The notes under the pieces are model-generated. The model was not told the DNA's origin, did not search any database, and was given only the letters and a program-made list of their open reading frames with translations. A stretch of DNA of 37,233 bases from Bacteroidota bacterium. GTDB taxonomy: Bacteria > Bacteroidota > Bacteroidia > M30B66. A program made the position numbers and the translations under genes. The stretch lies in the NCBI GenBank assembly GCA_027490225.1, contig JAIXYK010000033.1, positions 1 through 37,233 on the forward strand, read 5' to 3'. Positions 1-37,233 of the stretch are shown here, piece by piece; position 1 is the stretch's first letter, and each line of letters starts with the position of its first letter.

Positions 1-2
1 AC

Positions 3-821
3 CAATACAATGTAAACTTGCCAGTAGGTGAGCACAATGGTCGTTTCTTTATCCATTTCCGTCCAGCGGTTGAAGTTGCAGTTACCAACGAAACTTGTCA
101 GCAAACTGACGGTACTGTGGCAATCGTAAACCGATCAAATGAGCAACAATGGAACGTTAGTTTATTAGACATTGCTGGTCAGGTAGTAGCACAATCAACT
201 GAATCAAACACTGCATTCACTAACTTAAACGATGGTACTTACACCTTAAGAATTACTGATGCAAGCGGTTATTCAGTTGATCAACCAGTGGTAATTGAAG
301 CTGGACAAGTTGTTGAGGCGAACATTGCTCCAATGACATCTAATTACTTCTACACAACAGATGTTATTGAAGCATCTGTTGAGCAAGTAGTTACAGGAAT
401 GACATACGAATGGTACTTAAACGGCTTATTAGCTGGAACAGGAACTGAAATCGCGTTAAACGTTACAGAGCCTGGTGTGTATGAACTAATGTTAAAAATG
501 AGCGGAGGTACTTGTATTTTCCAAACAAGCACTAGCTTCTCTGTAACACAAGAATCTACCGTTGGTATTGCAACTGAAGAAAGTGCTTCTGGATTTATTA
601 TCTACCCAAACCCAACTAATGAATTATTGAATATTGTTAAATCTGATTCTGAAGTGGCAACAATTGAATTGATAGATGCTATTGGAAAGAAAGTTCTAAG
701 TAAAACTTCTGTGGGGGCAGCAATGCAAATCGACACAAAAGAAATTGAACCAGGAGTTTATACAATAATTATACATCAGTCAAACATAAATTTAATGAAT
801 AAAGTGGTAGTTGTGCATTAA
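3..821 (+). CDS. C-terminal part of a T9SS type A sorting-domain protein (5' end outside window)
   Basis: The reading frame is open from base 3, before the first possible start codon, so this is the 3' part of a longer gene. About 270 residues are visible. They contain a beta-sandwich-like segment, then a PKD-like segment (residues roughly 110-175, with TYEWYLNG and GVYELMLK), then a C-terminal sorting domain. The sorting domain shows the usual IYPNPTNE motif, an ELIDAIGKKV strand, EPGVYTIII and a terminal KVVVVH. Proteins of this type are exported by Sec, cross the outer membrane through the type IX system, and lose the tail on anchoring or release. The catalytic or binding part lies upstream of the window, so the function cannot be named. 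A strong terminator follows the stop codon. Confidence 0.9.
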   Translation, partial: QYNVNLPVGEHNGRFFIHFRPAVEVAVTNETCQQTDGTVAIVNRSNEQQWNVSLLDIAGQVVAQSTESNTAFTNLNDGTYTLRITDASGYSVDQPVVIEAGQVVEANIAPMTSNYFYTTDVIEASVEQVVTGMTYEWYLNGLLAGTGTEIALNVTEPGVYELMLKMSGGTCIFQTSTSFSVTQESTVGIATEESASGFIIYPNPTNELLNIVKSDSEVATIELIDAIGKKVLSKTSVGAAMQIDTKEIEPGVYTIIIHQSNINLMNKVVVVH

Positions 822-844
822 TAAACAAAGTTTGATTTTATGGG

Positions 845-880
845 AAAGGGGTTTTAGCATTTAGCAAAGCCCCTTTTTTT
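845..880 (+). terminator. Rho-independent terminator after the first gene
   Basis: An 11-bp stem (AAAGGGGTTTT pairing with AAAGCCCCTTT, one G-T pair) closes a loop of about 10 bases. It is followed directly by a run of seven T at 874-880. It starts 24 bases after the stop codon at 821. The left side lacks an A-run long enough to make it equally good for the convergent LytTR gene, although the stem could still slow that transcript. Confidence 0.8.
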
Positions 881-883
881 AAT

Positions 884-1651
884 TTATTTATTTGGTAATT
901 TTAATATCGATTTAAAAAGCTCTTTTCTTTGAGGAGAAAGTGAAAGTGATGTTTGATCAGACATATAAATTATCCCTCCATCAGTTTTTGAGAATCTGCT
1001 AAGATGGGTTAGATTGATTAAATGGGATTTAGAAATTCTAAAAAAACGATATTTTTCAAGAAAATTCTCAAACCAGGATAGATTAAAACTTGAAATTAAC
1101 TTTTGATTTTTGACTAAATAAATTTCGGAATAACTACCACTTCCTTGAATTCTAATAATATCTTTAACATTTAATGCATAAAAACCGTTTGAATCGGGTA
1201 ATAAAATTTGTCCTTCGTGATTTAATAATGAATCGATTGCTGTAAAATATTTATTTATTTTTTCCTGAATTTTTTCTTGATTATTATTCAAATTTGTAAT
1301 TGTTAATGCCTTTTTTAATGCTTTAATTAAATCATTTTCATCAATTGGTTTTAGAAGGTAACCTATAGCGGAAAGCTGAAATGCTTTAATGGCATATTTA
1401 TCATATGCTGTTACAAAAATAATTTCAAAATCAATTAATTCAATTTTGTTTAATAAATCAAATCCTGAACCGTCTTCTAAATGGATATCTAACAATACAA
1501 TTTCAGGTTTAAGACTAGTTATTAAATTTATTCCAACATTCACAGAGTCAGCTTCTCCGATTACAAACTCGTTTGGAAAATTCTCTCTTATTAAAGTATT
1601 TAAATATTGACGACTGTCTTTTTCATCATCAATTATGGCAAGTTTTTTCAT
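884..1651 (-). CDS. LytTR-family response regulator (REC + LytTR DNA-binding)
   Basis: The 255-residue protein has an N-terminal receiver domain with the acidic pair D8/D9, phospho-acceptor D55 (in LLDIHLEDG), switch T81 and invariant K101 before P102. A linker of about 30 residues leads to a C-terminal LytTR domain (about 150-250), which binds DNA as a beta-strand module in this family. The start codon overlaps the stop of the upstream kinase gene (ATGA at 1648-1651), so the pair is translationally coupled. The LytS-type kinase is its obvious phosphodonor. Targets are not visible; no repeated LytTR sites were recognised nearby. The gene converges on the terminator at 845-880. Confidence 0.95.
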   Translation of the reverse strand: MKKLAIIDDEKDSRQYLNTLIRENFPNEFVIGEADSVNVGINLITSLKPEIVLLDIHLEDGSGFDLLNKIELIDFEIIFVTAYDKYAIKAFQLSAIGYLLKPIDENDLIKALKKALTITNLNNNQEKIQEKINKYFTAIDSLLNHEGQILLPDSNGFYALNVKDIIRIQGSGSYSEIYLVKNQKLISSFNLSWFENFLEKYRFFRISKSHLINLTHLSRFSKTDGGIIYMSDQTSLSLSPQRKELFKSILKLPNK

Positions 1652-3543
1652 AACACATTTATTAAAGGAATTTTTATTACAGCATTAGTTCCTGTAATTT
1701 CACCTATTTGATTCTTTAAATTTTCTAAAGTTAATGGTTCTGAATTTTCATTATATTTTGCAATATTTTTCAATCTATCTGAAATTGATTTAATACCGAA
1801 TGATGATTTATTTCGCTCTAATTCACTCTCTTTTTTCTTATCTCCGATACCAATTCCATTATCAATAACATTGCAAAGGATGAAATTACCTTCCAATGTA
1901 AAAACAATTTTTATAAAACCCTTTCTGTCTTTTAACCTTCTAATTCCATGGACAATAGAATTTTCAACAATCGGCTGAATAATTAATACGGGAATATTTA
2001 TTTTTTCTTTTTGAATATTCTCCTTTAATATAAATTCAAAATCAAATTTGTCTTTAAATCTCAACTGCTCCATCTCTAAATACAATTCAATTGTATCTAG
2101 TTCTTCTTGTAAAGTAATAGATTGTTTTTCTGACTGTTCTATAACCAAGCGCATGAGTTTAGAAAGCTTTACAATATATGTTCTGGCTATTTTATTTTCA
2201 TTATTTACAATTAAATTTTGAATCGAATTCATTGAGTTGAATAAAAAATGGGGGTTCATCAATGCCCGCTTTAATTGTTGTTCCGTCTTAATTATCTGGA
2301 ATTGAAGTTCTAATTCTTTTTTCTCTCTTTTATATTTAATTCGCCTTAATGCTAGAAAAACAATTAAAACAAGAAGTATCAAAACAATTAAATAAACAAA
2401 TCTCAGTTGAGCATCTTTATGAATTACTTCATTTTGATTTGAAATAATTATTTCATTTTTTTTTCGCTCATTTTCATATTTCAATTTATTTTCTAAAGTT
2501 TTTAAATTGTATTCGTAGGTTATTTGATTTTGTTGGATTTCATTTTTAGAATTGTATTTGTCAACACTATCTTTTAAGTGGTGATATTTTTTTTGAAACA
2601 CAAAAGCGTTTTCCCAATTATTGGTTTTAGAATAAATAACCGATAGGATATCATACGCATCCATAAGTAAATAAGGAAAACTTTGATTTTTGGCAAGTCT
2701 TAATGCGGTTTTTGCAAAGTTTTCCGCCTTGGTTAATTGATTTTTCTTAATTGCCAATCTTGCCAAGGCATAATTACCTGTTGAGGTGAGATTATTGTTA
2801 AAATTACTTACAACGAGTAAGTTTTTTTCGAGATATTTTTCTGCAGAATCTAGTTTACCTGCATTTATATAGATATTACCAAGCCAATAATAGGAATATG
2901 CAAGTATTTCTAGTTTACTTTGTTTTTTATTTATTTCGACACTTTTTGATAAATACTCTAAAGCCTTTTTGTAATTCTTTTTATTACTATAAATTACTCC
3001 TAAATTAGCATACAAAAGACCTGTTGCTGTATCTTTGTGTATAGCACAAAGTAAGTCAATTGCTTTTTTATATGATTCTTCAGCTTTTACCAGGTTAACA
3101 GGTGTACTATGATATAAAACACCTATGTTATTGTAAGTTCCAGCTAAGCAATTTGTATCTTTTCCTATTTGAAGGCATGATAAGCTTTTGTAATAATATT
3201 CTAACGCTAATTTTGGCAGCCCTCTATTTCTTTGATATCTTCCAATTTCTGTGAATGTTTCGGCAAGTAGATTTAAATGCACTAAGGATACTTTACTGCC
3301 ATATAGTTTATCTTTAACCAACCTATATTCAATAATTTTTCTTGCCTTTTCCCAGTAGAAGTTTGCAGAATCTGTTTTTACATCAAAGAGTTTTTGACCT
3401 TTTTCTAATAGAACCTTTATCTCTTTAACTTCATTGTAATTAATATTTTGTCCTTCAACCTTCATGGAACCAAATACGAGGATACTCAGTAAAATCAATT
3501 GATAATAGCTTCGAAATACCACAAAACGAAATGAAGAATTCAT
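1648..3543 (-). CDS. LytS/YehU-type sensor histidine kinase with periplasmic TPR repeats
   Basis: The 631-residue protein starts with a signal peptide (hydrophobic stretch to about residue 31, ending near VEGQ). Several tetratricopeptide repeats follow over about 85-340 (for example GTYNNIGVLY, GLLYANLGVIYSNKKNYKKA, YYWLGNIYINAGKLDSAEKY). Next come a coiled-coil-like charged segment, one membrane helix at about 382-399, and the cytoplasmic kinase part. The phospho-accepting histidine is H432 in the NPHFLFN motif of the His_kinase (PF06580) family. ATP-binding signatures are QPIVENSIVHGI, DNGIGIG and FGIKSISDRL. This TPR-TM-kinase architecture is common in Bacteroidota and pairs with LytTR regulators, here the overlapping downstream gene. 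The signal sensed is unknown. Confidence 0.93.
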   Translation of the reverse strand: MNSSFRFVVFRSYYQLILLSILVFGSMKVEGQNINYNEVKEIKVLLEKGQKLFDVKTDSANFYWEKARKIIEYRLVKDKLYGSKVSLVHLNLLAETFTEIGRYQRNRGLPKLALEYYYKSLSCLQIGKDTNCLAGTYNNIGVLYHSTPVNLVKAEESYKKAIDLLCAIHKDTATGLLYANLGVIYSNKKNYKKALEYLSKSVEINKKQSKLEILAYSYYWLGNIYINAGKLDSAEKYLEKNLLVVSNFNNNLTSTGNYALARLAIKKNQLTKAENFAKTALRLAKNQSFPYLLMDAYDILSVIYSKTNNWENAFVFQKKYHHLKDSVDKYNSKNEIQQNQITYEYNLKTLENKLKYENERKKNEIIISNQNEVIHKDAQLRFVYLIVLILLVLIVFLALRRIKYKREKKELELQFQIIKTEQQLKRALMNPHFLFNSMNSIQNLIVNNENKIARTYIVKLSKLMRLVIEQSEKQSITLQEELDTIELYLEMEQLRFKDKFDFEFILKENIQKEKINIPVLIIQPIVENSIVHGIRRLKDRKGFIKIVFTLEGNFILCNVIDNGIGIGDKKKESELERNKSSFGIKSISDRLKNIAKYNENSEPLTLENLKNQIGEITGTNAVIKIPLINVL

Positions 3544-3583
3544 TGATTTAGCATTCTAAATTAATTGATAAAATAAATCTGAG

Positions 3584-3614
3584 TAAATATAATTTTACTT
3601 GAATATTAAATCAA
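3584..3614 (-). promoter_or_regulatory. Candidate promoter of the LytS/LytTR operon
   Basis: On the minus strand a TTG (3612-3614) lies 20 bases upstream of TATATTTA (3584-3591). This is close to the Bacteroidota consensus TTG-17/23-TAnnTTTG, but the last base is A rather than G. It sits about 40 bases before the kinase start codon. The region is AT-rich, so chance matches are possible. Confidence 0.3.
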
Positions 3615-3683
3615 TTTATTGTTTTTATTTTTTCAAAAAAACAGCAAAAAAGAGACTTTTATAAGGAATTAATTTTCGATTAC

Positions 3684-3718
3684 AAGGTCCTAATTGCAAG
3701 AAAAAGATTTAGAACCTT
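3684..3718. other. Hairpin in the gap between the DUF4440 and LytS genes
   Basis: A 10-base inverted repeat (AAGGTCCTAA / TTAGAACCTT, one mismatch that can be a G-T pair) with a 15-base loop lies about 30 bases past the stop of the NTF2-like gene. No T-run follows on either strand, so it may be a weak or factor-assisted transcript end. A second small stem (GCAGTA/TACTGC, 3734-3752) covers the stop codon itself. Otherwise the 202-base gap holds only the kinase promoter region. Confidence 0.25.
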
Positions 3719-3745
3719 AAGAGGTGATGCGGTGCAGTAAAATAA

Positions 3746-4174
3746 CTACTGCAATTTGTTCGCATGTCTAGAAACCAATTTCCAATGTTGGTTTTCATTC
3801 ACATATACTTCAGTGTATAATAAAATAGATTGAAACGGAGTTCCGCGCATGCTGCCATAAAAATTTCCTTTGCCAGTAATGATGGCTGTTGCACCAAACA
3901 TTCTTACTGCAGCGTCAATTATTTTAACGCTATCTAATAAGAGGCTTCCTGTTTTAAAACTTTCCAACATTTCTTCTTTCTTTTGAATCAAACCGTTGGA
4001 ATGAATATACAGCATGTCTTTGTCTAAAAGTTGAGAAAGAGAATCTAATTGTTTTGCTACCATCCAATCGAATTTCCTTTTCGATAAATCGAGTAAATAC
4101 TTTTCTTGATTCGCTTCTTGTGCAGCAGCGCTTATGGTAATAATCCAGAAATGTAAAATCAATATTCTCTTCAA
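3746..4174 (-). CDS. Secreted NTF2-like (DUF4440/SnoaL-type) protein, TTG start
   Basis: The product has 142 residues with a signal peptide (KRILILHFWIITISAAAQ) and then a small cone-shaped alpha+beta domain typical of the DUF4440 branch of the NTF2-like superfamily (KFDWMVAKQLDSLSQLL, LYIHSNG, HWKLVSRH). These domains act as ligand-binding or small catalytic pockets; no specific reaction can be assigned. No ATG is available: the frame upstream meets TAA after seven codons. The start is therefore most likely the TTG that overlaps the stop of the GH13 gene as TTGA (4171-4174). That overlap couples its translation to the enzyme gene and argues the two are expressed together. It probably acts in the periplasm. 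Confidence 0.82.
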   Translation of the reverse strand: MKRILILHFWIITISAAAQEANQEKYLLDLSKRKFDWMVAKQLDSLSQLLDKDMLYIHSNGLIQKKEEMLESFKTGSLLLDSVKIIDAAVRMFGATAIITGKGNFYGSMRGTPFQSILLYTEVYVNENQHWKLVSRHANKLQ

Positions 4175-7100
4175 TTCTTCAATATTTTTCCGTTAAAAAT
4201 ACCATCCTTTGTTTCGAGTTGGTAAAAATAAATACCCGGAGAAAAGCTGCTTAAATCAATAGTTTGAGTAGTATTATTTACACTCAACATTAATTTCCCT
4301 ACAGCATCAAAAATAGCAAAACGTTCAAATTGGGTAATGTTTTTCAAATGCAATAAGCCATTGGTTGGATTTGGGTAAATAAGCTGCTGTTGAATAACCT
4401 GTTCTTCAATACCAACAAATCCTTGGTTTTTCACAAAAATATCTTGGTTATCTGCAATAAATCCATTTTCAATAACGCCGGGACTTCCTGTTCCTTTGGT
4501 GCCGCCATCTGCGCTTCTAAAAACTGCTGCTAACCAATACGGAAATTCGTTTTCCTGTAAACCATAATAATCGCGAGGAATTAAAGTAATCTCCCATTTG
4601 TCAACTTCTCCTGCAACTGCTGTCATTCTTCCAACTCCGTCATCTTGCCCCCAATTTCCAACAGCATTATTCCAAGCTGAATTTTGAGGCGTGGTTGTTT
4701 CAACAAGTCCAACACTGCTGTGCATGTAAACCTTGCTGGCGCCCATCAATTCCCTGTTGCCGGCTCTTGCATTAAACGTTACAGTTATGGTATTGTAATT
4801 TGCATATGCTGTTGGGTTTACTGTAATGAGTGGTAAATCAGATTCCACATTAAAATAAATGGTACTGTTTCTATATCCTAAACCAAGATTTTCATTGGCC
4901 GCATCGCGGAAATACATTCCCAATTTAAATACTTCTAAATCTGCAACATTGTAATAAGCAGATGGTGTAAATGAAATTTCCCAGATATCATTGCTCACTT
5001 CTGTCATTGCGCCAATTCCATCAGCTTGCAAAGTTCCCACAACATTGCTAAGTGTAGTGCTATCAGGATGGTTTATAACAGTTCCGGAATGAAAATAAAC
5101 TTCATTTGCTCCAACTAAACCAGCTGTGGTTCCTTTCCAGGCTTTGGTGGCGTCAAATCTTACCGTAATAGCATCACCCTTTTTAAACGGAAAAGGTGTA
5201 ATGGTAACTGGATTGTCAAAAACCTCCACAGTCAAAGGCAAACCTTCTGAAAGTCTGGTAGTAGTGTAAATATGCCATTGTCCTGCCGCAAGATTCACAG
5301 TTGCATTTACATCAGAAACCGAAATGGAATCGCCCGAAAAGTAATCATACCAAGTTCCTGATTGTGTAAATAGCGGTGCAATTGTTTCTGTTGACATTCC
5401 GAAATTACCAATCACAATAAGGTCTGTTGCATTTGTGTTGTACAACAATCGCCTAGTATTTCCAGATGTTTTATGATTGGTTGCAGCTGAAGCTAATTGC
5501 GCAGGATCTAGCTGGCGCCTTACATCTAAAATTCCTTTATATGCATTGTAAATATATTGTCGCAAACTATCTTCATAATAACCTAAACCATTTACTCCCC
5601 AAGGATATGGCTTCCTTCCAACCCTTCCATTAAAATTAATGTCAATATCATAACCCAACTCATCAAACTGCCAAATCATTTTCGGACCAGGATTCAAAAA
5701 AGTAAATGCTGCCGCCATTTTTACCCTTTCATACATCACTAAATTTTCTTTAATGTTGTAGCTACCATTCATTCTACCATCACTCAAGGCAACTTTCGCA
5801 ATTCTTTGTTCATCGTGGCTATCAAAAAAAGCAACATACTTGCTATCATTCAAGTTATTAAACGAACCAATAATATTTCCGCAAGTCACAGGATTAACAT
5901 CATAACTGCGATTGCTCCACATTTTCATTCCATAATTTCCCAATTGTAATTCCTCTGCAGCGCCACCCCAATGCTCTAAAATTATGTAAGAATTTGGGTC
6001 AACTTCTCTAATTTCATCCACCATTCGTTTTAAAATATTAATGCGCGATTGGTCAAATCCATCAATGTTTCCGCCCGGCGCATAGTTTGTAAAACCCTTT
6101 GTAAAGTCAAACCTGTAACCATCCACATGGTATTCTGTAATCCAATATTTGTTTACCCTGTCAATAAAATCTTTGGTGTATTGACTTTCATGGTTAAAAT
6201 CTGAACCCCATGCGTAAGGCCCAACAGTATTCACATTAAACCAAGGATTGTCTGGTGTAGGTTTGCCCGTGCTTGTATTGAAATACAATTTTGCCAAGGC
6301 ACATTGACTAAAAGCATGGTTCAGCACAATGTCTAAAATTACAGGTATACCAATGGCATGTGCAGATTCAACAAATCTTTTCAGGTCTTCTTTGGTTCCA
6401 TAATATTTATCGGGAGCAAAATAGTAGCTTGGGTTGTAGCCCCAGGAATCGTTTCCTTCAAATTCGTTTACTGGCATCAACTCTATGGCATCAATACCTA
6501 GTCTTTTCAAATATTGCAGCGTATCAATAAGGTCATTGTATGAATGGGAAGCTAAAAAATCGCGAATATGCAATTCATATATCACCAAATTATCTACCGG
6601 AGGTCTTTGGTATGTTTGTTCTGTAGCTGCCCAGTTGTAAGGCGTTTGTCCTGTTTTAAAAACGGTAGCAATTCCAAAATCCTGTCTTGTATAAATGGGT
6701 AAATCAGGATACACTTCAGGTTCTATGCTGCTATCATTCCAAGGGTCAGCAACCTGATCAGCGTAAGGATCACCAATTTTTACATTGCCATTTACCCAAT
6801 ATTGAAAAACATAAGCTTGTTGAGGTGTTAAATTGCTCAATTCTACCCAAAAATATTCCCCATCAGGCGTTTTGTACATTTGATTTTGGGGCAATGCTTG
6901 CCAATTGCTAAAATCACCAACCGCGTATACATAAGTTTTTCCTGGAGCTTGCAGCACCAAAGTTACCTTAGAAGCATCGTTGCTATTGTAATTTATTCCC
7001 GGTACAACTCCCGACGGTAGAGCCGCTGTTAGGTTTGTTTGGTATAAAATTACCTGATGCGTTTTCTGTGTTTCAATCAACTCCCCATTAATCGTAGCCT

Positions 7101-7821
7101 GCACTTTTATTTGTAAGAACTCAGCTTGGGTTGGCGTGTACACATAAGAAATACTGCTTCCTGAAGCCAAGGTCGCTACTTCTTCAAACCCTGTTCCGTG
7201 GTCAAGTAAAATTTTTAAATCAGTTGCCGCCGATGAGGTATTGGCAGCAATATTAATGGTTTGCCCTGCGCTTAAAAAACTTTCTGTAGCCGTTGGAGCG
7301 CTAAACGTAATGTAGTTGGGAACGTTGAGGTTTATGTAAAAATCTCCACTTGCAGTAACATTTCCAAAAGGGTAACTTCCTGATGCAATGGTTCCTTTTG
7401 TAGTACCATCCGCACTTCTAAACACAGCCGAAATTCTAAAAATGTTAGTTCCTTGCGCCGCATTGTAATATTCCCTCAGCGTTGGCGTAAAGTTAATTTG
7501 CCATTTACCAGGTTCATTCGGTACAGCTGTCATTTCACCCACACCATCATCTTGTCCCCAGTTTCCAACTACGTTTTGCCAGGCAGTTCCAGTTGGACCG
7601 CTGGTTACTATGCCATGATGCATATACACCTTGCTTGCATTGGCAAGTTCTGCATTGCCAAGATTTGCATCGAAAGTAAGCACAACGGCTTGTTCCGCAT
7701 TGGCTAATGTTGGCGTTAAAGAAACAATTTGCGCCAACACGTTACTTTCAAAAAAGGAGCTCAGAAAAAGCGTAAACCAGCAAATTTTAACAAAATTCGA
7801 AGAAGCGAAGAGATATTTCAT
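4171..7821 (-). CDS. Secreted multidomain GH13 alpha-amylase-family glycoside hydrolase with T9SS sorting domain
   Basis: I chose the ATG at 7821 (1216 residues) because it starts directly with a signal peptide ending near NVLAQ; the frame extends 15 codons further upstream. Order of parts: accessory repeat 1 (about 32-163), a spacer domain, an E-set/CBM48-like domain (about 265-370, VYAVGDFSNWQ), the GH13 barrel (about 400-760), a C-terminal beta domain, accessory repeats 2 (about 868-990) and 3 (about 997-1120), then a sorting domain (LIYPNPTNG to KILKN). Catalytic residues by family position are nucleophile D572 (GYRFDFTKG), acid/base E616 (IILEHWGG) and D670 (FFDSHDEQR). The E-set plus barrel layout resembles branching and debranching enzymes, so the substrate is probably an alpha-glucan such as starch or glycogen. 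The exact bond specificity is not decided here. Confidence 0.92.
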   Translation of the reverse strand: MKYLFASSNFVKICWFTLFLSSFFESNVLAQIVSLTPTLANAEQAVVLTFDANLGNAELANASKVYMHHGIVTSGPTGTAWQNVVGNWGQDDGVGEMTAVPNEPGKWQINFTPTLREYYNAAQGTNIFRISAVFRSADGTTKGTIASGSYPFGNVTASGDFYINLNVPNYITFSAPTATESFLSAGQTINIAANTSSAATDLKILLDHGTGFEEVATLASGSSISYVYTPTQAEFLQIKVQATINGELIETQKTHQVILYQTNLTAALPSGVVPGINYNSNDASKVTLVLQAPGKTYVYAVGDFSNWQALPQNQMYKTPDGEYFWVELSNLTPQQAYVFQYWVNGNVKIGDPYADQVADPWNDSSIEPEVYPDLPIYTRQDFGIATVFKTGQTPYNWAATEQTYQRPPVDNLVIYELHIRDFLASHSYNDLIDTLQYLKRLGIDAIELMPVNEFEGNDSWGYNPSYYFAPDKYYGTKEDLKRFVESAHAIGIPVILDIVLNHAFSQCALAKLYFNTSTGKPTPDNPWFNVNTVGPYAWGSDFNHESQYTKDFIDRVNKYWITEYHVDGYRFDFTKGFTNYAPGGNIDGFDQSRINILKRMVDEIREVDPNSYIILEHWGGAAEELQLGNYGMKMWSNRSYDVNPVTCGNIIGSFNNLNDSKYVAFFDSHDEQRIAKVALSDGRMNGSYNIKENLVMYERVKMAAAFTFLNPGPKMIWQFDELGYDIDINFNGRVGRKPYPWGVNGLGYYEDSLRQYIYNAYKGILDVRRQLDPAQLASAATNHKTSGNTRRLLYNTNATDLIVIGNFGMSTETIAPLFTQSGTWYDYFSGDSISVSDVNATVNLAAGQWHIYTTTRLSEGLPLTVEVFDNPVTITPFPFKKGDAITVRFDATKAWKGTTAGLVGANEVYFHSGTVINHPDSTTLSNVVGTLQADGIGAMTEVSNDIWEISFTPSAYYNVADLEVFKLGMYFRDAANENLGLGYRNSTIYFNVESDLPLITVNPTAYANYNTITVTFNARAGNRELMGASKVYMHSSVGLVETTTPQNSAWNNAVGNWGQDDGVGRMTAVAGEVDKWEITLIPRDYYGLQENEFPYWLAAVFRSADGGTKGTGSPGVIENGFIADNQDIFVKNQGFVGIEEQVIQQQLIYPNPTNGLLHLKNITQFERFAIFDAVGKLMLSVNNTTQTIDLSSFSPGIYFYQLETKDGIFNGKILKN

Positions 7822-7889
7822 AAACAAAAAAAGGTTTGAACCAAGACAATTAGAAGGAAACGTCAAAAAGACACTTTGAACGTTTCATA

Positions 7890-7915
7890 CAAACATACAA
7901 CACAATTCAATACAA
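7890..7915 (-). promoter_or_regulatory. Candidate promoter of the GH13-DUF4440 operon
   Basis: The minus strand has a perfect TAnnTTTG box (TATGTTTG, 7890-7897), with a TTG 15 bases further upstream (7913-7915). That spacing is slightly short for the phylum consensus. The box is about 68 bases before the chosen ATG at 7821, leaving an untranslated leader. Confidence 0.4.
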
Positions 7916-7939
7916 AAAATAATCTATTAAAAGTACAAC

Positions 7940-8038
7940 AAGAAGCTTTTGTTTTTGGGCGCCTTTTCCTGCTTTCGCCTATAGTCCTCGCTCGTGCCTC
8001 GCTCCGGGCTGCCGGCTCAATCAGGGGCGTAGCTTCTT
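7940..8038. repeat. GC-rich intergenic element, copy 1
   Basis: This GC-rich island sits in the 438-base AT-rich gap between the divergent GH13 and beta-helix genes. An 8-base perfect inverted repeat (AAGAAGCT at 7940-7947, AGCTTCTT at 8031-8038) brackets it. Inside, in order, are GGGCGCC (7957-7963), GCTTTC (7971-7976), a near-tandem CCTCGCTC repeat, CCGG-GCTG-CCGG, GCTCAATC (8015-8022) and GGGGCG. Three of these boxes recur in the same order at 21350-21425. It is probably one of the degenerate dispersed intergenic elements of this genome; mobility or RNA function is unknown. Confidence 0.55.
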
Positions 8039-8206
8039 AGTAATATTAATAATACCTTTTCGAATTATAAATTATCGAAAATTTAAGTTTGCTAGCCGAT
8101 TAATAAACATTTCTTAAGTATAAATGTATTTTTGTGATAATTCACCTATAAAGTAATTCAAAATATAAATACTACCACTTTTTATCAAATTTAATATTCT
8201 CTTAAC

Positions 8207-8236
8207 TTGCGCATATCAATTATTATTCTACTTTAG
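8207..8236 (+). promoter_or_regulatory. Candidate promoter of the beta-helix protein gene
   Basis: TTG at 8207-8209 is followed after 19 bases by TACTTTAG (8229-8236), one base off the TAnnTTTG consensus. The box ends 23 bases before the ATG at 8260. Another consensus box, TATTTTTG (8127-8134), lies further upstream but has no TTG at the right distance. I saw nothing else in the rest of this gap. Confidence 0.4.
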
Positions 8237-8259
8237 CAACAAACTTAAAACCTCTGGTA

Positions 8260-11200
8260 ATGAAAAACTTTGCGCTGGCCTGCTCGCTCCCCCACAAGAA
8301 TTTTACAACCTTATGCTTAATTGCATTGCTTTTATTCGGTTCTCTATTTAGTTTTTCTCAAACCAATTCTAATGTTTTTGATAATCAGAAACTTTACTCA
8401 CCAGAAGGGAAATTAGATTCTGTTTTTGATGCTTTCGGAAACAAAATGATTCTAAACGACATTACCACTGACTTAAATGAAAGAATAAACAGAACCAATA
8501 ACCAAAGGAGTTACAGATTATGTCAACCAGGATATTTTGATTTATACTTCGAAGAAAATTCAGGATTTGAAAGTAATACTCAACAACATATAAATAGAAG
8601 AGCCGTTTTATGTCAGGTGTTTCAAGATATAAGCAATTTTATAGTTAGCCCCCTAACCCAAAATCCTACCCAAAGAGTTTGTATATGGATAAGAGATTTT
8701 GATGTCTTAAATCCAAATAATTCAGCACCTAATATTTTTTCACAGGGAAGCAGTTTTTATTGTATGCCACCAACTACGGGTAACACATACCAAATTGCTG
8801 ATGGTGAAGTCTTTAAAACAATTATTTCTGGTCAGAATAGTTATAATAATGTGAATGCTGCATTAAGTAACTTGGCCTTATTAAATGGAGGAAACTCTTC
8901 TTATTTTTTTCATGGATACATGGCATTTGACAAAACAGTTCAATGGAATACTGATTTGAATGCTCCTACAATTACTAATTTTGACTTGTATACTGTAGCT
9001 TTAAAAGAGGCGATGCATGTTTTAGGTTTTCAAAGTTTAATAAACTTTATAGGGGAATCTAAATTTAATAGTTCAAATTATAGATACTTCTCTAGGTATG
9101 ATACATTTTTAAGAAAAAATAATACCCCCTTATTGACAGGCAATAGCGCTTGCCCGCTTACTGGATTTGTATTTAATCCAACCCTTGGTAGCCCATATAC
9201 TGCATTAAATTCTGGAACTTGTTTTATTGCTCCTCCTCAATTAAATACTAATACAGATATTTCAAATTGTAATAATTCAATTGCTTACGTTAGTACTTTT
9301 TCACAGACCGTTTTTACCCCAATTTGCTACGAACAACGTTTCAGTTTAAGCCATTTTGATGACAATTGTCAAGTACCAGCAGGTGTAACATTAAATCCTT
9401 CAAATGATAGATATTTTGTGATGTCTAACAGAAACATTGTAGGAACTGTCGGAATTAAAAGAAGCCCGCAACCTATAGAAAGACAAGTTCTTTGTGACAT
9501 AGGTTATAATGTTGGGACTACATTTAGAACCACAAACTATGGTGGACTTAATTGTACAAGATCAACACCTGGAGGAATAAATGATGGTTTAGGACCAAAC
9601 TTCAATTATACTATTACTACTAATACTTTAAATGGATTACCTCCACTCGCGCCAATTCCAGTATTAGCAAATGATATTAATGCAACAACTATTGCTTGTG
9701 CAAATTTATTATTAGGTAACGGAATTGTTACAATTACAGGTGCCAATACTACTATAACTTATACACCAGCGCCGGGGACCCCATTTACACAAGGTCTTCA
9801 TTTAATTAGTTATGTGCCATTTTCAATAACTAATCAACCAGGAAATTTAACTTACGTTTTTATTTATGTTTCTGATCCAGCTTGCGCTGCAACTAACTGT
9901 AACTTAGTTCAAAATAATAGCTTCGAGAATGGTCTAATTAATAGTTGTAGTTTTCTAAATTCTCAAGGAGCGCAGAATCGTTTAAATTGTTGGTCTGTCT
10001 TGAACACATCTGTCGATCTTTTTAACAGGGGATGCCAACTCAACACATTTTTTAATGTAAACGTTAATACTCAAAATAGCATTCCTGCAGCTAATGATTG
10101 GACAGGTGGCAATAATCCAGCAAATGATAAATTTATTGGAATTGCGGCAGGACTTGATGGTTTGAATAATGGAGCAACAGAACTGGTCCAAACATTTTTA
10201 TCGACCCCACTTATACCAAACCAACAGTACACATTGACGGTTCGCACTGCTGTTAACAATAACATAAACATAACTCAAGGTGGTGTTACATTGAATTCTA
10301 ATATTACTGTTCCTTTACTTTTTGCAGCTTCACCAAATATTTTAAATGCTAATCCATTCGCAGGTAATACATTTGTTGGTGTAACACCCATATCTATTAC
10401 TCAAACTAATCAAGTTACATTTAATATTCCTCCACAAGTCATTGGGAATACCTCAATTGTTTGGAATTTGAATAGTTTAACTTTTACTTACAATGGTGCA
10501 GTTCCAGCAAATAATTTAATCATTGCAATAAACCCTAGTTTAATTCCAACACCAACAGTTGCAGGTAGTAGACAACCTGCCTATGTTTTCATAGATGATG
10601 TTAATATTACACCTATAGTTGGGCCGATGGTGGTGCAACCACAAAACCCCACAATTTATGAGGGAGCGAGTGTGCTGTTAACGGCATCGCCAGGCAATAA
10701 TGTGAACTGGACACCATTAATTGGCCTGTCGACGCCTACAAACAGCAATACAACCAACGCCTCGCCGTCAACAACTACCTCTTACTCTGCATTAGGTACA
10801 ATTCTTAATTGCGCTGTACAAGGGTCAACAACAGTAAATGTTATACCATGTGCGTTTTCAAATGTAAACAATTTACAACCAATAATAATTGGAAATGGTA
10901 CAATTTATCCAAGTACCAATAATTTGCCTCCAGTTCTCAGTGATCGTTTCGTAACTTTGATTGGTGACTTTACTGTAAGTACGTTAAATTTCGAATTCAA
11001 CAATTGTTTGGTTTACTGCGCTCCTGGAACAAGAATTCTGAATAATAATAATTTAGTTTTAAGAAAATCAACATTTTATTCATGCTTTCAGCAATGGAGA
11101 GGTTTTGAGAACGATGGTTTGATTACTATGGACAACTCACTCATTCAGGATGCACAATATGCAATTAACTTTCTTCAGAAAGGAAACCTAATAGCTAAAA

Positions 11201-13569
11201 ACTCTAACTTTAGAAGAAACTTTGTTGGACTTCGCTGGATTCAGGCACTTTCTAATTTAAATACTAATTTAATATTTTTAGATAATGTAGAATTTAATGG
11301 CTTAACAGCTGTTGCGGGGCAACCACAAAGTTTGCTACCTATGTTTTCTGGTCAAACTCCTGTTACTGTAAACAACAGGCCTCATGCTGGAATTTGGATG
11401 GATGATATTCCTACTAGTATAATTTTGAATAGTTCTGTAAGATTTAGAAATTTGACAAATGGAATTATTTCTAATGGAAATGATATTAGTCTAAATGGGA
11501 CTCAATTCTTTGATATTAATTCATTTCAAGGAGGAAATTACAATGGCCCTAATTATGGTCTACCGTACACTTTAATGGGAAATTCATATGGTTATACGGC
11601 TGTTTACATAAGAAACGCTAATTTAACAATGATTGGATCTAACCCAATAGTTAACTTAAGAGACTGCTTCAGAGGAGTAGTTGGAGAAGGAGCCGGTGCT
11701 GAAATTAAAAATAATGTATTTACTAATTCATATGGTGCGGCAGACTGGGGAATTTTTATGTTTAATGCAGGCATTAGAGATATTAATATTAATGGAAATT
11801 TTATTAGAGTTAATAGTAGGGGAATTACAAGTTTTCAAAATGATAATGCTAATGTATTCATTCAAGATAATGAATTAAGAATTGGAATTGGTGGGACGTT
11901 CTTTCCAAAAGGGATTCTTGTATCAAATGGCGGAAATGCGCTAAATCACAAAATTGAATTCAATAATATTCAATTAATAAACAACTCTTCTAATCCTGGG
12001 GTTGGTATCGAAGCAATTGCTGCAAATGGAATAAAAATAAGATCAAATATGCCTATTACATTAACCAATACTAATGCAGAAGGTATTGTTGTTAGTGGTT
12101 CAAGTGGTGCAACTATCGAATGCAATGAGATTATTGGTTCCACAACAGCAAATGTTGCACTTGGAGGTATTAGGGTAGACCTTTGTCAAAATGCTATCGT
12201 TTCAAATAATTTCGTACAGAATGTTCCAAATGGATTTGTGTTCAATAATAATAACGCTCAAGTAGATTTCCGACGAAATAGAATGCGAAACCTTAGGACG
12301 GGGCTCCAAATCAATCCAAGCGGAATTATTAGTTCTCAGTTTAACAAAGGAAATCTTTGGGGTGGAACTTTTTCAAGTTTTAGAGCAAGATGTGATGGCT
12401 TAACTACTTTAAACCAATTTCAAAATGTAAACACAACCACTTCCGTTAATGCGGTTAACTATACATTTTTACCCCTTGCTAATCAGCAGTTCCCAACTAA
12501 CTGGTTTCAACTCTATACTGGCGCAAACCCTATTACCCAGCATACTGCTTGTACAAATATTTACCCAACATTTGCAACAAATTTTGACCTTAAAGTGGCT
12601 AATAATGAATGGTTAGATTCTACATTTAATGATACATACAAATTTATAAGCCGCATAAAATTATTGCGTAAAATTGATGAAGATACACTTGGAGAATATG
12701 TTGCGCCCACATTTCAGAATTTCTATACAAATATGTTAAACACTGAAGAAAAGAAACATGCTACTATAGATAGTTTATCTGAGAAAATTAGTGACACGCC
12801 AACAAAAGAAACTTATTTAGAAAGTCAGGCCTTAGTAAAAGATTTTATATATGATGTTTATCAACTAGATAGTTTAATTCATTCCACATCTGATTCAATT
12901 TTATTAGCAAATTATTGGACTCAACGTGATTCGTTACAATCAAGTTTACTTATAAGTAAAGATGAAGAAAGTTTAAAACAAAATGAAGTTAATCAGGAAA
13001 TGCTACTAAACACCTATGCAATTTTAACAAAAAATGATTTGCTAAACCCGACAGGAGTTAGTGCTGAATATGAAAAAGCTATAAACAATATTTATTATCA
13101 GAAAATAATTAAAAATGAAATTTTAGATGAATCAGAAATCTATACAATTTTTACTGCTGCTAACACTTGTCCTCTTCTTGGCGGTTTGGCAACTTATAAG
13201 GCAAGAAGCATCTACAATTTGATTAATGATAGCATTATATATAATGATGTTGCATTATGTTTAGCTCAAAATTTAGCCTATAAAGTAAGTGAAGAAGGAC
13301 AAATAAATAAAAATGTAACTTATGTATTTCCTAATCCTACCAATGGTAATTTGTTCGTTCAACCGCCGGCCTCTTGGCCAGAGCGGCTTCATTTTCAGTT
13401 TTATTCTTTAACTGGTCAACTTATTAAAACATTGCAAATAATGAATAAAGATTTTTCTCTTATTGAATTAAATACAAAGGATTTAGGTTCTGGTATTTAC
13501 TTTTTAAAAATTTATTCAGAAGAAAAAAACTTATTGGTGCAAAAAGTTGTTATCCAACCTAATGAATAA
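8260..13569 (+). CDS. Large T9SS protein: degenerate metalloprotease-like domain, parallel beta-helix, sorting domain
   Basis: The 1769-residue protein begins with an N-terminal signal peptide to about residue 34 (SLFSFSQ). Residues about 80-430 resemble the secreted Bacteroidota metalloprotease-like family around an HExxHxLGF motif. Here the motif reads KEAMHVLGF, so K249 replaces the first zinc ligand while E250 and H253 remain. A downstream SHFDD, which may give a third ligand, and LCDIGYN are also present. Next come an Ig-like segment (about 450-540), a carbohydrate-binding-like beta domain with VQNNSFENG (about 545-780), a PKD/Ig-like domain (about 789-862), a right-handed beta-helix (about 900-1430, many Asn-rich turns), an alpha-helical segment (about 1470-1670), and a sorting domain with FPNPTNGNL. 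The codons are AT-rich. The next gene overlaps its end by 8 bases. Confidence 0.88.
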   Translation: MKNFALACSLPHKNFTTLCLIALLLFGSLFSFSQTNSNVFDNQKLYSPEGKLDSVFDAFGNKMILNDITTDLNERINRTNNQRSYRLCQPGYFDLYFEENSGFESNTQQHINRRAVLCQVFQDISNFIVSPLTQNPTQRVCIWIRDFDVLNPNNSAPNIFSQGSSFYCMPPTTGNTYQIADGEVFKTIISGQNSYNNVNAALSNLALLNGGNSSYFFHGYMAFDKTVQWNTDLNAPTITNFDLYTVALKEAMHVLGFQSLINFIGESKFNSSNYRYFSRYDTFLRKNNTPLLTGNSACPLTGFVFNPTLGSPYTALNSGTCFIAPPQLNTNTDISNCNNSIAYVSTFSQTVFTPICYEQRFSLSHFDDNCQVPAGVTLNPSNDRYFVMSNRNIVGTVGIKRSPQPIERQVLCDIGYNVGTTFRTTNYGGLNCTRSTPGGINDGLGPNFNYTITTNTLNGLPPLAPIPVLANDINATTIACANLLLGNGIVTITGANTTITYTPAPGTPFTQGLHLISYVPFSITNQPGNLTYVFIYVSDPACAATNCNLVQNNSFENGLINSCSFLNSQGAQNRLNCWSVLNTSVDLFNRGCQLNTFFNVNVNTQNSIPAANDWTGGNNPANDKFIGIAAGLDGLNNGATELVQTFLSTPLIPNQQYTLTVRTAVNNNINITQGGVTLNSNITVPLLFAASPNILNANPFAGNTFVGVTPISITQTNQVTFNIPPQVIGNTSIVWNLNSLTFTYNGAVPANNLIIAINPSLIPTPTVAGSRQPAYVFIDDVNITPIVGPMVVQPQNPTIYEGASVLLTASPGNNVNWTPLIGLSTPTNSNTTNASPSTTTSYSALGTILNCAVQGSTTVNVIPCAFSNVNNLQPIIIGNGTIYPSTNNLPPVLSDRFVTLIGDFTVSTLNFEFNNCLVYCAPGTRILNNNNLVLRKSTFYSCFQQWRGFENDGLITMDNSLIQDAQYAINFLQKGNLIAKNSNFRRNFVGLRWIQALSNLNTNLIFLDNVEFNGLTAVAGQPQSLLPMFSGQTPVTVNNRPHAGIWMDDIPTSIILNSSVRFRNLTNGIISNGNDISLNGTQFFDINSFQGGNYNGPNYGLPYTLMGNSYGYTAVYIRNANLTMIGSNPIVNLRDCFRGVVGEGAGAEIKNNVFTNSYGAADWGIFMFNAGIRDININGNFIRVNSRGITSFQNDNANVFIQDNELRIGIGGTFFPKGILVSNGGNALNHKIEFNNIQLINNSSNPGVGIEAIAANGIKIRSNMPITLTNTNAEGIVVSGSSGATIECNEIIGSTTANVALGGIRVDLCQNAIVSNNFVQNVPNGFVFNNNNAQVDFRRNRMRNLRTGLQINPSGIISSQFNKGNLWGGTFSSFRARCDGLTTLNQFQNVNTTTSVNAVNYTFLPLANQQFPTNWFQLYTGANPITQHTACTNIYPTFATNFDLKVANNEWLDSTFNDTYKFISRIKLLRKIDEDTLGEYVAPTFQNFYTNMLNTEEKKHATIDSLSEKISDTPTKETYLESQALVKDFIYDVYQLDSLIHSTSDSILLANYWTQRDSLQSSLLISKDEESLKQNEVNQEMLLNTYAILTKNDLLNPTGVSAEYEKAINNIYYQKIIKNEILDESEIYTIFTAANTCPLLGGLATYKARSIYNLINDSIIYNDVALCLAQNLAYKVSEEGQINKNVTYVFPNPTNGNLFVQPPASWPERLHFQFYSLTGQLIKTLQIMNKDFSLIELNTKDLGSGIYFLKIYSEEKNLLVQKVVIQPNE

Positions 13570-15217
13570 ATTCAAAATCAATACAAATAGAAATTTACAA
13601 ACCATATTTCTCTTAATATGGTTTGTAAATTCTGTTTATGCTCAAAAAAACGATAATATATGGCCAATGGGTGGTTGGAACGGATGGGAGAATAGCTCTG
13701 ACTGCGAAAAACCTTATTGTTTAACTCTCATTGATTTTACTCAAAATGAAACTGCTATAAACTGGTTGGGCTGTAAAGGCTATTTTACAAGGTGTATATC
13801 CTCAATATGCAACGATAATGGTTCATTAAAGTATATGTCAAATGGTTTTACTGTTTTTAATGAAATAGGAGATACTGTTATAAACGGGGACAGCATTTCC
13901 CCTGGTTCTTATTATAAATATAATAACAAATACTATAATTACTATTTCCCAACAATGTTTTTACCGTTGCCAAGTGAAAATGAAAGTTATATACTTTTTC
14001 ACTCATCTGTGCCTTATTCCGATTCTTTGGTAGCTAATCTTTATAATTTTCCAGATTCTTTATGTTTTTATTCTAAAATCAAAAATGGAGTAGTTACAGA
14101 TAAAAACTACCCTATAATTTCTGAGAACACATCAACAGCTTCTTGGGGTGCGGTAAAACATGCTAATGGTAGAGATTGGTGGGTTTTAAAGTTCGCTGAA
14201 GACCCGAAGTATATTTGGCGCATTTTGCTTACACCAAAGGGCATAACTGAGGTTGTGAAAGTTGAACTCAATTATAATCCAGGATTTGATAGAAGTTATG
14301 GAAGCCTCCTAAAGTTTTCTGGGCTCGGTAACAAGTTAGTAGCAAATTTTTTTAGTACGCCCCAAGCTCTTTTTGAGTGTGATTTTGACCGTTGTAATGG
14401 CAGTTTTTCCGGTGAGAAAATAACTAATCTACTAGATTTTGTAAAAATTAACCATCCGAGATATGATGATTTGATTAACCCACAAAATCCAAATTTAAAA
14501 CCTGAATATTTGATTTTCCCAGGTATTGAACTCTCCCCTAATGGACACTTTTTATACTATTCTTTATATAATAAAATATTCCAATTTGATTTATTACAAC
14601 CAAATTGGGAAGAAACTCCCTTTAAGGTTGCTGAAATTTTAAATCCAGATCCATCTGATTCTATTTTCTATGAATTTGATGATATTACATTATTTACTTT
14701 TATGCAGAAGAGCCCAGATGATAAAATTTATGTTAATCATGCTACTTTTAATACAGCCATAAGTGTGATAGATAACCCTAATCTAGCTGGCGCATTATGT
14801 AATTTTAAATTTAGACAGCAACCATTGTATTCCTACACAACAGAGGGACTTGTTTCTTTCCCCAATTTTAGGTTAGGTCCAGTAGATGGGAGCATTTGCG
14901 ATAGTTTAGGTTTAACCAATACTTATAATCCAGAAGCACCAGAAAAACCTACCAATCCATTAGCACCTTTTGAAATTAAAATTTACCCCAACCCAAATAA
15001 TGGTTTACTCACAATTGGTATTAACCAAGAGGGCAATTATTTACTAAAAGTTTATAATGCCATTGGTCAATTGGTTGCCCAAAGCAGCTTAGGCTTGGGC
15101 ACTACAACCATAAACTTACAATCCAAAAATGTAAGCGCAGGTTTGTACTTTGTGGAAATTAGCAATGAGCAGCAACAAAGGTTGAAAATAGAGAAGGTTG
15201 TTGTGGCCTCCGAATAA
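13562..15217 (+). CDS. T9SS sorting-domain protein with beta-propeller-like module
   Basis: The ATG at 13562 gives 551 residues and places a signal peptide (LQTIFLLIWFVNSVYAQ) right at the start; a TTG five codons upstream would only add non-signal residues. The body has WD40/propeller-like strands of a family common in Bacteroidota: SICNDNGSLKYMSNG, NGDSISPG, AVKHANGRDWWVL, ELSPNGHFLYY. The same motifs occur in the second half of the M43 protease at 21495-25445. The C-terminus is a sorting domain (IYPNPNNGLL, AGLYFVEI, KVVVASE). It overlaps the stop of the beta-helix gene by 8 bases (ATGAATAA), so the two are probably one transcript and may work on the same surface target. No enzymatic residues are recognisable. 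Confidence 0.88.
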   Translation: MNKFKINTNRNLQTIFLLIWFVNSVYAQKNDNIWPMGGWNGWENSSDCEKPYCLTLIDFTQNETAINWLGCKGYFTRCISSICNDNGSLKYMSNGFTVFNEIGDTVINGDSISPGSYYKYNNKYYNYYFPTMFLPLPSENESYILFHSSVPYSDSLVANLYNFPDSLCFYSKIKNGVVTDKNYPIISENTSTASWGAVKHANGRDWWVLKFAEDPKYIWRILLTPKGITEVVKVELNYNPGFDRSYGSLLKFSGLGNKLVANFFSTPQALFECDFDRCNGSFSGEKITNLLDFVKINHPRYDDLINPQNPNLKPEYLIFPGIELSPNGHFLYYSLYNKIFQFDLLQPNWEETPFKVAEILNPDPSDSIFYEFDDITLFTFMQKSPDDKIYVNHATFNTAISVIDNPNLAGALCNFKFRQQPLYSYTTEGLVSFPNFRLGPVDGSICDSLGLTNTYNPEAPEKPTNPLAPFEIKIYPNPNNGLLTIGINQEGNYLLKVYNAIGQLVAQSSLGLGTTTINLQSKNVSAGLYFVEISNEQQQRLKIEKVVVASE

Positions 15218-15264
15218 CGGGGCTTCTAGTACCTCAGCCACCGTTTTAGCATCGCCGGCCTCCT

Positions 15265-15291
15265 CGCTGGCTGTGGCACCCGAAGCCAGCG
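15265..15291. terminator. GC-rich hairpin between convergent genes
   Basis: A perfect 8-base stem (CGCTGGCT 15265-15272, AGCCAGCG 15284-15291) with an 11-base loop fills the end of the 74-base gap between two convergent stops (15217 and 15292). No T-run follows on either side, so a classical intrinsic terminator is not proven. The position suits a bidirectional transcript end. The gap is much richer in GC than the flanking genes. Confidence 0.35.
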
Positions 15292-16296
15292 TTACTTACT
15301 TACCACAAAAGTTTTAGAATACCTACCACCATCGGCATTGCGCACAGAATAAATGTAGGTACCAGCAGAAAAACCATCTGTGTTTAAATCTTGCGTAAAC
15401 TGCCCAACAGCTTTATTCCCGCAATTAACGGTTGAGATAAGCTGCCCATTCAAAGAAAAAATATCAATAAAATACTCATCTGCTTTACTTGTTTCAATGG
15501 TAATCTGAGCTGTTTCTGCTGCAGGATTTGGAAACAGTTGCGCCTTTATTCCATTTACAGTTGGTCCCGAAGGATTAAAAAACCCAATAGAACTATTATC
15601 TCCTCTTAAAATAGGAAACAAAGCAATGTTGTTATCTAAAGCATCTTGAAACAAAAAGTTTGATGGAGACCAAAAACTGGAACCCTGAACAGTTGAGTAA
15701 TGAAATGCCAAATCTTGTCCCAACGCATTTCCAACATTGTCCGACATAAATCCAATTTCATCACCATTTGTTTTGAAATTAGAAAAGTCTGCAATTACAC
15801 AAACTTCAGCACTAACCGAGATTGGCTGTGGAAATAAAGCAAGATTATAAGCTACAAAGGTCGTATCAATTTCATCGTAAAAATAGTTTGTGGAACCTAA
15901 TATCGGCCCAGGACCTCTTACATTAGTTATTACAGCAGGAACATCAGTTGTGTATGTAATTGCACCAGCGGGTATAAGATTCGACACTGAAAACACAATC
16001 TTTGTATCGGGCACATTATTAGCACCTTTAGATTTTTTTGGGATAAATGATAAAACACCAATTACACTTGATGTATCGTCGTTTAAATAACACTGCGCAA
16101 CCCGAGAAAATTGAAATGCAAGAGAATTTGTTCCATATATCCATCCTCCAGTTATTGGGGTGATTGTTAATTGGTTATTGGGTGCAAATTGTGGAACTGT
16201 ATTAGGAGTTATTCCCAGTGTATCGCCATTCTGACCAAATAAAACAGTCGAAGTAAGTAATAATAAGGAGGTCAATAGCAAGTAGCAATTCTTCAT
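15292..16296 (-). CDS. T9SS type A sorting-domain protein of unknown function
   Basis: The product has 334 residues. A signal peptide ends near TVLFGQ. The middle (about 40-245) is a beta-rich domain with the segments GGWIYGTNSL, DEIGFMSDNVG and LFPILRG. I do not recognise a named family, although such short secreted proteins with a single all-beta domain are frequent in Bacteroidota. The C-terminal sorting domain is clear (LFPNPAAE, FSLNGQLI, SAGTYIYSV, KTFVVSK). The gene is monocistronic, convergent with the propeller gene and divergent from the DUF4286-ksgA operon, sharing a 94-base promoter region with it. Confidence 0.85.
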   Translation of the reverse strand: MKNCYLLLTSLLLLTSTVLFGQNGDTLGITPNTVPQFAPNNQLTITPITGGWIYGTNSLAFQFSRVAQCYLNDDTSSVIGVLSFIPKKSKGANNVPDTKIVFSVSNLIPAGAITYTTDVPAVITNVRGPGPILGSTNYFYDEIDTTFVAYNLALFPQPISVSAEVCVIADFSNFKTNGDEIGFMSDNVGNALGQDLAFHYSTVQGSSFWSPSNFLFQDALDNNIALFPILRGDNSSIGFFNPSGPTVNGIKAQLFPNPAAETAQITIETSKADEYFIDIFSLNGQLISTVNCGNKAVGQFTQDLNTDGFSAGTYIYSVRNADGGRYSKTFVVSK

Positions 16297-16317
16297 TTGA
16301 ATGAGATTTATTTTCTG

Positions 16318-16325
16318 CGAAAGTA
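16318..16325 (-). promoter_or_regulatory. Candidate -7 box of the 15292-16296 gene
   Basis: TACTTTCG on the minus strand, 21 bases before the ATG, is one base off TAnnTTTG. It is similar to TACTTTAG at 8229 and TACCTTTG at 16379, which suggests a local consensus of TACYTTnG. No TTG at the usual upstream distance was seen. Confidence 0.35.
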
Positions 16326-16378
16326 GCTAACCCATTACATTAAAAATATCTTCGTTATGTAAGCAAAATAAGAAAGGA

Positions 16379-16386
16379 TACCTTTG
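16379..16386 (+). promoter_or_regulatory. Perfect TAnnTTTG box next to the DUF4286 start codon
   Basis: TACCTTTG ends only four bases before the ATG at 16391. With transcription normally starting several bases after this box, the mRNA would begin at or almost at the start codon. A TTG at the usual distance upstream is missing. Confidence 0.45.
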
Positions 16387-16390
16387 TAAA

Positions 16391-16696
16391 ATGATTTTAT
16401 ACAACGTAACTGTAAATGTTGACCAATCTGTTGTGGAAGATTGGCTTACTTGGATGCAAACCAAACATATTCCTGATGTATTAAACACGGGCTTGTTTAT
16501 AGAAAATAGATTAATGCGTGTACTTTCTACCGAAGAAGGCGAAGGCAGTACTTTCTCCGTACAATACTATTTAGAATCTATGGAAAATTATGAAGTGTAC
16601 AGAGAGCTCTTTGCTCCAGCGCTTCAAAAAGAACATGTTGAAAGATATGGCAGCCTTTGCGTAGCATTCAGAACTTTATTAGAATCGGTAGATTAA
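16391..16696 (+). CDS. DUF4286 family protein
   Basis: This 101-residue soluble protein has a ferredoxin-like pattern: MILYNVTVNVDQSVVEDWLTW, then KHIPDVLNTG, VQYYLESMENYEVY and a C-terminal helix. It matches DUF4286, a family found in Bacteroidota immediately before ksgA. The biochemical role is unknown. It is the first gene of a tight operon; its stop is one base before the ATG of ksgA. The conserved pairing suggests a role linked to ribosome maturation, but that is only inferred from neighbourhood. Confidence 0.9.
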   Translation: MILYNVTVNVDQSVVEDWLTWMQTKHIPDVLNTGLFIENRLMRVLSTEEGEGSTFSVQYYLESMENYEVYRELFAPALQKEHVERYGSLCVAFRTLLESVD

Positions 16697-16697
16697 G

Positions 16698-17465
16698 ATG
16701 ACAGTTCAAGCCAAAAAATTTCTGGGTCAGCATTTCCTCAAAGACCTCAACATTGCCGAGAAAATTGCGCAAAGTCTCACAACCACCACAGCAAATACCA
16801 AAGTGGTAGAAGTTGGTCCTGGAATGGGCGTATTGACGCAATTTCTACTCAAAATGCCTTTAGATTTATCTGTCATTGAAATTGACCGCGAATCCGTAAC
16901 CTGGCTCAAGGAACATTTCCCTTTATTAGAAGGAAGAATCATTGAAGGCGATTTTTTACAACTCGACCTGAAAGCCATTCTCGGTGAAAACGGCGCAATC
17001 ATTGGCAATTTCCCCTACAACATTTCTTCTCAAATCTTATTTCATTGCTTAGAAAACCGCGAATCTGTGAAAGAAGTAGTGGGCATGTTCCAAAAAGAAG
17101 TAGCCGAAAGGGTGGCTTCAACACATGGAAACAAAACCTATGGAATTTTAAGCGTGTTACTACAGGTTTTTTACACCATCGAATATTTATTCACCGTTTC
17201 AGAACAGGTTTTTCAACCACCACCCAAGGTTAAATCGGGCGTTATTCGCTTAATCAGAAAAGACGATGTGCAATTGGGTGTAACAGATCAATGGTTTAAA
17301 ACGGTTGTAAAAACTGGTTTTAATCAACGTAGAAAAACACTTCGAAATGCGCTCAAACCCATTATGAACGGAAAAAACTCTACACATCCTTTTATGGAAA
17401 AAAGAGCCGAACAATTAAGCCCCGACGATTTTATTGAATTGGCAAAACACATCCAAAATTTATGA
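16698..17465 (+). CDS. ksgA: 16S rRNA (adenine1518/1519-N6) dimethyltransferase
   Basis: The 255-residue cytoplasmic SAM-dependent enzyme dimethylates two adjacent adenines near the 3' end of 16S rRNA during late small-subunit assembly. The N-terminal KKFLGQHFL is typical of the family. Motif I is VEVGPGMG (37-44), an acidic residue for the ribose sits at E61, and GDFLQLD is around 84-90. The catalytic motif IV is NFPYNI (104-109), a normal variant of NLPYNI. The C-terminal helical domain (about 185-255) contains the FNQRRKTLRN signature. Length agrees with the family. The last four bases overlap the start of the histidine kinase (ATGA, 17462-17465), so expression of the two is coupled. Confidence 0.97.
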   Translation: MTVQAKKFLGQHFLKDLNIAEKIAQSLTTTTANTKVVEVGPGMGVLTQFLLKMPLDLSVIEIDRESVTWLKEHFPLLEGRIIEGDFLQLDLKAILGENGAIIGNFPYNISSQILFHCLENRESVKEVVGMFQKEVAERVASTHGNKTYGILSVLLQVFYTIEYLFTVSEQVFQPPPKVKSGVIRLIRKDDVQLGVTDQWFKTVVKTGFNQRRKTLRNALKPIMNGKNSTHPFMEKRAEQLSPDDFIELAKHIQNL

Positions 17466-19096
17466 TTAACAGAAGAAATATCCGATTGATTATTCTTCTC
17501 ATGTCTGGAGCACTTTCTGGACTCATCGCCATTCAGATTTACTGGATTGGCAACGCCCTCGAACTCGAAAAGCAACGCTTCGAAAACACCGTTAACACCG
17601 CCTTGCAAAGTGTTTCCGAAATGGTAGAAAAAGAAGAAGTGGCCCAAAATGTTCGGAAAAGATTCGACGCCTCCCGACAGGGCAAAAAGTTTTTCTTAGG
17701 AATTGATTCCCTGATTCGCAAGAGCATCAACAGAAACGACACCACAACTTCCGGACTCGTTTACTGGAACCAGATTAGCCCAGGAGAATTACAAACTGAA
17801 TTCCGACAAATTACCCAAGATGGCAACATCGAAATAATAGAAGAAAACAAAACCGATAGTATTGGTGAGCTGCAATACCGAAAAATCCGAAAAGCCAAAC
17901 AAGGCAATGGAAACGTAATGCTCAGCGACCAAAGCACCGAACTTAATATGCCCGGCAAGGCCAGCGACCCGCGTTTAGAAAGATTAATGAAGAAAAGCGG
18001 AATGGTCAGCGACATTTTTAAGGAACTCTACAACCTAAATGTAAATACAGGAATAGACGACCGTGTAAATCCAGAATTGATAGACAGTTTCCTGCGAGAA
18101 CAGCTCACACTTGCAGGAATCAACACAACCTATGAATTCGGTTTATACGATTTCACCAATAACAAAATGTTTGTAGACCATCCTACAGACAACACCCAAG
18201 AGTTGATGAAAACAAAGTTTCGGGTGCGGCTTTTTCCCAACGATATTTTTTATCACCCCGACTACCTAATGGTTTATTTTCCAAGACAAAACCAGTATGT
18301 ATTCAAAAATCTTTGGGTAATGTTTGCCTCCTCAGGTTTCTTCATTTTAATAATTACCGCAACATTTTACTTTACCATTAGCACCATTATCCGTCAAAAA
18401 AAGGTAGCCGTTATTAAAAACGACTTCATTAATAACATGACGCATGAGCTTAAAACCCCCATTTCTACTATTTCACTGGCTTGCGAAGCGCTCAGCGATG
18501 CCGATATTATTCAAACACCAAAGCTCACAGCCAATTACGTGCGCATGATTGGAGAAGAAAATAAACGGCTGGCAACACTTGTAGAAAATGTTTTACAAAC
18601 CGCCGTGCTCGACAAATCAGAATTCACGTTGCAGTTAGAAGAGGTAAACATGCACGAAATCATCCAAAAAACGGTGAAGAGCCTGGGCATGCACCTCGAT
18701 AGAAATAAAATTAAGCTGAAACTCTCACTGAATGCCGAAAAAGCCATCATTACCGGAGACCAGATTCACCTTACCAACGGTATTTTTAACCTACTCGACA
18801 ATGCCATCAAATACCGACAAGAATTTCCTGAAATAAACATTGAAACCTCCAGCAAGGAAGGTTATTTTGTTTTGAAGGTATCAGATAATGGAATTGGAAT
18901 TTCCAGAGACCAGCAATCAAAGGTGTTCGAGAAATTATATCGCGTTCCAACAGGCAATATTCACAATGTAAAAGGCTTCGGTTTGGGCTTAAGTTATGTA
19001 AAAGCGATTGTAGCCAAACACAAGGGAACAATTAAACTCGAAAGTGAAGTTGGACTTGGAAGTACTTTTATTGTCAATTTGCCGTTTACCCAATAA
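17462..19096 (+). CDS. Sensor histidine kinase of the RprX-like Bacteroidota type
   Basis: The 544-residue protein has two membrane helices, one near the N-terminus (about 9-32, LIILLMSGALSGLIAIQIYW) and one at about 283-308. They enclose a 250-residue periplasmic sensor region that is charged and has no recognised fold. The HisKA dimer domain carries phospho-acceptor H328 in MTHELKTP. The ATPase domain shows the N box LLDNAIKY, G1 DNGIGIS and G2 GLGLSYV. The OmpR-type regulator 58 bases downstream is its likely partner. The overlap with ksgA is tight, yet a functional link to rRNA methylation is not shown. Naming it rprX would need a tree. Confidence 0.94.
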   Translation: MINRRNIRLIILLMSGALSGLIAIQIYWIGNALELEKQRFENTVNTALQSVSEMVEKEEVAQNVRKRFDASRQGKKFFLGIDSLIRKSINRNDTTTSGLVYWNQISPGELQTEFRQITQDGNIEIIEENKTDSIGELQYRKIRKAKQGNGNVMLSDQSTELNMPGKASDPRLERLMKKSGMVSDIFKELYNLNVNTGIDDRVNPELIDSFLREQLTLAGINTTYEFGLYDFTNNKMFVDHPTDNTQELMKTKFRVRLFPNDIFYHPDYLMVYFPRQNQYVFKNLWVMFASSGFFILIITATFYFTISTIIRQKKVAVIKNDFINNMTHELKTPISTISLACEALSDADIIQTPKLTANYVRMIGEENKRLATLVENVLQTAVLDKSEFTLQLEEVNMHEIIQKTVKSLGMHLDRNKIKLKLSLNAEKAIITGDQIHLTNGIFNLLDNAIKYRQEFPEINIETSSKEGYFVLKVSDNGIGISRDQQSKVFEKLYRVPTGNIHNVKGFGLGLSYVKAIVAKHKGTIKLESEVGLGSTFIVNLPFTQ

Positions 19097-19154
19097 TTTT
19101 ATTGCCCCCAAAAACCAATAAGCGAAATTCAGCGTTTATTTAAAAAAATTAGAA

Positions 19155-19841
19155 ATGAAAATTTTACTAGCCGAAGACGATCCCAACCTAGGACTTTTGG
19201 TACAAGAATATCTTACAGCTAAAGGTTATATAGTTCACCTAAGTCCCAATGGTGAAGATGCACTCAAAGTTTTTTTAAGAGAGAAATGGAACATCTGCAT
19301 TTTCGATGTAATGATGCCCATTAAAGATGGCTTTACCGCTGCCAAAGAAATTAGGACCTACAACAAAGAAGTGCCTATTATTTTCCTCACCGCAAAATCT
19401 ATGAAGGAAGATACCATCGAAGGATTTAAATCTGGTGGCGACGATTACATTACCAAGCCATTCAGCATGGAAGAATTGCTCATGCGCATACGGGCAATCT
19501 TAAAACGCACCGAAAAAAGTGTCGACAATAGCAACCAGCAAGAATACATCATCGGGAAATACCGCTTCAACCCAACACTGCAGCAGTTGGTTATTGGCGA
19601 TCATTCACAAAAACTCACATCTCGCGAGTGCGACTTGCTCAAATTGCTCAGCATGAACATTAACCAAGTGCTCGAAAGAAATTTCGCACTCAAAGTTGTG
19701 TGGGGCGACGACAATTATTTCAACGCCCGAGGCATGGATGTGTACATTGCACGGTTAAGAAAATATTTCTCCCAAGACGATAACATTTCCATCATCAACG
19801 TGCATGGCAAAGGATTTAAATTGGTAGACCAGCCTTTGTAG
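19155..19841 (+). CDS. OmpR/PhoB-family response regulator (RprY-like)
   Basis: In the 228-residue protein the receiver domain has D8/D9, phospho-acceptor D51 (IFDVMMP), T79 and K101 (TKPF). The C-terminal winged-helix domain is about 130-226 (LTSRECDLLKLL, MDVYIARLRKYF, INVHGKGFKL). It sits after the histidine kinase, separated by 58 bases, so it is probably co-transcribed with it. Its stop codon is one base from the stop of the convergent DUF4403 gene, leaving no room for a terminator between them. The resulting 3' overlap of transcripts may be regulatory. Confidence 0.95.
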   Translation: MKILLAEDDPNLGLLVQEYLTAKGYIVHLSPNGEDALKVFLREKWNICIFDVMMPIKDGFTAAKEIRTYNKEVPIIFLTAKSMKEDTIEGFKSGGDDYITKPFSMEELLMRIRAILKRTEKSVDNSNQQEYIIGKYRFNPTLQQLVIGDHSQKLTSRECDLLKLLSMNINQVLERNFALKVVWGDDNYFNARGMDVYIARLRKYFSQDDNISIINVHGKGFKLVDQPL

Positions 19842-19842
19842 A

Positions 19843-21228
19843 TTAAAAATCTATACCATCTAGTTTTAAAGAAGCGCGGCCATTTGCATTCAAATGAACG
19901 TCAAAATGGTCGTCGGCCACGTAAATGTCTTTTACAGAAAAGTCAGTTATAACGCCTGTAATCGTAAACAGCTTCTTGTAAGTGTATTTCTTTAATCTTG
20001 CCTCTAAGTCTTTTCTAACTTCTTTTACCTCTTTGTCAAAAGAAAACACCAGTTGATTTTGCAATTGCTTTTGTATTGTGCTGCCAACCATCCAGTTAGC
20101 AGCCTTTATCAAGGCGCTTTTTGTATTTATATCGTAATCTAATTGGTCAAAATACAAGGTGTTGTTACTGCCATCAAACTTCGGGTATCCAAACAAAAAC
20201 AATTCGCCTTTCGCGCTTCCCGAAAGCAACAAACGGATGTATGCCAAATCACCTTTGCCAAAAATCTCAATGTCTTCCACCTTTACAACCTTCTTTTTCC
20301 AGGCAAAGGTTTTACCTAAAACTGCTCTTTTTGCAATGGCAGTTGCTTCAGTAAAGCCCAAAATAGATTGCACATTTATAGAAAAATCTTTGGCAGGTTG
20401 AGGTGTTAACTTTAAATCTGGCAACACACTTTTAGTTTTATCTGCTGGTTTTGTGCCCGTTTTAGTCTCAATAAAAGTTTCTAATCCTAAGTTAATCAGC
20501 ATGTTTTGCTTATTGCTCGTAATGGGCGCCAATTGAATGTTTTTCGGTTCCATGGTCATCCATGTTTTACTCGAATCGTCCAGCAAAATTGGGTTTTGTG
20601 CCATGTTCCACAATTCCGAAATCTGCGATTTTAAATCAACCGCGCTGTTTACGCCCTTATCAATTTCTTTGGTAATATTGGTAAGTTGGCTTTGCAAAAC
20701 CCCTTCCAGCAAGCGCGCTATTGGTATATCAATTGGCCCCAACGATATAGTAGGCGAACTTCTCCACTCAAAACCATCAGCCGAAGTTGTCATTCTAAAT
20801 TGATAATTCTTCAGCACTTCCACCTTCGATTTTAAAAACACCTCCACATCAAATATCGTTTGTTTTTCAATCTCAGGGCAGAAACTGCAAGCTTTCCAGC
20901 GCGCCTGTGCCCAAATCTTCAGCGGAACCGTAAACAGTAATTGGTCACCCGCAGCTCCAACAACAATACGGTTATTTTGGTACACCTTTATTTTTACATC
21001 ATCGTTTGTGGGCCTGGTGTAGCTGTCATCATCATACAAAACACCGCGAAACTGCTTGTTCAAGCGCTCCTCAATTACCGAAAGCGGAATTTCTATAGGA
21101 ATATTAATTCCCGACGAAGTTCTCGTATACGTTTTCCGGGCCGGAGGGTAATTCGGTGCTTCCGGCTGAATACTTTTGCAGCCAAACAAAGTAATAACAA
21201 TAAAAAATAACGAAATCGTGAGCTTCAT
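19843..21228 (-). CDS. DUF4403 family lipoprotein
   Basis: The 461-residue protein starts with a lipoprotein signal, hydrophobic stretch ITLFG followed by lipid-accepting C17. The mature part matches DUF4403: INIPIEIPLSVIEERLNKQF near the N-terminus, then alternating beta-strand-rich segments with KIWAQARWKACSFCP and GPIDIPIARLLEGVL. A C-terminal region is related to lipid-transfer/BPI-like folds (YDINTKSALIKAANW, QKQLQNQLVFSFDKEV). A role in outer-membrane lipid or envelope maintenance is plausible from the fold type but unproven. It is convergent with the response regulator, with one base between the stop codons. Confidence 0.9.
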   Translation of the reverse strand: MKLTISLFFIVITLFGCKSIQPEAPNYPPARKTYTRTSSGINIPIEIPLSVIEERLNKQFRGVLYDDDSYTRPTNDDVKIKVYQNNRIVVGAAGDQLLFTVPLKIWAQARWKACSFCPEIEKQTIFDVEVFLKSKVEVLKNYQFRMTTSADGFEWRSSPTISLGPIDIPIARLLEGVLQSQLTNITKEIDKGVNSAVDLKSQISELWNMAQNPILLDDSSKTWMTMEPKNIQLAPITSNKQNMLINLGLETFIETKTGTKPADKTKSVLPDLKLTPQPAKDFSINVQSILGFTEATAIAKRAVLGKTFAWKKKVVKVEDIEIFGKGDLAYIRLLLSGSAKGELFLFGYPKFDGSNNTLYFDQLDYDINTKSALIKAANWMVGSTIQKQLQNQLVFSFDKEVKEVRKDLEARLKKYTYKKLFTITGVITDFSVKDIYVADDHFDVHLNANGRASLKLDGIDF

Positions 21229-21349
21229 AAATCGCCCGCAAGATACTACCGCATTTTAAATTGATTAGCGAAAAACAAATATTTGCAAAAGAGTTTTTTG
21301 GCTGCCCGCCCTTTTCAGCAATTACCTATCATTTCTACATTTTAGCAAA

Positions 21350-21425
21350 GGGCGCCAGGCTTTCCGCGCCACACGGTGGCTTGCTCCAATCCTTGGCAGG
21401 TGGCGGCACGTAACGCTGTTGCGAT
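21350..21425. repeat. GC-rich intergenic element, copy 2
   Basis: This GC-rich island lies in the 266-base gap between the DUF4403 gene and the M43 gene. It shows, in the same order as 7957-8030, GGGCGCC (21350-21356), GCTTTC (21359-21364), a small hairpin (GCCAC-ACG-GTGGC, 21368-21380), GCTCCAATC (21383-21391), and then GGTGGCGGC and AACGC. Only short boxes are shared between the two copies; the middle differs. Both copies lie upstream of a T9SS substrate gene in the same orientation. Confidence 0.5.
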
Positions 21426-21462
21426 TTTTTTGTTAACATTCCCAATCGCATACTTTTTTATT

Positions 21463-21470
21463 TATTTTTG
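21463..21470 (+). promoter_or_regulatory. Candidate -7 box of the M43 protease gene
   Basis: TATTTTTG matches TAnnTTTG exactly and lies 24 bases before the ATG at 21495. The nearest TTG upstream (21430-21432) is 30 bases away, further than the usual spacing, so the -33 element is not convincing. Confidence 0.35.
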
Positions 21471-21494
21471 GGATAGCTATGAAAAAACTGTTGT

Positions 21495-24400
21495 ATGAAA
21501 AAACTTCTACTTGTTCTATTATTCCTTCCTTTCTGCGGGTTCTCACAAATAAAAAATTGTGCTACAGATATTCTACAAGAACGGCTAAAGCTTGCAAAAC
21601 CTGACAGAGCAACAAAGGAGAATCAGTTTAACCAGCAGGTTTATCAGGCTCTTGTCACGAATACAGCTTCTGCTTCACGTGTTGGTGATATTACCATTCC
21701 CGTGGTGGTTCACATTATTCACCAAAATGGAGATGAAAATATTCCGGATGCTATGGTATTGCAAGGATTGCAGCACCTCAACGAAGCATTTTCAAATACA
21801 GGAAGCTACCAGCAGGCCACCGGGGTAAACACACATATCCAGTTTTGCCTTGCCCAGCAGGATGAGCAGGGAATGCCAACCATCGGAATCACCAGGCATC
21901 AGTCGGAACTGACGAATTTAAATTATGAAACACAGGATGCAGCATTAAAAAGTATCGTTCAATGGGATCCTTTATCTTATCTTAATATTTACCTAGTAAA
22001 TGAAATTACCTCGACCAGTCTTGGCGACGACGTTGCTGGTTACGCCTACTATCCTTCGTCACATGGCGCTCCGGAAGATGGAATAGTGAACGAAGCCGGT
22101 TTATTCGGAAGCAGCATTAATAGTTCTAAAGTGCATATTCATGAAGCAGGACATTATCTTGGCCTTTATCACACATTCAGTGAAGGCTGCACAAACCAGA
22201 ACTGTTTGATGGATGGTGACCGCGTTTGCGATACTCCTCCCGATAACTCAACCAATCCTGTTCAATGTAACCTTTCTGCAAACACCTGCACTTCAGATAG
22301 CGATGATCCCACTCCGCAGAATCCTTTTCGTGCCTTAAGTTTAGGTGGGCAAGGTGATCAGCCCGATCTTTTTGTCAATTATATGGATTATGGTTTTCAG
22401 CTCTGCCAGCATTCGTTTACGCAGGGACAAGGAGACCGGATGAATGAAATGGTGAATGGTCCAAGGGCATCGTTGCTTAGTTCCGACGGATGTAATAACG
22501 CTTGTAATGTTTATGCATCGGGAACCAATGCTGATCAACTGGTTCTATATACGGGAAATTCTGTAACGCTTATCGGCTATAGCGTAAGCACTGTCCCACA
22601 TCATTTTCAATGGTTCCAGAATGGTTTTCCGGTATCGAACGACAGCACCTATTTTTTCTTAGCCAGCAGCCCTGGTGATTATAATCTTTCCTTCCGCATT
22701 TATAATGATTCGCTGGATTGCTTCAGTGAACAACTTGCACTTGTAAAAGTACTTTGCGGCAGCCAGCAAAGTCCCGCATCAGCTTCATCTGTAAATCCAG
22801 AACCAGGCGAAACTGTAATCTTTTCAGGATATCCTGCCTTCAATGCTATTTCATATCAATGGCAGATAAACGGTATTACTATGGGGTTTACCCCAACATT
22901 CGACTATACCTTCACTGAAGCCGGAGAGTACACAGTTGTTTTTGTTACCAGCAACGGAATTTGTTCTGATACGTCGAATGTGATATATATACCTGTTGGA
23001 TCATGCAATAAAGGCGAAGGATTAAGATGGTTTTTCGGGCAAAACACCACATTGGCGTTTTATGGCAACACGCCTTCGGTAGGTCTCCTCAACACAAATG
23101 AATTTGCATGGGTGAACGAAGGAGGCTCAAGCATCTGCAATCAGAATGGTGACCTGATCCTTTTTACCAACGGGCAATACGTTTTTAACGGCTCCGGCAA
23201 TGTGCTCGTTAACGGAGACAGTCTCGCTGGCGGCACTTCTTCCGCGCAGAGCGCGCTCATTGTTCCCAACCCATCTTATAATGGTTTGTATTATATTTTT
23301 ACCACAGACCCGTTCGGGGGGGCTGTACCAGAGAACAGCCGAGGATTGTCATATAGCATCGCGGACATCAACCAGGATAGTATTACTCAGAAAAATGTGA
23401 TGCTATCGGCTTCAACCACAGAACGACAGGCAGCTGTAAAACACTGCAACGGACATGATATCTGGCATCTTTCCCATGAATATGGAACGGATGTATTTTA
23501 CGCGCACCTTGTTACTGATGAAGGTATTAGTACAACTCCAGTAATTTCACACGCAGGAACGCTTATTCCTTTTGATGAAACCGGCTCATATGCAATAGGT
23601 TGCATGAAAATATCTCCGCAGGGTGATAAGGTTGCTTACACGATACATGGGTTATTTTCAGAGGTGTTTGATTTTGATAACGAAACCGGCCTAGTCAGTA
23701 ATGCCATCGATCTTCCGGCAGACCCGATGCACAATTTTCCTTACGGAGTTGAATTCTCAAGCGATGGATCAAAACTCTACATCAGCAACAGTTCTTATGA
23801 AGAGGCGGATGACATTTTTCAATATGATCTAAGCTCGCAAAACCCTTCTGAAATCATTGCTTCAAAGCAGATCATTGCAAACACTCATGCCGGCGGACTT
23901 GGTAACGGATCTCTTCAGATTGCCAAAAACGGCAGGATCTACAGCACCAGAGTTGGAGGTGACTTCCTTGACGAAATCAGGGAACCAAATCTTTTGGGCA
24001 CAGCTTGTCAGTTTACACAAGAAGCGGTAAGTATCTATTTCCAGGGCTATGCTTTACCGACTCAGGTTGCCAGTGTTGCTGCCAGTTTGGAGCCTGAAAT
24101 TCATGGCCCTTTGCAGATTTGTGCAAATGCAACCGGAATTTATTCTATTACCTGCGGGCATCCAGGAAATACCAACTGGAATTATACGGGCATCGGAACG
24201 TTTCAACAGCTCAATGATAACACTGTAGTTATTCAAGCCGGAGTTGCGGCAGGTTCCGGTCAGCTGATCGTAACACGTGACGGAGGTTGTAACGGTTTAT
24301 TGTATGATACCCTCAACATCAGGATTGGGCTGCCTCAACCTGACATTGGCAACGATACACTCATTTGCAGTACAGGAGAACTTCATCTTTCGCCGGGACA

Positions 24401-25445
24401 GGGATTCTCTTCCTATTTATGGCAAAATGGAAGCAACATGAGCTACCTTAATGCGATTGGCGAAGGAACTTATTGGGTAAGAGTTACAGGAGAAGGTGGT
24501 TGCTCTTCTTCAGATACAATTCATGTAACGAGTTTCAACGATCCATTCACCGTATCGCTTGGAAATGACGTTGGTAAATGCCCGGGGGGCGTATCTTTAA
24601 CACTGGCTCCTGAAGGTTCTAATTTTACTTCCTATTCATGGTCAACGGGAGAAACTACGCCGTCAATTTCAATTGATTATTACGGATCTTTTACCCTTGA
24701 GGTCACCAACGATAATGGTTGCAGGGCTACTGACGATATTATAGTTTACCAAATTTCCGCTTATCCCTATTTTCAATTTACGGACCCGCAATACCTTTGT
24801 CAGGGCCAGGTGCTTTTACTGGAAACGCCTTTCCCCGATTTGCAACATCGTTGGCAGGACAATTCGGATCTTCCCGAATTTACGGCCTGGCAAACTGGGC
24901 TTTACTGGGTAAAGGTTACAAGTTTGTGTGGCCCCAGCTTTACCGATTCAGTTACAGTTATTGAAGGAGCTTATCCGATGGTAAATCTTGGTGAAGACAC
25001 AGTTGCATGTCCGTTTACTCCGTTCAGCGTGGGCGTATCGCCGGAAGCAGGAAATCAATACTTATGGAGCGATGGAACAGTGCTGCCTGTGCATCCGATA
25101 ACTACATCTGGAAATTACATTCTAACTGTCACAAATGCTCAGGGTTGCAGCAGCTCGGATACAATAAAAGTGGAAGTTTGTCCATTGGGAGTTGAGGAAA
25201 CGAATTCTGATGTTGTGGTTTATCCGAATCCTGCAAATGACTACTTTCAGATTTATTCAAAATTGACAGGCAAGGCTTTAATTTCAGTATATAACGCTGC
25301 CGGCGCTTTGGTTTTTTTAAAAGTGCTTAATTTTGATAAAGGCTCAGCGGAGATAGCGACAGGGAACATGGCCGCAGGAATTTACACGATGAGGCTTATT
25401 TCAGATGGGAAATCTGTGGTTAAAAAGTTAGTAATTGCGAAATAA
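21495..25445 (+). CDS. Secreted M43-type metalloprotease fused to a beta-propeller and PKD-like domains, T9SS sorted
   Basis: The 1316-residue protein has a signal peptide to about residue 18 (PFCGFSQ). The peptidase domain is about 60-335: zinc motif HEAGHYLGLYH with H216, E217, H220 and H226, and the Met-turn VNYMDY (M297). These are hallmarks of the M43 (pappalysin/cytophagalysin) family, so it should be an active zinc endopeptidase. PKD-like domains (about 340-500) follow, then a propeller module (about 505-860) with SICNQNGDLILFTNG, AVKHCNGHDIWHL and EFSSDGSKLYI, of the same type as the protein at 13562-15217. Several PKD/Ig-like domains come next (about 870-1230), and a sorting domain ends the chain (VYPNPAND, AGIYTMRL, KLVIAK). 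GC content is visibly higher than in neighbouring T9SS genes. Confidence 0.93.
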   Translation: MKKLLLVLLFLPFCGFSQIKNCATDILQERLKLAKPDRATKENQFNQQVYQALVTNTASASRVGDITIPVVVHIIHQNGDENIPDAMVLQGLQHLNEAFSNTGSYQQATGVNTHIQFCLAQQDEQGMPTIGITRHQSELTNLNYETQDAALKSIVQWDPLSYLNIYLVNEITSTSLGDDVAGYAYYPSSHGAPEDGIVNEAGLFGSSINSSKVHIHEAGHYLGLYHTFSEGCTNQNCLMDGDRVCDTPPDNSTNPVQCNLSANTCTSDSDDPTPQNPFRALSLGGQGDQPDLFVNYMDYGFQLCQHSFTQGQGDRMNEMVNGPRASLLSSDGCNNACNVYASGTNADQLVLYTGNSVTLIGYSVSTVPHHFQWFQNGFPVSNDSTYFFLASSPGDYNLSFRIYNDSLDCFSEQLALVKVLCGSQQSPASASSVNPEPGETVIFSGYPAFNAISYQWQINGITMGFTPTFDYTFTEAGEYTVVFVTSNGICSDTSNVIYIPVGSCNKGEGLRWFFGQNTTLAFYGNTPSVGLLNTNEFAWVNEGGSSICNQNGDLILFTNGQYVFNGSGNVLVNGDSLAGGTSSAQSALIVPNPSYNGLYYIFTTDPFGGAVPENSRGLSYSIADINQDSITQKNVMLSASTTERQAAVKHCNGHDIWHLSHEYGTDVFYAHLVTDEGISTTPVISHAGTLIPFDETGSYAIGCMKISPQGDKVAYTIHGLFSEVFDFDNETGLVSNAIDLPADPMHNFPYGVEFSSDGSKLYISNSSYEEADDIFQYDLSSQNPSEIIASKQIIANTHAGGLGNGSLQIAKNGRIYSTRVGGDFLDEIREPNLLGTACQFTQEAVSIYFQGYALPTQVASVAASLEPEIHGPLQICANATGIYSITCGHPGNTNWNYTGIGTFQQLNDNTVVIQAGVAAGSGQLIVTRDGGCNGLLYDTLNIRIGLPQPDIGNDTLICSTGELHLSPGQGFSSYLWQNGSNMSYLNAIGEGTYWVRVTGEGGCSSSDTIHVTSFNDPFTVSLGNDVGKCPGGVSLTLAPEGSNFTSYSWSTGETTPSISIDYYGSFTLEVTNDNGCRATDDIIVYQISAYPYFQFTDPQYLCQGQVLLLETPFPDLQHRWQDNSDLPEFTAWQTGLYWVKVTSLCGPSFTDSVTVIEGAYPMVNLGEDTVACPFTPFSVGVSPEAGNQYLWSDGTVLPVHPITTSGNYILTVTNAQGCSSSDTIKVEVCPLGVEETNSDVVVYPNPANDYFQIYSKLTGKALISVYNAAGALVFLKVLNFDKGSAEIATGNMAAGIYTMRLISDGKSVVKKLVIAK

Positions 25446-25450
25446 AATTT

Positions 25451-25500
25451 GAGAATTGTATTGGTTTGCTAAACCAGCATAATGAGATCATTCTCTTTTT
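25451..25500 (+). terminator. Terminator after the M43 gene
   Basis: Outer stem GAGAAT (25451-25456) with ATTCTC (25490-25495), inner hairpin TGGTTT-GCT-AAACCA (25462-25476), then TTTTT at 25496-25500. It lies between two convergent genes and points along the M43 transcript. Confidence 0.5.
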
Positions 25501-25506
25501 AATGTG

Positions 25507-26004
25507 TTAGTTCGGTGAGTTAAGAGCCATCTTGTTTCCTTCCGAATCAAGAAATATTGCGAAGTATCCACTACCGTCTGCATGAGCTGTTTTAGGAGTA
25601 ATAATTTTTCCGCCATTTTTCTCAACTCTGTCAAGAGCAACCTGAAGATTTTCACCCGCGTTCATGTAAATAGTTATTCCATCCGCTGACGGTTTATATC
25701 CTTCTCCCTGAATGATCACTCCTTGCACCATTTGACCTTCATAAGGCAAGATTCCCATTTGCATACCTTCAACATCCATTTTTTCTATTTTGATGTTTAA
25801 CAATGCTTGATAAAAATTAATTGCTCTTGAAATATCCCTTGCTGGAATCTCAAACATTGAAATGTAGCTTTTCATTTCTTTTACTTTTGAATTTGTTAAA
25901 GTGTCTTTTGTAACGGCTTCAGAATTTTTACTGTCCGAATTGTTGCATGAAACAAAACAAAATGCAGAAACAAGCGAAGCTAAAATTATTCCTTTGGCTG
26001 ACAT
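25507..26004 (-). CDS. VOC (glyoxalase/bleomycin-resistance fold) family lipoprotein
   Basis: The 165-residue protein has a lipoprotein signal with lipobox FVSC and C20, followed by a short Asn/Ser-rich tether. Residues about 45-165 form one VOC unit: SMFEIPARDISRAINFYQAL at its start, a Gly/Met-rich middle (GMQMGILPYEG) and FLDSEGNKMALNSP at the end. VOC proteins bind metal and small ligands; single-unit members usually dimerise. Most relatives of this subgroup are cytoplasmic, so the added lipoprotein signal is notable and suggests an envelope location. No substrate can be assigned. It converges on the M43 terminator. Confidence 0.88.
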   Translation of the reverse strand: MSAKGIILASLVSAFCFVSCNNSDSKNSEAVTKDTLTNSKVKEMKSYISMFEIPARDISRAINFYQALLNIKIEKMDVEGMQMGILPYEGQMVQGVIIQGEGYKPSADGITIYMNAGENLQVALDRVEKNGGKIITPKTAHADGSGYFAIFLDSEGNKMALNSPN

Positions 26005-26058
26005 AGATGTGCTAATTTTAATTTAGGGGCAGAAGTTTCCTATTGTTTTTTTTAAGGT

Positions 26059-26300
26059 TTAATATTTTACTAACTTAATGGATTTCGATTTAATAGCATT
26101 CAATTTAACAAAATAAATTCCGTTTGAAATACTACTAACATCTAAAATAAAATTTTATCTTTAACTTGTTTGGATAAAACCTCTTGACAAACAGAATTGA
26201 ATAGCGAAACACTTCCAATTAGTTCATTCCTATCGAAATTTACTAAATCGTTAGTTGGATTTAGATAAAGGAATACTTCTTCATTATGATTATGAGAACT
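26059..26300 (-). pseudogene. Orphan, frameshifted T9SS sorting-domain remnant
   Basis: The 338-base gap 26005-26342 holds a decayed sorting domain on the minus strand. One frame reads SSHNHNEEVFLYLNPTN, then LVNFDRNELIGSVSLFNSV and KDKILF, and stops with TAG at 26142-26144. A shift of frame at about 26141-26155 restores the expected ending: LDVSSISNGIYFVKL, then KSIKLVKY and TAA at 26059. In-frame stops upstream (26301-26303) show that the rest of the parent gene is gone. It lies just downstream of, and in the same orientation as, the FG-GAP gene 26343-27812. It is therefore best read as the tail of a deleted third member of that array. Confidence 0.75.
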
Positions 26301-26342
26301 TCAGATACTCGCGTAGAGCAAAATCGCTGTTATAGCCTGTTT

Positions 26343-27812
26343 TTATTGTTTTAATATTTTCAAACTGCTTTTTCCACCTTGAGTTTGAATTGTTAATATG
26401 TATAAACCAGATTGCAAGTCGTGAATGTCAATCGGAAATTCACTAAAATTTAAACCTTCATTTTGTTTAATTAACCTACCGTCAAGAGAAATTATATTAT
26501 AAGATGTAATTACGCCCTTACTTTGAATTTTGATAAAATCTGCCGCTGGGTTTGGAATAGCGCTTACTTGATTTTCAAAATCTACATTATCAATATCAAG
26601 TACTAAACTGTTTTCAAAAACTCGCACATGTCCAGCGTTACTTCCAGCATCATTATCATTTCCTGTAGAGCCTACTGCAACCTTAGAGCCATCTTTGGTG
26701 AGTGCAACAGAAGAACCTGCCTGATCATCTAATCCAACACCTACAATTTGGTTGTCTATTTGTAGCCAATTACCTCCTTGGTTTTCAAATACATAGGCAC
26801 TACCAGGTTGGTTGACGCTGATAAATCTCGCTCCAACTGCCAGGCGTGTACCATCGCCAGAAAGGCTTACAGAACAACCAAAAAAATCTCCTGAGCTATT
26901 ACCAACAAGCGTGTTGCCAATTTGGGTCCAAGTACTATTAATTAATTCAAGAACCTTTACAGTGCCTTGTCCAAAGGTGCCTATGGCTACAATGTTTCCA
27001 TCAGCAGATAGGCTCGTTACGAAACCAAACTCGTCTCTACCAACAGCTCCAATAATAGTATTACCCAATTGAATCCACTGGTTATTTATGTATTGGTATA
27101 TTTTAACTCTGCCAGTATCTTGTGGATTGTTATTTATAGGATCTCCACTTTGCCCAACGGCAATTAAATTTCCATCATCAGATAAACTAACACTTTGTCC
27201 AAACTTAATAATAGTTCCATCACCATCAATATCTCCACCCTTTTGAACCCAAATGTTATTTTGATTTTCAAAAACTTTTACCTTTCCTGCAAAGAAAACT
27301 CCATTGACAGTGGTGTTTGGTGCTCCAAAAGCTAATACAGATCCATCATCGGATAAATCAACTGATCGTCCTGCATCAGCCGAAGAATGCTGTCCAAACA
27401 AATCTTGACCAACCTGAGTCCAATTATTATTAATATTTTTAAAGACCCTAACCTGTCCCGATGTAAAACCTAGATCATTGTTCATTGGCTCGCCTATTGC
27501 TAAAATAGAACCATCTAAGGACAAACTTACCGACTGTCCGGTTTGGTCGCCAGAAGATTCTCCATTTATATCAGCACCAATTTGTGTCCAATTACCATTT
27601 GTATTTTGAAAAACCCTCACTTGTCCAGCATTAGAAAAACTAGCATCACTTACGGATGAACCAATTGCCACAATATTACCATCGGCAGAAATTGCACAGG
27701 AATTTCCACTTCGATCGAAAGCTGTTTGTCCATTAATAGAATTGCCCACTTGAGTCCATTGGGCAAAGCAAATGGTTGGAATTAAGGCTAAAATTGTAAT
27801 TACTTTTTTCAT
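26343..27812 (-). CDS. Secreted seven-bladed FG-GAP-type propeller protein with T9SS sorting domain (paralogue A)
   Basis: The 489-residue protein has a signal peptide ending PTICFAQ. Seven repeats of about 50-58 residues follow, each with the pattern W-x-Q-x-G-x-x-I-x-G ... FG/TG-x-S-V-S-L-S-x-D-G-x-x-x-A-I-G ... G-x-V-x-V-F-E-N, matching the FG-GAP_2-like (PF14312) type. Seven copies would close one propeller. The sorting domain starts near AIPNPAAD and ends KSSLKILKQ. The start ATG overlaps the TAA of a broken reading frame upstream (TAATG). It is clearly paralogous to the next gene (28061-29572): same signal peptide style, same repeat count, same tail. Likely a surface binding or adhesion module; ligand unknown. 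Confidence 0.9.
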   Translation of the reverse strand: MKKVITILALIPTICFAQWTQVGNSINGQTAFDRSGNSCAISADGNIVAIGSSVSDASFSNAGQVRVFQNTNGNWTQIGADINGESSGDQTGQSVSLSLDGSILAIGEPMNNDLGFTSGQVRVFKNINNNWTQVGQDLFGQHSSADAGRSVDLSDDGSVLAFGAPNTTVNGVFFAGKVKVFENQNNIWVQKGGDIDGDGTIIKFGQSVSLSDDGNLIAVGQSGDPINNNPQDTGRVKIYQYINNQWIQLGNTIIGAVGRDEFGFVTSLSADGNIVAIGTFGQGTVKVLELINSTWTQIGNTLVGNSSGDFFGCSVSLSGDGTRLAVGARFISVNQPGSAYVFENQGGNWLQIDNQIVGVGLDDQAGSSVALTKDGSKVAVGSTGNDNDAGSNAGHVRVFENSLVLDIDNVDFENQVSAIPNPAADFIKIQSKGVITSYNIISLDGRLIKQNEGLNFSEFPIDIHDLQSGLYILTIQTQGGKSSLKILKQ

Positions 27813-28002
27813 TATTTGTTTTTTGCTAGCGTCAGTTTTTTAATAAAAAGAGGAAAATCGCCATCAATGACACCACTGGCAAATGCACCCGACCAAACTC
27901 CAATAAATTGGTTTGCGGATTAGCTAAAGTTAAATCTAAAGTTTGGGAGAAACCAAAGGGAACAATTAGAAAAACAAATATTGGTAGTAGGATTTTCTTC
28001 AT
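27813..28002 (-). pseudogene. Broken small secreted-protein gene (FG-GAP-like remnant)
   Basis: The 248-base gap between the two FG-GAP paralogues is not empty. An ATG at 28002 opens a 56-codon frame (stop 27832-27834) that begins with a good signal peptide (KKILLPIFVFLIVPFGFSQ) and continues TLDLTLANPQTN. It then turns into an unlikely hydrophobic stretch. In another frame the same region reads FIGVWSGAFASGVIDGDFP, then LFIKKLTLAKNK, ending in a TAA that overlaps the ATG of paralogue A (TAATG). GVWSGAFASGVIDGD resembles the FG-GAP/VCBS style. The simplest reading is one ancestral gene with a frameshift near 27900-27910 and probably an internal deletion. Confidence 0.5.
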
Positions 28003-28060
28003 ATTCCCTTTGGGTGATTGTTTGGTAGATAAATTTACTTTGTGTGATTTGTGTATAGTT

Positions 28061-29572
28061 TTATTGCTTAATTATCTTATAATTTTTGATATTTCCATTA
28101 GCGTTTATATTTAGTAAATAAACTCCAGAGCTGAAGCTACTCATGTCAATCGATGATTCATTTAAGTTCGAAAATTTTTCTGATTTTACTTTTTTTCCTT
28201 CAATAGAAAATAGGGTATAGGAATCAATTGTAGTACTACTTTTTATTTGAACATAACTACTGGTTGGATTTGGAAAAACTTCAATTTGATTGCTTTCATC
28301 AAAATTATCATTACTCACTGTAGTATTTCGGAACATATATACTTTTCCTGAATTATCCTCAACAGAATCGTCACCTGATGAACCTATTAGTACTCTTGAT
28401 CCATTTTCACTTATACAAATTTCACTTCCAAAAGCATGAAAAGTGCTATTAGAACTGCCAGTTGAAACTAAATTATTGCCTAACTGTATCCAATTGCTTC
28501 CGTTCCACTGAAATATTTTTGCAACACCGTTTATTAAGTTTGTCCATTGAAACCCTACTCCAAGAATGCTTCCATCTGAATTAAGGCTGCACATTCCGCC
28601 ACCTAAATCATCAAATATTCCAAGTATAGGAAGCCCCTTAAGAACCCAAGAGCTACTTTCTTTTGCAAACACTATAACAGCCGATTCTTCTCCATTTGTT
28701 TCTTTATTACCTATTGCTAAGGTCGATCCATCATTACTTAATGATACTGAAGAACCAAATTGGTCTGCCGAAGCCAGTCCGGTAATGCGTTCACCAAATT
28801 CAATCCACTGTGCACCATCCCAAGTAAAAGTTTGGACTGATCCTATATAATTATCAGTGTTAATTGTTCTAAAGCTTCTAGAACCCACAACTAACATAGA
28901 ACCATCGGCACTAATATCTAAGCGACCTCCAAATTCTTCAAGTCCTACTGTACCATCAATATCCTGACCCATTTGCGTCCAAGATTGTCCATCCCATTTA
29001 TAAACACGGGCGTGACCTTGAATTTGAAGAACCCCTGCTTCTTTAGTATTGCTTGGTGCTCCAATAGCTAAGAAATTTCCATCAGGCGTTATACTAACAT
29101 CATAACCAAAAGCATCATTTCTAAGTAAAGGACTTACATTTCCTTCTCCTTCAATAGTATTTCCTCTTTGTATCCATTGTGTACCATTCCAATCAAAAAC
29201 CCTCACTAAACCAACTTTCCAATTGAGAGAATTAAAACCATAAGGACTGCTAACAACAAGTGTATTTCCATCTGCAGTAAGGTCAACAGACCCTCCTGTT
29301 CCTTCAAATATAGCAGATCCATTTATGGTTTGGCCTCTTTGAATCCATTGTGAACCATTCCAATCAAACACTTTTGCATAACCAAAAAAGGTTCCTAGTT
29401 GGCTGTTTGCGCTACTACCCACAGCCATAGTTTCCCCAGTAGCGTTAATTGCTATTGAATTAGACTTACCGAGATTATCACCATAGGCTTGACCATTAAT
29501 AGAACCCTGCGAAGTCCATTGTCCGAAACAATAAATTGGAAATAGCATTAAAATGGAGATTGCTTTTATCAT
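28061..29572 (-). CDS. Secreted seven-bladed FG-GAP-type propeller protein with T9SS sorting domain (paralogue B)
   Basis: The 503-residue protein has a signal peptide ending PIYCFGQ, followed by seven repeats. Each contains W-I-Q-x-G-x-x-I-x-G, a D-G-x-x-L-x-x-G-S strand and a strand of the form A-K-V-F-D-W-N-G-S-Q. The repeats are closely related to those of paralogue A, but most end in DWNG rather than ENQ/NIN. The sorting domain includes VFPNPTSS, SSGVYLLNI and YKIIKQ. The seven repeats predict one closed propeller on the cell surface. It is the upstream member of the tandem array and lies downstream of the TPR-HTH gene, from which a terminator separates it. Confidence 0.9.
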   Translation of the reverse strand: MIKAISILMLFPIYCFGQWTSQGSINGQAYGDNLGKSNSIAINATGETMAVGSSANSQLGTFFGYAKVFDWNGSQWIQRGQTINGSAIFEGTGGSVDLTADGNTLVVSSPYGFNSLNWKVGLVRVFDWNGTQWIQRGNTIEGEGNVSPLLRNDAFGYDVSITPDGNFLAIGAPSNTKEAGVLQIQGHARVYKWDGQSWTQMGQDIDGTVGLEEFGGRLDISADGSMLVVGSRSFRTINTDNYIGSVQTFTWDGAQWIEFGERITGLASADQFGSSVSLSNDGSTLAIGNKETNGEESAVIVFAKESSSWVLKGLPILGIFDDLGGGMCSLNSDGSILGVGFQWTNLINGVAKIFQWNGSNWIQLGNNLVSTGSSNSTFHAFGSEICISENGSRVLIGSSGDDSVEDNSGKVYMFRNTTVSNDNFDESNQIEVFPNPTSSYVQIKSSTTIDSYTLFSIEGKKVKSEKFSNLNESSIDMSSFSSGVYLLNINANGNIKNYKIIKQ

Positions 29573-29615
29573 GACTCAAATGACTTAATTTTGGCCAAAT
29601 ATCATTTTATAAAGT

Positions 29616-29646
29616 AAAAAACACTTCACGTGTAGTTGTGAAAGTG
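29616..29646 (-). terminator. Rho-independent terminator of the TPR-HTH gene
   Basis: On the minus strand, CACTTTCAC pairs with GTGAAGTG (one bulged base) around a short loop. A run of six T follows (plus-strand A-run 29616-29621). It begins 41 bases after the stop codon at 29688, so FG-GAP paralogue B probably has its own promoter in the remaining 40 bases. Confidence 0.6.
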
Positions 29647-29687
29647 AGTTTTTAACTATGATTTTCTGAGAAAATGCTAAAAAATGG

Positions 29688-31295
29688 TTAGCTAGAAGCT
29701 TTAATAGCTTCCATTAGTAAAGATATTTTTTTGTATTTGGATTCTTTGATATCAAAATAAAGATACATTCTCCTTAGTGAGGAACCAATTCCATCTACAC
29801 TTAGGAATACTTTTTCTGCAAGTTCCTTGTTGGAAATATCGGGTTCTTTAAGCAAAATGTTAAGTACGTTCCAATCGGTATCGTTCAATTTTCTATTGAT
29901 GAATAACTCTATTTTTTCTCTTACTAATTGAAATTCATTTGAGTTTACCACAAGTTTATTAACCTCATTATTTTTAAGTCTTTTTATTTCTTCTAATAAT
30001 TCGGCTCTTTTTTTTCTATCTCTTTTTAAGTTTCTATTAAAATAAATGAAAATCAGGGCAATTAAAATGATTGAGCCAATAACGATACTATAAGTTTTTT
30101 TAAGTTGTTTCGATTCTAATTGGGCTTTTTCCTTTTCGCTTTCTATCTTGTTTTGTTGAATCAAATCAACAAATTCACTTTTTATAACTTCTCTTATGAG
30201 TGTAAATTTATTTTTTTCTAATTGGATACTATCTTTGTATAGTGTATACCTCTGATACATTTCTAAAGATTTTTCTGGGTTATTTTCAGCTTGATAACAC
30301 TTATACAACACATCGTAAAGTTTTAATTTTGAATCTATGTTTGCGTTTTTATCTAAACCCATTAAAATAGATTCCCCTTTTTTTCTAGCGGTTTCAACAT
30401 TTCCTTTTTTTAAGTCTAATTGCGCAAAGATGATTTGACTTTCAAGTATTAACCCAGATACATTAAGTTCTTTACTTAATGCCAAACTTTTTTCGGCATA
30501 ATCAGTAGCTTTTTGGAATTGATTTAACTCAAGATGAATTCTCCCTAATGTTGAATAAACGTTTGCTAAGAAAAATTTATCATTAGTTTCTTCTAATATT
30601 TTTAAAGCCTTCTCATTGTACACCTTTGCTTCATTGTAATTTTTTAGTTCATAATTTGTCCAGCCAATATTTAGATAGATAACAGCGATGCTTCTTGGAG
30701 GAACATCGACATTTTTGATTGTTGTGAGCGCCTTTTGATAATACTCTATAGCTAAATCGTAATTTTGTATGTACAAGTAGACATTGCCAATGCTGCTTAA
30801 CATGCGCGATTCTCCTTTTTTATCATTTATTTTTTTACAAATCGTAAATGAATTAGTAAAATTTTGTAAAGCTTTTTTATAGTCTTTTTTATTGGCATAA
30901 ACATTACCTATGTTACCAATAATTGTAGCTTTTAAGGCAGGATCATTTAGTTTTATTGCTAATTTTTCTGCTTCTTTATAGTAGCGCATTGATAGATCTA
31001 ACTCTTCTTTAAGTCTATAAATTCCGCCTCTATCATTTGCTACATTGTAAAGCTCTTTGGTATTGTTTTTTTCTTTTGCTAATTGGTAGTAGTAATCTAA
31101 AACTTTGAGCGTAGTATCTGGTTGTACCTGATTATTTAAAATGTAGAAGTCAGCCAAAGCCTTGAATCTTGCTGAATCTGAATTTTTAGTGTTTTCCCAA
31201 ACTGTTTTTAAATCATCAGATTTGTTTTGGGCAATAACTATTGTTGTAGAAAAAATTAAAAGGAAAAATATCTTAAGAAAACTAATTTGACCCAT
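29688..31295 (-). CDS. Membrane-anchored TPR regulator with C-terminal helix-turn-helix
   Basis: The 535-residue protein has a signal peptide of about 23 residues (FFLLIFSTTIVIAQ). TPR repeats span about 60-340 (for example TIIGNIGNVYANKKDYKKAL, IYLNIGWTNYELKNYNEA, NVYSTLGRIHLELNQFQKA). A charged coiled-coil leads to one membrane helix at about 395-415 (SIVIGSIILIALIFIYF). A lysine-rich coiled coil follows inside the cell, then a LuxR-like HTH at about 475-525 (DWNVLNILLKEPDISNKELA). N-terminal repeats outside and the HTH inside would make it a one-component membrane-bound transcription factor. Targets are unknown; the adjacent FG-GAP array is an obvious candidate by position only. Confidence 0.88.
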   Translation of the reverse strand: MGQISFLKIFFLLIFSTTIVIAQNKSDDLKTVWENTKNSDSARFKALADFYILNNQVQPDTTLKVLDYYYQLAKEKNNTKELYNVANDRGGIYRLKEELDLSMRYYKEAEKLAIKLNDPALKATIIGNIGNVYANKKDYKKALQNFTNSFTICKKINDKKGESRMLSSIGNVYLYIQNYDLAIEYYQKALTTIKNVDVPPRSIAVIYLNIGWTNYELKNYNEAKVYNEKALKILEETNDKFFLANVYSTLGRIHLELNQFQKATDYAEKSLALSKELNVSGLILESQIIFAQLDLKKGNVETARKKGESILMGLDKNANIDSKLKLYDVLYKCYQAENNPEKSLEMYQRYTLYKDSIQLEKNKFTLIREVIKSEFVDLIQQNKIESEKEKAQLESKQLKKTYSIVIGSIILIALIFIYFNRNLKRDRKKRAELLEEIKRLKNNEVNKLVVNSNEFQLVREKIELFINRKLNDTDWNVLNILLKEPDISNKELAEKVFLSVDGIGSSLRRMYLYFDIKESKYKKISLLMEAIKASS

Positions 31296-31566
31296 ATCTT
31301 ATTATTAATTCTGGCGTAACTTAGGGCGTTTATTGAATTATATTATTTAAAATTATAACACAGCAAGCAGCTTGTGGCTAACCATTACGAAATCGCTATT
31401 TATCTCAATCATATTCACCTTGTAGATTTCCCCAAATGTAAAATACAATTCCAATAAATTAAAAGTATTGAACATTACTTTTTACATCAATTTTATAAGT
31501 TGCCTAAAGGCTGGTCACGTTAATTGAGTTTTTCTCTGTATAAATACTTCATTCATTAAAAGCTTC

Positions 31567-31986
31567 TCAACCTAATTTCTTCACAGCGTTTGCAATACTT
31601 AACTCTACATAAACAAGTGCAACTATTATTGCTATTTCTAAGAAAAAATAAGCCACTCCAAGTTTAGTCAGTTCGTTGAAATAAGTGTATAAAAGCACCA
31701 ACGTTAAAACACAATATATCAAGTTGGCAATACTTATTGCTCTTATATAAGGTGTCCAATTTCCTTTGAGTAAAAAGAGGCATGTGGCAGAATAAACACA
31801 GAAAACAAGCGCGACTATTGAAAGGTTTGTCAAAATATGTTTAGGCATTCCAAAATAGTCTTGGTAATTTCTCAAAACAACAAACAAGAAAAAAGTGGTG
31901 GCTGCTGCACCTAAACTGTCTGCAAGGAAAAGCGTTTTAGGTTTTTTCGAAAGTTGGTTAATTAGATTTTTCATTGCAATAATCAT
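31567..31986 (-). CDS. Small four-helix membrane protein of unknown function
   Basis: The 139-residue product has no signal peptide. It has four predicted membrane helices, about 20-38 (GAAATTFFLFVVL), 52-73 (SIVALVFCVYSATCLFLL), 81-103 (IRAISIANLIYCVLTLVLL) and 108-132 (LGVAYFFLEIAIIVALVYV). The start could also be the Met four codons later (31974). I do not recognise a characterised family. It stands alone, with 271 upstream bases (31296-31566 on its 3' side) and 145 bases on its 5' side in which I see no gene. Confidence 0.75.
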   Translation of the reverse strand: MIIAMKNLINQLSKKPKTLFLADSLGAAATTFFLFVVLRNYQDYFGMPKHILTNLSIVALVFCVYSATCLFLLKGNWTPYIRAISIANLIYCVLTLVLLYTYFNELTKLGVAYFFLEIAIIVALVYVELSIANAVKKLG

Positions 31987-32131
31987 CGACCTCTTTTTTA
32001 TTTGATCATTGTCAGTTCTGGCAGTAAAACGTATGTTACCAATTGAAAATCAAAGTATCGGCAAATTCAGTTAAGGTTTTATGCGTGCTTTTCATGGTTA
32101 AAAAACAACAATATTGCTAAGTTAGATGCCA

Positions 32132-32545
32132 TCAATTTGTTTCCGTATATTTTTTATAGTTATTAAGTATTGCTTGCCACCCGTCTCGCTGCATTTCAAT
32201 GGGGTTTTCATTTTCCGGGTCAAAGATTACTGTTACTTCTGTTTGCTTACCTAAATCATTAAATAGCACAGTTACTTCTCTTCCCCAAAGTCCATAGCTA
32301 AAACTTTTAAACTTTGTAATTTCAGTGTAAGTAGCTTCAAAATCGAACCCAAAACTGCCGTCTTTAGCTTCCATTCTTGCTTTATATGTTCCACCAATTT
32401 GCATGTCGTTTTCAGCCTTCGGACAATGCCAGCTTGGGTCAGCAAAATTCCAATTTATAATGTGCTCCGGTAGTGTATAGCAGTCCCAAGCTTTTTCTAA
32501 AACCGCCGAAACATTTGCCTGAATTGTTATTTTATCTAGTTCTAT
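32132..32545 (-). CDS. SRPBCC/AHSA1-family protein lacking a canonical start codon
   Basis: The usual call would be the internal ATG at 32404 (90 residues), but the same frame is open and clearly coding for 51 codons further upstream. It reads ELDKITIQANVSAVLEKAWD, then PEHIINWNFADPSWHCPKAEND. These are the conserved first third of AHSA1-like START-fold proteins, so the full product is about 137 residues, the normal family length. No ATG, GTG or TTG exists in that extension. Homologues begin one or two residues before the position where this sequence has ATA (32543-32545), with ATC at 32549-32551 as an alternative. It follows the DUF1801 gene by seven bases. The conserved fold binds hydrophobic ligands. 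Confidence 0.75.
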   Translation of the reverse strand: MELDKITIQANVSAVLEKAWDCYTLPEHIINWNFADPSWHCPKAENDMQIGGTYKARMEAKDGSFGFDFEATYTEITKFKSFSYGLWGREVTVLFNDLGKQTEVTVIFDPENENPIEMQRDGWQAILNNYKKYTETN

Positions 32546-32552
32546 TTTGATT

Positions 32553-32945
32553 TTATTTTAATCGTTCAAGTTGACCTTTTCTTTTAACTATGTTTTTATA
32601 ATCCCATTGAATATCTATTGATTTTTTCAACCAACGTTTCAAACTTTCGGCATCAATGTCTGAAACGTTGTTGTAAAAAATAGATGCGTCTTTAAACTTC
32701 TCGCCCCTTACATTTAAATTCTCTTCTTCAAAGTCAGCGCCGCTCCAAAACATCAAACGCAAGCCAGCCTTTTGTTTGCTATAACCAACTATTGGGTTGC
32801 CATCTAAAAACCAAACAGGGTGCGCATGCCATATTTTACTTTCTGCTAAAGTTAGTTCGTTGTCAATTGTATGCGCAAGAAAGTTGCAAATAGCCTTGTC
32901 TTCAGAAGTCTGTTTGACATTATACGTTATAATTTCTTGATTCAT
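32553..32945 (-). CDS. DUF1801 domain-containing protein (YdhG-like)
   Basis: The 130-residue cytoplasmic protein matches DUF1801: the central motif ESKIWHAHPVWFLDGNPIVG, then GLRLMFWSGADFEE and a basic C-terminus. The family adopts a YdhG-like fold with no established reaction. DUF1801 genes often neighbour SRPBCC genes in Bacteroidota, as here, where the SRPBCC gene starts within about ten bases after the stop codon. The two are probably co-transcribed. Confidence 0.9.
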   Translation of the reverse strand: MNQEIITYNVKQTSEDKAICNFLAHTIDNELTLAESKIWHAHPVWFLDGNPIVGYSKQKAGLRLMFWSGADFEEENLNVRGEKFKDASIFYNNVSDIDAESLKRWLKKSIDIQWDYKNIVKRKGQLERLK

Positions 32946-33159
32946 TTTTTAGTATTCTAAAATAGCTTACAGATTTAAATACAGCCGCTATTTTCATAAA
33001 GTTGCATCTTCAAATGTAAAATACTTTGCTACAATTCCAATAAACTCAAAAATTTTCTCAGCGTTTTTAAAACTTTACTTAAGTTTAACTACTAGCCCAT
33101 AATTAGACTAGAACATTGTTAAAAGAATGACCTTCTTTATTGGTAGTAGTTTATGCTTC

Positions 33160-34266
33160 CTATTGTTGTGATACAATCCATTTTAATAGCTCAATATTTT
33201 TTGTCCTTTTACAAACCTTATGCATTGAGTAGTATGTTTCTTTGCTATAATATTTTTTAAGCAACGCACATTTTATACTGTTGTCGAGTCGAGAATAGCC
33301 GATAGCCCAAATCATGCTTACTTTTAGATGTACAGATAGGTTTTCGTAAAAATCTTTTTTCAACGCTTCAAAATCTGGAATACTAACTGGATATTCTTTT
33401 GATGAATCTAATACAACACCATAAGGTCTTTGAGACAACTTCAATTCAGGGTCTGGCAAATCGACTTTTTCTTCGTAAAAAGTCCTTTCAATAATATTAT
33501 AACGAGTTCTCTTGGGCAAGTATTCGCCCATCTCTTTTTCAATAATTTTATTAGCGACAATTTCATCATCATAATTTTGAATTGCTTGTAAATCGCAATT
33601 ATTTAAATACTCAAAATCATCAATCAATATTTGTTGGTCTATTTCAAAACCAGGTTCCTGGTCAATTATCCAGCTGATAAGTTCGGGTCTGCGACTCCTG
33701 AATAGGTTATGCTGAAAATTACTTTTTGCCCAATTGCTAATTATTACTGATTTTACCGGATAACGCAAAACCCTGTTCACGATCAATTCAGATTCCGAAA
33801 AGTTAGCGCAAAGCCACGCTTCTTCTAGTGGTGTTAGCGCAATGTTTATCAAAACATTGTTGCATAGTTTTCTTGCTTCTACAAGTTGTTTGTTGCTAAT
33901 GTAACCCTTCTCCTCAAACGTTTTTTTGAATAAATCAAAAAGTAGCATGCTAGTTTCTAATGAAATTTCAAAATTAGGTTTGGTGTTTCTCCGATAAAAA
34001 TCTTTGGTTGTGCCTTGCTGGGTAATATGATAATACTGCTTTATTTTTTGCAATAACGAAAGTCGGCTAATTCTTTTTTCTGATTTCCATAAATCATTTG
34101 CAAGCTTTACCAGATTCTTAAAAAAGATGGGATTGAACTGAAAATAACTAAGATAATCTCTGACTTTTAGAAAATCAGCATAGGATACAATCGAATCGTC
34201 CTGTGGATAAGGATGCTCCAATTCTACAATGGTTCGCTGTAATGCTATTTTTCTTTGTTTATCCAT
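33160..34266 (-). CDS. Hypothetical cytoplasmic protein, no recognised family
   Basis: The 368-residue protein has no signal peptide or membrane helix. It is predicted mostly helical, polar and rich in Lys, Glu, Tyr and Phe. Visible segments include SYADFLKVRDYLSYFQFNP near the N-terminus, basic RRNTKPNF (about 95), TPLEEAWLCANFSESELIVN (about 147-166) and EKEMGEYLPKRTRYN (about 240). The C-terminus (CALLKKYYSKETYYSMHKVC, then IELLKWIVSQQ) looks like paired helices as in HEAT-type repeats. I could not place any catalytic motif. It is a single gene flanked by AT-rich gaps of 214 and 144 bases in which I see nothing further. Confidence 0.7.
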   Translation of the reverse strand: MDKQRKIALQRTIVELEHPYPQDDSIVSYADFLKVRDYLSYFQFNPIFFKNLVKLANDLWKSEKRISRLSLLQKIKQYYHITQQGTTKDFYRRNTKPNFEISLETSMLLFDLFKKTFEEKGYISNKQLVEARKLCNNVLINIALTPLEEAWLCANFSESELIVNRVLRYPVKSVIISNWAKSNFQHNLFRSRRPELISWIIDQEPGFEIDQQILIDDFEYLNNCDLQAIQNYDDEIVANKIIEKEMGEYLPKRTRYNIIERTFYEEKVDLPDPELKLSQRPYGVVLDSSKEYPVSIPDFEALKKDFYENLSVHLKVSMIWAIGYSRLDNSIKCALLKKYYSKETYYSMHKVCKRTKNIELLKWIVSQQ

Positions 34267-34410
34267 TAGGGCGGGTAATATTCTTCGATTTTAATTCGTG
34301 CAAGTTGCTTTTTAAATGTAAAATACAAAGCCCCAATACCAAAAATTTCTATCGCTTATCAAAGCAATATTGCCGTTTTAATGATATCTGCTATGCAATA
34401 AGTGCTAATC

Positions 34411-34683
34411 TTACTGATTAATGCTGTTAACCACCCTCACCGGAATAACTTCAATTTTCATATAAGGGTAGTATGGCAAAATGGAAAGTTTTGAATGCAA
34501 ATCTTCAGCATCATTCGCCATTACTACCATAAAAATTCCAGACATATCAAGTTTTATAAAAGTATCTAAAATAGTCCCATTTTGTTCTAACTCTTTTACA
34601 AGTTCCTGTTCTCTCGGGAGCAGCTTCATTCTTGTTTCATTATCTAATCCAGCTAACTGGATATTGAGCATAAATTTTTTCAT
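34411..34683 (-). CDS. Muconolactone isomerase-like / YciI-like small protein
   Basis: The 90-residue product has a ferredoxin-like pattern. The segments LLPREQELVKELEQNG, FMVVMANDAEDLHSKLSILP and YYPYMKIEVIPV correspond to the muconolactone delta-isomerase family (LPLFPYMDIEVTPL in typical members). No aromatic-degradation genes surround it, so it more likely acts as a general dimeric alpha+beta barrel protein than in that pathway. A single-gene unit. Confidence 0.75.
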   Translation of the reverse strand: MKKFMLNIQLAGLDNETRMKLLPREQELVKELEQNGTILDTFIKLDMSGIFMVVMANDAEDLHSKLSILPYYPYMKIEVIPVRVVNSINQ

Positions 34684-34767
34684 GGTTCTGTTTTTTAATA
34701 AAAATGATTGATCAAGACTTTCATTTAAGAGAAATCTATCAAAATAATTTACTCAGTTAGAGGCTTA

Positions 34768-35751
34768 CTACAACACCAACAACCAAGCTTCCTCATTCAT
34801 GCCTCTTTTAATGGCATTCATTTCTTCGTTGGCGGAAGCAATGTCTGGGTAATTGCCGTACACTACACGGTAAAGGCCAGCTGGCGTTTGGTCTAGAATT
34901 TTAGCATCAAAACCCTTATCGCTGAGGTGGTTTACCATGCCATCGGCATTGGTTCTTGTTGCAAAACAACCTGCCACAATAAATATACGGGCACTTTCTG
35001 CACTAAAACTGGCAGTGTTGTTATCAGTAATTTCTAATGCTTTTCTAAAGCTGTGCGGCTTGGTGGAGGCAACGTGCATTTTGCCCTTTGCCATTGGCCC
35101 TGCAGGAAATGGATTTAAATCGGCCAAGGATAAGCCCTGACCCACAGGTAAACTTACATTAATGGCCATAAATGCTGCTAAAGCCAACAGTGGCAGTGTT
35201 TGTAAAACCCGCTTTAATGGGAACCTATTGCTAACTTTTACCGGAGGTACCAAACCTCGGTTTTCGAGCACTGTTTCTTCTCTGCGTTCTACAATTGGTG
35301 CCCTGTTGATAGGTGCTGCTGTAAAAGAAAATAAGCCATAAGAACTTGGCAGGTAGTTTACCTTTAAGTCCTGCGTAAACCTTAAATTTTTATGCGTATC
35401 GAGGTAAAATGTTCCAACATTGGGAAGTGTAACATTTTCGAAATTGTTAAGCGCCGCCAAGGTATCCAACACAAACGCATCTAATAGAATGCGTGTTTCA
35501 TCATAGCTAAAACCATTTCGCTCACTCATTTTTGCAATCAACAAACCATCATTTTTAACCAGATTTCTGTTAAAAATTAATTGCTTGTTAGCTGGAGCAA
35601 AAGAAAAATCGCCTTTGTTTTGATGAGCAGGCGCATAATTTCCAATTATTCCTCCCAAACCAGGTACAATAACGCACTCATGCACTTGCAGCAAAAGATG
35701 CATCTCTTTAGAAACTAGTACTTTAAATGCTGCTTTACTTGGGAGGTTCAT
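34768..35751 (-). CDS. HU-CCDC81 domain / membrane helix / SPOR domain protein
   Basis: The 327-residue protein starts with two HU-like CCDC81-type domains (about 10-140, with VHECVIVPGLGGIIGNYAP, LIFNRNLVKNDGLL and TLPNVGTFYLD), a Bacteroidota version of the HU/IHF superfamily. A proline/charge-rich linker leads to one membrane helix (about 180-200, LQTLPLLALAAFMAINVSLP). A periplasmic linker follows, and a C-terminal SPOR domain (about 252-327, ARIFIVAGCFATRTNADG, YRVVYGNYPD). SPOR domains bind denuded peptidoglycan at division sites, so the protein could tie a cytoplasmic HU-like module to the septal wall. Whether the HU-like part binds DNA is not known. It lies 28 bases after kdsB in the same direction. 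Confidence 0.9.
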   Translation of the reverse strand: MNLPSKAAFKVLVSKEMHLLLQVHECVIVPGLGGIIGNYAPAHQNKGDFSFAPANKQLIFNRNLVKNDGLLIAKMSERNGFSYDETRILLDAFVLDTLAALNNFENVTLPNVGTFYLDTHKNLRFTQDLKVNYLPSSYGLFSFTAAPINRAPIVERREETVLENRGLVPPVKVSNRFPLKRVLQTLPLLALAAFMAINVSLPVGQGLSLADLNPFPAGPMAKGKMHVASTKPHSFRKALEITDNNTASFSAESARIFIVAGCFATRTNADGMVNHLSDKGFDAKILDQTPAGLYRVVYGNYPDIASANEEMNAIKRGMNEEAWLLVL

Positions 35752-35756
35752 TGCTG

Positions 35757-35788
35757 TAAATATAGACCGCTTCTATTGATTATTGCAA
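35757..35788 (-). promoter_or_regulatory. Candidate promoter of the HU/SPOR gene
   Basis: TTG (35786-35788, inside the last codons of kdsB) is followed after 21 bases by TATATTTA (35757-35764), one base off TAnnTTTG. The box is five bases from the ATG at 35751, so a transcript from it would have almost no leader. Read-through from kdsB is an alternative. Confidence 0.3.
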
Positions 35789-36532
35789 GCGCTGCAGCAT
35801 TTTTTTTAAATCTTCGGGCGTATCTACACTCCAACTCTCATGATTACTGATGCTTGTAAAAATTTCATAGCCATTTTCTAGCCAGCGCAACTGTTCCAGT
35901 TTTTCGGTGTTTTCTAAAAACGAAGGCTGTAATTGTGTAATAGCCGCAAGGGTTTGCGCCCGGTATGCGTAAATACCAATGTGCTGGTGGTAGTTTTTAA
36001 AATCGAAGTCCAAACCAGCTTCCCTATCAAATGGAATTACTGCCCGGCTAAAATACAGCGCTTTTCCACTTTTAGCCAAAGCCACTTTTATGGTATTGGC
36101 GCTTGCAACATCTTCGGTGTTTGAAAATTTACGCACCAAGGTCGCAATGAGTACCGCTTCCTGATTAAAACAGCTGCACAACAAATCTATTTGCGAAGGC
36201 TCAATAAAAGGCTCGTCGCCCTGTATATTTATAATTACAGTTTTTGCATCATCGTTTAATCCCAACTGCTCCGAAACCTCGGCACAACGGTCGGTTCCGC
36301 TGGGGTGTTCAGCACTTGTCATGAGCACTTCCCCGCCAAATCCTTGTACAGTTTTGTAAATCAATTCATTGTCGGTGGCTACAATAACGCGTTCTAAGCG
36401 ATTGCTTTTTTTAGCTTGCTCATACACGCGTTGTATCATGGGTTTACCGATAATATCTACCAAAGGTTTACCCGGAAAGCGGGTACTGGCATAGCGTGCA
36501 GGAATTATTCCTATAAATTTATTTACCGACAT
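35780..36532 (-). CDS. kdsB: 3-deoxy-manno-octulosonate cytidylyltransferase (CMP-Kdo synthetase)
   Basis: The 250-residue cytoplasmic enzyme couples CTP and Kdo to CMP-Kdo for lipopolysaccharide core synthesis. I place the start at 36532, where MSVNKFIGIIPARYASTRFPG begins as in all family members. The frame extends 38 codons upstream, but that part is not conserved and would lengthen the protein abnormally. Nucleotide-binding signatures are PARYASTRFPGKPL, ATDNELIY and INIQGDEPFI; substrate-site segments include SGTDRCAEV, YFSRAVIPFDR and HIGIYAYR. It ends 28 bases before the HU/SPOR gene and is divergent from the secreted-protein gene at 36661. Confidence 0.96.
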   Translation of the reverse strand: MSVNKFIGIIPARYASTRFPGKPLVDIIGKPMIQRVYEQAKKSNRLERVIVATDNELIYKTVQGFGGEVLMTSAEHPSGTDRCAEVSEQLGLNDDAKTVIINIQGDEPFIEPSQIDLLCSCFNQEAVLIATLVRKFSNTEDVASANTIKVALAKSGKALYFSRAVIPFDREAGLDFDFKNYHQHIGIYAYRAQTLAAITQLQPSFLENTEKLEQLRWLENGYEIFTSISNHESWSVDTPEDLKKMLQRLQ

Positions 36533-36660
36533 AGTGCATCCACAATTTAAAAAGCAAATATCATTTAATTGAAACTTTTTTAAAGCGCTGTTGTAAAAGA
36601 ATTCTAAAAACCTTCTCCCGACAAAAAAAGCTACATCTTTTTTCATCCTTTATAAATAGT

Positions 36661-37233
36661 ATGATTATGAAACGTAGCAGCATTTGCAGGAGCATTGCCC
36701 TGGGGCTTTTTCCATTTTCTCTTTCAGCACAAGCCTATTTGCCATTAATAGAACCCAATAAGACCTGGAGTTGCTATGGCGATTATTTTTTCCTCAATGT
36801 AAAATACCAGGTTTCGGGCGATACGCTCCTGAGCAACCGAACCTATAAAAAAGTATGGGCGCATGGCAGCGATGTTCCTTATAACTTTAACCAGGATTCT
36901 GCCCAATACAAATCGGCCATTTATGAGGAAAATGGAAAAGTATGGGTGATAGAAAAAAACTTTATAGCTGAGCACCTGCTCTATGATTTTAACAAGAACG
37001 TAGGCGATACCATTCGTTTTTACCGACCAACCGGCAATATAAACCAAGGCGTATTACCGAATTATGCCATAGGCAAGGTGTACAAGAAAAATACGGTAAC
37101 CATTAATGGCGTGCCGCGCCGCCGCCTATACATTCACGACCCCTTTATGGTAAACCAATTGCCCCCGCAGGCATTTGCTCAGTTAGATGTACAAGCCGAT
37201 GTTTGGATAGAAGGCCTGGGCGGCAAAACGGGT
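36661..37233 (+). CDS. N-terminal part of a secreted protein (3' end outside window)
   Basis: An open frame starts with ATG at 36661 (a second ATG at 36667) and runs off the window, giving 191 residues. It begins with a signal peptide (basic KRSSICR, hydrophobic SIALGLFPFSLSAQ). The mature part is beta-rich: YLPLIEPNKTWSCYGDYFF, then YQVSGDTLLSNRTYKKVW, IYEENGKVWVIEK, FNKNVGDTI, KNTVTINGVPRRRLYI and DVWIEGLGGKTG. This is a recurrent N-terminal domain of Bacteroidota secreted proteins that usually end in a T9SS sorting domain, which would lie beyond the window. Divergent from kdsB with a 128-base shared upstream region. Confidence 0.85.
   Translation, partial: MIMKRSSICRSIALGLFPFSLSAQAYLPLIEPNKTWSCYGDYFFLNVKYQVSGDTLLSNRTYKKVWAHGSDVPYNFNQDSAQYKSAIYEENGKVWVIEKNFIAEHLLYDFNKNVGDTIRFYRPTGNINQGVLPNYAIGKVYKKNTVTINGVPRRRLYIHDPFMVNQLPPQAFAQLDVQADVWIEGLGGKTG

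Follow-up and report, generated by a model that had tools for sequence, protein, structure and literature searches.

ATA at the probable start position of an intact AHSA1/SRPBCC gene beside DUF1801 in a Bacteroidota genome

In a draft genome of the M30B66 lineage of Bacteroidota, a complete and well-conserved gene of the AHSA1/SRPBCC family carries ATA where its homologues usually carry ATG, and comparison with these homologues strongly supports the view that this codon occupies the homologous start position. The gene lies on the minus strand of the window, the whole stretch of 37,233 nucleotides that was analysed (assembly GCA_027490225.1, contig JAIXYK010000033.1). We give a slightly better than even chance to the explanation that ATG became ATA through the change of one base and that AUA still serves as a start at reduced strength, possibly aided by the neighbouring DUF1801 gene. 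Standard gene callers, which accept ATG, GTG and TTG, would instead begin at the internal ATG and give a product of 90 residues, which, as the original prediction rightly held, is short of a third of the domain, namely the first.

The reading frame and its start position

The AHSA1 frame extends on the minus strand from 32557 to 32135, with 141 open codons downstream of an in-frame TAA (32558-32560) that forms its upstream bound, and no internal stop or frameshift was found in these 141 codons. Taken from the ATA (32543-32545), the coding sequence occupies 32132-32545 and comprises 137 codons followed by the stop TGA (32134-32132). The first canonical in-frame start is an internal ATG at 32402-32404, Met48 counting from ATA, which is preceded by 51 codons (32557-32405) without ATG, GTG or TTG. 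Upstream on the same strand, a DUF1801 gene with an ATG start (32553-32945; PF08818, E 1e-7) ends in a TAA at 32555-32553, 7 nt from the ATA. Both the coordinates of the start-less lead and this distance had been given correctly in the original prediction.

The lead was compared with those of other genes over 429 kb of this genome (the window and 20 further stretches, an 11% sample), where a non-overlapping gene set of 328 non-terminal gene-like ORFs was screened. It was the longest lead before a first canonical start among the 328 ORFs, and the next real genes had leads of at most 33 codons, with upstream translations that looked non-coding. Since 12% of the 51-codon windows within long ORFs of the genome are also devoid of ATG, GTG and TTG, a start-less stretch of this length is not rare in itself, and the oddity lies in the presence of a conserved N-terminus and of the start position inside it. 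One case in 328 genes of an 11% sample points to an isolated case and not to a habit of the genome.

With regard to the start position, 86 homologous frames with N-termini were compared, taking as codon 1 the first after the TAA, so that the ATA is codon 5. An ATG is present at codon 5 in 31 of the 86 homologues, which makes it the commonest start position, and in 65 it is found exactly there or no more than two codons away, in line with the earlier claim that homologues start close to 32543-32545. Other ATG starts are located at codon 4 (n=10), codon 6 (n=13) and codon 7 (n=11), and the remainder at codons 1-3 or 8-9. ATG is the codon used by each of the 84 homologues that start in this region. 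The only two without a nearby ATG, L033 and L059, are SRPBCC-SRPBCC tandem proteins that need no start there; the AHSA1 homologue forms the second half of each, the open frames being 312 and 299 codons long, respectively. In a further protein, L016, the orthologous domain comes first and is followed by another SRPBCC-like domain.

The nearest homologue (L028, 71% identity) reads AACAAAATGAGC where the window reads ATCAAAATAGAA; codon by codon, the comparison is AAC AAA ATG AGC AAC TCA AAA ATT ACA GTT CAA versus ATC AAA ATA GAA CTA GAT AAA ATA ACA ATT CAG. Searches at family and order level covered 10 genomes, and a phylum search of 400 genomes yielded no closer homologue; the nearest ones, with 68-72% identity, carry ATG. 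As regards other codons, an ATC start, which had also been entertained originally, is not favoured (ATC at 32551; 2 of the 86 homologues start at that codon), and CTA at 32539 was also weighed and either discarded or given a low rank.

The full frame matches the AHSA1 family (PF08327) with 57.3 bits (E 2.4e-15, profile positions 3-124 of 125; curated cut-off 22.1), whereas from the internal ATG the score is only 29.9 bits and the match begins at profile position 32. This difference, together with the alignment with AHSA1 homologues, bears out the proposal that the lead encodes the conserved N-terminal third. Furthermore, the structure PDB 2l8o matches residues 4-137 of the ATA-started protein (E 1.1e-36). 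Among the columns conserved in at least 90% of the other proteins, none of 36 is lost, which places the protein in the best class among 82 proteins, and at 80% conservation it deviates at one of 47 columns. With a length of 0.225, its terminal branch falls in the middle of the range for 16 homologues and shows no acceleration; that of DUF1801 (0.144) is mid-range or shorter. Signs of a pseudogene, namely further disabling changes and relaxed constraint, were looked for in the AHSA1 gene and none was seen. By these sequence measures the gene is complete and well conserved and is not decaying. A frame that is both intact and constrained implies that the gene is still in use or that its start changed very recently.

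Initiation context and the DUF1801 neighbour

Ribosome profiling in Flavobacterium johnsoniae indicates that an A at positions 0, -3, -6, -12 and -13 favours translation, Bacteroidota being without Shine-Dalgarno signals (PMC6847099). The ATA at 32545 has A at all five of these positions, and the region from -30 to +20 is unfolded (MFE -0.4 kcal/mol). The 20 nt upstream of it (ACGATTAAAATAAAATCAAA, 32546-32565, minus strand) are A-rich and unstructured, and an extended Shine-Dalgarno of the S. aureus type was sought in them and is absent. Around the internal ATG at 32404, positions -3, -12 and -13 are all G and the region is folded (-5.1 kcal/mol).

Translational coupling typically involves overlaps of -4 or -1 nt, tight coupling as a rule requiring an overlap or a very short gap, and is almost gone by about 20 nt in tested pairs (PMC10666635); the gap of +7 nt between DUF1801 and AHSA1 is longer than these overlaps. 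The same gene pair, with a gap of 5 nt, is present in genome G258 (L089), where the junction reads AAAATGGAA versus AAAATAGAA in the window, and the junctions of both pairs (TAAATAAAATGGAA versus TAAAATCAAAATAGAA) are nearly the same. Identity between the two AHSA1 proteins is only 56%, however, and the likeness of the junctions is due in part to A-richness and to conservation of the DUF1801 end. Adjacent DUF1801 and AHSA1 genes on the same strand appear again in other families of the class (L089, L078 and L087, separated by 5, about 160 and about 85 nt), and in L035 the two genes lie on opposite strands, 1.4 kb apart. The repeated neighbourhood hints at a functional link; a literature search for AHSA1/SRPBCC together with DUF1801 found nothing. 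Two minus-strand ORFs beside the gene pair, at 33160-34266 (368 aa) and 31567-31986 (139 aa), have no Pfam or NCBIfam match.

Origin of the ATA and rival explanations

Three readings had been offered originally, a rare non-canonical start, a recent point mutation and a sequencing error, and of these the best support is for an origin by a single change from ATG to ATA. We infer that an ordinary AHSA1/SRPBCC gene underwent a single substitution of G by A at 32543 (as read on the minus strand) and that initiation persists at the resulting AUA, which in its A-rich unstructured leader would still bind the initiator tRNA. The full 137-residue protein would then still be produced, beginning with Met as residue 1, but in a fraction of the former amount, and reinitiation by ribosomes that have terminated on DUF1801, 7 nt upstream, may add to the local supply. 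Against a working AUA stands the fact that the AUA and AUU starts of S. aureus and the infC ATA have a Shine-Dalgarno sequence and the AHSA1 ATA has none. A peptide starting (M)ELDK, or one spanning ITIQANVSAVLEK, would mark the long form. Should AUA initiate translation here without a Shine-Dalgarno, the gene would be a simple natural experiment on the tolerance of the A-rich Bacteroidota signal for weak starts; should it not, the gene is a snapshot of gene loss via a single start-codon change. We consider it improbable that the AUA is a maintained attenuating start, served without Shine-Dalgarno pairing by the A-rich leader and by ribosomes from DUF1801 termination, with IF3 setting the yield, the IF3 gene of the family itself appearing to start with AUA.

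A very recent null mutation would give the same sequence picture as weak use of AUA. The sequence facts are identical if the gene is a recent start-loss pseudogene, in which the same change has effectively switched translation off and the frame is too young to have decayed, and we regard this as a minor but appreciable possibility. The assembly holds two further AHSA1-family genes (contigs C33 and C56 of G000) and the gene is missing from many relatives, so that it looks dispensable. On the other side, the 141 codons show neither stop, frameshift nor loss of a conserved column and the branch is not accelerated, so a start loss, if real, must be very recent; moreover, AUA is a weak start and not a dead one (PMC13009471). 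A base-call, consensus or strain-mixture artefact, with ATG in the organism itself, seems rather unlikely. The assembly is a draft of 66 contigs, and a lone anomaly of one base in a gene that is perfect elsewhere, in a region where all 84 homologues with a start have ATG, resembles an error, but no further sign of error was found nearby, the DUF1801 and AHSA1 frames are both intact, and one such case in 328 sampled genes indicates an assembly that is not error-ridden.

The remaining explanations dispense with a start at the ATA. A 90-residue protein from the ATG at 32404 is very improbable as the true product: although this ATG is the first canonical in-frame start and would be picked by standard start calling, the shorter form loses the conserved N-terminal third, including the invariant W20, W32, W39 and N46, and with it about half of the PF08327 score (30 versus 57 bits). 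The context of this ATG is poor, folded and with G at -3, and Met48 is an internal residue in homologues, within the conserved core motif N-D-[ML]-x-x-G-G. A +1 ribosomal frameshift where DUF1801 stops would yield a DUF1801-AHSA1 fusion and render a start codon needless, and the AHSA1 frame is indeed +1 to DUF1801 and open back past its stop, at an A-rich site (TTA AAA TAA A). Nevertheless, it is scarcely credible, since no such fusion occurs among the homologues, the start-less L033 and L059 being SRPBCC-SRPBCC tandems, and since the gap of 5 nt in G258 does not keep the frame relation; no known +1 stimulator was recognised at the site.

Comparison with known AUA starts and AHSA1-like proteins

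An AUA start, described as very rare in the original prediction, is less exotic than that, as such starts are known in S. aureus (PMC13009471) and infC of the family studied here seems to have one. In S. aureus, AUA starts are found in infC, ccpN and citZ; in poor medium, non-canonical starts reach about 10% of the AUG level, and in rich medium the ccpN AUA reaches up to 30%, and extended Shine-Dalgarno motifs have been described for infC, cvfC1 and ccpN (PMC13009471). In three genomes of the same family as the source genome (G003, G008 and G004; loci L175, L182 and L185), infC has only ATA, each time in the same position, and no canonical start, after a GGAG/GGAGG-type sequence, and the source genome's own infC (L094, G000:C43) has the same ATA and an ATG two codons later. 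At the class level, 18 of 30 infC loci are without a canonical start near the conserved motif. Judged from these sequences, infC in this family appears to have an AUA start, which makes AUA initiation plausible in the lineage, though with a Shine-Dalgarno that AHSA1 lacks. A second infC in genome G006 (G006:C31:841-1347, L156), at 260.7 bits far above any other, possibly lies on a contaminant contig.

At the protein level, the AHSA1-like SRPBCC structures PDB 2l8o, 2lcg and 2lgh resemble the window protein in a sequence match along the full length from residue 4, and the gene differs from the AHSA1-like SRPBCC homologues surveyed, which start with ATG, by its ATA. With the AUU or AUA of infC (encoding IF3) it shares a non-canonical AUN start; however, the infC ATA recurs across genomes with a GGAG-type sequence upstream, whereas the AHSA1 ATA is a single case among ATG homologues. 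The S. aureus genes infC, ccpN and citZ are alike in that each is otherwise ordinary and has AUA at its conserved start position. Their starts were mapped by ribosome profiling and have, at least in infC and ccpN, an extended Shine-Dalgarno, in contrast to the AHSA1 ATA, which was recognised by sequence comparison and is without one. Finally, the citZ AUA is confined to one strain lineage of S. aureus, and may parallel the AHSA1 ATA as a lineage-specific case.
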